Positions 1 through 64,000 of a DNA stretch of 64,000 nucleotides are shown here, piece after piece (position 1 is the stretch's first letter; each line of letters opens with the position of its first letter). The stretch lies in NCBI RefSeq assembly GCF_026914285.1, contig NZ_CP113864.1, positions 1,643,001 through 1,707,000 on the forward strand, given 5' to 3'. Under the pieces are notes generated by a model. That model ran no database searches. It saw nothing but the letters and a program-made list of their open reading frames with translations, and was not told the DNA's origin. This DNA is from Caldicellulosiruptor naganoensis (GTDB lineage Bacteria > Bacillota > Thermoanaerobacteria > Caldicellulosiruptorales > Caldicellulosiruptoraceae). A program made the position numbers and the translations under genes.

Positions 1-741
1 CTCATACACAGTAAAGTGGTTAACCAATGTCTCCCCACTAATTTGGACTATGAATCTGCCCTCTGAATCTTCATATGCTTGTGTGTCAACAATTTTAGAA
101 AGCTTATCTACCAAAAGATTTCTCTGATCTCGAAGATCGTTTGCCTTCTCGCCACGAAGTTCTAATACGAAAATCTGTTTGTTCAGGTCTGCTATCTGAT
201 GAGCAATACTGTTTATATCAAGGATTCTGTCGTAAATCTGGTCGTTTAGCTCACTTTGCAAGTCCTCAAGCTGTTTGTACATCTTATGTATTGCATCAGT
301 TAAACCTTGAGCTCTCTGGCGCACAAGCGCACGAACTGTCAAGCTCTCAGGATTTTTTGATAGTTCCTGCAAGCTTGAGAAAAACTGATCCATAACAGCA
401 GACAAGCCTGTATCGCTTGGCTCATTAAATATGGCTTCGATAAAATTTAAGTTATCAGCCTTTATTTCATACTCACCCTGGCGCGAATATTCATTTCTAT
501 ACTGCATATCTAAAAACATATCTCTAATCTGAACAAGGCTCTGAACATCTGCACCCATTCCCACCTGAAACTTTGGATCATAAATCCCCACCTGATTTGA
601 AGGGGGAATTGATTTTACATTCAAAACCTGTCTTGTATACCCTGGTGTTGAGGCATTTGCAACGTTGTGGGATGTAACCTCAAGCCCTTTTCTATTTACA
701 TAAATTCCTGTTCTTGCAATCTCAAGACCATAAAAAGACAT
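1..741 (-). CDS. flgK: Flagellar hook-associated protein 1 (partial, C-terminus outside window)
   Basis: FlgK joins the flagellar hook to the filament outside the cell. The minus-strand frame opens at ATG 741 and stays open to base 1, so only about 247 N-terminal residues are present. The N-terminus begins MSFYGLEIARTGI and has the flagellar-rod signature (VTSHNVANASTPGYTRQ) near residues 22-38, followed by a helical, coiled-coil-prone region. It lies 23 bases after flgN in the order comFC-yvyF-flgM-flgN-flgK, as in Bacillus. Identification is firm from the N-terminal motif and context. Confidence 0.93.
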   Translation of the reverse strand, partial: MSFYGLEIARTGIYVNRKGLEVTSHNVANASTPGYTRQVLNVKSIPPSNQVGIYDPKFQVGMGADVQSLVQIRDMFLDMQYRNEYSRQGEYEIKADNLNFIEAIFNEPSDTGLSAVMDQFFSSLQELSKNPESLTVRALVRQRAQGLTDAIHKMYKQLEDLQSELNDQIYDRILDINSIAHQIADLNKQIFVLELRGEKANDLRDQRNLLVDKLSKIVDTQAYEDSEGRFIVQISGETLVNHFTVYE

Positions 742-764
742 CTCTTTCAGCTCCTTTGTTATTT

Positions 765-1253
765 TTAAAGCTTTACATCAAACAAGTTCTTTTTTGTAAT
801 TTTGCTCTGACCATTTTTTTGGTAAGTAGTGTCGTCGGTGAAATAGGAAGAGATCAAATTTGTCATAAAATCTATATACTCAAGTGAGCTTTGAATAAGC
901 CTCAAATTTAGATCATTTACACGCTTTATTTCGCTGACAACCTTACTGATAGAATTTTTTATGTCAATTAACTTCTGTTTCTGCTCATCTTTACAAAATT
1001 CTACCAAGTTATCAAGTGATGAGATTTCTGTACTCTTTTCCTTTGATATCTTAGCAATCAAGCTCTGTCTTAAATCTTCTAACTTGTTTATCTCCTCTGC
1101 TTTTTGTTTTTCAATTGTTGACTGCTCTATGAGGGCTGATATGTTGTTTTCAACTATAAATTTTGTTTTGGAGTTGCAAAGTTCAAGTATTTCTCTTAGA
1201 ATATTGTGTTCTTTCTCTAAAATTTCAATTACACTATTTACATCTTGATTCAT
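765..1253 (-). CDS. flgN: FlgN-type flagellar chaperone
   Basis: A protein of 162 residues, almost entirely helical and charged, the size expected for FlgN. FlgN is the cytoplasmic export chaperone for the hook-associated proteins FlgK and FlgL. The sequence itself is weakly conserved (ILEKEHNILREILELC near the start), so the call rests mainly on length, helix-rich composition and the position between flgM and flgK. Translation starts at ATG 1253, preceded by an AGGAAAG ribosome site. The gene is in the same transcript direction as flgK. Confidence 0.85.
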   Translation of the reverse strand: MNQDVNSVIEILEKEHNILREILELCNSKTKFIVENNISALIEQSTIEKQKAEEINKLEDLRQSLIAKISKEKSTEISSLDNLVEFCKDEQKQKLIDIKNSISKVVSEIKRVNDLNLRLIQSSLEYIDFMTNLISSYFTDDTTYQKNGQSKITKKNLFDVKL

Positions 1254-1299
1254 GAAAAATCAACTCTTTCCTAACTAAATTTTAAGCAATAAATATAAA

Positions 1300-1324
1300 G
1301 GCTGCTAAAAATTCAAAAGCAGCC
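1300..1324 (-). terminator. Hairpin between flgM and flgN (possible weak terminator)
   Basis: GGCTGCT and AGCAGCC arms pair around an A/T-rich loop. On the minus strand the hairpin is followed by a T-rich but interrupted stretch. It lies between the flgM stop and the flgN start, so it may attenuate transcription into flgN-flgK or protect an mRNA end rather than terminate fully. Confidence 0.5.
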
Positions 1325-1337
1325 ACCGAAAAATTTT

Positions 1338-1625
1338 TTACCATGCGTTTTTCGCTTGCTTATATTCCCTTATTAGTTTTTCCACAACGTCCTTGGCACT
1401 TACATTATAAGTGCCTGACTCAATTTTACTTTTTATTTCATTTACCTTTTCCTCTCGAATGTCAGGTGTTGACTTTATAGCATTCAGAATTGCTTGAAAA
1501 TCCCTTGCTTCACTTGAGATTTCAAGTTTATCTGCATTTCTTACATCTTGCTTCTTCTCTACCTTGTTTACTCTTGTGCTGCTACTGTATAGCTGGAATA
1601 TCCTCATCCTATCTTCTATCCTCAT
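1338..1625 (-). CDS. flgM: Anti-sigma-28 factor FlgM
   Basis: FlgM binds and holds the flagellar sigma factor until it is exported through a finished hook-basal body. The 95-residue product has the usual layout: a disordered, polar N-terminal half (MRIEDRMRIFQLY) and a C-terminal helical sigma-binding part (VNEIKSKIESGTYNV, then VVEKLIREYKQ). An upstream ATG at 1646 exists in frame, but ATG 1625 is preceded at normal distance by AAAGGATGG, so I chose the shorter form. It is the first regulatory gene after yvyF in the flagellar cluster. Confidence 0.9.
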   Translation of the reverse strand: MRIEDRMRIFQLYSSSTRVNKVEKKQDVRNADKLEISSEARDFQAILNAIKSTPDIREEKVNEIKSKIESGTYNVSAKDVVEKLIREYKQAKNAW

Positions 1626-1700
1626 AGCAAATCCCATCCTTTGCACTCAACATTCTCACTTAATATATCGTTAAAACTTGCAAAAAAGTTTAACAGAATT

Positions 1701-2141
1701 TTATTTCTTCTCGTCATCCTTGAAATCTTTAGAAAGATATCTATAGCCGCCTTCTTTTCTCTTAGCATACTCTTCATTCTTCTTCATGCTCTCTCGAAGC
1801 TTTTTATCATCAAGATAGCTCAAAAACCGTGTACCAACTTCTCTTTTGCACTCATCACAAAGCCTACCTGTTTTTATAGCTTTTCCGCATCTTTCACACT
1901 CTAAAATGATATTGCTCTCTCCCACAATCTCAAGTCTTTCCTCTTTTAAAAATCTTAAAATTTTCTCAGGTGACACACCTGTTGCATTAGACACCTCTGG
2001 CAACGTCGCACCTGGATGCTCATACAAATACTCTTTTACCTTTTTAAAATCCTCTTCTTCTTCCTTTCTGCACTGAGGGCAGATAGGACTTCCATCATAC
2101 AGGTAAAGCTTTCCACACCTTCTGCAGTTTCTAACATCCAT
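1701..2141 (-). CDS. YvyF-type flagellar operon zinc-ribbon protein
   Basis: This is a cytoplasmic protein of about 146 residues of the family found between comFC and flgM in Firmicutes flagellar operons (YvyF/TIGR03826). It has two zinc-ribbon-like cysteine sets, CRRC...CPQC near the N-terminus and CERC...CDEC near residues 84-103, with a winged-helix-like middle (LPEVSNATGVSPEKILRFL). The function in the family is poorly defined; regulation of flagellar genes is suspected. ATG 2141 was preferred to GTG 2147 because a GGGG ribosome site sits 8 bases upstream of it. Confidence 0.82.
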   Translation of the reverse strand: MDVRNCRRCGKLYLYDGSPICPQCRKEEEEDFKKVKEYLYEHPGATLPEVSNATGVSPEKILRFLKEERLEIVGESNIILECERCGKAIKTGRLCDECKREVGTRFLSYLDDKKLRESMKKNEEYAKRKEGGYRYLSKDFKDDEKK

Positions 2142-2153
2142 TTTCACAACCCC

Positions 2154-2858
2154 CTATTTTAATTCTCTTGATGGTCTTGTTATTGCCAGAACAGATACGT
2201 ATACCTTTTTCGCACCGTTTTTTAACAAAACCTTTGAGCACTCATCTGCTGTTGCACCAGTTGTGAAGATATCATCAATAAGCAGGATTGTCTTTCCCTT
2301 TACACTATTTTCATATCTTCTTTTGAGTGCAATCTTATCTTTTATCTCCTTCTTTCTCTCTTCTTTTGAAAGGTTGTAAAAGGACTTTGTAGGCTGCGTT
2401 CTTTTTAGAGCATCAAGCAGAGGTACTTTCAACGTTTTTGATATATTCTTTGCTAAAAGGTAGGAATGATTATATCCCCTTTTCAAGTACCTCTCATAAC
2501 TTATTGGTACAGGGATTACAATATCTATGTGTACATTAGAGCTTATTATTTTATTTGCCATCAGATTTGAAAATGTTAAAGCATTCTGGTAAAAACCCCT
2601 ATACTTGAAAAGATGAACACCTTTTCGGACAGCACCTTCATAGTAAAAAACGGGAAGCACCTTTTCAAAGGTAAAACTCTCTCTTTGACAGTTTGGACAA
2701 AGACTATAGACAAAGTCACCAATTGGCATTCCGCATTTTTCACAGGTTTTGCCTTGGATAAACTGTATAAACTTTTTGCACTCATCACATGGGTCATTTC
2801 CCACCTTACCACAAAATGAGCAGCGACGAGGAAAGAAAAATTGGATTAGTCTTTCCAT
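2154..2858 (-). CDS. comFC: ComFC-type phosphoribosyltransferase-like protein
   Basis: A protein of 234 residues with an N-terminal four-cysteine zinc finger (CSFCG, CDEC, then CEKCG and CPNC) and a C-terminal type I phosphoribosyltransferase fold. The PRPP-binding loop is seen as LLIDDIFTTGATADEC near residues 190-206. In naturally competent bacteria ComFC helps process incoming single-stranded DNA; no comFA gene is present next to it here. It heads the flagellar genes yvyF-flgM-flgN-flgK, with only 12 bases before yvyF. Confidence 0.88.
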   Translation of the reverse strand: MERLIQFFFPRRCSFCGKVGNDPCDECKKFIQFIQGKTCEKCGMPIGDFVYSLCPNCQRESFTFEKVLPVFYYEGAVRKGVHLFKYRGFYQNALTFSNLMANKIISSNVHIDIVIPVPISYERYLKRGYNHSYLLAKNISKTLKVPLLDALKRTQPTKSFYNLSKEERKKEIKDKIALKRRYENSVKGKTILLIDDIFTTGATADECSKVLLKNGAKKVYVSVLAITRPSRELK

Positions 2859-2922
2859 TTCTCAAAGTTTAAAACTTAATTTATTTTATCTATATTAAAT
2901 CACAAAATATAAAAAAATAAAA

Positions 2923-2949
2923 GACACGCATTTTTTCCGACTGCGTGTC
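2923..2949 (-). terminator. Rho-independent terminator of the spoIIA-sigF operon
   Basis: GACACGCA pairs with TGCGTGTC and is followed on the minus strand by TTTTATTTTTTTAT. It lies just after sigF and before comFC, separating the sporulation operon from the flagellar operon. Confidence 0.85.
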
Positions 2950-2986
2950 AAACTGAAATTTTATCATTTTCAGAGAAACTCTCTCT

Positions 2987-3688
2987 TTATACTTTCCAAT
3001 GCTTTTTTTCAATCCTCGAAACATGCACTTGTGAGATATTGAGTTCTTTTGCAATCTCAGACTGTGTTTTGTTTTTAAAGTAGCGCATAAGTATTATGTA
3101 GCGTTTACGTCCTTTTAATTTTCTCAATCCTTTTTTCAAAGCCATTATGTCTAAAAGTCTGCTTGAGTAGTCCTCATCAGCTGCAATGTCCATAAGTGTG
3201 ATAGGCTTTCCTTCTTCTTGGTTTATAACCTCATTTAAAGATGTGACATCAAGTGATGCATCTATGCAAAGCAAAATATCATCTTGGCTCAAACCTGTTG
3301 TCTCTGAAATCTCGCTAATTGTTGGCTCTCTGCCGTTTTGAAATAAAAACTCATCGCGAAATCTCTTGAGCTTGTTTTGGTTTTCCTTTATCTTTCGTGA
3401 AATCTTTATTTTACCATCATCTCGTAAATACCTTTTTATTTCTCCAATTATCATTGGCACAGCATATGTTGAGAATCTGACATTGAAGCTTGGGTCAAAC
3501 CTATCAACTGCTTTGATAAGTCCAATACATCCTATCTGGAACAAATCGTCAGCTTCAATTCCTTTGATTGCAAACTTTTTGACAATGCTCCACACAAGCG
3601 CAAGATTGTTTTCAATGAGTTCTTGCCGCGCCTTTTTATCACCGTTCTTTGCCTTACTTATCAATTCCTCCTGGGAAACTTTGCTCAA
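2987..3688 (-). CDS. sigF: RNA polymerase sigma-F factor, C-terminal tail frameshifted
   Basis: Sigma-F directs forespore transcription in spore formers. The 233-residue product has region 2 ([23 protein letters not shown]...[20 protein letters not shown]), region 3 and a region 4 helix-turn-helix ([23 protein letters not shown]). Translation is placed at TTG 3688, which has a GGGAG site upstream; the in-frame ATG at 3772 lies deep inside spoIIAB and is unlikely. After RIEKK the frame gives HWKV and stops. Adding one A to the A7 run would restore [14 protein letters not shown] ending at 2970, the family-like tail. The loss affects only about ten residues beyond the helix-turn-helix. Confidence 0.9.
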
Positions 3689-4136
3689 TTTCCACTCCCT
3701 CGCTCTTTCGTTTTTTAATGGTTTTGAACATCCGCACACATGTACCCCTGCCAACCTCTGATGTAACCTCAACCTTATCCATAAACGTCTCCATCACAGT
3801 AAAACCCATACCAGACCGCTCTTCATCAGGCTTGGTTGTGAAAAGTGGCTGGCGTGCAAGCTCAACATCTTCAATTCCCTTGCCAAAGTCAGTTACCTCA
3901 ATCTCAACAACAAAATTTTCATAAATCTTTCCTTTTATTATTATTTCCCCAATTTTATCCTCATATGCATGAATTATGGAATTTGTTACAGCTTCAGATA
4001 CAGCAGTCTTGATTTCTGTAACCTCATCCAATGTTGGGTCAAGCTGAGCAACAAATGCAGCAACAGCCACCCTTGCAAACGCTTCGTTTTGCGATTTAGA
4101 AGAAATTTTAAGTTCCATATAGTTTAAAATTCTCAT
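3656..4136 (-). CDS. spoIIAB: Anti-sigma-F factor, serine kinase SpoIIAB
   Basis: SpoIIAB binds sigma-F and phosphorylates SpoIIAA. The GHKL ATPase boxes are clear: N box [13 protein letters not shown]1 box [11 protein letters not shown]2 box [13 protein letters not shown] 4136 has AAGGAA six bases upstream and is preferred to ATG 4160. The stop codon is at 3654-3656, inside the start of sigF, so the two genes overlap by about 35 bases and are probably translationally coupled. Gene order spoIIAA-spoIIAB-sigF is the classical spoIIA operon. Confidence 0.95.
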
Positions 4137-4172
4137 TATATTTCCTTCACATCCGTTCATTTTACAAAAATT

Positions 4173-4502
4173 TTAGCTCAAAGCCTCATCAATAGTTGTA
4201 TATTTCTTTATCAGCTTTTCTATTCCACAAGTTGAAAGAAATCTGTTGATATAGCTTGAGCTGCAAACCAAGACAAGTTCTTTTGCAAAAGCCCTTGCAG
4301 TTTTGAACCTTCCGACCAGAAAGCCAACACCTGATGAGTCCATAAAGGTAAGTTCTGAAATGTCAATTACCACTTTTTGTACCTCAGGACTTACTATTTT
4401 CATGTCAAATCTTAATCGAAATCTATCTGCATTATATTGATCAAGTTCACCTCTTATCTTTAAAATCAGCGTTCCTTCCATCATAATTGCTTCAAAATCC
4501 AT
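4173..4502 (-). CDS. spoIIAA: Anti-anti-sigma factor SpoIIAA
   Basis: A STAS-domain protein of 109 residues. Dephosphorylated SpoIIAA captures SpoIIAB and frees sigma-F. The phosphorylated serine lies in the motif FMDSSGVGF near residue 57. ATG 4502 follows GAGGTG at 7 bases; the GTG at 4511 belongs to that ribosome site. It is the first gene of the operon and follows the sigma-H-like promoter at 4539-4565. Confidence 0.94.
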   Translation of the reverse strand: MDFEAIMMEGTLILKIRGELDQYNADRFRLRFDMKIVSPEVQKVVIDISELTFMDSSGVGFLVGRFKTARAFAKELVLVCSSSYINRFLSTCGIEKLIKKYTTIDEALS

Positions 4503-4538
4503 TTTTTGCACCTCGATTTGAAAGTTATATTACTTCTA

Positions 4539-4565
4539 ATTCTATATTACCCCAAAAAATCCTTC
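4539..4565 (-). promoter_or_regulatory. Sigma-H-type promoter of the spoIIA operon
   Basis: On the minus strand the sequence reads GAAGGATTT, 11 bases, ATAGAAT. This matches the B. subtilis sigma-H consensus RnAGGAwWW-N11-12-RnnGAAT at every defined position. It lies about 40 bases upstream of the spoIIAA ATG. In Bacillus, spoIIA is a known sigma-H target, so position and family role agree. Confidence 0.82.
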
Positions 4566-4627
4566 AGTATTTTATGTAATATTTTGTCGAAATAGAATAT
4601 TTTGCTTTATAAATGCAAAACAAAAAA

Positions 4628-4657
4628 CCCTCAATGGCTCTTTGGCCATTGAGGGGT
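4628..4657 (-). terminator. Terminator downstream of tRNA-Gly
   Basis: CCTCAATGGC pairs with GCCATTGAGG around a short loop; on the minus strand a run GGGTTTTTTG follows. It lies 14 bases beyond the tRNA 3' end. Confidence 0.85.
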
Positions 4658-4670
4658 ATGCTTTCTTATC

Positions 4671-4744
4671 TGGAGCGGGTGATGGGAATCGAACCCACGC
4701 TACCAGCTTGGAAGGCTGGTGTTCTACCATTGAACTACACCCGC
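4671..4744 (-). tRNA. tRNA-Gly (anticodon TCC), CCA encoded
   Basis: On the minus strand the acceptor arms GCGGGTG and CACCCGC pair, followed by discriminator T and CCA. The T arm contains GGTTCGATTCC, and the anticodon loop CTTCCAA gives anticodon TCC. Total length is 74 bases including CCA. It has its own promoter and terminator and appears to be transcribed alone. Confidence 0.96.
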
Positions 4745-4774
4745 TCTTATTTGCTTGTCCTTTGCACAATAGAT

Positions 4775-4803
4775 ATTATAATATCTAAAATAATTGTTGT
4801 CAA
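4775..4803 (-). promoter_or_regulatory. Housekeeping promoter of tRNA-Gly
   Basis: Minus strand TTGACA, 17 bases, TATAAT: a perfect sigma-A consensus, about 30 bases before the tRNA. The ISLre2 element ends only 19 bases upstream and leaves the promoter intact. Confidence 0.92.
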
Positions 4804-4822
4804 TAGCTATAGAAAGATTGGA

Positions 4823-6435
4823 TAGTGTCAAGAGTTTGTAGGGAAATTTTTTATTAAAATACGACTGCATTTAAGAAATCTCCAGTACTTAGACCTTTCA
4901 GTACTCTAAACGTCAAATAAACTTTTCCTCTTGCTAAAATTGGCACATTATTCCTCGTCTCTTCAATCTGTTTCTTTATCTTCTTAACATCTTTTCTCAC
5001 AATTTCTTTCAATATTTTTTCTTCTTTCTCTTCCTTGCTACAAATCTCTTTTAAATATGCTTCTTTCAAGTTTACACCATTATACTTCAAGCTCAATAAC
5101 TTTACCATTACTTCTGCTCCTTGTTCGCTCCATCCTCTTGGTCTTGAACTCATCCTATCTGCTAATACATGGCTTACATGCCCTTCTGCACTGCATCCTT
5201 TTATAATCCTATTATCTAACTCTAATACTATATTATCCCAATGATTGGCTATATATCTCCTACTTTCACTTATCCTCTTCAACGCTCTTTTGTCCCCTCC
5301 AGCCTTTTCCATCGCTTTAGCTACCAATCCCTCAAACTTCTCTCTATCCTTATCCCTCAACGCTTCTACTATCCCAGCAAATATATTCTTATCTCCACCG
5401 CTTATTTTGATTACCTCTCTCATTAGATGAAACCTGTCTAATACAAATTCTGCACCCACTATCCATTCAAGCCCTTCCTTTATCCATGCCGCTCCATCCC
5501 CTAACAAATATAATCTTCTCTATCCTCTCCGTTTCATAGTGCTCCTCTATATATTCACTTACTTTTGACCAAAAATCTTCTGGTCTCTCTTTAATACTGC
5601 TAAAATAATGCACCCCTTTCAATTCCCTCCTTTTGACAACTCCCTTTTCTCCCTTATATCCCTCATTTATGTACGCAAGCTTCGCTATCTTCCCTTCTCC
5701 GTTTTGTAACGAAATATGATCTTCATTTGCCTCTATATAAAGTTCTTTTACCACTTTTTTACTGCCTGCAACTCCTTTTCTATTATGCTCGATTCTATCT
5801 AACTGAGCTGCCTCTATCCTCCTCAAAATATTCATTACACTTTGTCTTGCAATTTTCTCTTCTCCTAATACTTCTTTGGCTGCTCTTTCATATGACATCT
5901 CTACTACCTTCTCAACTATTGCTGCTTTGACTGCTTTGTCTATTCTTTGGTATTTCTCTATCCCCAAAATTTCATCTGCTAAATACACATACCCTCCCTC
6001 TCCTTTATTCTTGTAGTACGTCCTTATATATTCCACATCTCCAAATATTGTCTTTATGCTCCTCTTATCTTTCCTTACAACCTCATACCTTGCCTTCCTC
6101 TTCTTTTTATTCCTTACAATCTCATCTACAAGTCCGCATGCCTCTTTTATCATCTCCTTCCCTATCTCATCCATCTTCTCCTTCAATTCCATTGAATACA
6201 TCGCTATATCCTTCTCTCCTCTTAATATCTCCACTATCCCTTCTCCAAATCTATTTAAAAGTTTTTCTATTTTTGCTATAATATTATCAAACATTTTGCT
6301 CCCTCCTTTGGTTTGTTTTTCCTTTCAGTTCTCTTCTTCTTTTTTTTTTTACTCATTATTTTATATCATTCTCTCATTTTTCCCAAGAGGAGGGAGCATT
6401 TTTTCTATCTCAAGTCCTATAAATATTTTACACTA
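4823..6435 (-). mobile_element. ISLre2-type insertion sequence
   Basis: The ends form imperfect inverted repeats of about 22 bases: TAGTGTCAAGAGTTTGTAGG at 4823 and, on the opposite strand from 6435, TAGTGTAAAATATTTATAGG. Between them lies one transposase gene, frameshifted. A further internal inverted repeat (GCTCCCTCC near 6298 and GGAGGGAGC near 6390) lies between the right end and the transposase start and could act as a transcription shield. No convincing target duplication was found, and the interrupted gene does not continue on the far side, which points to an adjacent deletion. Confidence 0.78.
4854..6294 (-). pseudogene. ISLre2 family (UPF0236-type) transposase, one-base frameshift
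   Basis: Two overlapping frames together give a full ISLre2-like transposase of about 475 residues. The first frame (from ATG 6294) contains the N-terminal helical part and the GDVEYIRTYYKNK segment. The second (to 4854) begins at the catalytic-domain motif LLGDGAAWIKEG and continues to the end. At about 5518 the sequence AGATTATATTTG has one base too many; removing it joins KI to YLLGDGAAW. Unless rare frameshifting occurs, the element is not autonomous. The family normally uses a single frame, so a programmed shift is unlikely. Confidence 0.82.
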
Positions 6436-6951
6436 AGTTTAATATCTGGATTTTCAGCTTGAATAATCTCAACATTTCCACCTTTGGTAGTATCTTTAAG
6501 TCCAGCTTTGTTTAATAAAAACCTTAATACAATATCCTGAGTATTCCCAAATTGAGGAACCGCAATTTTCTTACCTTTTAGGTCACCTAAATTTTTTATA
6601 TTCAAGCCTTGCCTTGAGACCAGCACCATTCCTCCATTTGTAGCTCCTGCGATAATCTTTATTTCCCCGTTTGTCTTTTCAAAGCCGTTTATCGCAGGAA
6701 TTGGCTCAATATAACCTATGTCAACCTCATCAGCTAAAAACGCTTCTATCTCGGCCGGACCTGCCTTGAAAACCTTATATTCAACTTTTACATTTTTGCC
6801 TATCCTTTTTTGGAACGTTTCTAATTCTTTTCCTACTAATGCCTGTGCATGAGTTATGTTTGGAAAAAAGCAATTCTAACTTTTTCTTTTTTGCATAACA
6901 TCCTGAAAGAAGTACCAACATAACAACTTGCAGTATAAACAAAACAATCAT
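6436..6951 (-). pseudogene. ABC transporter substrate-binding lipoprotein (SsuA/NMT1-like), truncated by IS
   Basis: The reading frames together give a lipoprotein signal (LVLLSGC from ATG 6951) and a periplasmic-binding fold: FFPNITHAQALVG, IEAFLADEVDIGYIEP, INGFEKTNGEIKIIAG, LGDLKGKKIAVPQFG. This resembles aliphatic-sulfonate/taurine/nitrate-type binding proteins. The gene carries two one-base losses, near the A run after the signal and in a T6 run ahead of the PNITHAQ segment, and is cut at ENPDI by the IS right end. No remaining part or permease gene is present beyond the IS. A sigma-A promoter at 7123-7151 points at it. Confidence 0.8.
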
Positions 6952-7036
6952 TTCTTTGATATCTTTTTATTTCTATTAATGTTCCTACTTAATACTAACT
7001 ATTTGTATCTAAATACTATAAATTTAGGTTAATTTA

Positions 7037-7071
7037 TTACCTCTGCTCAAAACAGTTTTGAGCAGAGGTAA
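7037..7071. repeat. Perfect 17-base inverted repeat with one-base centre
   Basis: TTACCTCTGCTCAAAAC, one base, then its exact reverse complement. It lies 52 bases downstream of the minus-strand promoter at 7123-7151 and about 86 bases before the binding-protein pseudogene. There is no T run on the minus strand after it. It may be a leader hairpin, an operator or a terminator on the plus strand (T-rich from 7078). Confidence 0.7.
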
Positions 7072-7122
7072 ATTGTCATTTTTTAAATTCATAAATTTCT
7101 ATCTAATTACTTGGTTATTAAG

Positions 7123-7151
7123 ATTATAATACAGGATTTTTTTCATGTCAA
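7123..7151 (-). promoter_or_regulatory. Sigma-A promoter reading toward the binding-protein pseudogene
   Basis: Minus strand TTGACA, 17 bases, TATAAT, a perfect consensus. It is downstream of the antiporter and upstream of the 6436-6951 pseudogene, so that gene had its own transcription unit. Confidence 0.85.
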
Positions 7152-7158
7152 TACTATT

Positions 7159-7338
7159 TTATTTCGCGTATCCACTTACACTGGAGGGGGCGTGTATAGT
7201 TTTGGATTTGTATGTATATCCGTCTTTATCACCATTTTTTGTCTGCTTCATGTATCCTAAAAGAACAAAAGCCACAAGCACAGGTGAAGTAATTTCCATC
7301 AACCTGCTTGTGGCAAGGTTATTGAATCTAATCAACAT
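7159..7338 (-). CDS. Possible 59-residue small protein after the antiporter
   Basis: An open frame from ATG 7338 encodes 59 residues with a short hydrophobic stretch (ITSPVLVAFVLLGYM, near residues 16-30) and a polar tail ending SSVSGYAK. It starts 24 bases after the antiporter stop on the same strand. There is no clear ribosome site, and its DNA contains a strong imperfect inverted repeat at 7271-7314, so it may be a structured RNA rather than a gene. No family recognised. Confidence 0.35.
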   Translation of the reverse strand: MLIRFNNLATSRLMEITSPVLVAFVLLGYMKQTKNGDKDGYTYKSKTIHAPSSVSGYAK

Positions 7339-7362
7339 AGGTTAAGTAGGAGAACTTTGGTT

Positions 7363-8586
7363 TTAACTTTTCCTTAGTTGTTTTAATCCATAAAAGGCAA
7401 TTATCATGCCAATTATAGATAGCATAGAGGTAATATAAAAATTAAACACATAACTTCCGAATATATCCCTCACAGACCCAGAAATCAAATTTCCTAAAAC
7501 AGCTCCTACACCATAACCTGTGAAAAGAAATCCATAATTTTTACTATAATGAAGCAATCCAAAAAGCTTTGCAGTAGCAGTCGGAGCTATCGAAAGCCAG
7601 CCACCTAAGCTCAGCCATAACATGCTAAAGGCTATTATAAACAGAACCTTGCTCCCTTCTTTTACAAATAACATGCCTAAGGAAGAGAAAAATATAATTG
7701 CAAAATCAATCAAAGCAGCATATCGTGGTGAAATCTTATCTGTTAAAAATCCAAACAGTGGTCGACCAAGCCCATTAAATATTGCAAAGATTGAAACCGA
7801 CAAGGCTGCCATCTCAGGTGTCAGTTTTACAATTTCTTGAGCAACAGGACTTGAAATTCCGATTGCCATTAAACCACTGAATGTACCAATCACAAAGCAC
7901 AACCATAAATACCAAAAAGTAGAGGTCCTTAGCATTTCAGAAGGTGTGAAATTTCTTGTAAAACTGTTTGTTTCTTTAATTATTTCCTTATTTTTTCTTC
8001 TCATATTTTGATTTGGAAATTTGAGAAATAATGCTAACGATACTATCACGATGAAAAATATTATTCCTAAAACCCTCAATGTTACGAAAGGTCCAAAGTA
8101 GGTAATTAACCTTCTTGCAATAGGTGCTGTTACAAGTGGAGACATTCCAAAACCAAGAACAGTCAGTCCTACAGCTAATCCCTTTTTATCTTCAAACCAC
8201 CTTGTTGAAACTGCAATTGGCACACCATAGGCAATCCCAACTCCACTTCCAGCTATTATTCCATAGCCTATTGTCATCATTAACAAATTGTCCGAAAAAC
8301 CAGCTACAAGCCATCCAATTCCTACTAAAGTTCCACCTGCTATTGCAACAATTCTGGGACCATATTTATCAATATATCTTCCAGCAATAGGCATAAACAA
8401 TGCATAAAATACCAAAAAGAACATATAAGGCAAGCCACTTTGAGTTGCATTCAAATCCAAAGTCTCTTCTAAAGGTTTTCTGAATACACTCCAAGAGTAA
8501 ACTGAGCCAAGACATATATTCATAATAAGTCCTAATAATACATAAATATTTCTATTTACTCTGCCTTCTTTCAAGATAGCCCTCAT
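7363..8586 (-). CDS. OFA-family (oxalate/formate-type) MFS transporter
   Basis: A major-facilitator protein of 407 residues with about 12 membrane segments. The N-terminal motif [17 protein letters not shown] and the RYIDKYGPR loop after helix 2 are typical of the OFA group, which includes oxalate:formate exchangers. The true substrate in Clostridia is often unknown. ATG 8586 is supported by AGAGGAGGT upstream and lies inside purE, overlapping it by 35 bases. It is thus the third gene of purK-purE-antiporter, although a purine link is not obvious. Confidence 0.85.
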
Positions 8587-9079
8587 ACCCTACCTCCTCT
8601 AACTCTTTTGCCTTCTCTTCAACTTCATTCTTCATTTTTTCTTTGTACTCAGCTATCTTCTTTCTTATCTCAGGATACTTCACCCCTAAAATCTCAGCAG
8701 CCAAAATTCCAGCATTCTTAGCATTGTTGATTGCAACAGTTGCCACAGGAACACCTGCCGGCATCTGAACAATGGATAAAAGAGAATCAAGTCCATTTAA
8801 AGAAAATGTTTTTACAGGAACTCCAATAACTGGCAAGTTTGAAATTGAAGCAACCATTCCTGGAAGATGGGCAGCTCCACCAGCACCAGCCACAATCACC
8901 TCAATTCCCCTTGCCTCTGCCTCTTTTGCATATTTGAACATCCTCTCAGGTGTCCTGTGTGCTGACACAATTGTTATTTCATACTCAATTCCAAAATCTT
9001 CTAAGACTTTTGCTGCCTCTTTCATAACAGGCAAATCTGAGTCACTTCCCATAATTATTCCAACAAGTGGCTTTTTCAT
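8552..9079 (-). CDS. purE: N5-carboxyaminoimidazole ribonucleotide mutase PurE
   Basis: Converts N5-CAIR to CAIR in purine synthesis. Class I PurE features are present: [15 protein letters not shown] at the N-terminus, SAHRTPERM with the catalytic histidine near residue 41, and [13 protein letters not shown]. At 175 residues it is slightly longer than usual, with a charged C-terminal extension ([17 protein letters not shown]). GGAGGTG precedes the ATG. It lies 6 bases after purK. Confidence 0.96.
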
Positions 9080-9085
9080 TGCACT

Positions 9086-10240
9086 TTACACCTCCGCTTT
9101 TATTTTCAACACTTCCTTTACTTTCCTTGCCTTTTCTATAGCTCTTTCTAAGTTATCGTCAACTATTGTTACGTGTCCCATTTTTCTGAAAGGTGCACTT
9201 ATCTTTTTGCCATAGAAGTGAAACGAAACACCTTCTATTGAAAGTGCATCAATCAACCCCTCTATGACAGGTCTTCCTTTGTATCCATTTTCACCTAATA
9301 GATTTATCATCACTGCAGGAGACAAAAGTTTGGTAGAACCAAGTGGTAAATCACAAATAGCCCGAAGGTGCTGTTCAAACTGACTTGTAATGCATGCTTC
9401 TATGGTGTAGTGGCCTGAGTTGTGCGGTCTTGGAGCAATCTCGTTTATTAAAATTTTTCTGTCTTTTCTTAAAAAAAGCTCAACACCAAACACACCAACA
9501 CCTTGGAGTGCTTCAACTGCCTTGATTGCTATCTTCTTTGCCTCATCCTCTATATCCTTTTCAACTCTTGCCGGCACAAGGAGCATATCAAGAATGTTTG
9601 CAGTCTCATCGAAAACCATTTCTACAACAGGATATGAAACAACATCTCCTTTTTTATTTCTTGCAACAATAACAGCAAGTTCTTTCTCTACGTCTACAAA
9701 TTCTTCTATATAAGATTCAGTTTTGAGAACTTTATTTATATCATCTTTACTTTTTATAACCACAACTCCTCTACCATCATATCCGCCTTTTGTTGTTTTT
9801 TGAACAAGCGGAAAACCAAAGCTCTCAAAAAAAGATATATCAAAGCTCTCTACCCTTTCAAACCTCGGCACAGGAAGCCCTGCACTTTGTAACACCTGTT
9901 TTTGCTTCAGTTTGTCTTGAATTATCTCTAAGCAATATGGAGATGGCAGAATATTGTATCCCTTATCATAAAGTTCTTTTAGAACGCTTGTGTTAATATG
10001 CTCTATTTCATAGGTTGTAATGTCACTTTTTTCAACAAGCTCTTTTAATTTTTCTGGGTTGTAAAAATCACTTACAATCAGCTCGTCTGAAACTGAAGCT
10101 GCAGGACACGCAGCACTTGGGTCTAAAGAGATAACATAAAACCCCATCTGCTTTGCCTTTTGAGAGAGCATCTTCCCAAGCTGTCCACCGCCAATTATAC
10201 CTATTTTCATAAGAGGATAGCCAAAAACTCCTTTGTTCAT
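9086..10240 (-). CDS. purK: N5-carboxyaminoimidazole ribonucleotide synthase PurK
   Basis: ATP-grasp enzyme making N5-CAIR from AIR, bicarbonate and ATP. Visible landmarks are IGIIGGGQLGKML near the start, ATP-grasp glycine loop KTTKGGYDGRG, and the metal-binding LINEIAPRPHNSGHYT near residue 265. ATG 10240 is preceded by GAGGG at proper distance, giving 384 residues; the ATG at 10210 (MKIGIIGG) lacks a close ribosome site. Together with PurE it supplies CAIR by the bacterial two-enzyme route. Confidence 0.95.
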   Translation of the reverse strand: MNKGVFGYPLMKIGIIGGGQLGKMLSQKAKQMGFYVISLDPSAACPAASVSDELIVSDFYNPEKLKELVEKSDITTYEIEHINTSVLKELYDKGYNILPSPYCLEIIQDKLKQKQVLQSAGLPVPRFERVESFDISFFESFGFPLVQKTTKGGYDGRGVVVIKSKDDINKVLKTESYIEEFVDVEKELAVIVARNKKGDVVSYPVVEMVFDETANILDMLLVPARVEKDIEDEAKKIAIKAVEALQGVGVFGVELFLRKDRKILINEIAPRPHNSGHYTIEACITSQFEQHLRAICDLPLGSTKLLSPAVMINLLGENGYKGRPVIEGLIDALSIEGVSFHFYGKKISAPFRKMGHVTIVDDNLERAIEKARKVKEVLKIKAEV

Positions 10241-10297
10241 TCTTTTCCCTCATCTCTCCTTTTTAAAAGTGTAGCTGTTTTAAAAGCTTTCAAAAAA

Positions 10298-10350
10298 TGA
10301 CCTCCTCATAGAATTAAGAATATTTTATCTTCAATTCCATGAGGAGGTCA
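10298..10350 (-). terminator. Strong terminator after the DUF4914-type gene
   Basis: TGACCTCCTCAT...ATGAGGAGGTCA form a 12-base stem with a further AATT pairing; TTTTTT follows on the minus strand. It ends the transcript of the gene at 10390-12258 before purK. Confidence 0.9.
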
Positions 10351-10389
10351 ACAGCTTGAAAGTATATTCTATTTATTTTTAGATATATT

Positions 10390-12258
10390 CTACTTTATCA
10401 ACGAAACATAATCCTCTAAACTCCCGTCATCTAAGCAACATTCTATAATCTGTCTTCCAAGAGGATGCAAATCCAATGTTTTGAACTTGACAATCTCTTT
10501 TTTGAAGAAATCTGTCAAAATCTTTGCACCTTCCATATATGCTTCTTCGCCAACTTCTGGCTGAAGATCAACCTGAAGCAAAAACTTCGGAATATATGTC
10601 CCTTCGACCTTCATGTACTCAAGTGCATACCCTAAAAGAGGAAGTTTAGCAGGTTTTAACTGGTCAGGTCTTAGTCTTACATTTCCTCTTTTTGCTAAGT
10701 ACTCTCTTGTAATCCATTGTGGCATAAAGCCTACTTTATATGCACCAATGTATTGATTTGGAACGAGAATATATTGAGTCCTTGTAAATTGTAATATTTG
10801 TTCTAAAAGTAGGTTTGCCTGCTTTACCATAAGACCTGTTGCAAATGGCCAGTAAGAACCAACACCTTCAGAGCTCAAAGCTTCAGCCTGTGTTATGCTT
10901 GGGTTAGCATGGCCACGGGGGCTGACAAGCCTCCATAGCCATGCCAGTGCAGGTGGTAGAAGATGAAATATGCCTACTATTCCGTATGTGGGTTTTGACT
11001 TTGTGCAAGGTGGTGTTCTTACCCCAAAACTTCGTATATCAACCTCAACAGGTTCATCTACAATATTAGGGACGAACCTGCGAGGTAAAATCACTCTCGG
11101 ATTTGGACAGGGCTTGCCTGGTTCATCCATTGTATGCTCCCAAATAAGACAAGTTGAACCAGGCACACCTTCTAAGTTTAAGAAAATAAGTGGCTCTGGA
11201 GGATGAATACAAAGCCTTTCTAATTGCGGGTCTGTGCCATAATGAGGAATATTGTCAAGCCTTACAAACCAGCCTTGTTCTGCATCTTTTACAACCATTT
11301 TAGAACCTGTTTGAAGGCTGGGATGAACGAAAGCAATATCATCTGTAACAGGATGGATTTCGCATGACTCTATTATCTCAAGGTATATTCTCTCTTTTGT
11401 TATAATGTTTTCGCCCAAAAGAACCCTGTTGTCTTTTTCTCTATGCATCTGCTGGCACATTTCGCTTTTACCGCCACCACTTGCACCTTCGTGCATGATT
11501 GTTATGACGTTGTCATATGGTGTGACAATTCTCACAGTTGAGGCGTGCGCAGCTACCCAGCCTTCCATCTCGCCAATGTTCAAAAGTACACCATATACGC
11601 CTTTTTTAGCACTCGGTCCTGGATACAGATTATACGAAAATATCTCATGAACACCGTTTACCCTATTGTGTACAACCACTTGTTTGCCGTTAAAATGTGT
11701 GTGTCTGAATGGTGGAGCAACGTAAATTACCGCTTTCGGCTCAAAAAGCTCAATCTTTTCAAATTCACTTCTTGGAATAAACCCCTGAATATCAGCAAGT
11801 GCAAAACCAAAAAACGCAGCATTAAGCGGTGCTATTACAAGAGCAGGATAACCGTGTTCTTTCCCACCAGCATAAAAACCATATACAATCAGTTCCTGTT
11901 TTTTTAACCATTCAATTGTTTCTTTTCTGACCTCTTCAAAATTATCTCCGTATACATCTTTATACCTTGGCTTATCAGTCTCACCTTCATCACCGATAAT
12001 CAAACTATCAGGGTCTCTTCGTCTCATGTATACATCTGGATAATTAACAACAATGCCATTTTTGCACCTTGTGACAATTGCCTCAACTACTTCACCCTTG
12101 CCTTCAACCTCGTATTTGACCTCAAAAATCATATTGTCTTTTCCACCAAGTGATAGGTCAATAAAATCAGATCTTTTTTCAGGCATAGTTATTCCCTTGC
12201 AGCTATTCAAAATATCAAAGACTTCATCTTTTACCTTCAAGTTTAATAATTTATTCAT
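10390..12258 (-). CDS. PEPCK-like P-loop protein of the DUF4914 type, function unknown
   Basis: A cytoplasmic protein of 622 residues. A P-loop EGASGGGKSEM lies near residues 257-267, reminiscent of the kinase-1a loop of ATP-dependent PEP carboxykinase (GLSGTGKTT) and HPr kinase. I recognise it as the clostridial family DUF4914, often annotated as PEPCK-related. Other conserved-looking parts are APPFRHTHFNG (residues 181-191), HPVTDDIAFVHPSLQTG, and PRGHANPS. The usual PEPCK substrate motifs are not evident, so catalytic activity is not assigned. It is a single-gene unit with its own terminator; GGGGGG precedes the ATG at about 11 bases. Confidence 0.75.
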   Translation of the reverse strand: MNKLLNLKVKDEVFDILNSCKGITMPEKRSDFIDLSLGGKDNMIFEVKYEVEGKGEVVEAIVTRCKNGIVVNYPDVYMRRRDPDSLIIGDEGETDKPRYKDVYGDNFEEVRKETIEWLKKQELIVYGFYAGGKEHGYPALVIAPLNAAFFGFALADIQGFIPRSEFEKIELFEPKAVIYVAPPFRHTHFNGKQVVVHNRVNGVHEIFSYNLYPGPSAKKGVYGVLLNIGEMEGWVAAHASTVRIVTPYDNVITIMHEGASGGGKSEMCQQMHREKDNRVLLGENIITKERIYLEIIESCEIHPVTDDIAFVHPSLQTGSKMVVKDAEQGWFVRLDNIPHYGTDPQLERLCIHPPEPLIFLNLEGVPGSTCLIWEHTMDEPGKPCPNPRVILPRRFVPNIVDEPVEVDIRSFGVRTPPCTKSKPTYGIVGIFHLLPPALAWLWRLVSPRGHANPSITQAEALSSEGVGSYWPFATGLMVKQANLLLEQILQFTRTQYILVPNQYIGAYKVGFMPQWITREYLAKRGNVRLRPDQLKPAKLPLLGYALEYMKVEGTYIPKFLLQVDLQPEVGEEAYMEGAKILTDFFKKEIVKFKTLDLHPLGRQIIECCLDDGSLEDYVSLIK

Positions 12259-12341
12259 TGTAATAAATACCCCCCTGTTTCGAAATTTTAGTTATTCTCA
12301 ATAAACTCTATTTTCTCAAGTACAAGCCTCAAGATGTATCT

Positions 12342-12711
12342 TTAATCGTCTACAGTTTCCTTTGTTTTCTTGATATCGTCAAAATTATCCTTCAAAAACT
12401 CTACAACATAACCTTCTAAACACTGCACAACAACCTTTAAATCTTTGAGAAAGTTTTTGTCTTTGTTCGTGTAAAAGGTAAGTGTCTTTGTGTTGAGGTG
12501 AAATACATCCAACAAGACAAGTGGCAATGCCCATATATCAACATAGCTCCCGTCCCAAAAGTATTTGTAAAAGAAGCTTGCTAAAAAAGGATTGGTTTCA
12601 CAATACTCTTTAAAAAACTTCTCTATAAGTATAAAAAACTTTTCTTGTCAAAAGTTTTGAAGCCAAATCTTTTGTTCTGTGGAGGTTTACCTCATAAATC
12701 TCAGTAAACAA
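12342..12711 (-). pseudogene. Hypothetical protein gene, one-base frameshift
   Basis: Starting at TTG 12711 (AAGGAGGT 7 bases upstream), the frame gives FTEIYEVNLHRTKDLASKLL and then runs out of frame in a TTTTTTATA stretch near 12630. One frame over, it continues EKFFKEYCETNPFLASFFYK, a tryptophan-rich middle (FWDGSYVDIWALPL), and ends KKTKETVDD at 12342. The joined product is about 123 residues, rich in Phe and Lys. I do not recognise the family. The terminator at 12765-12803 separates it from mpsC. Confidence 0.6.
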
Positions 12712-12764
12712 TACAAATACCTCCTTAAGTTACATTTTTCAACCTTAACACAACAACAAAAAAA

Positions 12765-12803
12765 GCCAATATTTGCAAAGCTTTTTACCTTGTAAATATT
12801 GGC
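12765..12803 (-). terminator. Terminator after mpsC
   Basis: GCCAATATTT and AAATATTGGC arms enclose a loop; TTTTTTTGTTGTTG follows on the minus strand. It ends the transcript that starts at the 13254-13282 promoter. Confidence 0.85.
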
Positions 12804-12854
12804 CTACCTTGCAACTGGCCATCTTTCTGGCCCTTTGCTCGGTCTGCCAATTTT

Positions 12855-13214
12855 TTACTTTAGACGTTTTTCTAAATTTTCATTTAAAGTTACTACTATC
12901 ACCTTTTCCCCATTGGTAGTATTGACATCAGAGTATATTCCTGCAATGTCAACATCTATAACCTCTTTTATGAGTTTTTCTAACTCATCTTTTGCATTTT
13001 CAAATAAAGTCGCTCTTACCTTTTTGATAAGCTCAACCCCCTCTTTTGTCTGGGCAAGCTTTTTTTCAGTAGGGCTTAGAAAACCAATTAATCTTACAAC
13101 TATTACATCTTCTGTGATTATTGTCTTTATTTGTTTTGGACCCCTGCCCATATACTCCATTTCAAACTTGCTGACTGCTTCACTGATTTTTGCTTATATC
13201 TGTCCTTTTGTCAT
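12855..13214 (-). pseudogene. MpsC (DUF2294) family protein with premature stop codon
   Basis: The frame from ATG 13214 reads MTKGQI, stop (TAA), AKISEAVSKFEMEYMGRGPK and then the rest of a DUF2294/MpsC protein (VVRLIGFLSPTEKKLAQT, NGEKVIVVTLNENLEKRLK). DUF2294 proteins usually have Glu or a similar codon at that place, so a GAA-to-TAA change is the simple reading. Restart at ATG 13160 would give 101 residues lacking the N-terminal helix. MpsC is reported as part of a sodium-translocating, membrane-potential-generating system; other members of that system are not seen here. Confidence 0.8.
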
Positions 13215-13253
13215 CCCTTTTTGTTTTTCGCCTATAACATTAGTCTGGTCATT

Positions 13254-13282
13254 AGTATAGCAAAATGAAATTTGAATGTCAA
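13254..13282 (-). promoter_or_regulatory. Sigma-A promoter of the mpsC gene
   Basis: Minus strand TTGACA, 17 bases, TATACT, about 40 bases upstream of the mpsC ATG. Confidence 0.85.
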
Positions 13283-13402
13283 GATTATTCAAAAATTTTT
13301 GTAGTAAACTTTTAACAGATTGATATTAAAGCCATTCTGGACAACCAACCTTTAAATTTTGCAAGTTTACATTTTTATTTTTTCATTATTTAGCCAAAAA
13401 AT

Positions 13403-15203
13403 AGAGGCTGTCTAAAAAGATGAGGTGACAGCCTCTTTATTTTTACTGTATTTACATTGTGAGATATTTATGATATAATATCTCAGAAATGATTACATAA
13501 GGAGGATTAATATGCCACGCAAACATGATAAAATAGTCTTCAAAGAATATAACCCCAACCAATTAATAATGCCAATCGACCCTGAAGCCTTTATCCCTCA
13601 AACTCATCTAGTAAGAGCAATCGATAAAATCATTGATAAAATAGATATCTCAACCATAGTAGAGAAATACAAAGGTGGTGGGACTTCCAGCTACCATCCT
13701 TTGATGCTTTTGAAAGTACTTATCTATGCTTACATACAGGGGATATACTCTTCAAGAAAGATAGCAAAAGCACTTCAAGAGAATATAACCTTTATGTGGC
13801 TTTCAAAACTTCAAACCCCTGATTTCAGAACTATCAATAGATTCAGAAAAGAGATAATAGGTGATTGCATTGAAGAGATTTTCGCACAAGTTATTGAACT
13901 TCTTGTAAAACTGGGGTATGTAAACTTTGAGTATTACTACCTTGACGGGACAAAGATTGAAGCAAATGCGAACAAGTATACATTTGTATGGGCAAGAAGT
14001 ACAAGAACATACAAAAAGAAATTAAGAGAAAAAGTAAGAGAAATTCTTAATGAAATAGAGAGGATAAATGAGGAAGAAGACAGAATTCTTGGCGAGTTGG
14101 ATGTCAATTTAGAAGCTGATTATGATAGCCAAGAGCTTGAACAAAAAGTTGAAGAACTCTCCCAAAAGATAGCAGAAGCTAACTTTGGGAGCAAAAGGAA
14201 AGAAAGGAGAGTGAAAAAGCTTGTAAAAACTCTCCAAAACAACTGCGTATTAAGACTCAAGAAATATGAGTCTTATGAGCAGATCTTAAATGGCAGGAAT
14301 AGTTTTTCAAAAACAGACAATGATGCCACATTTATGAGGATGAAGGATGACCATATGAAAAATGGGATGCTAAAACCCGGGTATAATGTACAAATCGGCA
14401 CACAGAACCGATTTGTCATAGGTTTTAGCATCCACCAAAGTCCCACAGACACTGTCTGTCTAAAGGAACACCTTGAGCTTGTGACGAAGATAACAGGCCA
14501 CAAGCCAAAGAACATTGTAGCAGACAGTGGCTATGGGTCTGAAGAAAACTACCTTCATCTGAAAGAATGTGGCATAAATAGCTACATTAAGTATAACACA
14601 TTTGACTTGGAACAGACAAGAAGATTTAAGAAGGATATTTTCAATGTAAGGAACTGGGAGTACATAGCTGAAGAAGATGCATATATTTGTCCTGCTGGTA
14701 AGAAGGTGAAATACTTATATCCGAAGATAAGTGCAAATGAGAGAGGATTTGTAAGTTATGAGAAGGTATATCAATGTGAAGATATTTGTAATGGTTGTGA
14801 ACACAGAGAAAAATGTTATAAAGGTAAGAGATGGAAGAAGAGATTTAGTATAAGACCGAGGTTAGAGAAATTGAAGGAAGAGGTGAGGCAAAGGCTGTTA
14901 AGTAGAGAAGGCGAAGAGATTTACGAAAAAAGGAAGATAGAAGTTGAGACAGTATTTGGGATAATAAAGAACAATAAAGGGTTTAGGAGATTCCTGCTCA
15001 GGGGTATGAAGGGTGTGAAGCTTGAGTGGGGTTTGGTTTGTATTGCCTATAACATAGAAAGATTGGCGAAGATAATAATAGGGGGTTGGAGCAAAATTGC
15101 CAGCCAACCCTCTTGCTTTTTACTGCATAGTTCAATATTAACATTAAATACCATCAAATGCTTGATTTTGGTTATTAAAAATTATTGTTTTTGGGCAGCA
15201 CTA
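13403..15203 (+). mobile_element. IS1182-type insertion sequence, copy 1
   Basis: About 1.8 kb, nearly identical to the copy at 43322-45122. The left end AGAGGCTGTC forms an internal hairpin with GACAGCCTCT at 13427-13436, followed by TTATTTTT, a terminator facing incoming transcription. The transposase promoter (TTTACA, 17 bases, TATAAT) follows. The right terminal repeat is damaged here (GGGCAGCACTATTTT instead of GGACAGCCTCTTTTTT in copy 2), which may prevent mobilisation although the transposase frame is intact. Confidence 0.9.
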
Positions 15204-15209
15204 TTTTAG
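13512..15209 (+). CDS. IS1182-type DDE transposase (intact frame)
   Basis: A 565-residue transposase starting at ATG 13512 after AAGGAGG. The N-terminal part carries the DUF772-like region (YHPLMLLKVLIYAYIQGIYSSRKIA). The DDE catalytic domain has YYLDGTKIEANANKY (first Asp), NIVADSGYGSEENY (second Asp) and RKIEVETVFGIIKNNKGFRRFL (Glu). Cysteines ICNGCEHREKC probably form a zinc site near residue 430. The frame continues through KLEWGLVCIAYNIERL to a stop at 15209, just beyond the degenerate right end. Confidence 0.92.
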   Translation: MPRKHDKIVFKEYNPNQLIMPIDPEAFIPQTHLVRAIDKIIDKIDISTIVEKYKGGGTSSYHPLMLLKVLIYAYIQGIYSSRKIAKALQENITFMWLSKLQTPDFRTINRFRKEIIGDCIEEIFAQVIELLVKLGYVNFEYYYLDGTKIEANANKYTFVWARSTRTYKKKLREKVREILNEIERINEEEDRILGELDVNLEADYDSQELEQKVEELSQKIAEANFGSKRKERRVKKLVKTLQNNCVLRLKKYESYEQILNGRNSFSKTDNDATFMRMKDDHMKNGMLKPGYNVQIGTQNRFVIGFSIHQSPTDTVCLKEHLELVTKITGHKPKNIVADSGYGSEENYLHLKECGINSYIKYNTFDLEQTRRFKKDIFNVRNWEYIAEEDAYICPAGKKVKYLYPKISANERGFVSYEKVYQCEDICNGCEHREKCYKGKRWKKRFSIRPRLEKLKEEVRQRLLSREGEEIYEKRKIEVETVFGIIKNNKGFRRFLLRGMKGVKLEWGLVCIAYNIERLAKIIIGGWSKIASQPSCFLLHSSILTLNTIKCLILVIKNYCFWAALF

Positions 15210-15233
15210 GTTTTTGTAAATCCTAAAAAAACT

Positions 15234-16837
15234 TTACTTCCTGCTTAAAATCTCATTTAAATCTTTTTCAGGATTAGATATTGGTTTTATATTGAACTTT
15301 TCGACTAAAACCTGCAAAATATTCGGTGATACAAAAGCTGGCAATGATGGACCTAAATAGATGTTCTTCAAGCCCAAGAACAGTAGTGTCAATAGTATTG
15401 CAACAGCTTTTTGTTCAAACCATGAGAGAATTAAGGTAAGTGGTAAGTCATTTACATCACAATTGAATGCCTTTGCAAGCTCGATGGCAATGACAAGAGC
15501 CGAGTATGCATCATTGCACTGACCAATATCCAAAAGTCTTGGAAACTCGCCAATAGTACCAAAATCCTTTTTGTTAAATCTGTACTTGCCACATGCTAAG
15601 GTCAAAATCAACGTATTCCTGAGCGTCTTTTCTGCAAACTCTGTATAGTAGTTTCTGCCTGGTTTTGCACCATCACATCCACCAATTAAGAAGAAGTGTT
15701 TAATTTGGCCACTTTTAACTGCATCAATTATCTTGTTTGCAAGGCCAAGCACAGTGTGATGTCCAAAGCCAACAAGTATCTTCTTTTCCTCTTCATCCTC
15801 TTGCCAGCCACCAAGTTCAAGCGCTTTCTGGATTATTGGTGTAAAGTCCTTTTTGCCATCCACTTCCTCAATATGTGCAACTCCATCAAAGCCGACAACA
15901 CCTGTTGTGAAAATTCTATCTTTGTAACTATCTTTTGGCTTTTGCAGACAGTTTGTTGTCATCAAGATACAACCTGGAATTCCGTCAAATTCTTTTTGCT
16001 GGTCTTGCCATGCTCCACCATAGTTTCCTACTAAATGTTTATATTTTTTGAGCTCTGGATAGCCATGTGCAGGTAACATCTCGCCATGGGTGTAGATATT
16101 AATACCTTTACCTTCTGTCTGCTCTAATAGATCTTTTAGGTCTTTTAAATCGTGTCCAGAGACAATTATAAATGGCCCCTTCTTCTTTGAAATCAAAACC
16201 TCTGTTGGCTGTGGATGACCAAAGGTTTGTGTGTGCGCTTCATCAAGTATTTGCATGCACCTGAAGTTCATCTTACCAAGTTCCATGCATAGGTTAAACA
16301 GTTCATCTGCTGAGATGTTGTTGTCTAAGGTTCTTGCAAGCGCTGTAAAGAAGAAGTTGTTTACATTTTCATCTTGCTTTCCAAGCGTTGCTGCATAATG
16401 AGCATATGCTGCCATCCCTTTTATTCCATATATTAGTAGTTCTCTTAGTGACCTTATATCCTCGTCAATCTCGTCTGCTAAAATCCCAACCTTTTTCCCA
16501 TCTTCAATCATCTTTTCTACATCTTCTGGTGGTCTGTAATCTACTGCAGCAGGTACGTTTTGTAAGCTACCCACCTGATTTTTGAGATTTTCTTTTACTG
16601 TTTGTGCTTCAAGGATATACTTTACAAATCTTTTCTCATCAAAGTTCACGTTTGTAAGTGTTGAAAACAGGGCATCCATCATAAACCTTGTTGTGTACTG
16701 ATCAATTTTCTTTCCCTGTTTTAAAAGTTGATCACCTAAGTAAGCAATGCCCTTTAGCTGGTACAAAAGAAGATCCTGCAAGTTAGCAACTCTGCTGTCT
16801 GTTCACATTGAAAACAAAACATTTCTGTTTGAATCAT
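15234..16837 (-). pseudogene. hcp: Hybrid-cluster protein (hydroxylamine reductase), N-terminal deletion
   Basis: Hcp reduces nitric oxide or hydroxylamine during nitrosative stress. From ATG 16837 the frame encodes MFCFQCEQTA, the first two cysteines of the N-terminal Fe-S motif, then shifts and stops. The main frame resumes as VANLQDLLLYQLKGIAYLG and is open to 15234. The stretch holding the third and fourth cysteines (about 15-17 residues in family members) is deleted and the frame is broken. The hybrid-cluster region is intact: SGHDLKDL, THGEMLPAHGYP, TNCLQKP, GGCDGAKPGRNYY, ACGKYRF, GQCNDAY. Without the N-terminal cluster the product would probably be inactive or unstable. Confidence 0.85.
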
Positions 16838-16883
16838 TTCAAATAACACCTCCAAAAGTTATCTATAGATTTTTACCAAAAAT

Positions 16884-17606
16884 TTATTCTTTTATACCAC
16901 CATCAGTGGTAATTGTAACCTCTGAATACGGTAAAATCTTTTGTACCTGAAGCATAGCTTTTTTAACTATATTTGCAATACCAGTACAGCACAGCACTTC
17001 CATCTTGACAACTGTTATACTCTTGATTTCATGATTTTGGATTATCTCTAAAATCTTTTCATAGTAATATTCAATATCGTCAAGTTTGGGACACCCTATT
17101 ATTGTAACCTTTCCTTTCATAAAATCCTTGTGAAAAGCCGCATAAGCATACGCAACACAGTCAGCTGCAATCAAAATGTGGCTATCTTCAAAAAACTTAG
17201 CATATGGATTGACAAGAGCAAGTTGCACAGGCCAGTTAATAAGCTCAGATGAATCTTGCACCTCTTGCACTGAAGGCTTAGCTTCCGAAGGTGCAGCAGC
17301 TTCTTTTTTCTCAATAATCCTTTCTTGTGAACCTGGACACATACATGAAAATTCTCTCTTAGATTTAGTTTTTTCAATTCTCTCTTCTACAGCCTTTTCA
17401 TTAAAAGGCTTCACATCTGCCTCAATTATCTCAATCGCCCCAGTTGGACAAACAGGAAGACAGTTCCCAAGCCCATCACAGTACTCTTCGCTCACAAGCT
17501 TTGCCTTGCCATCTACCAGCTCAATTGCACCCTCAACGCAGGCATTTACACAAAGACCACAACCATTGCATTTTTCTTCATCAATTTTGATTATTTTTCT
17601 CACCAT
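16884..17606 (-). CDS. Two-[4Fe-4S] ferredoxin-like protein of the hcp operon
   Basis: A protein of about 240 residues. The N-terminal ferredoxin part has CNGCGLCVNAC and CDGLGNCLPVCPTGAI. A middle CMCPG motif is followed by a low-complexity linker (KKEAAAPSEAKPS) and a C-terminal domain with HILIAADCVAYAYAAFH, GCPKLDD and EVLCCTGI. Such proteins commonly accompany hcp in Clostridia and are thought to pass electrons to Hcp. It lies 46 bases upstream of hcp on the same strand. ATG 17606 is chosen; TTG 17612 is possible. Confidence 0.85.
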   Translation of the reverse strand: MVRKIIKIDEEKCNGCGLCVNACVEGAIELVDGKAKLVSEEYCDGLGNCLPVCPTGAIEIIEADVKPFNEKAVEERIEKTKSKREFSCMCPGSQERIIEKKEAAAPSEAKPSVQEVQDSSELINWPVQLALVNPYAKFFEDSHILIAADCVAYAYAAFHKDFMKGKVTIIGCPKLDDIEYYYEKILEIIQNHEIKSITVVKMEVLCCTGIANIVKKAMLQVQKILPYSEVTITTDGGIKE

Positions 17607-17635
17607 ATCCAATCATCCCTCTCTGTTTAGTTGCA

Positions 17636-17682
17636 ATTATATTTTATATGGTTTAGAATATATTTGCGGTAACATATGTTAC
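17636..17682 (-). promoter_or_regulatory. Palindromic operator and -10 of the ferredoxin-hcp operon
   Basis: GTAACATATGTTAC (17669-17682) is a perfect 14-base palindrome in the divergent gap between the ferredoxin gene and the Crp/Fnr-family gene. A TATAAT -10 for the ferredoxin gene lies at 17636-17641, placing the palindrome centre about 45 bases before the likely start site, as for class II Crp/Fnr activation. The motif resembles the GTAAC-N4-GTTAC signal that I recall being proposed for HcpR in Clostridia. Confidence 0.75.
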
Positions 17683-17711
17683 AGTTTTAAATTTTGAGAG
17701 GAGAAAATTTT

Positions 17712-18392
17712 ATGAGCTATTCTAAACTATCCAAAACGAAATTATTTAAAGGTATAGAAGAAAATGATATCGAAAGGCTTTTGTGTGGCTGCAGCTTGGT
17801 CCAAAAGAGTTTTGAAAAAGATGAGATAATTGCGTTTGAAGGAGATGAATGCACATCAATAGGATTAATTCTTGATGGAATGGTGGATATTAAAAAAGTC
17901 TCTGCATCTGGTAAAGAATATACAATAACAACTTTGCTTCCTGGAGATACATTTGGAGAAGCCGTAGTATTTTCTTCATCAAATTTTTTCCCAGCAATGG
18001 TTGTTGCAAAATGTAATACTACAATCTTGTTTATACCAAAAGAAGCTATTATCAATATGAGCAAAAAATGTGAAAGGTTTTTGTACAACTATCTAAATAT
18101 ATTGTCAGATAGAATTCTACTTCTAAATTCAAAACTAAAAGAATCTACACTTATAACTCTGCGACGAAAGATCTGTAATTTTTTGCTTGAAGAGTTCAAA
18201 AAGCAAAAAAGCCTCAAGATAAAGCTTTCTCTTTCAAAGCAGGAACTTGCAGAAAAGTTCAATGTGCAAAGACCTTCTTTGTCAAGAGAGCTGATAAAGA
18301 TGAGAGAAGAGGGACTTATAGATTTTTGGGGAAAGGAAATCTGGATTAAAAATCTGGAAAGAATTGAAGAGTATTTATATGAAAATGCTTAA
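17712..18392 (+). CDS. Crp/Fnr-family regulator, probable HcpR-type
   Basis: A 226-residue regulator with an N-terminal cyclic-nucleotide-binding-like barrel (LFKGIEENDIERLL, then FEKDEIIAFEGDECTSIGLIL, LLPGDTFGEAVVF) and a C-terminal winged helix (LSLSKQELAEKFNVQRPSLSRELIKMREEGL). No Fnr-type N-terminal cysteine cluster is seen; a CGC pair lies near residue 25. ATG 17712 follows GAGAGGAG; the upstream ATG-like start at 17694 lacks a ribosome site. It is divergent from the ferredoxin-hcp genes and probably controls them through the palindrome at 17669. Confidence 0.88.
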   Translation: MSYSKLSKTKLFKGIEENDIERLLCGCSLVQKSFEKDEIIAFEGDECTSIGLILDGMVDIKKVSASGKEYTITTLLPGDTFGEAVVFSSSNFFPAMVVAKCNTTILFIPKEAIINMSKKCERFLYNYLNILSDRILLLNSKLKESTLITLRRKICNFLLEEFKKQKSLKIKLSLSKQELAEKFNVQRPSLSRELIKMREEGLIDFWGKEIWIKNLERIEEYLYENA

Positions 18393-18403
18393 AAAATACC
18401 GTT

Positions 18404-18740
18404 AAAGAAAAAAAGAGGCTGTCACACCTCAATATTTTGATGTGCTCCCAAAATTGGGATATAATATTAGTTCAGTTTTTTATAATGTATCAAGAACATT
18501 TAAGTAGATTGCTTACATGGAAGCAATCTAAAACAAATTAGAACCAGAAAAATCAGAGCATATAAGTATTAAATTTTGTCCAGCTTTTAAAAAATTTGTT
18601 CATGAAAGGCTTTGAAATGGTAATACTAAAAAATAAAGGTAGGCAAGATTATCCTGAATGATTTCTTACCAAGAGGGATGGTTCAATTTAAATACACAAA
18701 ATTGTTTACAGACCCATAAGTTGTTCTGACTTGAGAACTT
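18404..18740 (+). other. Gene-free stretch with a probable degraded transposable element
   Basis: Begins with AAAGAGGCTGTC, the same ten-base end as the IS1182 copies, but then diverges. Broken plus-strand frames give transposase-like fragments (MYQEHLSRLLTWKQSK near 18487; MKGFEMVILKNKGRQDYP near 18602) separated by stops. No intact gene is present. The identification as an IS relic is tentative. Confidence 0.35.
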
Positions 18741-18742
18741 GT

Positions 18743-19159
18743 TTATTGCTTGATTATCTTATGAACAAAATCATAAGGAGTTATCGCTCTTGATGTAAGC
18801 TTTTTAAACTTATCATCTCTCGTTATTAACCACTCCGCCCTAATTTTTTTTGCACATCGAAGTTGTAAAGCATCTTCTAAATCTTTTATAGCTGAATTTT
18901 TCAAAGCATCTTCTACATCCTTTTTATTTATACTAACAAGTTTTACTATACCAAGTAATGCTTCAATACCTTGATGTGCTTTTTCATTTCCTAAATTTTT
19001 GGAGATAAAATAATAAATATCTGTTACAGCAAAAGAAGCAATGTACCCTTCCACAATGTTTTGCTCACAAAACTTTAATACTTTATAGGAATCAACGTCA
19101 AATGGTGGTCTTTTTAATAAAACATCCAAAATAACATTAGTGTCAATTAGCACCTTCAT
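18743..19159 (-). CDS. PIN-domain toxin (VapC-like ribonuclease)
   Basis: A 138-residue PIN protein. The acidic metal-binding residues are in LIDTNVILDVLL (residues 4-14), a central Glu/Asp region, and IKDLEDALQLRCA plus WLITRDDKFKKL toward the end. VapC-like toxins cleave RNA, often initiator tRNA. Its start overlaps the end of the upstream antitoxin gene by 17 bases, the usual arrangement of a type II toxin-antitoxin operon. Confidence 0.88.
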   Translation of the reverse strand: MKVLIDTNVILDVLLKRPPFDVDSYKVLKFCEQNIVEGYIASFAVTDIYYFISKNLGNEKAHQGIEALLGIVKLVSINKKDVEDALKNSAIKDLEDALQLRCAKKIRAEWLITRDDKFKKLTSRAITPYDFVHKIIKQ

Positions 19160-19382
19160 ACTTTTTTAGCCTCTCATTCCTTATTTGTTTTACATCTATC
19201 TCTTTATTACTGCAATTCTCCAGCAAACCATATAAAAAATCTACTGCAGAGGTATCACTCTTTCTAATTGGTATAAGTTTAGCAACCTGCTTTCCATTTT
19301 TTGTAATAATAATCTCTTCTTTCTCAGCAAGTTTTAAATACTTCCCTACTCTCATTTTAAATTCTGTTGCATTCACAATCAT
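19143..19382 (-). CDS. Phd/YefM-type antitoxin
   Basis: A 79-residue DNA-binding antitoxin: MIVNATEFKMRVGKYLKLA at the N-terminus, then IIITKNGKQVAKLIPIR, both typical for the Phd/YefM fold, and a charged C-terminal toxin-binding tail. ATG 19382 follows GAGGTG; the GTG at 19391 is part of the ribosome site. Presumably it represses its own operon and neutralises the PIN protein. Confidence 0.87.
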   Translation of the reverse strand: MIVNATEFKMRVGKYLKLAEKEEIIITKNGKQVAKLIPIRKSDTSAVDFLYGLLENCSNKEIDVKQIRNERLKKYEGAN

Positions 19383-19391
19383 AGCTATCAC

Positions 19392-19738
19392 CTCATTTTA
19401 AAGCTTAGCTATTTTTATTGTAACATAAAATAGTCACTGTCGTAAATCGTATTTTGACCAGTTGGACGGTTTCTTTTTCAAAACTTTTTCATAAAAAATT
19501 GAAATTCGGAGTAGTACTATTTTTTCAACATTCCAAAAATCATTGCTGAATAAATGATATTAATCCATATAGGCGAGAAGCTGAATGGAGTATAATGAAA
19601 AATAAAAGAGCATTCGGTGTTGGTAAAATAAGAAAAAAATTAAAACTTCTATTTAGAACAAGCGATTTTTAAAGGTATAATATACCAATTGTATTAAGTA
19701 GTAAAATTTTTCTCAACAACACTGTTCAAAAGGTAGCT
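19392..19738 (+). other. Gene-free stretch, possible transposase relic near 19572-19672
   Basis: No complete gene is seen. A plus-strand open piece reading REAEWSIMKNKRAFGVGKI ends in a stop near 19670 and loosely resembles the end of an IS1182/IS4-like transposase. The rest is AT-rich with many stops. Confidence 0.3.
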
Positions 19739-20156
19739 TTAATTGTATGCTCTATAAAATCTCTTTTTAAAATACAAAGCCACATTTACAAGTATGAGCA
19801 TAACAGGCACCTCAATTGGCGGTCCAATTACAGTTGCAAATGCTTCTCCTGAACCCCAACCAAATGTTGCAACAGCAACCGCAATTGCAAGTTCAAAGTG
19901 GTTGCTCGCCGCTGTCAAACCAACAGTTGCATTTTCTGGATATGGATATCTCATCTTATATGAAGTAAAGAAGGTTATCAAGAACACTATTACAAAGTAA
20001 AATGTAAGAGGTATTGCAATCCTTATAACGTGTAGTGGAAGTTCAACAATGTATTTACCTTTAAGAGAAAACATCACAATGACTGTAAACAACAGTGCAA
20101 CTAAGGTTTACTTTCTTTACCAGTATAACCCTTGTTAATAGTCCTTTTTGTTCCAT
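19739..20156 (-). pseudogene. Arsenite efflux permease Acr3, large internal deletion
   Basis: Acr3 exports arsenite. From ATG 20156 a short start (MEQKGL) runs out of frame within about 30 residues. A different frame then encodes only the C-terminal third of Acr3: LHVIRIAIPLTFYFVIVF, TVGLTAASNHFELAIAVAV, FGWGSGEAFATVIGPPIEV. Acr3 is normally about 350 residues, so roughly 200 including the conserved catalytic cysteine are missing. It follows arsC by 2 bases, so it belonged to an arsR-arsC-acr3 operon. Confidence 0.85.
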
Positions 20157-20158
20157 TG

Positions 20159-20572
20159 TTATTTTTCATCCCCATAATATTCTTTTTTCACTCTTTCAAT
20201 CAAATCTAAGACCTTATTTTCTATCTCATCTCTGATTTTTCTAAACTCCTCAATGGGTTTTCCTGCAGGGTCGCTCAAACCCCAGTCTTCTTTGTGTTTG
20301 CAAGGCAAGTTTGGACATTCCACTCCGCAGCCCATTGTGATTAAATAATCTACCTCTTTGGGAATATCAAAAATTGTTTTTGGAAATTGAGTTGAGATGT
20401 CAATCCCCTTTTCTTTCATAACCTCAATTGCCAAAGGATTGACTTTGTCTGCTATCTCTGTACCTGCACTAAAGACTTCAATTAAATCTTTGCCATAGTA
20501 GCGAGCAAAACCTTCTGCCATCTGGCTTCGACAGGAATTCCCAACACACACAAAAGCAACTTTTGGTTTCAT
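20159..20572 (-). CDS. arsC: Arsenate reductase, low-molecular-weight phosphatase type
   Basis: A 137-residue protein of the thioredoxin-coupled ArsC family. The P-loop CVGNSCRSQMAEGFAR has the catalytic Cys near residue 9. The two further redox cysteines are in TMGCGVECPNLPCKHKEDW. The trailing WGLSDPAG motif supplies the general acid Asp. Translation starts at ATG 20572 (MKPKVAF); the long upstream extension overlaps arsR and is ignored. With acr3 deleted, arsenite made by it has no obvious exit in this locus. Confidence 0.92.
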   Translation of the reverse strand: MKPKVAFVCVGNSCRSQMAEGFARYYGKDLIEVFSAGTEIADKVNPLAIEVMKEKGIDISTQFPKTIFDIPKEVDYLITMGCGVECPNLPCKHKEDWGLSDPAGKPIEEFRKIRDEIENKVLDLIERVKKEYYGDEK

Positions 20573-20597
20573 ACCTATGGCATCTCCTTTCTTTTTT

Positions 20598-20975
20598 TTA
20601 ACCTTTTGTAAAAGTTTTATTAGCTTCTTCTGTTGCTTTTTCACAGCTAAATCCATTTTTATTTTCTTCCTTTAGCTTCTTCAAATCACTTTTGAAAGGC
20701 TCTTCAGATGAAAATTTTGTCTTCAAAAACTCACAAAGCTCACCATATTCTCTGCAAAACTCATCAGATACGCGATAATAAATCCACTGAGATGTTTTTC
20801 TGTAAGAAACAATTCCCCTCATTTTTAGTACCTGAAGATGTCTTGAAACATTTGACTGAGTAAGCCCTAAGACCTTTTCAATCTCACACACGCAAAGTTC
20901 ATTTCCTAAAAGAAGATTCAAAATCCTAAGCCTATTTTGGTCGCCCAATGCTTTGAAAATTTCAGCAAGTTTCAT
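20598..20975 (-). CDS. arsR: ArsR-family metalloregulator
   Basis: A 125-residue winged-helix repressor. MKLAEIFKALGDQNRLRIL opens the fold, NELCVCEIEKVLGLTQSNVS carries the metal-sensing CVC and the recognition helix, and YRKTSQWIYYRVS forms the wing. ATG 20975 is chosen because the promoter at 21021-21049 puts the transcript start near 21014, too close for ATG 21020. First gene of arsR-arsC-acr3. Confidence 0.92.
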   Translation of the reverse strand: MKLAEIFKALGDQNRLRILNLLLGNELCVCEIEKVLGLTQSNVSRHLQVLKMRGIVSYRKTSQWIYYRVSDEFCREYGELCEFLKTKFSSEEPFKSDLKKLKEENKNGFSCEKATEEANKTFTKG

Positions 20976-21020
20976 ATCTTTCACTCTTCTCTTTCCATGA
21001 TTATATTCAAATTTAATCAT

Positions 21021-21049
21021 ATAATATCACATTGTTAAGAGTTTGTCAA
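21021..21049 (-). promoter_or_regulatory. Sigma-A promoter of the ars operon
   Basis: Minus strand TTGACA, 17 bases, TATTAT. An AT-rich dyad-like sequence around 21000-21020 between the promoter and arsR could hold the ArsR operator. Confidence 0.8.
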
Positions 21050-21107
21050 TAAAAATTATGTGAATTAATTATCCCACTAAATTCAGTACATAGCAAAAGT
21101 ATTCTAA

Positions 21108-21428
21108 GCCTTATCACATCCTGTTAGAATCAAAATTGTAAAACTTCTATTAGAGAAATCTAAGTATGTTTGTAAACTGCAGGAAATGGTTATAAAAGAT
21201 GCCCAAATTTTAGTACCTGAAAAGATTGGGTTAAATGTTTGTTACAAACTTAAAAATGAAAATGTAAAAAAATTATTTGAAGTTGCAAAAATCCTGGCAT
21301 ATTTTGTATTGGAAGAATTACAATCAGAAGCGATTGAAATGCATGTCACCATTGGAGTATCGCAACCATCTCCTTGGTATATCAAGATAATAAAGGTAGC
21401 ACCAACCGCTGTGCTTGGTGCTACCTGA
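21108..21428 (+). pseudogene. ArsR-family regulator, internally deleted
   Basis: The plus-strand frame from about 21108 reads ALSHPVRIKIVKLLLEKSKY, then VCKLQEMV, and jumps to ILVPEKIGLNVCYKLKNENV. ArsR proteins have the recognition helix and wing between these parts, so that DNA-binding core is deleted. A one-base loss just before GCCTTATC also separates it from its start. It is divergent from the arsR at 20598-20975. Confidence 0.65.
21395..21425. terminator. Bidirectional hairpin between ftsY and the arsR-like pseudogene
   Basis: GGTAGCACCAA and TTGGTGCTACC form an 11-base perfect stem. T-rich sequence follows on both strands (TGAAAAAATTTTTATTTT on plus, TTTATTATC on minus), so it can end ftsY transcripts and the plus-strand relic. 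Confidence 0.8.
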
Positions 21429-21506
21429 AAAAATTTTTATTTTATTATTTTCTCTGTCTACTTGACAGGGGGCAGTTCATTTCTTCCCTGACAGCCTTCA
21501 AGTTTG

Positions 21507-22409
21507 CTATTCAAACAGGGCGTCAATAAACTCTCTTGGATTAAATTCTTGGAGGTCGTCTATTTTTTCACCAACACCAATGAATTTCACAGGAATTTTT
21601 AGCTCATCACAGATAGAAACAACAATTCCACCTTTTGCTGTACCATCAAGCTTGGTAAGAACAATTCCTGAAATGTTTACTGCTTGGTTAAATTCCTTTG
21701 CTTGAATGAGTCCATTTTGACCAGTTGCAGCATCAATCACAAGCAATGTTTCTTTTTCAGCATCTGGCATTTGCTGATTTATCACACGGTCAATCTTTTT
21801 AAGCTCTTCAATCAGATTTTTCTTTGTATGAAGTCTTCCTGCTGTGTCAACAATCAAAACATCAGCCCTTCTTGCTTTCATTGCTTGAATGCTATCAAAC
21901 ACAACTGCTGCAGGGTCAGCACCCTCAACGTGTTTTATAATATCACATCCAACCCTTTTTGCCCAAATCTCAAGCTGGTCAATTGCAGCTGCTCTGAAAG
22001 TATCTGCTGCTGCAATGATAACCTTTTTGCCATTTGACTTGAGAAGGTTTGCAATCTTGCCAATTGAGGTTGTCTTTCCGACCCCATTGACACCAACCAT
22101 GAGAATGATTAGCGGATATCTTTCCTTTAATTTATTCGGCAAGTTTATGATATTGAACATCTCTTCTTTTAAAAGTTCTTTTACAGCCTGGCTATCTGAA
22201 ATCTTGTTCTTTTTAACTTTTTCTTTGAGGTTTTCTATAATTTTTTGAGATGTTCTTACACCAACATCAGATAGTACTAAAACCTCTTCAAGCTCATCAA
22301 ATAACTCATCATCCACCTGTTTGAATGCTTTTAACAAATTTTCAACCTTTTCAGTAAAATTTTTCTTTGTCTTTGAAAGTCCTTCTCTTAATCTATCGAA
22401 AAGCCCCAT
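21507..22409 (-). CDS. ftsY: Signal recognition particle receptor FtsY
   Basis: The 300-residue SRP receptor targets ribosomes making membrane proteins to the Sec translocon. The N domain is helical (residues 1-85); the G domain has [15 protein letters not shown] (G1), [19 protein letters not shown] (G3) and [10 protein letters not shown] (G4). A short N domain without a long acidic extension is usual in Firmicutes. It follows smc by 15 bases. Confidence 0.96.
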
Positions 22410-22424
22410 TTCTCATCATCCTTT

Positions 22425-25400
22425 CTATATTTTTTCTAACTTGAGTGACAGCACCTTTGACACACCTTGCTCTTCCATTGTAACACCATAGAGTACATCT
22501 GCAATCTCCATGGTAGGCTTTCTATGAGTGACAATTATAATCTGGCTTTGATTATTGAGATTTTTGAGAAACTGAGCAAATCTTTGAACATTTGCCTCGT
22601 CTAAGCTTGAGTCAATCTCATCTAATATACCCACAAGAGAACCTTTGAAGATTAAAAACGCAAACAAAAGTGCTATTGCTGTTAAAGCTTTCTCTCCACC
22701 AGAAAGGAGATTTATATTCTGAAGTTTTTTGCCTGGTGGCTTTACATCAATATCTATCCCATATTCCTCCTCACTTTGAATTAACTTCAAGTCACAGCTA
22801 CCACCATTGAATAATTCTTTAAAAGTCTCTGAAAATATGTTTTTTATCTTTTCAAAATTTTCCAAGAATATATTTTTCATATTCTTATTCAGCTCATCTA
22901 TAAGGTTTTGTAGCTCATTGCTTGTCTTTTCCAAGTCTTCAATTTGCCTTTGCAAAAACTCTACTCTTTCATTTAGCCTCTTTTCTTGTTCTATCGAATA
23001 AAGGTTGACTGGCCCAAGCTGTTCAATAGCTGAAGAGAGATTTACAATCTCCTCTTCTTTTTTTTCTGACCACTCAATTTCCCCATCTGGCAAATATATC
23101 TCTTCGTTAAAAAGATCAGAATATTTTTCTTTTATGCTCCCAATTTGATTTTCTAAGTTGTTTTTTTCAATTACGAGGCTATTTAGTTTTCGCTCTGCAT
23201 TTTGAATATCCTCTGATATTTTATTTACAATTTCGACCTCCTTATTAGACATGAAAGCCAAGTTTGAGTGTTCTTTTTCCATTTTCTCAATCTCATCTTT
23301 TAGTTTGTCAAGATGATCCTTTTGGGCTTCAACCACATGTGAAACTTCACTAATTTGCCCCTCAAGCTCTTTTATCTCTTGATCACACTTTAACTTCTGT
23401 TCTTGTTTTTTTACCTTTTGATCTTCTAAATTTTTTAAACTTTGCTGTGCACTTTCGAGCTTATGCTTTAAAATAGAAATTTCCGCTTCGATCTGGTTTT
23501 TTTCTTCTAAAAGCCTTCTATATTCATTGTCAAATAAGCTGTAATTTTCCTTTAATTTTCTAAGTTTTGACTTTAAATCCGAGGTCACTCTTTCAATCTC
23601 TGCTTTTGACTTTTCTAAACTTTGTATGGTTTTTCTGGTAACTTCAATGTCACTCTGTAGGTTAGTTGCCTGATCATTTATAAGTTTTTTTTCACTTTCT
23701 AAAGACCGCCTTTTTTGAATAAGCTGTTCTTTTTTGTATTCACACATTTCAACCTCTTTTTGTATACCATCAATCTTAGCAACCAAATCCTTAATTTTAC
23801 CATCTACTGATTCCTTTTCTTGATTCAAACTATATACTTCTTGACTCTTTTCTAAAATCTGCTTTTCCAGGGTATCGAGTTCAGATGCCAAAATTAAAAC
23901 TTGGTTTTCCAACTCATCTTTTTCAACTTTTCTTTCAAGCAAAGAAAAGTCAGCTTTTTTTTCACCGCCAACGAAAATTCCACCAGGGTTTATAAGCTCA
24001 CCAGAAAGAGTTACACATCGTGATCTATATGAAGTTCTTCTTTGATACTCTATAGCATTGTCAATAGTATCAAACACAAGTGTCCGTCCAACCAATAGCT
24101 CTATAACCTTCCTAAATTCCTCTTTTGTTTCTACAAATTCATCTGCAAACCCAAGGAAACCTTCTGCTTTCACATCTTCTTTAGAAGACGAAATCACTAC
24201 TGTCTCAATTGGAACAATTGTCACTTTCCCAAGCTTTTCATTTTTAGCAAGGTCAATAATACTCTTAGCGTCACTTTCATTTTTAACAACAAGATGCTGT
24301 ATTGCATTGCCAAGAGCTGATTCAACAGCTTTTACATATTGTTTTTTTACATTGATTAAGCTTCCAACAGTTCCATATAAGTCTACTGGCAAGTTTTTTA
24401 CCCTTTTGAATATTTCTTTTATGGTTTTACTATATCCTTCTAAATTCTCCTCCATTGCCTTTAATACATTTAGTTTCTCTTTTTTCTTTATCATCTCGCT
24501 TGAAAGTTCATGTACTTTGTTTTGTACATCTAAAAGTTGTTTTTCTCTCTCCTTTATACCTTGTTTTATGTTATCAAGCTCTTTTGTCAGTCTTTCTTTC
24601 TCAGCTTCCAACTTACTCTTTTGTAATTCTTTCTCTGTTTTTATCTTATCCAGTCTTTGAAGTTCATTTAAAATTTCTTTTTCTTCTTCCTCTATTCTGT
24701 TTTCTCTTTCAAGCAAAGCGTTCTTAAGATGCAAAAGGCCATTTAACTTCTGATTATCCTTTTCAATCTGAGATATCTTCTCTATTAGCTCGGTTTCCTT
24801 GTTTTGAATCTCATTTTCAATCTGAAAAATCCTATTTTTTACATCTTCCAATTCTTCCAAAAGCTTGCTCTGTTTTTCGACAATCTGATTGTAAATATGA
24901 TCTTTTTCTGAAAGTTTTTCTTTATAATCTGACAAAACTCTTACAATTTCGTGACCTTCTTCATCAATCTTTTTGAGCTCATTTGTTATATCCTCAAGGA
25001 GCTGAAATTTGCCTTCAAGCTGTTTTTTTAAAAATTTCAGTTTTGAAGTATTCTCAGCAAGTTCATCTTTCAGCCTACTGTAATTTTCTTTAGAACTTTC
25101 AAGTTGCTGAGTTAATAAATCAAGTTGAAGCTTCTTTTCGCTCAATCTTTTCTCAATTTCCAGTTTGCTATTTGTAAGCTTTTCTAGATCTTCTTTTAAA
25201 CTTTCTATCTGTGCTTCTGTAGACTTGTAGCTCTCGCTTACCAATTTATAGCTAAAAAGATACTTTTCTCTTTTTAAGTCTGACAGCTTTCTATTCAGCT
25301 CTATGTATGCCTTTGCTTTTTCAACCTCTGGGGCTATTTCTTCAAGCTGAGACTTTAACTCAAACATCACGTCCTGGAGTCTTAGGATGTTTTCGTGAGT

Positions 25401-25949
25401 ATTTTTTAGCTTCCGCTCAGCCTCTTCTTTTCTGTATTTGTACTTTGTAATACCACACGCTTCCTCAAATATTTTATATCTTTCAAATGGCCTTGCATTT
25501 ATTATCTCATCAACTCTGCCCTGTGAGATAATTGAATAACCATCTTTGCCAAGACCAGAATCAAGAAAAAGTTCGTAGATGTCTTTTAACCTGCAGGCTG
25601 TCTTGTTGATAAAAAACTCGCTCTCACCGCTTCTAAAAAGCCTTCTTGTAATTACAACCTCTTCAAAATCAATAGGCAGCTTTCCATCAGAGTTGTCAAA
25701 GCATATAGAAACCTCCGCAAACCCCTGTGATCTTCTCTTTTCTGTCCCGGCAAAAATTAAATCTTCAAGTTTACTTGCTCGCAAAAGTTTAAGGCTCTGC
25801 TCACCCAAAGCCCATCTAATTGCGTCAGTGATATTGCTCTTGCCACAACCGTTTGGTCCAACTATTGCAGTAATGCCTTTTTCAAACTCTATCCGTGTCT
25901 TTTCACAAAAAGATTTAAAACCATAGATTTCAAGCCATTTTATGTACAT
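22425..25949 (-). CDS. smc: Chromosome partition protein SMC
   Basis: About 1174 residues. The N-terminal Walker A is GPNGCGKSN near residue 32; long coiled coils follow, interrupted by the hinge (LPVDLYGTVGSLINVKKQYV, roughly residues 510-680); the C-terminal head has signature LLSGGEKALTAIALLFA and Walker B VGILDEIDSSLDEANV. SMC with ScpAB compacts and separates chromosomes. ATG 25949 (MYIKWLEIYGFKSF) is preferred, although GTG/ATG 25967 is possible. smc-ftsY is standard; rnc, often upstream, lies instead at 32 kb with the fab genes. Confidence 0.96.
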   Translation of the reverse strand: MYIKWLEIYGFKSFCEKTRIEFEKGITAIVGPNGCGKSNITDAIRWALGEQSLKLLRASKLEDLIFAGTEKRRSQGFAEVSICFDNSDGKLPIDFEEVVITRRLFRSGESEFFINKTACRLKDIYELFLDSGLGKDGYSIISQGRVDEIINARPFERYKIFEEACGITKYKYRKEEAERKLKNTHENILRLQDVMFELKSQLEEIAPEVEKAKAYIELNRKLSDLKREKYLFSYKLVSESYKSTEAQIESLKEDLEKLTNSKLEIEKRLSEKKLQLDLLTQQLESSKENYSRLKDELAENTSKLKFLKKQLEGKFQLLEDITNELKKIDEEGHEIVRVLSDYKEKLSEKDHIYNQIVEKQSKLLEELEDVKNRIFQIENEIQNKETELIEKISQIEKDNQKLNGLLHLKNALLERENRIEEEEKEILNELQRLDKIKTEKELQKSKLEAEKERLTKELDNIKQGIKEREKQLLDVQNKVHELSSEMIKKKEKLNVLKAMEENLEGYSKTIKEIFKRVKNLPVDLYGTVGSLINVKKQYVKAVESALGNAIQHLVVKNESDAKSIIDLAKNEKLGKVTIVPIETVVISSSKEDVKAEGFLGFADEFVETKEEFRKVIELLVGRTLVFDTIDNAIEYQRRTSYRSRCVTLSGELINPGGIFVGGEKKADFSLLERKVEKDELENQVLILASELDTLEKQILEKSQEVYSLNQEKESVDGKIKDLVAKIDGIQKEVEMCEYKKEQLIQKRRSLESEKKLINDQATNLQSDIEVTRKTIQSLEKSKAEIERVTSDLKSKLRKLKENYSLFDNEYRRLLEEKNQIEAEISILKHKLESAQQSLKNLEDQKVKKQEQKLKCDQEIKELEGQISEVSHVVEAQKDHLDKLKDEIEKMEKEHSNLAFMSNKEVEIVNKISEDIQNAERKLNSLVIEKNNLENQIGSIKEKYSDLFNEEIYLPDGEIEWSEKKEEEIVNLSSAIEQLGPVNLYSIEQEKRLNERVEFLQRQIEDLEKTSNELQNLIDELNKNMKNIFLENFEKIKNIFSETFKELFNGGSCDLKLIQSEEEYGIDIDVKPPGKKLQNINLLSGGEKALTAIALLFAFLIFKGSLVGILDEIDSSLDEANVQRFAQFLKNLNNQSQIIIVTHRKPTMEIADVLYGVTMEEQGVSKVLSLKLEKI

Positions 25950-26062
25950 CTTTAGCTCTTCCCCCATAAAGATTAAAACAACAATTATTTTAGCAAAAAT
26001 ACAGGGACAATTCTATATTACTATTGCAACTGGCTCAGAATGATTATTTAAGAATACAAATT

Positions 26063-26102
26063 AAAAAGAGGCTGTCTATTTGTTTATTGAACAGCCCCTT
26101 TT
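26063..26102 (-). terminator. Terminator after the 26.1-26.8 kb secreted-protein gene
   Basis: AAAAGGGGCTGT and ACAGCCTCTTTTT arms pair on the minus strand, giving a T run at the 3' side. Its arms share GAGGCTGT with the IS1182 ends. Confidence 0.75.
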
Positions 26103-26136
26103 AATTTTTGGATTAAATATTACATTCTTGCAACTT

Positions 26137-26832
26137 TTATGGCTCATACCCGGGAAGATAATTAAAGTCTTCCGAAATTATTTTCCACTCTCCGTTTTCT
26201 TTTTCTAAACTATATTGGTAGCGCATACCATATTTTATTTTGTACTCACGTATTTTCTTAGGTAGTTTTTCAGTTTTCTCGACAAATCTTTTCTGTTTTT
26301 CAGGTGACATTTTATAACCTTTTGCATTGGTTATTTCATTCAATTCAGAAGTTGGTATTTTATCATTATCCAAGGCAAGACCAATTGATTTGCTTTCACC
26401 AAATACATCCACAGTAGCTATTGCTTTGTCTCCATCAATTTTTATTTCTAAAAATTTTATATCAGTCATTTTATCTTCAACAAATCTAAGATCGCTATAC
26501 GCTGAACCAACAACAGCATTCTTGTAAACTTCCAGTCTATTATTAAGCCAACCAGATTTGTTACTAAAATACTTTTTACATGCTTGTTCAACCTCATTCA
26601 GTTTCTTATTTATAATTTCTTGAGGAATTTTAATGTCCGGTGCTTTTGCATATTCAGCAGGAAAGATACTTGCCTGGTCGTATATCTTTAAAGCACCTAT
26701 TATTGTCTCTTTTATTTGTTTTTCATTATTTAATTGTTGATTACTTTTTACACTAATACCAATTATTATTGTACTGCTTACAACTAAAATTAAAGAAATA
26801 ATTAAAACTATACTTTTCTTCTTTCTTTTCAT
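26137..26832 (-). CDS. Membrane-anchored secreted protein of unknown function
   Basis: The 231-residue product has KRKKK followed by one hydrophobic segment (IVLIISLILVVSSTIIIGI, residues 8-26), then an extracellular-type polar domain ending EKENGEWKIISEDFNYLPGY. The tail resembles the small beta-sheet ends of lipoprotein-like domains in which a charged strand is followed by a tryptophan. No family recognised. It lies 20 bases after the broken amidase gene and probably shared its transcript. Confidence 0.65.
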   Translation of the reverse strand: MKRKKKSIVLIISLILVVSSTIIIGISVKSNQQLNNEKQIKETIIGALKIYDQASIFPAEYAKAPDIKIPQEIINKKLNEVEQACKKYFSNKSGWLNNRLEVYKNAVVGSAYSDLRFVEDKMTDIKFLEIKIDGDKAIATVDVFGESKSIGLALDNDKIPTSELNEITNAKGYKMSPEKQKRFVEKTEKLPKKIREYKIKYGMRYQYSLEKENGEWKIISEDFNYLPGYEP

Positions 26833-26852
26833 TTTTTAACACCTCTCTATTT

Positions 26853-27491
26853 TTATTTTGGGCGAATTGCAACTATTGTTGTTGTAGTACGTTTTTGGTT
26901 ATACGGACTTAAATGCCAAATTGCATGAAATCTATCATAAGTGTGTTGATCTTGAACATTGCCAGTTCTCCCATAAGTAGTAGAATCGTACCCTAAACCT
27001 ACAGAAACACCAGCATGATCAAATCTTCCATCTGAATTCCAATCATAAAATAGAATATCACCAGGTTGAAGTACATCATTATAATCGTTAAAGCCTATTT
27101 GCCCCTCATATTTCCATCTACCTAAAATCGTTCCCCTGGCTGAGTTTGATAGATATCTGTACAAATCATCAGCTACACTCCAAGCTGTTCCCCAATTCCA
27201 CCACCAAAGAACTTTCTTGCAATACCAACCATTTCGTTTATCAAATGGCAAAGTTCCTCCCTCATGCATTGCTTGAGATGCAAAATTTGTGCAATCTGCG
27301 TCAAAACTAGGGTAGTTTGAATTTCTGCTTAGTGCCCAAATATCTGCATATGAAGCAGCTCCCCAGTTATTGTAAGCTGCTTCAACTTTTACACAATTGA
27401 AACAATTTCGATTTGTTAGTCTTATACTCTTATGTTCCTTAATAATTTCAGCAGAAATATAAATAGTAATATAAAACGGAAATATATTATT
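26853..27491 (-). pseudogene. Amidase-domain (PF12671-like) protein, 5' truncated
   Basis: The open frame contains AAYNNWGAASYADIWALSRN, DADCTNFASQAMHEGG with the probable catalytic Cys, WSVADDLYRYL, and LQPGDILFYDW...FDHAGVSVG. This is the putative amidase domain often found in secreted clostridial proteins. The frame is open back to a stop at 27492-27494 but has no ATG, GTG or TTG upstream of the Cys; the first ATG (27269) would omit it. A signal peptide is also missing. I read it as a truncated gene. Confidence 0.75.
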
Positions 27492-28013
27492 TTAGTATAC
27501 AAAAATTTTAATGGAATAACATTGCCTCTTTGGTAATTTATTTGTCTTTATAATAAAAAAAGAAAAAGAAAAAAAATCAATGTGTACTTTTCACAAAATT
27601 TAGAGTTATATTTTATTATCTTTTACCATTTCCGCAACTGGCTTCAGTGATATGAAGACATTCTGAATTTAACAACAGAACAAAGATGTTAAAGAGAAGA
27701 GCATACCGAGTTTAGGAATTTGAAAAGTTCAAAAAGAGGATACTGGTAAGTCTTACAAATTAAGAAGGTGGCAAATGTAAATATTTAAAAATTCCCTTTT
27801 TAGTATGGAATGGAATTGGTCGATAAGCTTTCACAATCAAATATTTATTATAGTCATATCTATAATATTGTATTATTGTTGTAATTAAACACATGCTTAA
27901 TTAAACTGAAAGGTGGGCATTCAGAACACCCACCCCAACTCTTGACAAAGAGTCAAACAAATAAAAAAAGCAGGTAGTTTTTTCTACCTGCCCACTTTAA
28001 AATGTCCCCTTTG
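27492..28013 (+). other. Intergenic stretch with ISL3-type transposase relic (about 27655-27752)
   Basis: A plus-strand fragment reads NNRTKMLKRRAYRV, a stop, then EFEKFKKRIL, closely resembling the end of ISL3/IS204 transposases (NKIKVLKR.AYG.RNFERFR.RIL). No intact transposase or ends are visible. At 27915-27940 GGTGGG and CCCACC form a hairpin, and ACTCTT/AAGAGT a second one. The rest is AT-rich without a gene. Confidence 0.5.
27970..27991 (-). terminator. Terminator of spoVS
   Basis: GCAGGTAG, six A, CTACCTGC, then TTTTTTT on the minus strand, 23 bases after the spoVS stop. Confidence 0.92.
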
Positions 28014-28274
28014 TTATCTTGCTTGGACTATGAACTTTATTGCAGTTCTCTCTTCCCCATCGATATTAATCTCTGAAAAAGCAGGGATTACAATCAAATC
28101 AATGCCATTTGGTGCCACTTTACCTCTTGCAATTGCAATGGCTTTAACAGCCTGATTTACAGCACCTGCTCCAACTGCCTGAAGCTCTGCACATCTTTTT
28201 TCTTTTATCACAGCAGTTAGAGCCCCTGCCACCTTCTGTGGTTTTGATGTAGCAGCAACCTTTAGAACTTCCAT
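28014..28274 (-). CDS. spoVS: Stage V sporulation protein S
   Basis: An 86-residue protein nearly identical in layout to SpoVS: MEVLKVAATSKPQKVAGAL, VGAGAVNQAVKAIAIARG, IPAFSEINIDGEERTAIKF. It is an Alba-like small nucleic-acid-binding-fold protein affecting spore coat assembly and septation. ATG 28274 has AGGAGG 10 bases upstream; ATG 28283 is too close to it. It has its own sigma-H-type promoter and terminator. Confidence 0.95.
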   Translation of the reverse strand: MEVLKVAATSKPQKVAGALTAVIKEKRCAELQAVGAGAVNQAVKAIAIARGKVAPNGIDLIVIPAFSEINIDGEERTAIKFIVQAR

Positions 28275-28333
28275 CCTTTCCATACCTCCTGAATTTGGTG
28301 TTGTGACAGCTTGTTCAACTATTCAGTTATATA

Positions 28334-28360
28334 ATTCTACACGATTTAAAAAATTCCTTC
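28334..28360 (-). promoter_or_regulatory. Sigma-H-type promoter of spoVS
   Basis: Minus strand GAAGGAATT, 11 bases, GTAGAAT fits RnAGGAwWW-N11-12-RnnGAAT at every defined base, with the same spacing as the spoIIA promoter at 4539. In B. subtilis spoVS is sigma-H controlled. Confidence 0.82.
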
Positions 28361-28385
28361 TTGACAAGTATAAAAATTTTTTATA

Positions 28386-29225
28386 TTAGCGACCTAATAT
28401 CTTGCTGTATCTTCTAATTATCATGTTTGCACAGGTATTTATAAGAAGTACAATGACAATCAAAAGGGTTGCTGTTGCATAAGAGTTTACCTTTGAAAGC
28501 CCCTCAGAAGAGAGGATATACAGGTGCACAGCCATTGTCCTTGTCGGGCTAAATATGCTTGTCGGAAGGTTCAAGGAACTTCCTGCAGTCAAGAGCACTG
28601 CAGCAGTCTCACCAATTGCCCTTCCAACACCTAAAATTACACCTGTCAAAATACCTGGCATTGCAGGAGGTATGACAACTTTCGCAATTGTTTGCCATTT
28701 TGTGGCACCAAGGGCAAGACTACCTTCTCTAAAAGACATTGGAACTGTCTTTATTGCTTCTTCAGATGTTCTTATAATTGTTGGCAAAATCATTATTGAC
28801 AAAGTTAGTGCACCAGACAAGATAGACCATCTAAAACCAAGAGCAATGACAAAAAAGGCAAAACCAAAAAGCCCATAGATGATTGAAGGAATTCCAGCTA
28901 ATGTTTCAGTACCAAATCTAATAAGCGACAATATCTTCCCTTTTTTTGCGTATTCTGTAAGATAGATTGCAGCCAAAACACCGATTGGCGCAGCAATAAC
29001 CACTGCCAAGATTGTAATGTAAATGGTACCAACTATTACAGGAAAGATTCCTCCGCTTTTTCCCATTTCTTCAGGATAGTCAATAATAAATGACAATTTC
29101 AATCCTTGTATTCCATTTATTACAATGTGAAATAAGATCGCTAAAAGAATAGCTATTGTTATCAATGTAAATATTCCAATAATGGCAAACACGATACCCT
29201 GTATTATTTTATTTTTCTTTATCAT
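28386..29225 (-). CDS. pstA: Phosphate ABC transporter permease PstA
   Basis: A 279-residue inner-membrane permease with six predicted membrane helices. The ABC-interaction loop is REGSLALGATKWQTIAKVVIPPAMPGI near residues 165-190. It overlaps pstC by 4 bases (ATGA). It is the last pst gene here; spoVS follows, and no pstB or phoU is present. Confidence 0.95.
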   Translation of the reverse strand: MIKKNKIIQGIVFAIIGIFTLITIAILLAILFHIVINGIQGLKLSFIIDYPEEMGKSGGIFPVIVGTIYITILAVVIAAPIGVLAAIYLTEYAKKGKILSLIRFGTETLAGIPSIIYGLFGFAFFVIALGFRWSILSGALTLSIMILPTIIRTSEEAIKTVPMSFREGSLALGATKWQTIAKVVIPPAMPGILTGVILGVGRAIGETAAVLLTAGSSLNLPTSIFSPTRTMAVHLYILSSEGLSKVNSYATATLLIVIVLLINTCANMIIRRYSKILGR

Positions 29226-30076
29226 CTTTCTTCACCAACTCTTCTTGCAATTACATTTGCAATTGTATTTAAAATCATAATAATTACAAAAAGTACAATA
29301 CCAGTTGCAAAAAGAGCCTGGGCATGTTTTCCTGATGCATACCCCATCTCAATTGCAATATTTCCTGTAAGAGTCCTTACCTGGTCAAATATCCCTTTTG
29401 GAATCTTGGGACTGTTACCTGCAACCATAATTACTGCCATTGTCTCGCCAATTGCTCTTCCCATTCCCAATATTACCGAGGCAATTATACCTGACCTTGC
29501 AGCTGGTAAAATTACTCCTTTTATTGTCTGCCAGTGGGTTGCACCAAGTGCCAATGAACCTTCCTTATACTCCTTTGGCACAGACCTAATCGAAACTTCT
29601 GATATGTTTATAATAGTTGGTAGAATCATAATTCCCAAGATTATTGATGAAGCCAAAACTGAAAAACCTGAACCGCCAAACATTTTTCTTATAAGTGGGA
29701 CAATTACAACAAGCCCGTAAAAACCATACACAACAGAAGGAATACCAGCAAGAAGTTCAACAAAAGGTCGAACTGCCCTCGCAATTTTTTCGCTCACAAG
29801 CTCACCCAAAAATATCGCAGTTGCAATACCAATAGGAACTCCTATTATAATTGCCCCTATTGTTACACACACAGAGCCAATTATCATTGGCAAAATACCA
29901 AACTTGCCACTCAAAGGTGCCCATTTTGTGCCAAGAATAAAATTGAAAAGCCCGTATTCTTTGATTATTGAAAAGCCTTCTTTGAATATAAATATTGTTA
30001 TCAACAGGACAGAGATTACAGAAACCGCAGCTGCTAAAAACAAAATTAGTTCAATTCCTCTACTTTTCTTTGGCAT
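29222..30076 (-). CDS. pstC: Phosphate ABC transporter permease PstC
   Basis: A 284-residue permease with six predicted helices, the partner of PstA. The EAA-like loop KEGSLALGATHWQTIKGVILPAA is near residues 175-197. GAGGAG precedes ATG 30076. It follows pstS by 62 bases. Confidence 0.95.
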   Translation of the reverse strand: MPKKSRGIELILFLAAAVSVISVLLITIFIFKEGFSIIKEYGLFNFILGTKWAPLSGKFGILPMIIGSVCVTIGAIIIGVPIGIATAIFLGELVSEKIARAVRPFVELLAGIPSVVYGFYGLVVIVPLIRKMFGGSGFSVLASSIILGIMILPTIINISEVSIRSVPKEYKEGSLALGATHWQTIKGVILPAARSGIIASVILGMGRAIGETMAVIMVAGNSPKIPKGIFDQVRTLTGNIAIEMGYASGKHAQALFATGIVLFVIIMILNTIANVIARRVGEER

Positions 30077-30138
30077 ACTCTTCTACTCCTCGTTTATGAA
30101 AATTTTTATGCCAAACATAGTAAGATGAATCTAAAACT

Positions 30139-30957
30139 TTATTTTACTCTTATATAATGGTATTTCTCAACTATAGCCTGTCCTTCGTTACTGAGAGCAA
30201 AGTCAATAAAGTCTTTTACAAGCCCTGTTGGTTCATCCTTGGTCAAGAATAAAAATGGCCTTTGTAGTTTGTACTTGCCGTTTTTGACATTCTCTTCTGT
30301 TGCCTCAACACCTTCAATGCTCACAGCCTTGACAGTTGAGTCGACAATTCCCAGAGAGATAAAGCCAATTGCATTGGGGTCTTGTGAAATTGACTGCTTT
30401 ACAGCACCATTTGATGGCTGCACAACCGCAGAGTCTGTGATACTTTCACCTTTCATGACAAGCTCTTCAAATGCACCGCGCGTACCTGAACCTTCTTCAC
30501 GTGTTACAACAACAATCTGTGCGTCTTTCCCACCAACATCTTTCCAATTTTTAATCTTTCCTGAATAGATATTTCTTATCTGTGACAAGGTAAGATTTTT
30601 GATCGGGTTTGAAGGATTGACAACAATTGCTATTCCATCAATTGCAATCTTAAATTCATTCAAACCTTTTTCTTCAGGTTTTAGTTCACGCGAAGATGTT
30701 CCAATGTCAGCAACACCATCTCTTGCTGATTTTATTCCAACTCCAGAACCACCACCCTGAACCTCAATTTTTACATCAGGGTGTTTTTGCATAAACGCTT
30801 TTGCCAAATCGTCTGCCAAAGGTTGAACAGAAGTAGAACCCGCAACTGTAATTGACTTTTTAGAAGATGGGCCTTGAACAGTTGAACTTTTGCATCCAAA
30901 CAGCAAAAAGCTTAGCATACTAATTATCAAAAACAGAGTAACAATTTTTTTGTTCAT
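30139..30957 (-). CDS. pstS: Phosphate-binding lipoprotein PstS
   Basis: A 272-residue lipoprotein: signal peptide ending LLFGC (lipid-modified Cys near residue 22), then TVAGSTSVQPLADDLAKAF, the phosphate-contact loops GGGSGVGIKS and REEGSGTRGAFEEL. It captures phosphate outside the membrane and passes it to PstC-PstA. ATG 30957 follows GAGGAG; the ORF extension to 30972 is not needed. Confidence 0.95.
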   Translation of the reverse strand: MNKKIVTLFLIISMLSFLLFGCKSSTVQGPSSKKSITVAGSTSVQPLADDLAKAFMQKHPDVKIEVQGGGSGVGIKSARDGVADIGTSSRELKPEEKGLNEFKIAIDGIAIVVNPSNPIKNLTLSQIRNIYSGKIKNWKDVGGKDAQIVVVTREEGSGTRGAFEELVMKGESITDSAVVQPSNGAVKQSISQDPNAIGFISLGIVDSTVKAVSIEGVEATEENVKNGKYKLQRPFLFLTKDEPTGLVKDFIDFALSNEGQAIVEKYHYIRVK

Positions 30958-31089
30958 CTTTTCACTCCTCAATAAAAGTTTTTGTTTACAAAATATTTTT
31001 ACCCTTTGTATCGATTCTTACTTTTTCAATTCTATAATATCAATGTTAAATCAATTTAAAATGAACGTTAAATCTATGTTAAAAACACC

Positions 31090-32115
31090 TCACAGCCCTT
31101 TAATATCAATAATCACCTCTTTTTCATCAGCCAAAATTCTTATCGCATCTGGGTCTTCATATTCGTTTATGATCTTTATGGCATCTAAATTGTACCTTTC
31201 TTTCAGTCGCTCAATATTTCTTTTCTTCTGCCCTACGAGCTTTGAGAAGTTTTTTGGATGTACAAAAATCTTAAGATCTTTTAGGTTTTCTTGTGGCAAT
31301 ACATTTTTCACCTTTCTAAATATTATTTCTGAATCAACAAGTTCACCAAATGAAGGATGAAAGGGGCCTGCAATTACCTTAGCGTTATAATTTATCTCTT
31401 CTGTCGGCTGAAGACCTACTCTTATGACTTTTACATTATGGTCCATAAAAATTTCTTTCATTTGGCTACTTATTAGAACTGCATCTTCCAAAGACAAAGG
31501 CTGATACTCACCTTTTTTATACATCTCAGCAAGATATGTGTCTTCTATAACCAAGGTAGGGTAGATTCTTGCAATGTTGGGCTGATAACGGCATAAAATT
31601 TCTGCACTTTTTATATCTTTCTCAGGAGTTGAATTTGGAAGACCTACCATAAGCTGCACACCTAACAAAAAATCAAATGATTTTATAAGTTCTATTGCCT
31701 TAACCGAATCTTTTGCAGTATGCCCCCTCTTTGAAGCTTCTAAAACATCATCAAACATGCTCTGTATACCAAGCTCTATTGTTTTTACATTGTAATCTTT
31801 CAAAAATCCCAAAGTTTCTTTATCTATACAATCTGGTCTTGTGGAAATTCGAATACTTTTTATCTTTTCAAAGCTTTTTGCAAGCTCAAGAAGTTTTTGC
31901 TGCATTCTTATATCAACAGCCGTGAAATTTCCTCCATAATATGCAAGTTCTACATCTTTACCCTTATTTTTACTAAGCCCCTCTTCAATCTGGCGTTTTA
32001 TTCTCTGCACAGTCACATCCTCTTTTTCACCTGAGATTATTTTCTGGTTGCAGAATATACACTTAAAAGGGCATCCGTATTGAGGAATAAAAATAGGAAG
32101 AATTCTATATTTCAA
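31090..32115 (-). CDS. Radical SAM protein, Elp3/coproporphyrinogen-oxidase-like
   Basis: A 341-residue protein with the cluster motif CPFKCIFC at residues 15-22, a GGNFTA-type SAM contact (YYGGNFTAVD), and ELGIQSMFDDVLEASKRGH typical of the Elp3/HemN-like radical SAM branch. The C-terminal part (DPDAIRILADEKEVIIDI) is short and lacks an acetyltransferase domain. This family regularly follows rnc in Clostridia; its reaction is not established. It overlaps rnc by 4 bases. Confidence 0.82.
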   Translation of the reverse strand: MKYRILPIFIPQYGCPFKCIFCNQKIISGEKEDVTVQRIKRQIEEGLSKNKGKDVELAYYGGNFTAVDIRMQQKLLELAKSFEKIKSIRISTRPDCIDKETLGFLKDYNVKTIELGIQSMFDDVLEASKRGHTAKDSVKAIELIKSFDFLLGVQLMVGLPNSTPEKDIKSAEILCRYQPNIARIYPTLVIEDTYLAEMYKKGEYQPLSLEDAVLISSQMKEIFMDHNVKVIRVGLQPTEEINYNAKVIAGPFHPSFGELVDSEIIFRKVKNVLPQENLKDLKIFVHPKNFSKLVGQKKRNIERLKERYNLDAIKIINEYEDPDAIRILADEKEVIIDIKGL

Positions 32116-32786
32116 TCCTCTATCACTCTCAGCTTTTTAAGTGCCTTTAAAGCTGCCTCTTGCTGCGCTTCCTTCTTGCTATTTCCATACCCTTCTGAAA
32201 TTTTATTTTTTCCAATGTAGAGCTCTGACTTGAACCTTGATAAATTATTTTCAAGGTTTTCATAATCTATATATTTAATCTCAATATTTTTCTCTCTCTG
32301 AATAAATTCTTGAAGCTTTGTTTTGTAATCATAAAAGAGTTTTCCCTCAGCAGCCTTTTTAATAAACGGTTCTATAAGATTTATGACTATTTTTTCAGCC
32401 ATCTCAAATCCTGATTCCAGAAAAATACTACCAAATATTGCCTCAAGCACATCCGACCAAATTGACTTGTTATTCTCAAAACCTTCTTTTCTTTCATTCT
32501 TCCCAAATACAATATACTTTTTCAGATTCAGCGTTTCAGCAACCTTTGAAAGTGTCTCACTGCACACAATTGTTGTGCGAAGATTTGTAAGCTCACCTTC
32601 TGAAAGTTGCGGAAAATGCTCAAAAAGATATTTGCTCACAACAAGCTCTAATACAGCATCTCCCAAAAATTCAAGTCTCTCGTAGCAACTTTTGTCATCA
32701 TGGGTTGCTGACTTGTGAGTTAGTGCAAGCTTTAATAGGTCTGGATTTTTAAACCTATAACCAAGTTTTTTCTCTATATCTGTCAT
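32112..32786 (-). CDS. rnc: Ribonuclease III
   Basis: A 224-residue double-strand-specific endonuclease. Signature ERLEFLGDAVLELVVSKYLF holds the catalytic Glu and Asp; DVLEAIFGSIFLESG the second pair. A C-terminal dsRNA-binding domain includes SEGYGNSKKEAQQEAALKAL. ATG 32786 follows GAGGT; the start at 32801 is an alternative. It lies after fabF and the terminator at 32853-32890. Confidence 0.95.
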   Translation of the reverse strand: MTDIEKKLGYRFKNPDLLKLALTHKSATHDDKSCYERLEFLGDAVLELVVSKYLFEHFPQLSEGELTNLRTTIVCSETLSKVAETLNLKKYIVFGKNERKEGFENNKSIWSDVLEAIFGSIFLESGFEMAEKIVINLIEPFIKKAAEGKLFYDYKTKLQEFIQREKNIEIKYIDYENLENNLSRFKSELYIGKNKISEGYGNSKKEAQQEAALKALKKLRVIED

Positions 32787-32852
32787 TTCTGTACCTCTCA
32801 TTGCTGTATTTCTCCTATCTTACACAAAATACTCAAAACACTCAAAAAATAT

Positions 32853-32890
32853 AAATGCCCCAACCACTCACACACTCAATTGGGGCATTT
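32853..32890 (-). terminator. Terminator of the fab operon
   Basis: AAATGCCCCAA and TTGGGGCATTT arms, followed on the minus strand by TATATTTTTTG, directly after the fabF stop. Confidence 0.85.
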
Positions 32891-32894
32891 AATA

Positions 32895-34133
32895 TCAGCC
32901 TTCATATCTTTTTAAAACAAGAACTGCATTGTGTCCACCAAAACCAAACGAGTTTGTCATTGCATACTTAATACTTCTCTCTTTCCCTTGGTTTACAGTG
33001 TAGTCCAAATCACACTCTTCATCTTTTGTAGCATAGTTTATAGTTGGCGGAACAAACTGGTTATATACCGCTAAAGCTGTAATCAAAGTCTCAACAGCTC
33101 CTGCTGCGCCAAGCCAGTGCCCTGTCATTGACTTTGTTGAGCTAATGGAAAGCTTGTATGCATGATCCCCAAACACCTTTTTGATCGCAAGTGTTTCAAA
33201 CTTGTCGTTGTATGGGGTGGATGTACCATGTGCGTTTATATAATCAATCTCTTGAGGTTCAATTCCTGCATCCTTTATTGCTTTTTGCATTGCAAGCATA
33301 GGCCCTTCGCCCTCCGGATCAGGTGCTGTTATATGATATGCATCGTCTGATGCACCATATCCAACAACCTCAGCATAAATCTTAGCACCGCGCTTTTTGG
33401 CATGCTCAAGCTCTTCCAAAATCAGTATTGCTGAGCCTTCGCCCATTACAAACCCGTCTCTATCCTTGTCAAAAGGCCTGCAGGCAGTCTGCGGATCAGG
33501 GTTTGTTGACATTGCTTTCATCGCACAAAACCCTGCAAATGAAAGTGGAGTGATTGCTGCTTCTGATCCACCTGTAATGATTATATCCGCATCTTCACGT
33601 TGAATCATCTTAAAAGCCTCGCCAATTGCATGAGCAGATGATGCACATGCTGTCACAATTGTCTCGTTAATTCCTTTAAAACCATAAGTTATGGCAATGT
33701 GCCCTGCTGCAATGTTTGCTATCATCATTGGAACAAAGAATGGACTTATCCTTGATGGGCCTTTTTCTCTCAAAATGTTTGCCTGCTCTTCTAATGTTTC
33801 AATCCCGCCAATTCCACTTCCAATAACAACACCAACCTTTGTCTTATCAATATTCTCTAAGTCTAATTTGCTATCCTCAAGAGCAAGCTTTGTCGCTGCC
33901 AATGCAAAGTGTGTGAATCTGTCCATTCTCCTTACTTCTTTTTTATCTATATAATTTGTTGGGTCAAAGTCAACAATCTCTGCTGCAACTTTTGTTGGGT
34001 AGTTTGAAATGTCAAATTTTTCTACAACTTTTATACCATTTTTCCCAGACTTTATCGCACTCCAGAATGTATCTATATCAAACCCCAAGGAGGATATAAC
34101 TCCAAGTCCTGTTATGACCACTCTTCTTTTCAA
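32895..34133 (-). CDS. fabF: 3-oxoacyl-ACP synthase II
   Basis: A 412-residue condensing enzyme elongating acyl-ACP. Catalytic Cys lies in [12 protein letters not shown], His in [11 protein letters not shown] and in [15 protein letters not shown] 34133 ([11 protein letters not shown]) has AGGAGG 9 bases upstream; the TTG at 34142 is too close to it. Last gene of the fab operon. Confidence 0.96.
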
Positions 34134-34164
34134 TGCAAGCAACCTCCTAAACTTTAAATTTTGA

Positions 34165-34210
34165 ATACTTTACCCCTGCTTTTTTAAAAATCAAAAGCAG
34201 GGGCAAGTAT
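34165..34210 (-). terminator. Long hairpin between acpP and fabF
   Basis: ATACTTGCCCCTGCTTTT and AAAAGCAGGGGTAAAGTAT arms pair almost fully. On the minus strand no strong T run follows, so it may act as a partial terminator or RNA-stability hairpin that favours acpP over fabF. On the plus strand a T6 run follows. Confidence 0.6.
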
Positions 34211-34213
34211 TTT

Positions 34214-34450
34214 TTATTGATGCTCCTCGATGTACTTTACCGCATCAGCAACTGTTCTAATCTTCTCCGCATCTTCATCTGGAATTTCAATGTTGAATTC
34301 CTCTTCAAGCTCCATGATAAGTTCAACAATGTCCAATGAGTCTGCCCCAAGGTCGTCTAAGAATGATGACTCAGGTGTAATTTTGTCCACTTCAATGTCA
34401 AGTTTGTCTGCAATAATTTTTCTTACCTTTTCAAAGATTTCACTGTTCAC
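34214..34450 (-). CDS. acpP: Acyl carrier protein
   Basis: A 78-residue acidic protein. The phosphopantetheine-attachment serine is in [11 protein letters not shown] near residue 37. GTG 34450 follows GGAGG at 8 bases; the longer frame to 34507 is not supported. It carries growing acyl chains for the surrounding fab enzymes. Confidence 0.96.
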
Positions 34451-34537
34451 ATAAAACACCTCCAAAAATTTAGGATTTAAAAGATTTGAACTTTTTAAAA
34501 TGTCCACTATAAGAATATTATTACATAAAGAATATTA

Positions 34538-35284
34538 TTACATAACCATCCCACCGTCAACAACAATAACCTGCCCGGTAATATACGACGACAAGTTTGA
34601 CGCCAAAAACAGGGCTACATTTGCAACCTCCTCAGCCTCACCAAACCGACCAAGTGGGATGGAAGAAAGCATCATTTCTTTTACCTTGTCACTTAAAACC
34701 TCCGTCATGTCAGTTTTTATAAACCCTGGTGCAATAGCATTCACTCTGATATTTCGAGAAGCAAGCTCTTTTGCAAGCGATTTTGTAAGACCTATTATAC
34801 CAGCTTTTGACGCAGCATAATTTGTTTGCCCTACATTTCCTATAATCCCAACAACAGATGAAATATTTATAATATTACCTTCTCTTTGCTTTACCATCAT
34901 CTTTGATGCTGCTTTTGCGCACAAAAAGGCACCTTTTAGATTAATAGCAATCACCTTGTCAAAATCTTCCTCATTCATTCTAAGAATTAATCCATCCTTA
35001 GTAATCCCGGCATTGTTCACAAGAATGTCAAGTCTTCCGAACTCTTTTTCTATTTGTGAAAACATAGCATTTACTTCCTCTGAGTTTGAAACATCACACT
35101 TAATTGTAAGTGCTTTTACTCCCAATTTTTCTATTTCCTCTTTTAGAGTTTGGGCCTGAGACTCACTGGAAGAGTAGTTGATAACTACATTTGCACCATT
35201 TTGACCAAACTTTAAAGCTATCGCCCTTCCAATACCCCTTGAAGCGCCTGTTATTAGTGCTACTTTGTCTTTTAAAAGCTGCAT
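34538..35284 (-). CDS. fabG: 3-oxoacyl-ACP reductase
   Basis: A 248-residue short-chain dehydrogenase using NADPH. The nucleotide loop TGASRGIGRAIA is near residue 14, NNAG at about 90, and the catalytic Ser-Tyr-Lys in ISSVVGIIGNVGQTNYAASKAG. Reduces 3-oxoacyl-ACP in each elongation round. Lies between fabD and acpP. Confidence 0.96.
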   Translation of the reverse strand: MQLLKDKVALITGASRGIGRAIALKFGQNGANVVINYSSSESQAQTLKEEIEKLGVKALTIKCDVSNSEEVNAMFSQIEKEFGRLDILVNNAGITKDGLILRMNEEDFDKVIAINLKGAFLCAKAASKMMVKQREGNIINISSVVGIIGNVGQTNYAASKAGIIGLTKSLAKELASRNIRVNAIAPGFIKTDMTEVLSDKVKEMMLSSIPLGRFGEAEEVANVALFLASNLSSYITGQVIVVDGGMVM

Positions 35285-35323
35285 ATCCTAATTTCCTCCT
35301 ATTTTAAAATCTACTTATCGCTA

Positions 35324-36235
35324 TTACAGATTTTTAATATCTTCCACCTTATTTATATTGACAATCTTCAAATCTTTCTTTATTTTCTTAACAAGTCCGC
35401 TTAAAACATTTCCCGGACCTATTTCAATAAATGTGTCAAACCCTTCTTCTATCAGTTTATTTACACATCCTAAGAAATTAACTGTTGTATAAACCTGTTT
35501 TTCAAGAAGGTCTACAATAGTGTCTTTTGATAGATACTCTGCTGTAACATTTGACAGCACAGGAATTTGAGGCTCTTTAATATCAATCTCCAAAAGGTGC
35601 TTTTTTAATTTTTCTCCAGCTCCTTTAATTAAACTGCAATGAAATGGAGCTGAGACATTGAGCTCGACACACCTTTTTGCTCCCTTTTGCTTTGCTATCT
35701 CCATTGCAAAATGTACAGCTTCTTTGTGCCCAGAGATGACAGTCTGGTCAGGTGAGTTTATATTTGAAATCTCAACAGTGCCTTTGCTACTTGCTTCTTG
35801 GCAAACCTCTTTTACAGCATCTATTGAAAGCCCAATCACTGCCGCCATTGTGCCAATACCTTCTGGTACTTCATTTTGCATGTACTCTCCTCTTTTTGAA
35901 ACAAGCCACACTGCTGTCTTAAACTCAATGCTTCCTGCAGCAACCAGCGCTGAATATTCGCCCAAGCTCTGACCAAAAGCAGCATCTGGTTTTATTTTGT
36001 CTTTCACAGCTTCATATATGGCGATTGAAGTTGTCAAAATTGCTGGCTGCGTTATCTTTGTAAGTTTTAGTTCTTCTTCTGGCCCATTAAATATGATGTG
36101 CTTTAAATCAAAGCCAAGCGCCTCATTTGCCAAATCAAAAATCTTCTTTGACTCGTCAAAGTTCTGGTAAAAGTCAAGACCCATTCCAACAAACTGCGCA
36201 CCTTGCCCAGGAAACATTACCGCAACCTTCCCCAT
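35324..36235 (-). CDS. fabD: Malonyl-CoA:ACP transacylase
   Basis: A 303-residue transferase loading malonyl units on ACP. MFPGQGAQFVGMG at the start, catalytic Ser in AFGQSLGEYSALVAAG near residue 91, His in SAPFHCSLIKGAG near residue 199. Between fabH and fabG. Confidence 0.96.
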   Translation of the reverse strand: MGKVAVMFPGQGAQFVGMGLDFYQNFDESKKIFDLANEALGFDLKHIIFNGPEEELKLTKITQPAILTTSIAIYEAVKDKIKPDAAFGQSLGEYSALVAAGSIEFKTAVWLVSKRGEYMQNEVPEGIGTMAAVIGLSIDAVKEVCQEASSKGTVEISNINSPDQTVISGHKEAVHFAMEIAKQKGAKRCVELNVSAPFHCSLIKGAGEKLKKHLLEIDIKEPQIPVLSNVTAEYLSKDTIVDLLEKQVYTTVNFLGCVNKLIEEGFDTFIEIGPGNVLSGLVKKIKKDLKIVNINKVEDIKNL

Positions 36236-36257
36236 TTCCCTTATACACCTTTCCTTT

Positions 36258-37244
36258 CTATACCCATTTAATAACAGTGGATGCCCATGTCAAGCCACCG
36301 CCAAATCCAACCAAAACAACCTTGTCACCTTTTTTAATTCTTCCTTCTTCGACTGCTTCGTCAAGAGCAATAGGGATTGACGCAGCAGAGGTATTGCCAT
36401 ACTTGTGAAGGTTTACAAAGACCTTCTCCATAGGTATTTTTAATCTTTTTGCAGCACTTTCTATTATTCTTATATTTGCCTGATGAGGAATAAAAACATC
36501 TATATCAGAGGAAGAAAGTCCCACCTTTTCTAAAACCTCTTCAACTGCATATGGCATAATCTTGACTGCAAATTTATAGACCTCATTACCCTCCATATAG
36601 ATTTTTCTAAAGTTTGGATTTTCTTTTACCTGTGAATAAGTTACATCACTCAATCCAAATGCATGACAGTAAAGCAAAAGCCCATTTTCACCATCTGAAC
36701 CCAGCTCAAATCCCAAAATACCTTGCTCATCACTGCTACTCAAAATTGCAGCACCAGCTCCATCGCCAAACAAAACACATGTTGACCTGTCTGACCAGTT
36801 TGTTATTCTGGAGAGCGCGTCTGCTCCTATTACAAGTGCATTTTTACAAAACCCGTTTTGAATAAAGTGTGTTGCAATTGCCATCGCATAGATAAAACCA
36901 GAACACGCAGCTGAAATGTCAAAAGCAAATGCATTTTTTAGTTTTAGCTCTTTTTGAACAAGGCAAGCTGTTGAAGGAAAAAACATCTCCGGTGTAACCG
37001 TTGCAACAATCACAAGGTCAATGTCATCTGGTAAAATGCCTGCCTTGTCCATTGCATTTTTAGCAGCTCTTACTGCCAAATCGGTTGTGGAAGTTGTGCC
37101 ATCAACAATCCTTCGCTCTTTTATACCTGTCCTTTGAGTTATCCATTCATCTGAAGTGTCAACCATCTTCTCTAAGTCATAATTCGTAAGAACTCTGTCT
37201 GGAACATATCTTCCAGTTGAAAGAATCTTGACATTTTGAGCCAC
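36258..37244 (-). CDS. fabH: 3-oxoacyl-ACP synthase III
   Basis: A 328-residue initiating condensing enzyme joining acyl-CoA to malonyl-ACP. Catalytic Cys in [16 protein letters not shown] near residue 113, His in [10 protein letters not shown], Asn in [13 protein letters not shown]. Begins 2 bases after plsX ends. Confidence 0.96.
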
Positions 37245-37246
37245 TT

Positions 37247-38251
37247 TTAAACCTCGCTTTCGGCTGTGATTTCTTCTTTAAGTAACTCTAATACATTATT
37301 TTCATAAAAAGTTTTAGCTTGATTTATACCATTGAAAATGGCCTGGTCGTCAGAAGAACCATGACATTTAATGATAATTCCATCTATACCTAAAAGAGGA
37401 GCTCCTCCTACTTCCTTGTAATCATACTTGCCTTTTAAGTTTTTTAAGTAGGGTTTTAACAAAAGTGCACCTAATTTAGCTTTAACGCTCTGTTTTGCTA
37501 TATCCTTTAATATATCAAAAAAGAGAAGTCCAAAACCTTCTGTGAGTTTCAAAACAATGTTTCCTACAAATCCATCACAAACAACTATATCAGGTGGTGA
37601 AAATGGCAAATCTCGTGCCTCCACATTTCCAACAAAGTTTATATTCTTTGCATTTTTCAGAATTTCATAAGACTGTTTAGAAAGGTCATTTCCTTTCGTT
37701 TCTTCTGTGCCTATATTCAAAAGTCCTACTGTAGGGTTGTTTTTACCAAGAACCTTGCTGGCATACACAGTTGCCATCTGAGCAAATTGCAGAATGTTAA
37801 TAGGTCTGCAATCTGTGTTAGAACCAACATCAATTAAAAGATACTGGCCACTTTTGTAAGGAAGTTTTGTGGTAAGTGCAGGCCTGTCAATCCCCTTAAT
37901 TCTTCCAACTATCAAAAGTCCGCCTGCCATTAGCGCACCTGTACTTCCAGCTGAAACAAAAGCATCTATTTGCTTTTCTTTTAAGTATTTCAGGCCAACA
38001 ACAATTGATGAGTCTTTTTTTTGCCTTATAGCTTTTACTGGTTCATCATCAAATTCTATTTTCTCTTTGCAATCAACTATCTCAACTCTTGAAAGGTCTT
38101 TTATCCTATCTACACATTCCTTTTCAATCACATCTTTATTTCCAAAAAGAACAACACTGTCTTGACTATTTTTATTAAGATATATCGCAACCCCTTCAAT
38201 AACTGAAGATGGTGCATTATCTCCACCCATTGCATCAATACCTATCTTCAT
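37247..38251 (-). CDS. plsX: Acyl-ACP:phosphate acyltransferase PlsX
   Basis: A 334-residue enzyme that makes acyl-phosphate for membrane lipid synthesis. Starts [19 protein letters not shown], a clear PlsX signature; [14 protein letters not shown] and [14 protein letters not shown] follow. Directly downstream of fapR by 17 bases, as in Bacillus. Confidence 0.96.
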
Positions 38252-38268
38252 AAACCTTACACTCCTGT

Positions 38269-38844
38269 CTAGTGTGTTTCTTTATTTTCATCATCTATTG
38301 CAACAAGGATAAACTTGCCTCTAAAGACCTCTTCATTGTTTCTTTTGATAAACACCCACACTATATACTTGTTATTTCTCTTCTTTTTTAGCTCAGCTCT
38401 GGCAACAAGTCTGTCATTTGCAAATACAGGCGTTTTGTATTTGATATTCGCAATACCGATGAGTGCTGCTTTTGCATCAATCACAGACATTGCAATGGAC
38501 TCTGCAAACGCATAGATATGCTGCCCTTTTACCATCTGAGAATTTGAAAAGGTCATCCAAAGCTCTGGCTCAAAGGTAGCAATAGCATAGTTGCCAAGCT
38601 CTATGTCAATTATCTCACCAACAACATCCCGCGGTGAGATGGTCTTAAGCTTTCCAAGACTTTCTTTTGCCATCTCTTTTATTCTTTCTCTTACCTCTTT
38701 GATGTCCAAAATAGCCCTGTCAAGCCTAATTGTCTGAACAGAACAACCAAATTCTTCTGCTAACTCCTCATCTGTAATAAACGGGTTTTCCTTTATTTTC
38801 TGCAGAAGCAGCCTGTGTCTTTCTTTCCTGGATAATTTTGCCAT
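38269..38844 (-). CDS. fapR: Fatty-acid and phospholipid synthesis repressor FapR
   Basis: A 191-residue regulator with an N-terminal DeoR-like helix-turn-helix (ITDEELAEEFGCSVQTIRLDR) and a C-terminal hot-dog domain that binds malonyl-CoA (FSNSQMVKGQHIYAFAESIA). Binding of malonyl-CoA releases it from DNA. It heads the operon and has its operator just upstream, so it should repress itself and the fab genes. Confidence 0.95.
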   Translation of the reverse strand: MAKLSRKERHRLLLQKIKENPFITDEELAEEFGCSVQTIRLDRAILDIKEVRERIKEMAKESLGKLKTISPRDVVGEIIDIELGNYAIATFEPELWMTFSNSQMVKGQHIYAFAESIAMSVIDAKAALIGIANIKYKTPVFANDRLVARAELKKKRNNKYIVWVFIKRNNEEVFRGKFILVAIDDENKETH

Positions 38845-38861
38845 ATTTTTATCACCATGAT

Positions 38862-38891
38862 TTAATATTTGATATTAATATCAGGTATTAA
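38862..38891 (-). promoter_or_regulatory. FapR operator, apparently two overlapping boxes
   Basis: The 17-base dyad TTAATACCTGATATTAA (minus strand, 38875-38891) closely matches the known FapR box TTAGTACCTnnTACTAA. A second dyad TTAATATCAAATATTAA (38862-38878) overlaps it by four bases on the fapR side. Both lie between the -10 element and the fapR start. Confidence 0.85.
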
Positions 38892-38905
38892 ATTCTTATG
38901 CCAAT

Positions 38906-38934
38906 ATTATATAAAAATATGATTTAATTTTCAA
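38906..38934 (-). promoter_or_regulatory. Sigma-A promoter of fapR-plsX-fab operon
   Basis: Minus strand TTGAAA, 17 bases, TATAAT. The FapR boxes lie at about +10 to +40, where bound repressor would block RNA polymerase. Confidence 0.85.
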
Positions 38935-38943
38935 CAGCAAAAA

Positions 38944-38964
38944 GGCCACTTTTTGAAAGTGGCC
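38944..38964 (-). terminator. Terminator of galU
   Basis: GGCCACTTT and AAAGTGGCC arms, followed on the minus strand by TTTTTG, 10 bases after the galU stop. Confidence 0.88.
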
Positions 38965-38973
38965 AAAGATTTT

Positions 38974-39882
38974 TTAAATCTGCTCTAATTCTTTTAACTT
39001 CTCTTTATAATCTTTAGCATTTACCACAGTAGTAAGATAGTTATAAAAATCTTTTCCGATATCTTCTCTTGAAAGTGCAATCTCAACTGTTGCCTGCAAG
39101 AACCCAAGCTTGTTTCCAACATCATATCTTTTTCCTTCAAACTCATAGGCGTACATAGCCTCTTTCTTTGAAAGCTCTCTTAAGGCATCAGTAAGCTGAA
39201 CCTCACCGCCAACTCCTTCTTTGGTGTGCTCCAAAATGTTTAAAATCTCAGGTGTGATTATGTATCTTCCCAAAACAGCTATATTAGAAGGTGCTTCCTC
39301 TCTTTTGGGCTTTTCAACAAGGTCTTTTACCTTGTAAATTCTATCTTCAATCTGCTTTCCTACAACAATTCCGTATTTGCTAACATCCTCTTCTGGTACC
39401 TTTTGAACACCCAAAATTGTTGTCCTGTACTCTTCGTACACCTCAATTAGCTGTTTTAAACAGGGTTTCTCGGATATTATTATGTCATCACCCAACAGCA
39501 CGGCAAATGGTTCATTGTCAATAAAAAGCCTTGCACAGTAAACAGCATCACCCAACCCCCTTGGTTCTTTTTGACGGATATAATGCACATTGTAGTCAGC
39601 AATCTTTCTTATCATCTGAAGGCTATCAAAGTCTTTTTTGTTCTCAAGAGCAACCTCAAGCTCAAACGACTTGTCAAAATGGTCTTCTATAGCTCTTTTG
39701 CCGCGCCCTGTGACTATTAAAATGCTCTCTATTCCCGATTCCAACGCCTCTTCAACTATATACTGTATTGTAGGCTTGTCAACAATAGGAAGCATCTCTT
39801 TGGGCTGGGCCTTTGTTGCAGGCAAAAATCTTGTCCCAAGTCCTGCCGCAGGAATGATTGCTTTCTTTATAAGTTTTTTCAT
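38974..39882 (-). CDS. galU: UTP-glucose-1-phosphate uridylyltransferase
   Basis: A 302-residue enzyme making UDP-glucose. Signature AIIPAAGLGTRFLPATKAQP near residues 7-26, then LLGDDIIISEKPCL and VEKPKREEAP. ATG 39882 follows GAGGGTGG; the frame stays open to 40107 but the extension includes the previous terminator and has no coding character. UDP-glucose would feed the epimerase at 40.8 kb and cell-surface sugars. Confidence 0.94.
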   Translation of the reverse strand: MKKLIKKAIIPAAGLGTRFLPATKAQPKEMLPIVDKPTIQYIVEEALESGIESILIVTGRGKRAIEDHFDKSFELEVALENKKDFDSLQMIRKIADYNVHYIRQKEPRGLGDAVYCARLFIDNEPFAVLLGDDIIISEKPCLKQLIEVYEEYRTTILGVQKVPEEDVSKYGIVVGKQIEDRIYKVKDLVEKPKREEAPSNIAVLGRYIITPEILNILEHTKEGVGGEVQLTDALRELSKKEAMYAYEFEGKRYDVGNKLGFLQATVEIALSREDIGKDFYNYLTTVVNAKDYKEKLKELEQI

Positions 39883-39970
39883 TTTTCTTGCCACCCTCTT
39901 TAAATTCTTTGTGGAGAATAAAATTTTAAACTTTTTAGTTATTATTATACCATAATTTACAACAAAAAAA

Positions 39971-40006
39971 TAAAGCACGACCATAAAATAAATTGGTCGT
40001 GCTTTA
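39971..40006 (-). terminator. Terminator after the DUF1292 gene
   Basis: TAAAGCACGACCA and TGGTCGTGCTTTA arms with T-rich minus-strand sequence after, between the DUF1292 gene and galU. Confidence 0.85.
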
Positions 40007-40015
40007 TTTTCCCAC

Positions 40016-40318
40016 TTATTCTTCATCTTCTTCATCATACATGTCAAAGTCTTCATCGTCAAAGCGGGACTGGAAGATTTCAAATACGTTTTCAAGCTCT
40101 TCCTCATCTTCTACACCAACATAAACCTCTTCGCCATCTCTATCTTCGATTCGCAAGATGATGACTTCTGCCTCCTCATCTTCCTTTTCAATCTCTTCTA
40201 AAGGAAGAAGGACTATATAGTCATTGCCATTGTAATTAACCTTATCGAGCATTTCAAATGATATCTCTCTTCCTTCCTCATCTACTAATGTTACAACATT
40301 GTCTGCAAACATATCCAT
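40016..40318 (-). CDS. DUF1292 family acidic protein
   Basis: A 100-residue, strongly acidic protein. NVVTLVDEEGREISFEMLDKV, YIVLLPLEE and EAEVIILRIED match the DUF1292 pattern found in many Firmicutes, often near ruvX/mltG. The tail is Asp/Glu-rich (FDDEDFDMYDEEDEE). The role is unknown. Single gene with its own terminator. Confidence 0.85.
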   Translation of the reverse strand: MDMFADNVVTLVDEEGREISFEMLDKVNYNGNDYIVLLPLEEIEKEDEEAEVIILRIEDRDGEEVYVGVEDEEELENVFEIFQSRFDDEDFDMYDEEDEE

Positions 40319-40399
40319 AAAATTTCACCTCTTTTCTAAATATAAACTATTGTAGTATAAAAATTGGCACATGTCAACATGAAATTCATCTACACTATA

Positions 40400-40717
40400 T
40401 TATCCCCACCAAATTTCATCATAACCATCATCCTCATCCTTTGGCCCTTCGTAAAAGTCTACAAAGCAAGTCTTACCAGTAGCCGTGTCAATCAACTTTA
40501 ACCTGAACATAAAATCTGGATGTTCTATCTTATTAACTGCATCGTAATCATAGCTATTTTCTTTGGCAACCTCAAATCCGTACACTTTTAGGTCAGATAT
40601 AACCTCTTCAATCTCCCTCTCAAAGTCAATGTCAACCTCAGGAATATTGCCTTCTTTCAAAAGTTTTGCAATCTCTTCAATCTCACCTGTTTGATATCTA
40701 AAGCCTCTTTTTATCAT
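40400..40717 (-). CDS. Hypothetical acidic protein
   Basis: A 105-residue acidic protein starting KRGFRYQTGEIEEIAKLL and ending DDGYDEIWWG. The middle (FMFRLKLIDTATGKTCFVDFY) looks like a beta-rich domain. No family recognised. Upstream sequence CCTTTTCTAAAAATGG on the plus side gives AGAAAAGGGG as ribosome site, supporting expression. Confidence 0.6.
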   Translation of the reverse strand: MIKRGFRYQTGEIEEIAKLLKEGNIPEVDIDFEREIEEVISDLKVYGFEVAKENSYDYDAVNKIEHPDFMFRLKLIDTATGKTCFVDFYEGPKDEDDGYDEIWWG

Positions 40718-40789
40718 CTCAAAACTACCCCTTTTCTAAAAATGGTTTTGTTTTTATAACAATATAATGATACCCATATTCATCCTTTG

Positions 40790-41707
40790 CTAAACAGTTC
40801 TATTTTTAAAATATTCAATGGTTTTTGTAAGCCCTTCTTTTAACGAATATTTTGGACTCCACGAAAGCAGACTTTTTAGTAAACTGTTGTCAAGCGTGCT
40901 GTGTTGAATATCCCCTGGTCTTTTTTGCGTATATACAGCACTTTTTTGATATCCTGTCAAGCCTGAAATTATTTCAAATAGCTCATTTATAGAAACTCTT
41001 GTATTTGTACTCAAATTAAATGTACCTTTTATCGGATTTTGAAGTGCAAGATAATTTGCTTCAGCAACATCTTCTACAAATATAAAATCTCGAGTTTGAT
41101 TGCCATCACCAAAAATCACAACATCTTTGCCATTTTGCATTCTCTCACAAAATATTGAAACAACTCCACCTTCTCCAAATGGGTCCTGCCTTGGTCCATA
41201 GACATTTGAATATCTGAAGATAACGTACACAAAGCCATAACTTTGTGCAAATCTCTCTATATACTTTTCTGCCGTGAGCTTAGATATCCCGTAAAATGAC
41301 ATCGGATTTTTTGGGTGACTTTCATCTATAGGAAGATACTGAGGCTCTCCATAGACTGCAGCTGATGAAGCATAGATAAACTTTTTTATCTCGTACTTTG
41401 CGCAAAAACTCAATAAATTCAGCGTACCCAAAATATTCACGCTACAGTCCAAAATTGGGTCTTCCATTGACTTTGTCACACTTACCTGTGCTGCCTGATG
41501 AATACAATATTCAATTTTGTTCTCTTTAAATACATCTTCCAAGTTATCTCGAATGTCAAGTTTATAAAATTTGGCTTTTGGATTTATATTTTTGAGATTT
41601 CCTGAACTCAAGTTATCAACAACACACACATCATAGTTCTTCTCAATCAGCTTGTCTACAATATGTGAGCCAATAAAGCCTGCACCACCTGTCACAAGTA
41701 CAGCCAA
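40790..41707 (-). CDS. NAD-dependent nucleotide-sugar epimerase, UDP-glucose 4-epimerase type
   Basis: A 305-residue extended short-chain dehydrogenase. MAVLVTGGAGFIGSHIVDKL binds NAD; catalytic Ser-Tyr-Lys are in YASSAAVYGEP and SFYGISKLTAEKY; GNQTRDFIFVEDVAEA and RPGDIQHSTLD are typical of UDP-sugar epimerases. TTG 41707 is preferred to GTG 41719, which overlaps the AAAGGAG site. Likely interconverts UDP-glucose/galactose or the N-acetyl forms; substrate not decided. Confidence 0.88.
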   Translation of the reverse strand: MAVLVTGGAGFIGSHIVDKLIEKNYDVCVVDNLSSGNLKNINPKAKFYKLDIRDNLEDVFKENKIEYCIHQAAQVSVTKSMEDPILDCSVNILGTLNLLSFCAKYEIKKFIYASSAAVYGEPQYLPIDESHPKNPMSFYGISKLTAEKYIERFAQSYGFVYVIFRYSNVYGPRQDPFGEGGVVSIFCERMQNGKDVVIFGDGNQTRDFIFVEDVAEANYLALQNPIKGTFNLSTNTRVSINELFEIISGLTGYQKSAVYTQKRPGDIQHSTLDNSLLKSLLSWSPKYSLKEGLTKTIEYFKNRTV

Positions 41708-41949
41708 TAGACTTTGCACTCCTTTTATTTCGTATATAGATAAAGTATATATCTAATTTATTTCAATTGCAAACTTTGATATAATGGTAATAGTATAAAG
41801 CTCTTTGAATAAGAAGAAATAAGATACTGTGTTATAACATCATGTTAAGAAGTGCAGGCAAGATAAAGATCTTTTTGAATATGAACTGAGTATTTGAAGG
41901 TCAATGTGGAGAATCATCTTGCTATATTATGTGACTATTTCAAAATAGT

Positions 41950-42057
41950 ATGAATAATTCAATACTGGATAACATCGTTCAGGTAGGCATGTACTTGAAA
42001 CAACAGGAAATTTTGGATCGATTTGCAACAAACTTTTTCAAGGAGTTGAAAGAATAA
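41950..42057 (+). CDS. Possible 35-residue ORF coupled to the J-domain gene
   Basis: ATG 41950 opens a frame reading [20 protein letters not shown] and ending [11 protein letters not shown], stopping at 42057, where TAATG overlaps the next start by one base. The peptide is amphipathic and coding-like, but no clear ribosome site precedes it. The ribosome site of the next gene (AAGGAG) lies inside it, so it could be a coupling leader or the remnant of a longer gene. The region 41708-41949 shows no other gene. Confidence 0.4.
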
Positions 42058-43127
42058 TGAGAGACCCATATGAGGTTTTGGGTGTGCAAAAGGGTGCTTC
42101 AAAGGAAGAAATTAAAAGGGCATATTTTGAACTTGTTAAAAAGTACCATCCGGATAAGTTCAAAGATAATCCTTTAAGGGAGCTTGCAGAAGAAAAATTA
42201 AAAGAAATAAATGAAGCATATAATATCCTTACCAACAATCAATATTCAAACAATAAATACTCTACATACGAGGAAACCTCTCTCTATCATCAAGTAAGAG
42301 AATTAATTATGCAGGATAATATATCTCAGGCCGAAATTTTGCTAAATCAGAATCCTCGAAATGACGCAGAATGGTTCTATTTAATGGGTATTATATATCA
42401 AAAAAGAGGATGGATAAATCAAGCATATCGATACTTTATCGAAGCGTATAATCGTGACCCTGGTAACTATGAATACAGGCGTTCAAAAGAGCAATTTGAA
42501 ATATCTTTAAGAAACTATAAATGGTCAGCGTACAAAATGAAAGCCAAAAAGATATTTCTGTATAGTCTACACATTTTGAAAAATCACTTTCTAACAACAG
42601 TCATATTTTTAGCGTTTATGTACTTATATTTCTCCCTCTTTAGAGGAATAACCTCCCAGCTCATAAGTGGCATAGTTATCTGCCTGCTTTATTTGTACGG
42701 TAATTTTTCAAGCGGCAGATTCCATGCAAAAAAAAGAGATGCATTGTCTTTTTTGGAAGGTGTCTTAGCTGTAGCTATTGCTTCACTTCCCACAATTATT
42801 TTAACTATATTAGCAACAAATTATGTATCTCTGAACGATAAGGGTTTTTTAAACTCTCACTGGGCAAATGTGGCATTCAGACTTTGGAACTCCCCTTTTA
42901 TTGGAGTGTATTCATATGCAGATGAGATTGCAAAAGCTGAGCATTCAGTCAACGTTATAATAATAACTTACTGGATAACCACATTGTTTTTACCAGTTTC
43001 CTCCTGGACAGGCTATTTAATCGGAGTGCTGGAAAAGAAAGAATTAATAAAGCTACCTGAATATATTTTTCTACCTAAAAAGAAAGGCCAGAATAAAAAG
43101 CAAGGCAAAACCGGGAAATCCTATTAA
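42057..43127 (+). CDS. Membrane J-domain (DnaJ-like) protein with TPR-like region
   Basis: A 356-residue protein. The J domain is at residues 3-60 ([23 protein letters not shown] at 31-33). Residues 80-155 are helical with a TPR-like repeat ([20 protein letters not shown], then [15 protein letters not shown]). Four or five membrane helices follow from about residue 175. It probably recruits DnaK to a membrane task; the partner is unknown. Its 3' end overlaps bofA by 57 bases in convergent orientation. Confidence 0.82.
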
Positions 43128-43253
43128 TGTACCAACTGCAAGGTTTACAATGTTAAACCCAATGTGAAGTCCGTATGGTTCAAATAAGAAATTAAAAAGC
43201 ACAATAAAACAGCAAGTGAACAAAAATCTAATTAGAAAATCCAATATTTTCAT
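43071..43253 (-). CDS. bofA: Short BofA-like protein (pro-sigma-K processing inhibitor)
   Basis: A 60-residue membrane protein with two hydrophobic segments and the family end [21 protein letters not shown]. BofA in Bacillus is about 87 residues with an extra N-terminal helix, lacking here; a stop upstream in frame rules out extension. The gene belongs after yaaL in the recR-yaaL-bofA operon, but the IS1182 copy lies between, starting 69 bases upstream of its ATG, so expression is probably altered. No close ribosome site is seen. Confidence 0.75.
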
Positions 43254-43321
43254 CTTGCAATTTAATATCTTCCTTAAGAAATAGTTTCTTTAATCTATTT
43301 TATGTAAAACCAAAAATAAAA

Positions 43322-45122
43322 AGAGGCTGTCTAAAAAGATGAGGTGACAGCCTCTTTATTTTTACTGTATTTACATTGTGAGATATTTATGATATAATAT
43401 CTCAGAAATGATTACATAAGGAGGATTAATATGCCACGCAAACATGATAAAATAGTCTTCAAAGAATATAACCCCAACCAATTAATAATGCCAATCGACC
43501 CTGAAGCCTTTATCCCTCAAACTCATCTAGTAAGAGCAATCGATAAAATCATTGATAAAATAGATATCTCAACCATAGTAGAGAAATACAAAGGTGGTGG
43601 GACTTCCAGCTACCATCCTTTGATGCTTTTGAAAGTACTTATCTATGCTTACATACAGGGGATATACTCTTCAAGAAAGATAGCAAAAGCACTTCAAGAG
43701 AATATAACCTTTATGTGGCTTTCAAAACTTCAAACCCCTGATTTCAGAACTATCAATAGATTCAGAAAAGAGATAATAGGTGATTGCATTGAAGAGATTT
43801 TCGCACAAGTTATTGAACTTCTTGTAAAACTGGGGTATGTAAACTTTGAGTATTACTACCTTGACGGGACAAAGATTGAAGCAAATGCGAACAAGTATAC
43901 ATTTGTATGGGCAAGAAGTACAAGAACATACAAAAAGAAATTAAGAGAAAAAGTAAGAGAAATTCTTAATGAAATAGAGAGGATAAATGAGGAAGAAGAC
44001 AGAATTCTTGGCGAGTTGGATGTCAATTTAGAAGCTGATTATGATAGCCAAGAGCTTGAACAAAAAGTTGAAGAACTCTCCCAAAAGATAGCAGAAGCTA
44101 ACTTTGGGAGCAAAAGGAAAGAAAGGAGAGTGAAAAAGCTTGTAAAAACTCTCCAAAACAACTGCGTATTAAGACTCAAGAAATATGAGTCTTATGAGCA
44201 GATCTTAAATGGCAGGAATAGTTTTTCAAAAACAGACAATGATGCCACATTTATGAGGATGAAGGATGACCATATGAAAAATGGGATGCTAAAACCCGGG
44301 TATAATGTACAAATCGGCACACAGAACCGATTTGTCATAGGTTTTAGCATCCACCAAAGTCCCACAGACACTGTCTGTCTAAAGGAACACCTTGAGCTTG
44401 TGACGAAGATAACAGGTTTCATGCCAAAGAACATTGTAGCAGACAGTGGCTATGGGTCTGAAGAAAACTACCTTCATCTGAAAGAATGTGGCATAAATAG
44501 CTACATTAAGTATAGCACATTTGACTTGGAACAGACAAGAAGATTTAAGAAGGATATTTTCAATGTAAGGAACTGGGAGTACATAGCTGAAGAAGATGCA
44601 TATATTTGTCCTGCTGGTAAGAAGGTGAAATACTTATATCCGAAGATAAGTGCAAATGAGAGAGGATTTGTAAGTTATGAGAAGGTATATCAATGTGAAG
44701 ATATTTGTAATGGTTGTGAACACAGAGAAAAATGTTATAAAGGTAAGAGATGGAAGAAGAGATTTAGTATAAGACCGAGGTTAGAGAAATTGAAGGAAGA
44801 GGTGAGGCAAAGGCTGTTAAGTAGAGAAGGCGAAGAGATTTACGAAAAAAGGAAGATAGAAGTTGAGACAGTATTTGGGATAATAAAGAACAATAAAGGG
44901 TTTAGGAGATTCCTGCTCAGGGGTATGAAGGGTGTGAAGCTAAAGTAGAGTTTGGTTTGTATTGCCTATAACATAGAAAGATTGGCGAAGATAATAATAG
45001 GGGGTTGGGGCAAAATTGCCAGCCAACCCTCTTGCTTTTTACTGCATAGTTCAATATTAACATTAAATACCATCAAATGCTTGATTTTGGTTATTAAAAA
45101 TTATTGTTTTTGGACAGCCTCT
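43322..45122 (+). mobile_element. IS1182-type insertion sequence, copy 2
   Basis: About 1.8 kb with intact ends: AGAGGCTGTC at 43322 and GACAGCCTCT at 45113-45122. The left end folds with GACAGCCTCT at 43346-43355 into a terminator-like hairpin followed by TTATTTTT. The promoter TTTACA, 17 bases, TATAAT is at 43370-43398. It sits between yaaL and bofA and forms the last codons of yaaL. Differs from copy 1 at only a handful of bases, so one is a recent copy of the other. Confidence 0.92.
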
Positions 45123-45128
45123 TTTTTA
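43431..45128 (+). pseudogene. IS1182-type transposase with nonsense codon
   Basis: Identical to the copy 1 transposase through the DDE domain except GFMPKN for GHKPKN and one Asn-to-Ser change. At 44946-44948 a TAG replaces the TGG of copy 1 (KLK-stop versus KLEWGLVCIAYN), removing about 60 C-terminal residues; the frame beyond remains open. All three catalytic acids are upstream, but the conserved last helices of the fold are lost, so activity is doubtful. Confidence 0.85.
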
Positions 45129-45360
45129 GGAGCTTATACAAGTAGTTTAGCCACTTCTCAGCAAGTATCTGTTGATAGATGGCAATCTCAATCAAATCTT
45201 GGTCTGAAGAGTAGTTAAAAAGAGTATTTGCGCCTTCTAAAAGTCCTTTTACGTATTTGAGTAAGTACTCATAATCCTTTTCTTTTCGGTTTTTAATCTG
45301 CAAAAGCAACTCTACATCAGATACTTGGTTTGAGATAATGCTTAAAACTTCCATATTCAT
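45094..45360 (-). CDS. YaaL-like (DUF2508) small protein, end rewritten by IS
   Basis: An 88-residue helical protein following recR, in the position of yaaL in Bacillus. DLIEIAIYQQILAEKWLNYLYKLL is the family-like C-terminal half. The last dozen residues (KKRLSKNNNF) are encoded by the right end of the IS, so the natural terminus was replaced. Function unknown. Confidence 0.72.
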   Translation of the reverse strand: MNMEVLSIISNQVSDVELLLQIKNRKEKDYEYLLKYVKGLLEGANTLFNYSSDQDLIEIAIYQQILAEKWLNYLYKLLKKRLSKNNNF

Positions 45361-45425
45361 CTTTTAAACTGCCTAAGAAATATTTCTTTTATATATTATG
45401 CACCAATATTTGCTTTGATATAACA

Positions 45426-46022
45426 CTAAATCTCTTTTCTTCCTTCAATTGCTTTGAGAATTGTTACCTCATCTGCATATTCAATATCGCCGCCAACCGG
45501 AATTCCGCGGGCAATCCTTGTTACTTTAATGCCCATTGGCTTTATAAGCCTTGCTAAATATGAGGCTGTTGCTTCACCGTCCACATCCGGGTTTGTAGCA
45601 ATAATTACTTCTTTAACCGTTGTGTCCGCAAGCCTTTTTAGAAGAACATCAATTGTCAACTGTTCAGGATACTTGCCTTTGAGTGGTGATATTGCACCAT
45701 GCAGTACATGGTAAAGTCCTTTGTATTCCTTTACCTTCTCAAGCGCCACAACGTCCTGGGGTTCTTCAACAACACAGATTATGCTCCTGTCTCTTTTATC
45801 ATCACTGCATATATGACAAATATCTCCTTCTGTGAAGTTACAGCATATCCTGCAAAGCTTTGTACTATTCTTGGCACTTAAGATTGCTTCAGCAAGTGCT
45901 TTGACATCTTCGCTTTTCATGTTAATGATATAAAAGGCAAGCCTCTGGGCAGTTTTCTGACCAATCCCAGGTAGCTTTTCAAGCTGCTGGATAAGTTTTG
46001 ATATAGCATTTTCTTTTTGCAT
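45426..46022 (-). CDS. recR: Recombination protein RecR
   Basis: A 198-residue protein acting with RecF/RecO to load RecA at gaps. Helix-hairpin-helix [19 protein letters not shown], zinc finger [16 protein letters not shown], Toprim domain [14 protein letters not shown] and [15 protein letters not shown]. Directly after ybaB, as in most bacteria. Confidence 0.96.
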
Positions 46023-46039
46023 ACTTTATCAACCTCATC

Positions 46040-46381
46040 TTAAAAAAGACCTGGAAGCCCCAAACCTGTAATCTTTTGCATCTCTTCTTCTATCATCTTT
46101 TCAACTTTTCTGATTGCCTCATTTACACAGGCAACAATCAAATCTTGAAGTGTTTCTATGTCATCTGGGTCAACAACCTCTGGTGAAATTTCAATGCTTT
46201 TAATTTCCTTTTTGCCATTTATAACAACCTTCACAGCACCGCCGCCAGCAGTAACTTCAAGTTCTCTCTGGTTAAGTTCCTCTTGCAGCTTTTCAATCTC
46301 CTCTTGCATTTTTTTTGCCTGTTTTTGAAGCTGATTTATGTTAAACCCGCTACCAAATCCTGGAAACTTGGTTTTTGCCAT
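46040..46381 (-). CDS. YbaB/EbfC nucleoid-associated protein
   Basis: A 113-residue DNA-binding dimer protein. MQEEIEKLQEELNQRELEV, then AGGGAVKVVINGKKEIKSIEI and VDPDDIETLQDLIVACVNEA, are characteristic. Usually sits between dnaX and recR; here sbcC takes the dnaX place. Confidence 0.94.
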   Translation of the reverse strand: MAKTKFPGFGSGFNINQLQKQAKKMQEEIEKLQEELNQRELEVTAGGGAVKVVINGKKEIKSIEISPEVVDPDDIETLQDLIVACVNEAIRKVEKMIEEEMQKITGLGLPGLF

Positions 46382-46421
46382 ATTCTTTTACCTCCTCATT
46401 TTTGCTGTGAATACTCATATA

Positions 46422-48995
46422 TTATACAACAAAAATTTTAGATCCTTCCATATCTTTTTTTACAACTATTCTCTGGTCAAATGCATCCATCAAGTCCTCA
46501 ATGTGGGTTATTACAAGTATCGTGTCAAATTGGTCTTTGATTTGATTCAAACACTCTATTATATGGTCTTTTCCTTCTTCGTCCTGTGAGCCAAAACCTT
46601 CGTCCAAGATAAGCATTCTAATTGAAGCACCTGCCCTTTTTAAAAGCACCTTTGCAAGAGCTATTCTGATTGCAAAGTTGATTCTGAAAAGCTCACCACC
46701 TGAAAAAAGTTCATAGTTTCTTGTACCGTTTATATCTGAAATCTCTATTTGAAGTGTCTCTATTGTTTTACCAGAAGCTGTCTCCTTTTGGGTTTTAAAG
46801 TCAATTGAAAAAGCACCGTTTGTCAAAAGTTTCAAAAGCCTGTTTGCCTCATCTCTGATAAGTGGCAGGGTGTTGGCAATTATCTCATTTTTTATTCCAT
46901 CAGGACCAGTTATGTCAATGATGATGTCATAAACTTCTATTTCTCTTTTTATGTCCTCCATCTCTTTCTCAAGTGCAATTACCTTTTCCTTTGCTTGTTT
47001 TGCTTGTTCAAGCTTTTGCTCAAAAATGCCTATTTCTTTTAGAACAGAAGTTAAGTCTTCCTGAAGATTTTTGATCTTGCTCTCATAGGTATTTATATTT
47101 GACTGAATTTCCTTGAGGTTTTCTTCTGGCGAATCAGAAACCATCTGCAAAAGCTGTTCGTCTATTTCTTGGATTTTTTTGACAAGCTGTTGAGCTTCAT
47201 TTTGATACTCAAGGAGGTTGTTTTTAAGATTCTCTGCTTTAACTTTGCTTATCTCTATCTCTTTTAAAAGGCGTGAATACACTTCAAGTTCTTTTACTCT
47301 TTTAGAAACACGGCTGTAATTTACCCCATCAAAGTTCAGTCTATTAAGTTCATTTTTCAAATCTTGAAGCTTTTTCTCAAGTTTTGATATCTCATCATCA
47401 CAAAGATTTATCCTCTGTTGGCTTTCTGAAATTGAGTTTCGCAAGTTCTCTATGTTCTTGTTCTTCTGGTCTATCTTTGCTTTTAAGTTTTCAAAAAGCC
47501 CATGAAGTTTCTTTTCTTTTGAACGCAAAGCATCTTCCTGTTTAACTTTTTCTTCGAGTTGTTGATATTCTTTTTTGAGGTTTGATAATTTTGCACTTAG
47601 CACTTCTTTCTTTTCTTTATACTCTTTACCTTGAGTTGCTATTTCTTTTTTAATATGTTCCTTTTCCTCATCACCCTTTATCTCTCGCAGACATACAGGA
47701 CATTTCCCTTTATTTGACTCAATTAATCTGTAACTTGTTGCAAGTTCTTTGAGCTTGCTCTCAAACACCTCTAAAACCTTTTCAATCTTTGTAATCTCTT
47801 CTTTTTTTGTATCTAACTGGCACTTCAGCTTTTTTACTTTTTCAAGCTCTTTTTCAACACTTGAAATTTCCATCTCCAAGTGTTTCAGTTCCTGCTGGTA
47901 TTTAGAAAGTTCCGCAGCCTCATTGGTAATCTTAGTATTATATTCTTCTATAGACTTTTCAAATATCTTTTTTTGTTCTTCTTTGCTGTTTTTCTCTTTT
48001 TCAACAAGTGCTATATTATTTTTAAGTGATATATATGTTTCGTAATCTTTTTGAAGACATTCTAAAGTAGATTTTAGTTGCTCATACTCCTTAGCTTTTG
48101 AAGTTATTTCAGGTTCGTTTTTAAGATCATCTTCTATTTTTAAAAGATCACTTTGCGTATTTTCAATCCTTTTTTTGATCTCATTTAGCTTTTTCACATA
48201 CTCATCCTTCTCTTCCCTTTTCCTTCTGATATCTTTGAGTTTTTGCTCTGTTTGGTACTTCTGATCCACAAGATTATTCAGCTCATTTTTTAGAGTGTCT
48301 AACTCGTTTGCAATCTTTTTTGATTTTTCCTCAAGACCTATAATAGCCCTTTTGATATTCTCTTCTTCAGAAGCAATCTTTATATTTTCTTCATTTTCCT
48401 TGATTTTAATGTCAAGCAATACCTTCTTTTCTTTTCTCTTTTCTTTTGCAAGCTCGTTTATTTGGTCGTATATGCTAAGGTTTAAGATTTTAGCCAAAAT
48501 CTCACGCCTGTCTTCTGGAGAAGACAATAAAAAGTCTTCTGTTCGTTTCTGAGAAAGGTATGCAGAGTGCAAAAACACGTTAAAGTCAATTCCTAAAATC
48601 TTCTCAAGCCTATTTTGTGTCTGGGTGTAGTTTGCCTCAGTAATGGGAATGAGCACATCGTTTTTCTTCATAAAAAGAGAAAGATATTTTTTTCCTCTTC
48701 TGTCAAGTCTTCTAACAACTCTGTATATTACACCATCTATCTCGAACTCAAACTCAACTTGCATGTAATCTTTATGTGCGTTTATATATTCTGTCTCCGA
48801 GATCTTTCCACGTTTGCCAGTTTGAAGCCTTTCAAACTCGCCAAAAAGCGCCCATGCAATCGCCTCTGCAATAGAGGATTTTCCATTGCCGTTTTTACCT
48901 ACAATGCACGCAACTTTTATATTATTAAAATCTATCTGGTTTTGACTTTCTCCATAAGACTTGAAATTCTCAATTTTCAAAAAAAGCGGTCTCAA
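46422..48995 (-). CDS. sbcC: SbcC (Rad50-type) ATPase
   Basis: An 857-residue SMC-like ATPase. Walker A is GKNGNGKSSIAEAIAWAL near residue 34; two long coiled coils flank the zinc-hook motif CPVC near residue 432; the C-terminal head has FSGGELFRINFAIRIAL and Walker B MLILDEGFGSQDEEGKD. With SbcD it opens and trims DNA ends and hairpins. Its start lies 20 bases after sbcD. Confidence 0.95.
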   Translation of the reverse strand: MRPLFLKIENFKSYGESQNQIDFNNIKVACIVGKNGNGKSSIAEAIAWALFGEFERLQTGKRGKISETEYINAHKDYMQVEFEFEIDGVIYRVVRRLDRRGKKYLSLFMKKNDVLIPITEANYTQTQNRLEKILGIDFNVFLHSAYLSQKRTEDFLLSSPEDRREILAKILNLSIYDQINELAKEKRKEKKVLLDIKIKENEENIKIASEEENIKRAIIGLEEKSKKIANELDTLKNELNNLVDQKYQTEQKLKDIRRKREEKDEYVKKLNEIKKRIENTQSDLLKIEDDLKNEPEITSKAKEYEQLKSTLECLQKDYETYISLKNNIALVEKEKNSKEEQKKIFEKSIEEYNTKITNEAAELSKYQQELKHLEMEISSVEKELEKVKKLKCQLDTKKEEITKIEKVLEVFESKLKELATSYRLIESNKGKCPVCLREIKGDEEKEHIKKEIATQGKEYKEKKEVLSAKLSNLKKEYQQLEEKVKQEDALRSKEKKLHGLFENLKAKIDQKNKNIENLRNSISESQQRINLCDDEISKLEKKLQDLKNELNRLNFDGVNYSRVSKRVKELEVYSRLLKEIEISKVKAENLKNNLLEYQNEAQQLVKKIQEIDEQLLQMVSDSPEENLKEIQSNINTYESKIKNLQEDLTSVLKEIGIFEQKLEQAKQAKEKVIALEKEMEDIKREIEVYDIIIDITGPDGIKNEIIANTLPLIRDEANRLLKLLTNGAFSIDFKTQKETASGKTIETLQIEISDINGTRNYELFSGGELFRINFAIRIALAKVLLKRAGASIRMLILDEGFGSQDEEGKDHIIECLNQIKDQFDTILVITHIEDLMDAFDQRIVVKKDMEGSKIFVV

Positions 48996-49015
48996 TTCTT
49001 TAAACCTCCACCTTT

Positions 49016-50272
49016 TTAGATTTTTTTCACTTCTTCTAACAAGGCCTTGAAAGTTGTAACAATGTCATTCTTGTTCTTTATATCTTTATACTTTGGACTT
49101 GCAGACAAGAATCTTTCAAACGCAAAAACAGGGTCTGATTTTTCATCAACGTCAGCAATTCTAAAATCCCTTTTGACATCTGTCACTTCTATTTCAATTG
49201 GAGCTAAAATGAAACAGATATCTTTCAAATATTTTTCTACCTTGTTCAAATCAAGCCTTTCTTTTAACAAGCTCTGTGTTTTTATTGTAAGTTTCAAAAT
49301 CGATGCTTTTACATTGCCCGAATTTTCTTCTAAACTCTTTATTTTTCTATCTATTTCTGAAAAGAGTGTTTCATTCACATCACCGTCTGCTTCAAACAAA
49401 TCAATTATAATCTGATAAAATGGTCTGACAAGAACCGGCTGAAATCCAAACCAAAAATTGTTTTTGTCTATTTCAAACACCACAAACCCCTTTTGGTCCT
49501 GTGCTTCTGAAAAGTCTATCCTGTCAGGTGATCCACAGTACACAACTGCTGGGCTTTCAGAGTGCAAAACCTGTGGCTTGTGAATGTGCCCAAGTGCAAC
49601 AAACTTGAGTTTTGGATTCAAAAGTACAGAAAGTGGCACTTTCACATCTTTTCCTATCATAATCATTCTTTCACTGCCAACTTCAGCTTCATTAACTGCA
49701 AAATGTCCTGCCAAGATTGTTGGTATATCATCTTCACAGGAACCTAAAACCTCTGCCAATTTCTCTTCGAAAAAATTGGCTATGTTTTGTTCAAGCTGTT
49801 CAATCTTTTCAGGAATTGTTTTATCTATAAACCTTTCAAGGTAAAGGTATGGCACAGCTATAACCCTTACCTTTTCTCCTTTTATATCAAATACTCTTGT
49901 TTCAAAAAAGCTATCCATTACCACAATATTCTCTTGATCAAATATCTCAAAAACCTTGACTGTATGATGCCTTGCTTCAAATGGATGCATGTCATGATTT
50001 CCAGGTACTATTATTACCAATACCCCTTCTTTTGCAATCTCAACAACCCTTTTGTAAAACATATTTCTCAAGGTAGAGTTTGGCTCCCTGTCTTTGAAAA
50101 TATCACCTGTAATTAGTAAAAGATCTATATTCTCTTTTCTTATATAGTCCAAAATCCTATCAAATGTTCTGAAAAAATCATGGACACGTGAACCAAGCCC
50201 ATCTGGAGTTTCTTTGCTGTATGTTGTCACACCGAAATGAAGGTCTGCTGTGTGAACACCTTTTATAGGCAT
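49016..50272 (-). CDS. sbcD: SbcD (Mre11-type) nuclease
   Basis: A 418-residue metallophosphoesterase-type nuclease. Metal-binding motifs are in order HTADLHFG, ITGDIFKDREPN, VPGNHDMHPFEARHH, LAGHFAVNE and ALGHIHKPQVL. The C-terminal 120 residues provide the SbcC-binding region. Partner of SbcC and likely of the NurA-HerA pair just upstream. Confidence 0.95.
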   Translation of the reverse strand: MPIKGVHTADLHFGVTTYSKETPDGLGSRVHDFFRTFDRILDYIRKENIDLLLITGDIFKDREPNSTLRNMFYKRVVEIAKEGVLVIIVPGNHDMHPFEARHHTVKVFEIFDQENIVVMDSFFETRVFDIKGEKVRVIAVPYLYLERFIDKTIPEKIEQLEQNIANFFEEKLAEVLGSCEDDIPTILAGHFAVNEAEVGSERMIMIGKDVKVPLSVLLNPKLKFVALGHIHKPQVLHSESPAVVYCGSPDRIDFSEAQDQKGFVVFEIDKNNFWFGFQPVLVRPFYQIIIDLFEADGDVNETLFSEIDRKIKSLEENSGNVKASILKLTIKTQSLLKERLDLNKVEKYLKDICFILAPIEIEVTDVKRDFRIADVDEKSDPVFAFERFLSASPKYKDIKNKNDIVTTFKALLEEVKKI

Positions 50273-50296
50273 TTATATTCCACCCTTTATAAAATT

Positions 50297-51964
50297 TTAA
50301 TATTCCATCTCTTTCAAAAACTCATCTGCAGCTTCCAGTGTTTTTTTGTAATTTTCTTCAACATCACTCTTTGGAGTGTAGAGGGAAACAAAATCATAAA
50401 AGCTCTGGTCATACCCTTTTGTTTTTATTGCAATTGGCATTGGAACCGCATGACCAATTACAAGTGCCTGTTGCTTTGAATCAAGAGACTCAATGATACC
50501 CCGAAGCTGCTTGCTATTTTTCATGCCGGCAAGCGCACTTGCAATATCTGCCTCATCAGAAAGCGCTAAAATCACCCTTGTGCCTATTTGCGAGGCAATC
50601 TCACTGTCTATCTGCGAGGGGCGTTGGTCTATGCACATAAGACTTACCTTTGCCTTTCTCATCTCTCTTGCTATTGTTCCAAATATTGTCTGTTTTGCAA
50701 CATCTGGTGATAAAAACCTGTGCGCTTCTTCTATGGCAATCACAAGTGGTCTTGGTGCTGGATATTTTTTTCTGTTTGATATGTGTTTTTCATACATCTC
50801 CATGTACTTGTTATATATTCGTCTTGAAAGCACATTTGTGACAAACAGGTAATTAAGTAGCTTGTCTCCCTTGCCAAAGGTTATGTCAACGCTAATTCCT
50901 CTTTGAAGGTAATCTAAGATTATATCGATAGAATTTGTACCCGCGCTTCTGTCATACTTAAGATAAGGAAGTTCTTTTAGTACAGAAAGTTTTCTTATAA
51001 GCGCTAAAAGTGAACTTCTGTTTACAACCGCTTCTACATCTTTAAACTCTTCAGCAAGATCCTCGCCATTTACTAAGATTTCCTGAAGCCAATGTCTTCC
51101 TTGGGCTTCTAACCTGTTTTTGAGCGCAATCATCACTTGTTCAGCTGTTTCATTTAAGTTTAGTTCCTCTGAGATTGACAAGATGTCCTCAACCTCAACA
51201 TCTCTCACATCAATTTCTATAGGAAGGACTCCTGCTCTGGTTGCGCTACTTGGCTCAATAGTCATTATCTGAACTTTATTTCCAAAAAGACTCTTTAACC
51301 CTTTTACTTGATGATTTTCCTCATCAACACTATCCGGGCCATGGTCTGAGTGCGCGTCAAATATCAGCAAAGAAGCTTTGTCAGAAAGAACAATTCCTGC
51401 CATTATAAGCCTTGCAATAAATGACTTTCCTGTACCTGTTCGACCGTAAATACCGCTACTTCTTTCAATAAACCTGTCAATGTCAATACACACCTGTGTA
51501 CTTTCATCCATGTCAAGCACGCTTCCGATTGGGAAAAAGCGCTTTGGGTCTTTTTCAAAACTCCCAAACACATCTTGGATATCATCATATGTTGCCTTTC
51601 TCACACTTGATGCATGAAGAGGAATGTTTCTTATTGGCTGGTTTTTGCCCTCTTGCAGGTCAAATGCAAGCACAGGCTGGGCTTTGAATATTGTGTAAAT
51701 TGAAGTTCCTCTCGTGATTCTGTTTAATAGCGAAAAACTGCTTCCCCTTGGAAGCTCAGCTAACGACTGCTTGTTCATTCCTTCAATGACCATGTCAGTG
51801 AGCATACAGTAGTACTTTTTCTTTTCCGTCTGGCTAACCAAGATACTACCTATCCTTGTATCTTCCACAGCAGAATCATCTTCTACCTTTATTGCAAGCC
51901 CTTCTAAAAATGACCCGCCTATGATTTTGCCAATTCTTTGCTGTTTATAAAAATTTTCTTGCAT
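50297..51964 (-). CDS. herA: HerA-type hexameric DNA translocase
   Basis: A 555-residue HerA/FtsK-fold ATPase. The N-terminal HAS-like barrel (IGKIIGGSFLEGLAIKV, residues 10-100) precedes Walker A GRTGTGKSFIARL near residue 170, Walker B LVIAIEEAHRFL near residue 410, and CIDQRPSQIDSEIASQIGTR, the arginine-finger region. In archaea HerA works with NurA nuclease and Mre11-Rad50 in DNA-end resection. ATG 51964 follows AAAGGGTGGG; GTG 51973 is part of that site. Confidence 0.9.
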   Translation of the reverse strand: MQENFYKQQRIGKIIGGSFLEGLAIKVEDDSAVEDTRIGSILVSQTEKKKYYCMLTDMVIEGMNKQSLAELPRGSSFSLLNRITRGTSIYTIFKAQPVLAFDLQEGKNQPIRNIPLHASSVRKATYDDIQDVFGSFEKDPKRFFPIGSVLDMDESTQVCIDIDRFIERSSGIYGRTGTGKSFIARLIMAGIVLSDKASLLIFDAHSDHGPDSVDEENHQVKGLKSLFGNKVQIMTIEPSSATRAGVLPIEIDVRDVEVEDILSISEELNLNETAEQVMIALKNRLEAQGRHWLQEILVNGEDLAEEFKDVEAVVNRSSLLALIRKLSVLKELPYLKYDRSAGTNSIDIILDYLQRGISVDITFGKGDKLLNYLFVTNVLSRRIYNKYMEMYEKHISNRKKYPAPRPLVIAIEEAHRFLSPDVAKQTIFGTIAREMRKAKVSLMCIDQRPSQIDSEIASQIGTRVILALSDEADIASALAGMKNSKQLRGIIESLDSKQQALVIGHAVPMPIAIKTKGYDQSFYDFVSLYTPKSDVEENYKKTLEAADEFLKEMEY

Positions 51965-51981
51965 TTTTCCCACCCTTTACA

Positions 51982-52566
51982 TCACAGGTTTGTAATTAGA
52001 TTTTCCAGCCTCTCAATAATAGGTGTGAGAAGGTTCAAATCATATTTAAGATATATATTGAGCTCTTTCCCCATATGTTCTATGTACTCATAGTCTCTAT
52101 CTCTTGCAACATAGGCAAAGTAAAGCATCCACGGAATCACTTCAACAATGTCAACATCCTTTGCTTTTATAACAGAGTTTAAAAATAAGCTACTCTGGGT
52201 TGCCAAAAGTATATCCTTTTTGTCCGCAAATTCAACCATTGTGTGGAGCTTTATGCTCCTGTCTGGAAGGGAATTTATGAATTTATCATTTGCTATAAAG
52301 CCAAGGATTATACACTTAAAGTAGCCCTTTAAAATTTGGTCAAGCTGCGGATAAAATTTTTTAAGCTCCTCAGCTGTTTTCCACAAAGCCCGCGGATACC
52401 CTTCTTGTGATATACTTCCTATGTCATACCTCGTAACACACCCTAAAACTCTATAGCTATCAAGGTCAAATTTTATAAATTGCCCAGCTGTTGGAATATT
52501 GTCAAGGTCTCTTGCTTCACATGTAATTTGAGTAAAGGAAATGTCTATTATCTCTCCAACCGCCAT
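51982..52566 (-). CDS. Small barrel-like protein between nurA and herA
   Basis: A 194-residue protein. The first 50 residues (VGEIIDISFTQITCEARDL, then AGQFIKFDLDSYRVLGCVT) look like the HAS barrel found at the start of HerA; the rest is helical (SLFLNSVIKAKDVDIVEVIP). It lies 19 bases after nurA and 9 before herA, so the three are clearly one unit. It may be an adaptor or regulatory subunit of the NurA-HerA complex; this is inference from fold impression and position. Confidence 0.6.
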   Translation of the reverse strand: MAVGEIIDISFTQITCEARDLDNIPTAGQFIKFDLDSYRVLGCVTRYDIGSISQEGYPRALWKTAEELKKFYPQLDQILKGYFKCIILGFIANDKFINSLPDRSIKLHTMVEFADKKDILLATQSSLFLNSVIKAKDVDIVEVIPWMLYFAYVARDRDYEYIEHMGKELNIYLKYDLNLLTPIIERLENLITNL

Positions 52567-52585
52567 TATCAGAACAACTCCTCAT

Positions 52586-53758
52586 TTAAACTATTCTTTT
52601 CATTTTATTACTTTTCTTTGCAGAATATGGCAAAATATCTTCTCCGAAATCCACAAGCATATTTTCTATGGCCATTTTGTCATGATATGAGATTGTAGAA
52701 AACTCATGAGCATGTGTTAGTGATATAGGATATCCAAATCCAATCTGGCACTGATGGTATATTGCACCAATGCATTTTTTGAGCCAACTTTGGTCTTTTG
52801 CAACATAGAGCGGTATCTCAATTCTCGCAACCTCATAGCCTGTTTGAAGGTAAACAAAGGCAATATCTGTGTCCTCAAACTCATCAAATGCTCTTCCTAA
52901 GGTGTAAAATACATTAGAGTGCTGACCAGTTTTTAGATGTGAAAATAAAAATACATCTCTTATCCTCTCAACCTTTTCGCAATTTCTTTTCTCATAGCTA
53001 CTGCATTCTTTACAGTCAATCCTCATCTTAGCACAGTTATATATCCTGTAAAGATTAGAAATAATAGAGTTTTTTGGCATTGAGATGAAACCACAAACTG
53101 CAATGTTTTTTTGTTTTGCCAAATTAAATATCTTTTCAAGTTCAGGATTTGCCTTTCTGCCAAAGCGCAAACCTTGCCTGTCTTGTGTCCAGTCAATGAG
53201 ATTACCATCATAGAGTACAAGTCTTAAGCTATCCTTAGGCAAAGAATTTTCAACATACTCTAAGATAGCCATATACTCTTTTGCCTGTCTTTCTCTTGAG
53301 ATTTCTGATGAGTTTTTAATTGCCTGAGCTTCTTTTCTTGAGTAAAGTTCTTCATCAAGGTAAATGTAGCCTTGAGTTTTATAGTTAAAATTGCTATTTT
53401 TACTGTCATAAGTAATTTCCACACAGGCAATGTTCAAAAGATAGTAAGGCTGCGAAATATGCCTGTCAATCTCTGTATTGCTGCCATCGACTGCAAACAC
53501 TTCATAACTTGTCTGAACCTCACAAGGAAAACTTCTCATAAACTCATTGAAATTGCTATAGTATGGAAGGCAAAATAGAATTTCGTTTTTCTCATCCTTC
53601 CTTGGAATTTTAGAAAGTACCTTTTCTATTTTTTTATCATCTAATGAGTACAAAAATTCAGAAACTTCATTAATACTTTCTCTTATCTCTCTTTCCTTTT
53701 CCAGTATTCTACTTTTCTTCTCATTTATCTGCTGAACCAAGTTATGAAAATCTAACAT
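52586..53758 (-). CDS. nurA: NurA-domain nuclease with a four-cysteine cluster
   Basis: A 390-residue protein. NurA active-site features: FAVDGSNTEIDRH (Asp91), an acidic/helix region around residues 154-162, RLVLYDGNLI (Asp184), and LTHAHEFSTI (His349/351). An N-terminal coiled coil spans residues 8-35. Residues 242-260 contain C-X6-C-X2-C-X7-C, a likely zinc or Fe-S site not part of the minimal archaeal NurA as I know it. It is the first gene of the operon and has its own sigma-A promoter. Confidence 0.85.
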   Translation of the reverse strand: MLDFHNLVQQINEKKSRILEKEREIRESINEVSEFLYSLDDKKIEKVLSKIPRKDEKNEILFCLPYYSNFNEFMRSFPCEVQTSYEVFAVDGSNTEIDRHISQPYYLLNIACVEITYDSKNSNFNYKTQGYIYLDEELYSRKEAQAIKNSSEISRERQAKEYMAILEYVENSLPKDSLRLVLYDGNLIDWTQDRQGLRFGRKANPELEKIFNLAKQKNIAVCGFISMPKNSIISNLYRIYNCAKMRIDCKECSSYEKRNCEKVERIRDVFLFSHLKTGQHSNVFYTLGRAFDEFEDTDIAFVYLQTGYEVARIEIPLYVAKDQSWLKKCIGAIYHQCQIGFGYPISLTHAHEFSTISYHDKMAIENMLVDFGEDILPYSAKKSNKMKRIV

Positions 53759-53794
53759 TTTCTCACATCCGCTATTAAAAATATGGACAATTAA

Positions 53795-53823
53795 ATTATA
53801 TCATTTCAAACAAAACTTATCAA
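53795..53823 (-). promoter_or_regulatory. Sigma-A promoter of the nurA-herA-sbcDC operon
   Basis: Minus strand TTGATA, 17 bases, TATAAT, about 37 bases before the nurA ATG and just after the ispF stop. All genes to bofA run the same way with short gaps. Confidence 0.82.
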
Positions 53824-53827
53824 ACAT

Positions 53828-54301
53828 TTATTCGTGTAGTAAAACAACAGCAAAGGCGGAAATCCCTTCTTTTCTCCCTTCAAACCCCAAGCCTTCAGTT
53901 GTCTTTCCTTTGATATTCACCTGGTTTTTTTCAATATTCAGTGCACTTGCAATGTTTGTCTTCATCTCATCTGTATATGGAGAAATCTTTGGGCTTTGTG
54001 CAACTATTGTTGTATCTATGTTAATTATACTCATGCCTCTACTTTCCAAAAGCTTTGAAACTTCCTTTAAAAGAGTGATACTCGAGACATCCTTGTATTT
54101 CATATCAGTATCAGGAAACAGCCTTCCAATATCATTTTCACCCATAGCACCAAGGATCGCGTCAATTATTGCGTGAATTAAAACATCTGCATCAGAATGC
54201 CCTAAAAGCCCTTTTTCAAATGGAATCTCAACACCACCCAAGATTAGTTTTCTTCCTTCGACAAATCTGTGAACATCATATCCAATCCCTACTTTAAACA
54301 T
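53828..54301 (-). CDS. ispF: 2-C-methyl-D-erythritol 2,4-cyclodiphosphate synthase
   Basis: A 157-residue isoprenoid (MEP) pathway enzyme forming the cyclic diphosphate with release of CMP. Metal ligands are in GIGYDVHRF (Asp8, His10) and [12 protein letters not shown] (His42); [16 protein letters not shown] is the conserved end. Other MEP genes are not adjacent. Confidence 0.96.
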
Positions 54302-54306
54302 TTGAC

Positions 54307-54606
54307 TTAAACTCTCCTTTCAAATATTACAATTCCTTCTTTTAAGATTTTATTTTTGAATGTTTCGTTTTCTAATTTCTCAAGTTCAACTAAGTCAACC
54401 TTATAAAGCCCTGCAGCTTCATCCAAATCTAATTTAAAACCAGCTGTTGTTTCACCATCTACTACTATTGCAATGTCAATATCCGAATTTATTTTATAAT
54501 CACCTCTTGCTCTTGAACCAAATAATATAGCCTTTTTTATTGTCCTTTCACTTCTGATGAGCTCCATAATTTTCTCAAATATGACATCTTCAATCCCAAA
54601 TTTCAT
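54307..54606 (-). CDS. MntA-type minimal nucleotidyltransferase
   Basis: A 99-residue nucleotidyltransferase with the motif [18 protein letters not shown] (Gly-Ser then two Asp) and a following [17 protein letters not shown] strand. Such proteins pair with HEPN proteins as type VII toxin-antitoxin sets, in which the transferase modifies the HEPN toxin. It lies 4 bases after its partner. Confidence 0.88.
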
Positions 54607-54610
54607 TTAA

Positions 54611-55003
54611 TCAACTCCTCAATTTTTTTTCAAGTTCCTCAAACAAAGGTAAGTAGTCACTTTTTATTCTCTCAAATATTATTTTGGCAACACATTCATC
54701 ATAGGTGTGGACCGTCAAGTTCCTATCTTCAATCATCCTTAGCCATTTTTCTTGATTTTCAATCAAGCCCACTGAAAATGCTTCTTTGAAAACTGCTCTA
54801 GGCGAAGAAATATTTACTATGCCTTGATATTCCAAATACGCCTTCAATAATTTCCAGGCAAGTTCATAGGTAAATTCAAATCTTTGAATAGCACCGTCAT
54901 ACAAAAGAGGATTATCGCTTCTTTCCGACACCGCTTCTTTCAATCTCAAAAGTGCTTTCTGAAAGTTAGCAAATCTTTCTCTAATTTTTTCCAAATCATT
55001 CAT
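54611..55003 (-). CDS. HI0074/HepT-like HEPN protein
   Basis: A 130-residue helical protein of the nucleotidyltransferase-substrate-binding family. FANFQKALLRLKEAVSE, IQRFEFTYELAWKLLKAYLE and MIEDRNLTVHTYDE are typical; the last holds an R-X4-H motif like that of HEPN ribonucleases. Probably the toxin or substrate of the adjacent MntA-type enzyme. Confidence 0.87.
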   Translation of the reverse strand: MNDLEKIRERFANFQKALLRLKEAVSERSDNPLLYDGAIQRFEFTYELAWKLLKAYLEYQGIVNISSPRAVFKEAFSVGLIENQEKWLRMIEDRNLTVHTYDECVAKIIFERIKSDYLPLFEELEKKLRS

Positions 55004-55084
55004 CCTCCATTTTCTTTTTGTTCTTTTACTTTTCGATATTTAAATTATATCACATGAAAAAACCTCTTAGTCTTTCAAAAAAAT

Positions 55085-55114
55085 TTGACATACAAAGAAT
55101 CTTAATGGTATTAT
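55085..55114 (+). promoter_or_regulatory. Promoter of the lysine operon
   Basis: TTGACA, 18 bases, TATTAT, ending about 43 bases before the lysine riboswitch. Confidence 0.75.
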
Positions 55115-55156
55115 TAAATAAATACCACAAGTGAATAGCTCATAATATATTAATAG

Positions 55157-55330
55157 ATAGAGGCGCGTCTTTTAAGAGTAGGCAGGTGGATGTGAAAGAA
55201 GACACAGATGAAACCTGCTGAAAGGAAAAGACGCCGAAGGGAGTTTCTTTCTTCTTGGAAACTTCCCTGGGTGCATGGAGAATATCCATGCAACTGTCAC
55301 CAATTGAAAAATTGGTGGAGCGCTATCTGT
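55157..55330 (+). ncRNA. Lysine riboswitch (L box)
   Basis: Shows the conserved L-box sequences in order: AGAGGCGCG, a helix GGCAGGT/ACCTGC, GCTGAAAGGAAAAGACGCCGAAGGG (abridged here to GAAAGG...GCCGAAGG), a long helix with GGGTGCATGGAG/CCATGCAACTG, CACCAATTG/CAATTGGTG-type stem and closing GGAGCGCTATCTG. It precedes asd-dapA-dapB, the lysine pathway genes, so lysine should switch off the operon. Confidence 0.93.
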
Positions 55331-55394
55331 TAATATATTGTATGCTTGTAGTACAATATATTAACAGAAGCTGGCTCAAAAACCAGCTTTTTTA
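55327..55394 (+). terminator. Expression platform of the lysine riboswitch
   Basis: A long hairpin from CTGTTAATATATTGTA to its complement ending at 55367, followed by AGCTGGctcaaaaaCCAGCT (55369-55388) and TTTTTT. The first stem competes with the riboswitch closing helix; the second is the terminator. Confidence 0.8.
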
Positions 55395-55455
55395 GTTTTA
55401 TTTGATTTTATTCTCAGCTTTAAATTAAAATATTTTTAGAGGAGGTCTATACAAA

Positions 55456-56457
55456 GTGGCAAGAAAAATCAAAATGGCAATAGTCGGCGCAACTGGTATG
55501 GTTGGAAGAACATTTTTGAAGGTGTTAGAAGAGAGAAATCTTCCTGTTGAGGAATATTACCTCTTTGCATCAAGCAGGTCAGCTGGTACAAAGGTTGAGT
55601 TTATGGGAAAGGAATACATTGTTGAAGAGTTAAAAGAAGATTCATTTGACAGAGGAATAGACATTGCTCTTTTCTCAGCCGGTGCATCCACCTCTCTTCA
55701 CTTTGCACCAATTGCAGCTTCCAAAGGCTGCATTGTAATTGACAACTCAAGTGCATGGCGTATGGAAAAAGACGTTCCTTTGGTTGTCCCAGAGGTAAAT
55801 CCAGAGGATATCAAGTGGCATAAGGGAATTATCGCAAATCCAAACTGCTCAACAATTCAGGCAGTTGTTGTTCTAAAGCCTTTGCACGACAAATACAAAA
55901 TAAAGAGAATTGTGTACTCGACATATCAGGCTGTCTCAGGTGCTGGATATCAAGGATATTTAGATTTGGAAGAAGGTTTAAAAGGTGCACCACCAAAAAA
56001 ATTTCCATATCCAATTGCAGGAAATGTAATTCCTCATATTGACGTTTTCTTAGAAAATGGATATACAAAAGAAGAGATGAAGATGATAAATGAAACAAGG
56101 AAGATTTTGCATGATGACTCTATCAAAATTACAGCAACAACCGTAAGGGTACCTGTTTTCAATGGTCATAGTGAGTCCATTAACGTTGAATTTGAAAAAC
56201 AATTTGATTTAGAAGAATTAAAAGAAACTTTAAGACAGGCACCGGGTGTTGTTGTTCAGGACGACCCAGAAAATCTTTTGTACCCAATGCCAATCTATGT
56301 ATCTGGTAAGGATGAAGTGTATGTTGGAAGAATCAGAAGAGATGAATCTGTTGAAAGTGGTGTAAATCTTTGGGTTGTTGCTGACAATATCAGAAAAGGT
56401 GCCGCTACAAATGCTGTTCAGATAGCTGAGAAGGTAATTGAGTATTTCTTTAGTTAA
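55456..56457 (+). CDS. asd: Aspartate-semialdehyde dehydrogenase
   Basis: A 333-residue NADP enzyme making aspartate semialdehyde. AIVGATGMVGRTFLKVLEER binds NADP; catalytic Cys in ANPNCSTIQ near residue 134; STYQAVSGAGYQG and the His in TVRVPVFNGHSES follow. GTG 55456 has GAGGAGG upstream. First gene under the L box. Confidence 0.96.
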   Translation: MARKIKMAIVGATGMVGRTFLKVLEERNLPVEEYYLFASSRSAGTKVEFMGKEYIVEELKEDSFDRGIDIALFSAGASTSLHFAPIAASKGCIVIDNSSAWRMEKDVPLVVPEVNPEDIKWHKGIIANPNCSTIQAVVVLKPLHDKYKIKRIVYSTYQAVSGAGYQGYLDLEEGLKGAPPKKFPYPIAGNVIPHIDVFLENGYTKEEMKMINETRKILHDDSIKITATTVRVPVFNGHSESINVEFEKQFDLEELKETLRQAPGVVVQDDPENLLYPMPIYVSGKDEVYVGRIRRDESVESGVNLWVVADNIRKGAATNAVQIAEKVIEYFFS

Positions 56458-56512
56458 TTTTTTTAGTTTGACCATAATTTAATGTTTTGAATAAATGGGA
56501 GGTTTTATTGCT

Positions 56513-57400
56513 ATGCCAATTTTTAAAGGCTCAGGTGTTGCCTTGATAACACCTTTTAAGGACGAGGAAAGCGTGGATTTTGAAGTTCTTGGGAGGCTTG
56601 TTGATTTTCATCTTGAGCACAAAACAGATGCTATCATCGTATGCGGTACAACCGGCGAGCCTTCGACAATGCCAGATGATGAACATTTAGAGGTAATTAG
56701 ATTTGTCATTGATAGGGTAGCTGGCAGAAAACCTGTCATTGCAGGTGTTGGCAGCAACCATACAAAACATGCAGTATATCTTTCCAAAAAAGCTCAGGAG
56801 CTTGGTGCAGATGGTCTTTTGCATGTAACACCTTACTACAACAAGACAACCCAAAAAGGTCTGATTGAACACTTTAAAGAAATAAACGACGCTGTGTCAA
56901 TCCCTATAATTGTCTACAATGTTCCATCAAGAACAGGGCTAAATATACTGCCCGAGACAATGAAGGAGCTTTCAAAACTTCCTAATATCAGAGCTATCAA
57001 AGAAGCAAGCGGAAATATCACACAGGTTGCAGAAATTGCTATGCTCTGCCCTGACATTGACATCTACTCTGGAAATGACGATCAGATTGTACCAGTACTC
57101 TCTGTTGGTGGAATTGGTGTGATCTCAGTTCTTGCTAACATTTTGCCTGATGAGACACATGATATTGTTGAGTACTTCTTAAACGGTCAGGTTGAAAAGG
57201 CAAAAGAGCTGCAGCTAAAGCTACTTCCAATTATCAAAGCATTATTTATTGAGGTAAATCCAATACCTGTAAAAGAAGCTATGAATATGATGGGATTCAA
57301 TGTCGGAAGGCCAAGACTGCCGCTTACTACAATGACTGAGAAAAATAGAGAGATACTTAAAAAAGCTCTTATTGACTATGGAATACACATAAAAGAGTAA
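56513..57400 (+). CDS. dapA: 4-hydroxy-tetrahydrodipicolinate synthase
   Basis: A 295-residue TIM-barrel aldolase joining pyruvate and aspartate semialdehyde. GTTGEPSTM near residue 45, Tyr in IIVYNVPSRTGLN, Schiff-base Lys in RAIKEASGN near residue 161. ATG 56513 follows GGGAGG; ATG 56495 overlaps it. Confidence 0.96.
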   Translation: MPIFKGSGVALITPFKDEESVDFEVLGRLVDFHLEHKTDAIIVCGTTGEPSTMPDDEHLEVIRFVIDRVAGRKPVIAGVGSNHTKHAVYLSKKAQELGADGLLHVTPYYNKTTQKGLIEHFKEINDAVSIPIIVYNVPSRTGLNILPETMKELSKLPNIRAIKEASGNITQVAEIAMLCPDIDIYSGNDDQIVPVLSVGGIGVISVLANILPDETHDIVEYFLNGQVEKAKELQLKLLPIIKALFIEVNPIPVKEAMNMMGFNVGRPRLPLTTMTEKNREILKKALIDYGIHIKE

Positions 57401-57456
57401 AAAATACGTTTTTAAACATCTCTAAAAAACTAAGCATAGATGGATGTGATGTACAA

Positions 57457-58215
57457 ATGCTGAGAGTTTTACTTAACGGTTGCAATGGCAAGATGGGTCA
57501 GGTTGTAAGTAAGGTTGCAAAAACATATGAAGATGTTAAAATTGTTGCAGGCGTTGATTTGAACACCACGAGAAATTTCGATTACCCCGTTTATAGTAAT
57601 CCTTCTCAAATCCAAGAAGAGTTTGACGTAATAATTGACTTTTCCCTGCCAGAGGCTACACTTGCAATTTTAGAATTTGCAAAGGCAACGAAAAAACCAG
57701 TTGTAATTGCCACAACAGGCTTTACAAGTGAACAGAAAGAAAAGATTGTTGAGTCTTCAAAAGAGATACCAATTTTTTGGTCTGCCAACATGTCACTTGG
57801 TGTTAACCTTGTTGCAGATCTTGTACAAAAAGCATACAAGACGCTGGGAAGTAGGTTTGATATTGAAATTGTTGAAAAACATCACAACCAGAAGATTGAC
57901 GCACCTTCTGGCACAGCTCTTATGCTTGCAGATGCTATCAATGAGATTGCAAACAATGCGTATGAGTACATCTACGACAGGCACACAAGAAGAAAGAAAA
58001 GGGCTCAAAATGAGATAGGAATTTTTTCGGTGCGTGGAGGTACAATTGTTGGCGAGCACAGTGTTATCTTTGCTGGTCCAGATGAAATTATAGAGATAAA
58101 ACACACTGCACTTTCAAAAGAGATTTTTGCAAACGGCGCAATTAAGGCTGCGATGTTTTTAGTTGGTAAAAGTGCGGGTATATATAATATGAAAGATTTG
58201 ATTAATTTCATGTGA
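57457..58215 (+). CDS. dapB: 4-hydroxy-tetrahydrodipicolinate reductase
   Basis: A 252-residue NAD(P)H reductase. LLNGCNGKMGQVVSKVA at the start, ATTGFTSEQ, and catalytic EKHHNQKIDAPSGTAL near residues 146-161. Third gene of the lysine operon. Confidence 0.96.
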   Translation: MLRVLLNGCNGKMGQVVSKVAKTYEDVKIVAGVDLNTTRNFDYPVYSNPSQIQEEFDVIIDFSLPEATLAILEFAKATKKPVVIATTGFTSEQKEKIVESSKEIPIFWSANMSLGVNLVADLVQKAYKTLGSRFDIEIVEKHHNQKIDAPSGTALMLADAINEIANNAYEYIYDRHTRRKKRAQNEIGIFSVRGGTIVGEHSVIFAGPDEIIEIKHTALSKEIFANGAIKAAMFLVGKSAGIYNMKDLINFM

Positions 58216-58221
58216 GGTGTT

Positions 58222-58695
58222 TTGAATTTGAAGCCTGTGACAAATTTAAATGTCACCCAAAACGTTGCCATGATAACATTGGATAATGTCCCAAACAAAA
58301 TAGACCTGATTGCCTCAATCTTCAATGAAGTGGCAAGCCATGGAATAAACATCGACATGATTAGCCAAACAGCTCCATACAAAGGAAATATAAACCTATC
58401 ATTTAGTCTTGATGAAGAAAATGTGCCAAAGGCAATCTCAGCGCTGAGCAAGTTTAAAAAAGAGATTCCGCATTTAAGAATTGACATAATTTCTAACCTG
58501 ACAAAGCTGAGTATATACGGTGAAGCCATGAGAGATTTGCCAGGCGTTGCAGCATCTCTTTTCACCACTTTGGCAGAAGCAGGTGTCGAACTTAAGATGG
58601 TGACAACAAGCGAGGTCGACATCTCATACTTGATTGATCAGAAAGATGAGGAAAAGGCCGTTGAGATTATAAAACAGAGATTTGAATTAGAGTAA
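58222..58695 (+). CDS. Free-standing ACT-domain protein (aspartokinase regulatory-domain-like)
   Basis: A 157-residue protein made of two ACT domains. NVAMITLDNVPNKIDLIASI with GINIDMISQTAP forms the first; KLSIYGEAMRDLPGVAASLF with VELKMVTTSEVDISYLI the second. This pattern is that of the aspartate kinase C-terminal domain, without the kinase. It starts at TTG 58222 or TTG 58228 (better spacing from GAGGTG), 6-12 bases after dapB. It may sense lysine or threonine and act on a separate kinase. Confidence 0.82.
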   Translation: MNLKPVTNLNVTQNVAMITLDNVPNKIDLIASIFNEVASHGINIDMISQTAPYKGNINLSFSLDEENVPKAISALSKFKKEIPHLRIDIISNLTKLSIYGEAMRDLPGVAASLFTTLAEAGVELKMVTTSEVDISYLIDQKDEEKAVEIIKQRFELE

Positions 58696-58701
58696 ACTTT
58701 G

Positions 58702-58747
58702 AAAAGCTGCCCCGATGGGAAAATTTTAAAGCGGGCAGCTTTTTTTA
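58702..58747 (+). terminator. Terminator of the lysine operon
   Basis: AAAAGCTGCCC and GGGCAGCTTTTTTT arms around a 20-base loop, just after the ACT gene. Confidence 0.9.
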
Positions 58748-58750
58748 ATA

Positions 58751-58779
58751 TTGAATTTTTCCAAAATCCTTAGTATATT
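58751..58779 (+). promoter_or_regulatory. Promoter of the reverse gyrase gene
   Basis: TTGAAT, 17 bases, TATATT, about 50 bases before the start. With the terminator just upstream, reverse gyrase is transcribed separately from the lysine operon. Confidence 0.7.
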
Positions 58780-58831
58780 TGAAAATTAGAAAAACTAAAA
58801 GCCCTCAAAAAAGAATAAGGGGGATTTTTGC

Positions 58832-61800
58832 TTGGCAACAGGAGCAAAATATTATCATTCATGTATAAACTGTGGTGGTATCAACTCAGATACAAGAAAT
58901 CAAAAAGGACTCCCATGTGAAAAGTGTCTACCATTTGAAAATAGCATGAATATCCTTGAAAGCTTGAAACAACATAATAGCCTAAAAGATTATGCCTACT
59001 TTTGGAATTTCCAAAATGAATATAAAGAGTTTGAAAAGTTTTTTGTATCAAAGGTTGGAAAACCGATGACAGGATATCAACGGCTCTGGGCAAGGCGACT
59101 TTTACTCTCAAAAAGTTTCACTTTAATTGCTCCCACAGGCCTTGGTAAGACAACATTTGGACTTGTTGCAACACTGTGGATGACAAAAAATGGCAAGAAG
59201 GTAGCTTTAATCTTTCCTACTGTATCGCTGGTTGAACAAGCGCATCAGAGACTCCTTGAATTTGCTAATAAAGAGCCAAAAGAAAATGTTAAAATTTTGT
59301 CATATAAGTCATCGATGAAAAAAACTGAAAAGGATGAGTTTGAAAAAAGCTTTGAAAATGGCGAATTTGACATCCTAATTGTCTCATCGCAATTTATATC
59401 AAAGCGAAAAGACGACCTTGCAAAGAAGGTATTTTCATTAGTGTTTGTAGATGATGTTGATGCTATTTTGAAATCTTCAAAAAACATTGACACTCTTTTG
59501 CAAATGATTGGAATTGACCAAAATACAATTGACCAGACATTTGAAAACCTCAAAAAAGGTATTAAGTATCCTGAACAAAAACAAAACGGCACATCTTCTA
59601 CTTTATCTAAAGGCATTCTCATTGTATCTTCTGCCACTGCAAAGCCACAAGGACTAAAACCTCTTTTGTTTAGAGAGCTACTTGGTTTCGAAATAGGTAG
59701 ATTCACATTCAGTATAAGAAATATTACAAATATTAGAATTGCTGAAAAATCAAAAGAAAAGCTGCTTGAGACAATCAAAATCCTCAATGATGGCATCCTC
59801 TTATTTGTTGAAAATGAAGAAGAAGGTAAAGATGTGACACACTTTTTAGAAAACGAAGGAATATCTGTCGGTAAAACGTGGGAAGATTTTGAAAAAAGTT
59901 TTGAGGAATTCAAAGATGGAAAGCTCAAAATTCTATGTGGCATATACTCATACTATGGAAAGCTTGTGAGAGGCATAGACCTCCCCTTGAGAATAAAGTA
60001 TTCAATATTTTGGGGCACGCCCTCGTTTAGGTTTTCAACAGATATTGAAAAGGCGCCCCGGTTTGTCTTAGAAAGGGTGTTTTCTGACTATCTTGAAGAA
60101 CATCCCAAGCTAAAAAGCTTCTTTAAAGGCATAGATAGATATCAGGTCGAAAGGTTAAGGGAGGTAGTAAAAAAATATATTTCTCAAGATAAGTGGACTG
60201 TTTTTGTTAAAAAGTCCTTTTCAAACTTGAAAATCTCAGATGAGGGTCAGATATTCTTCCCTGATGTTTTCACATATATCCAAGGTTCTGGAAGGACATC
60301 ACGAATGTTGGGTAGCTCTTTGACAAAAGGAGTTTCAATCCTATTTGAAGATGATGATCTACTTTTCGAAAGTCTCAGGTCAAGACTTATGTTTTTGCTT
60401 GATGAAGAGTGGAAAACCGAAAATGAGGTATGTTTTGAAGATTTGATTAAAGAGGTTGAAATGAGCAGAAATGAAACTTTAATAAACGAGCGGTCTTCAG
60501 ATTTAAAGTCAAGGCTTATGATTGTAGAATCGCCCACAAAAGCAGAGACAATTTCAAGATTTTTAGAAAAAGCATCAACAAGAAGGTATGGAAGGCTCTC
60601 TGTATACGAATCAGTAACTCCAGATGGAATTTTGCTCATAACTGCCTCAAAAGGACATGTGTATGACCTTGATACAAAAACAGGAGTGCATGGGGTAGAA
60701 ATATCAAACGGCAATTTTATCCCGTACTATAACTCTATCAAACGCTGTACAAGCTGTGGTACACAGTTTACTGATGAGTATCCTTCATGTCCTAAATGTG
60801 GCTCTGATAAGATTGATGACAAAAAGGAGATATTAAAGGTGCTTCGTGAGATAGCAGCTGAAGTAGACGAAGTTTTAGTTGCAACAGACCCTGATGTTGA
60901 GGGCGAGAAGATTTCATGGGATATATCCCAGTATCTAAAACCTGTCAATCCGAACTTAAGACGAATTGAAATGCACGAAATAACAAAATTTGGTTTTGAA
61001 AGTGCTATAAAAAACCAGCGCGATTTTAATGCAAACCTTGTAAAATCTCAGATTGTACGTAGAATTGAAGACAGGTGGGTCGGTTTTGAACTGAGTTCAA
61101 AGCTTCAGAAAAATTTTAAAAGCTATAATTTATCTGCAGGAAGAGTGCAATCTACTGTCCTTGGCTGGATTATAGAAAGGGAAAAGGAATATGCAAAGAG
61201 TCAAAAAGAATTTACTTTTGTGAGATTTGAAAATGGGTTTGGATTTGAGGCAGAAGGCAAAATAGATGGCAACAAGGTATTAGTAGAGGTAGTGGAAGAA
61301 AATGAAAAAGAGCTTGAGACTATTTTGCCATTTAATACACCCACACTTCTGTCTTATGCATCACAAAAATTAAACCTTAGCGTGCAGGAAATCATGGAGA
61401 TTTTACAGTTTTTATTTGAGCATGGGTTTATAACCTATCACAGAACTGATTCAAATAGAATATCACTCACAGGCCAAAATGTGGCAAGATTATACTTAGA
61501 AAAGATAGGCAAAAGGGACTTGTTTGTAGGCCGAAGTTTCGGGTCAGAAGGTGCGCACGAGGCAATAAGACCTGTTAAGCCAATTTCACCTTTGGAGTTA
61601 AAAGAGCTGTCAAGTGAAAGACTTGCTCAGGGTTTGACAGCTAATCATATTAAGGTGTACGAACTTATATTCAATAGATTTTTCACAAGCCAGATGAAAA
61701 ACCCTCTTGTAAAATACCAAAAACTAATTTTCAGGTTTGACAAACAAGAAATAGAAAAAGAAATGCCCATTGGGGTGATAGAAGAGGGGTGGCTCTTGTT

Positions 61801-62197
61801 CAATCCAATTCAGATTTTTTCAAAATTTGAAAGTGGAGAATACCAAATAACAGAAAAGAAAAACTACAAGAAGCACACAACCCCTCTTTTCACCCAAGCA
61901 ATGCTCATTGATGAGATGAAACAAAAGAATATAGGAAGACCATCCACGTATGCTAAAATGGTTGAGACCCTTTTCAAAAGAGGATATGTATTTGAAGATC
62001 AATATAGAAGGATTCGTTCAACTGCACTTGGAAGAAAAGTGTATTCTTACCTTGCACAACACTACCAAGATTATATAAACGAAGAGACAACAAGAAATCT
62101 TGAAAGACTTATGGAAGTCGTTGAAATGGGCGAAAAGGATTATCAAAATGTATTAAGTAGCTTATATGAAGAGCTTACTAAAATTATACAAAGCTAA
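58832..62197 (+). CDS. rgy: Reverse gyrase
   Basis: A 1121-residue fusion of an SF2 helicase and type IA topoisomerase that adds positive supercoils. N-terminal zinc finger C11-C14 and C29-C32; Walker A APTGLGKTTFG near residue 100; DEAD-like box FVDDVDAI; helicase motif VI GSGRTSRM. The topoisomerase half starts with Toprim LMIVESPTKAETISRFLEK near residue 565, a second zinc finger CTSCGTQF...CPKCG, VATDPDVEGEKISWD, and the active Tyr in GFITYHRTDSNRIS. TTG 58832 follows GGGGGA. The protein is the standard marker of hyperthermophiles. Confidence 0.96.
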   Translation: MATGAKYYHSCINCGGINSDTRNQKGLPCEKCLPFENSMNILESLKQHNSLKDYAYFWNFQNEYKEFEKFFVSKVGKPMTGYQRLWARRLLLSKSFTLIAPTGLGKTTFGLVATLWMTKNGKKVALIFPTVSLVEQAHQRLLEFANKEPKENVKILSYKSSMKKTEKDEFEKSFENGEFDILIVSSQFISKRKDDLAKKVFSLVFVDDVDAILKSSKNIDTLLQMIGIDQNTIDQTFENLKKGIKYPEQKQNGTSSTLSKGILIVSSATAKPQGLKPLLFRELLGFEIGRFTFSIRNITNIRIAEKSKEKLLETIKILNDGILLFVENEEEGKDVTHFLENEGISVGKTWEDFEKSFEEFKDGKLKILCGIYSYYGKLVRGIDLPLRIKYSIFWGTPSFRFSTDIEKAPRFVLERVFSDYLEEHPKLKSFFKGIDRYQVERLREVVKKYISQDKWTVFVKKSFSNLKISDEGQIFFPDVFTYIQGSGRTSRMLGSSLTKGVSILFEDDDLLFESLRSRLMFLLDEEWKTENEVCFEDLIKEVEMSRNETLINERSSDLKSRLMIVESPTKAETISRFLEKASTRRYGRLSVYESVTPDGILLITASKGHVYDLDTKTGVHGVEISNGNFIPYYNSIKRCTSCGTQFTDEYPSCPKCGSDKIDDKKEILKVLREIAAEVDEVLVATDPDVEGEKISWDISQYLKPVNPNLRRIEMHEITKFGFESAIKNQRDFNANLVKSQIVRRIEDRWVGFELSSKLQKNFKSYNLSAGRVQSTVLGWIIEREKEYAKSQKEFTFVRFENGFGFEAEGKIDGNKVLVEVVEENEKELETILPFNTPTLLSYASQKLNLSVQEIMEILQFLFEHGFITYHRTDSNRISLTGQNVARLYLEKIGKRDLFVGRSFGSEGAHEAIRPVKPISPLELKELSSERLAQGLTANHIKVYELIFNRFFTSQMKNPLVKYQKLIFRFDKQEIEKEMPIGVIEEGWLLFNPIQIFSKFESGEYQITEKKNYKKHTTPLFTQAMLIDEMKQKNIGRPSTYAKMVETLFKRGYVFEDQYRRIRSTALGRKVYSYLAQHYQDYINEETTRNLERLMEVVEMGEKDYQNVLSSLYEELTKIIQS

Positions 62198-62298
62198 AGT
62201 ACTTTCTCTGAATTTTTTGTTTGAAGCCTATTTTAAAGTGATAAAAATTATGGTAGAACAAAACAAAAACTATATTTTGGAAAAGCGGGGTGGCTTTT

Positions 62299-64000
62299 TT
62301 GGTAAAAAACATAAAACTCAGAACAAAGCTCATTTTGCTTTTTGCCTTCGTCTTTTTAGCTTTTATATTAATTTTTGAAATTTATTTTATTCCTTCTGTT
62401 ACAAAAACAATTGAGTCACAAGTCGAAAGTAAGCTCAAAAACATCGTCCAAGTTGCAATTTCAATATGTGAAAGCCAGTATGCTCTCCAAAAATCCGGGA
62501 AACTTAGTGAATCTCAAGCACAGCAGACAGCAAAAGAAATTATCCGCGGTCTTAGATACAACAGCAATGGTTACATCTGGATAAATGATTTACAACCAAA
62601 GATGATAATGCACCCATTCAACCAAGAGTTAGAAGGTCAAGATTTATCTGACTACAAAGATCCAACAGGGTTTAAGTTATTTGTAGCTATGGTAGATGTT
62701 GTAAAGAAAAAAGGAGAAGGTTTTGTAAAATATCAATGGACGAAGCCTAATTCAAACAATAATTTTCCAAAAAAGTCTTATGTTGTATTATTTAAACCAT
62801 GGGGCTGGGTTTTAGGAACAGGCGTTTACATAGACGATTTAGTTGCATATGAGAATAATATAAAAAACAGCCTGAGAATGATAACACTTTTTGTGCTTTT
62901 AATATGCTTTTTGATAATATTTCTAATAACAATTTCGATCAGCCAAAGACTAAAACAAGTTGAAGAATTTGCTGAGTCTTTATCAAAATTTGACCTTTCT
63001 TTAAATAAAGGCTTAAATACAAGCTATAATGATGAAATTGGCAAGGTTGCAAGAACTTTCAGCAACATGAGCCAAAACATGAAAGATATGATATCACAGA
63101 TAAAACAGGTCTCTTTATCTGTATTTGAAGCTGCAAAGGAGCTCACATCTGCTTCAAATGAGATTGCAAACGTCTCTGAGCAAATAGCTTTAGCAATTTC
63201 TGATGTTGCAAAAGGAAGTACTGAACAGGCAAATTCTATTGAACAATCAAGCCAAAGATTAAACAAACTTTCAGAGGTTATTGAAGTTATCTCTGAAAAA
63301 ATGAAAGAGTCTTACTCCTATGCGCAGACAGTGTTCAACACAATTAATGAAGGAAACTTACTTATTAACTCCCAGGAAGAAAATATGAAAAACGTCAAAG
63401 AGATTTGGCAAAAGGTTGAAAGTTTGATGAATCAGTTTTCTTCTATGAGCACAGAGATTGTCCAGATAACATCTTTTATAAGCAACCTTTCAAAAGAGAT
63501 AAATCTCTTGGCTCTAAATGCATCAATTGAAGCCTCAAGAGCAGGTGAGGCAGGAAAAGGATTCATGGTTGTTGCAAACGAGATTAGAAAACTTTCTGAC
63601 CAGACATCAAGTTCAGCAAAACAGATAGGTAATCTTCTCAAAAACATCCAAGCAAATGTAGAAAACCTTACAGCAGGTTTTAGCAGTTTTGAAGATGCTC
63701 TCAAAAAACAAGATGAGATCACAAACGACACAAAACAAGCTTATAGTCAGATTATAGAACTTACCAAAAAGCTCATAGAAATATTTGAAGAAATAAACCA
63801 AAGTATTCAAGCATCAACACAAGATATCTTATCTATATCAACTGAAATCTCCAATATTGCAAGTATTGCTCAGGAGACTGCTGCAGCAACCGAGCAGACA
63901 GCTGCATCAACAGAAGAGCAAACTGCAGCTGCCCAGACAATTGCAAGTACAATGAAAAGATTAGAAAGCTTAGCTGAGGATATGATGAAAAAGGTTGAAG
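62299..64000 (+). CDS. Methyl-accepting chemotaxis protein (partial at window end)
   Basis: A chemoreceptor with a cytoplasmic start (VKNIKLRTK), a first membrane helix, an extracellular single-Cache domain ([17 protein letters not shown], then [17 protein letters not shown]), a second helix near residues 193-213, a HAMP-like segment, and a signalling domain whose tip [20 protein letters not shown] is present. The reading frame starts at TTG 62299 with GGGGTGG upstream and stays open to the end; perhaps only the last part of the methylation helices is missing. Sensed ligand unknown, but single-Cache receptors often bind small organic acids. Confidence 0.93.

Follow-up and report, generated by a model that had tools for sequence, protein, structure and literature searches.

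The NurA-family nuclease encoded in the window (the whole stretch of 64,000 nucleotides that was analysed, from the heat-loving anaerobe Caldicellulosiruptor naganoensis) carries, as in many other bacteria, four cysteines in one short loop, which very likely binds a metal, as judged from the way the cysteines are kept among homologues. We put at about even the chance that this widespread bacterial NurA subfamily is an iron-sulfur nuclease, in which an RNase H-like fold would have acquired, independently, a local [4Fe-4S] loop resembling that of endonuclease III. Such a nuclease would work alongside HerA and a HAS-barrel protein of the stand-alone kind, and the loop would have been lost repeatedly.

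The window protein is a NurA member by both profile and fold. Among the open reading frames of the window, its gene is followed on the 3' side and on the same strand by those of a 194-aa protein, HerA, Mre11 and Rad50, and these five genes on one strand therefore make up a complete DNA-end-resection gene set:

52586..53758, minus strand: NurA-family nuclease, 390 aa (PF09376 at 56 bits, cut-off 21; best Foldseek matches are NurA structures; catalytic-type D91, D184 and H351)
51982..52566, minus strand: stand-alone HAS-barrel-type protein, 194 aa, between NurA and HerA (PF09378 in 9 of 17 aligned homologues, best 2.2e-9)
50297..51973, minus strand: HerA-type hexameric translocase (PF01935, 125.8 bits)
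49016..50272, minus strand: Mre11/SbcD-type nuclease (PF00149, 60.3 bits)
46422..48995, minus strand: Rad50/SbcC-type ATPase with a CPVC hook (PF13476, 86.8 bits; PF04423 Rad50_zn_hook at 21.1 bits, under the cut-off of 24.3)

A nuclease activity together with HerA is predicted purely from the gene linkage with HerA, Mre11 and Rad50. The protein shares PF09376 and the RNase H-like fold with the NurAs of the known NurA-HerA complexes (Sulfolobus, Pyrococcus, Thermotoga TM1739 and Deinococcus), as well as clustering with HerA, Mre11 and Rad50. However, it belongs to a long subfamily (~390 aa) with a four-cysteine insertion, whereas the short bacterial and the haloarchaeal NurAs are without this insertion. 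The AlphaFold2 model was RNase H-like (pLDDT 87.6), and its best solved matches in Foldseek were all NurA (7f6d_G, 5.8e-8; 3taz_B, 3.1e-7; 1zup_B, 4.9e-6), with a whole-chain TM of only 0.34-0.46. A sequence search of the PDB with the window NurA, with the alignment of its relatives described below (A2) and with the short bacterial NurAs (A3) returned no NurA match.

Translation of 52586-53758 (minus strand) gave C242-x6-C249-x2-C252-x7-C260 between D184 and H351, which is the arrangement that the sequence-only reading had described at residues 242-260, between Asp184 and a C-terminal histidine. The counts beside the codons refer to 65 homologues, which were selected for having at least four cysteines in the loop:

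52979..53035, minus strand: four-cysteine loop, NurA residues 242-260, CAKMRIDCKECSSYEKRNC (from the translation; conserved in homologues)
53033..53035, minus strand: Cys242 codon (C in 65/65)
53012..53014, minus strand: Cys249 codon (C in 64/65)
53003..53005, minus strand: Cys252 codon (C in 63/65)
52979..52981, minus strand: Cys260 codon (C in 65/65)

Six of the protein's 10 cysteines lie elsewhere in the chain, a background of 6 Cys in 371 residues, from which about 2e-5 occurrences of the exact spacing would be expected in a protein of this kind. No second C-x6-C-x2-C-x4..13-C was found in the window's open frames with 60 codons or more. The motif is not a product of chance, as its conservation makes clear.

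For the conservation of the motif, relatives were drawn from 61 related genomes, 398 genomes of the phylum and a named genome collection, together with 251 genomes from the phylum of a Chloroflexota locus and 86 from the phylum of a Dependentiae locus. C242, C249, C252 and C260 were invariant, alongside D91, D184 and H351, both in alignment A1 (12 sequences, down to 29% identity) and in alignment A2 (12 sequences from Bacillota, Chloroflexota and Dependentiae, down to 22% identity). All 12 members of A2 matched the PF09376 profile, and across them the four cysteines are conserved as strictly as the catalytic aspartates and histidine. When 48 sequences were aligned, C242 and C260 remained invariant and C249 and C252 were present in at least 90%, some rows having C-x3-C and not C-x2-C. 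The 65 four-Cys homologues kept D184 in every case, D91 in 64 (one gap) and H351 in 60 (D in the other 5). Lack of conservation in orthologues, the objection that the sequence-only reading had raised against its own metal site, thus fails in A1, in A2 and in the 65 four-Cys homologues. The spacing is variable: some Chloroflexota have C-x6-C-x3-C and others C-x13-C-x2-C-x9-C-x2-C. The latter is a longer, five-Cys form of varying exact spacing, found in one Chloroflexota clade (L114, L116, L117, L121, L124, L127, L128 and L130-L134).

The four-Cys site had been suspected to lie outside the common NurA core, and this was borne out by a profile comparison of A2 with A3, in which both flanks align and most of the four-Cys segment faces a gap, so that it is an insertion relative to the short bacterial NurAs. 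In haloarchaeal plasmid relatives (E 3e-8 and 3e-7), the sequence around the segment is present but the segment is without cysteine. Among the NurA loci of Bacillota, the four cysteines are found in those matching the A2 profile, and the short loci have neither the match nor the cysteines; one weak A2-profile match (2e-4) was also without cysteines, and for one row the reading began at a wrong start. In the model, helix 235-241 precedes C242, and a short helical turn is seen at C249-C252. Confidence within the loop was only moderate, with pLDDT of 83, 80 and 86 in three blocks from residue 241 in the 12-sequence model. With a deeper alignment (48 sequences) the overall pLDDT was 89.5 and the loop blocks had 83, 67 and 83, the block 251-260 falling from 80 to 67 owing to the variable length of the loop.

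Cysteines outside the loop are rare in the family (0.88% of residues in 101 distinct homologues). That four thiolates are retained together, within a local insertion and in otherwise cysteine-poor proteins, indicates a metal. We suggest that residues 242-260 are a compact loop in which four thiolates bind a metal. In the RNase H-like NurA fold, strand 219-226 is followed by a helix and then by this loop, which is present in one bacterial NurA subfamily. This loop would most likely hold a [4Fe-4S] cluster, like the local cluster loop of endonuclease III and MutY, and its role would be structural, pinning an otherwise floppy connection from the catalytic sheet to the next element and taking no part in catalysis. 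Taken as a whole, this explanation seems to us somewhat on the probable side.

The nearest analogue of the loop is found in the same genome, where endonuclease III reads C-x6-C-x2-C-x5-C (CKARKPNCSQCIINNVC). The same spacing is formed by the mapped [4Fe-4S] ligands of Deinococcus radiodurans EndoIII2, C199, C206, C209 and C215 (PMC9268735). Both the NurA motif and the endonuclease III/MutY loop (PF10576) are local loops with C-x6-C-x2-C followed by a fourth cysteine, but the last spacing is x7 in the window NurA (x4-11 in other NurAs) and x5 in endonuclease III. The PF10576 profile had no match in NurA, and a scan of the own genome with it found endonuclease III only. As the folds of endonuclease III and NurA differ, the likeness of the two loops could at most be convergent; the NurA loop is not a member of the PF10576 family by this comparison but may work alike. 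Since NurA and the cluster loop of endonuclease III have the x6 and x2 intervals in common, [4Fe-4S] is favoured over zinc, although not proven, and if a metal is bound we consider iron-sulfur the reasonably likely choice on this analogy.

Another possibility, credible but rather unlikely, is that a single structural zinc ion sits on the four thiolates as a clip similar to a zinc knuckle, with no iron-sulfur chemistry at all. Four cysteines including one CxxC would suffice for this, and there is a precedent for zinc replacing the iron-sulfur cluster in an AddB/Cas4-like nuclease (PMC3466216). Searched against Pfam, the loop profile did not match any known metal-site family, and in the PDB it had no significant match; the best chance matches there (E 0.26-1.8) included the zinc knuckles of MsrB2, RPB9 and NADH pyrophosphatase. 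In addition, many carriers of the four-Cys site encode a heme-copper oxidase; the site is therefore not confined to anaerobes, and its retention in such genomes would suit zinc. Zinc ribbons typically use two CxxC knuckles. However, NurA has one CxxC (or CxxxC), flanked by lone cysteines at x6 and at x4-11, as in the cluster loop of endonuclease III.

The sequence-only reading had looked instead to AddB and Dna2 for comparison. Like NurA, the iron-staple nucleases AddB, Dna2, Cas4 and Bad are end-resection nucleases with four conserved cysteines, and their cluster is mainly structural, as in known iron-sulfur nucleases generally (PMC7311471, PMC3466216, PMC7430649). However, in the AddB/Dna2 type the cysteines span the whole nuclease domain, with one N-terminal and three C-terminal (PMC3466216, PMC7430649), and this domain is RecB-type, whereas NurA is RNase H-like with its cysteines within 19 residues. 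A RecB-type (PD-(D/E)xK) nuclease domain was not found in NurA, PF09376 being the sole Pfam match and the best structural matches being RNase H-like. Membership in the domain-spanning iron-staple group (AddB/Dna2/Cas4) is ruled out by this fold and by the position of all four cysteines within residues 242-260, and the analogy gives way to the endonuclease III loop. The suggestion that the metal site could fasten the nuclease domain is retained in part: a local fastening is plausible, and a span across the domain is not found.

The presence of the site is strongly bimodal. In the segment between the flanking helix and D268, which was counted as the loop, at least four cysteines were found in 66 of the 101 homologues (four in 48, five in 17 and six in 1), none in 33 and an intermediate number (1-3) in 2, and the mean loop length was 29.8 residues with four cysteines and 18.0 without. 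A tree built without the loop columns required at least four changes of state, three of them on well supported branches, compared with 27.8 for shuffled labels. With at least three to four changes on a loop-free tree, there have been several losses or gains of the site, each time as a unit. Loss of the cysteines accompanies shortening of the loop while the catalytic residues stay, the Cys-less relatives retaining the catalytic-type residues D91, D184, R312, E314, K381 and K385. Given this persistence, catalysis as such does not require the four-Cys site, and a structural role is the most likely one for the predicted metal site. In some of the Cys-less rows (for example L140, L142 and L162-L169), neither the catalytic-type residues nor the HAS-barrel gene on the downstream side has been lost, so that these are working relatives and not decayed genes. 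A deep Cys-less clade of Chloroflexota (L177-L192) has D for H351, E for Q336 and other downstream genes, and is probably a separate NurA subfamily.

Intermediate states are common in Dependentiae. In a deliberately uneven sample of 40 loci from this phylum, nine had four cysteines (8 in the usual arrangement), eight had two, seven had one and 16 had none; L198 appears among the Cys-less ones only through a wrong start choice, as the same locus (L059) has the four-Cys motif. The one- and two-Cys forms lie largely within a clade that is without the second half of the loop. Loci L203-L213 form a natural decay series in which the site is half lost and often reduced to C-x6-C or to one cysteine, L206 being the exception with four. 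A strict all-or-none rule is ruled out by these remnants, and from the pattern across homologues the four-Cys site behaves as one unit that decays once it is broken. The persistence of two-Cys remnants in one Dependentiae clade could also be expected if the cysteines formed disulfides or belonged to a lineage-specific conserved surface without metal. We regard this as very improbable, as two disulfides would be unlikely in a cytoplasmic DNA-repair protein, the genus of the window being an obligate anaerobe, and the four cysteines are kept as a set across phyla, whereas the two-Cys forms belong to a clade without the rest of the loop.

An active role for an iron-sulfur cluster, which would sense oxidation or take part in DNA-mediated charge transport and switch end resection on or off, was also considered. 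Such roles have been proposed for endonuclease III and MutY (PMC9266487), and the heme-copper oxidase PF00115, used as a proxy for aerobic life and meant to separate iron-sulfur from zinc, was present in 27/46 genomes with four-Cys NurAs and in 26/31 with Cys-less ones (raw counts, Fisher p 0.025). However, this association rests on only 3-4 independent contrasts, vanishes in independent pairs and is not independent of descent; as a discriminator between iron-sulfur and zinc it was set aside for having too few independent contrasts. Many lineages also do without the site while their nuclease core is intact, and the redox sensitivity of human DNA2 is independent of its cluster (PMC7311471). Redox sensing by the NurA metal site, which the sequence-only reading had offered beside fastening, is therefore unsupported, and there is little probability in it.

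For the 194-aa protein (window 51982-52566, minus strand), no Pfam family was matched by the sequence alone, and the HAS-barrel assignment comes from its aligned homologues. The family is encoded directly downstream of this NurA subfamily in Bacillota and Chloroflexota, and in haloarchaeal plasmids. As the HAS-barrel is the domain through which HerA itself binds NurA (PMC9960219), the 194-aa protein is a possible third subunit in the resection complex of NurA and HerA.

Iron-sulfur clusters in DNA repair are much discussed, and NurA has so far been regarded as an ordinary nuclease with an RNase H-like fold. In the open-access full-text literature, as covered by titles, abstracts and match counts, no paper describing a four-Cys site in NurA was found, which is not proof of novelty; cysteine, zinc and iron are all unmentioned in the NurA-HerA papers on D. 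radiodurans and T. kodakarensis. If the subfamily carries a cluster, a cofactor is missing from the published NurA-HerA work, whose subjects were other NurAs. Matched pairs for asking what the cluster does in a resection nuclease would then be supplied by its repeated loss in nature. Such a comparison is hard in AddB or Dna2, where removal of the cluster destroys the protein or its activity.

NurA relatives were absent from phage records and none was confirmed in viral contigs, and a library of viral structures gave generic RNase H folds only. The nurA of Thermoanaerobacterium saccharolyticum NTOU1 (L023/L024, L058) is seemingly interrupted, its two parts being in different frames and the upstream one containing stop codons. 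A second, longer NurA-like ORF of 468-490 codons with a weak PF09376 match, perhaps a defence-type NurA, occurs in three genomes of the window's genus, at the following locations:

G005:C1:2874255-2875367: second NurA-like ORF
G009:C1:2763629-2764741: second NurA-like ORF
G008:C1:2129224-2129784: second NurA-like ORF

Elsewhere in the window, two adjacent small ORFs of 99 and 130 aa (54307-55003, minus strand), one resembling a minimal nucleotidyltransferase with a GSRARGD motif and the other a helical partner, look by eye like a toxin-antitoxin pair.
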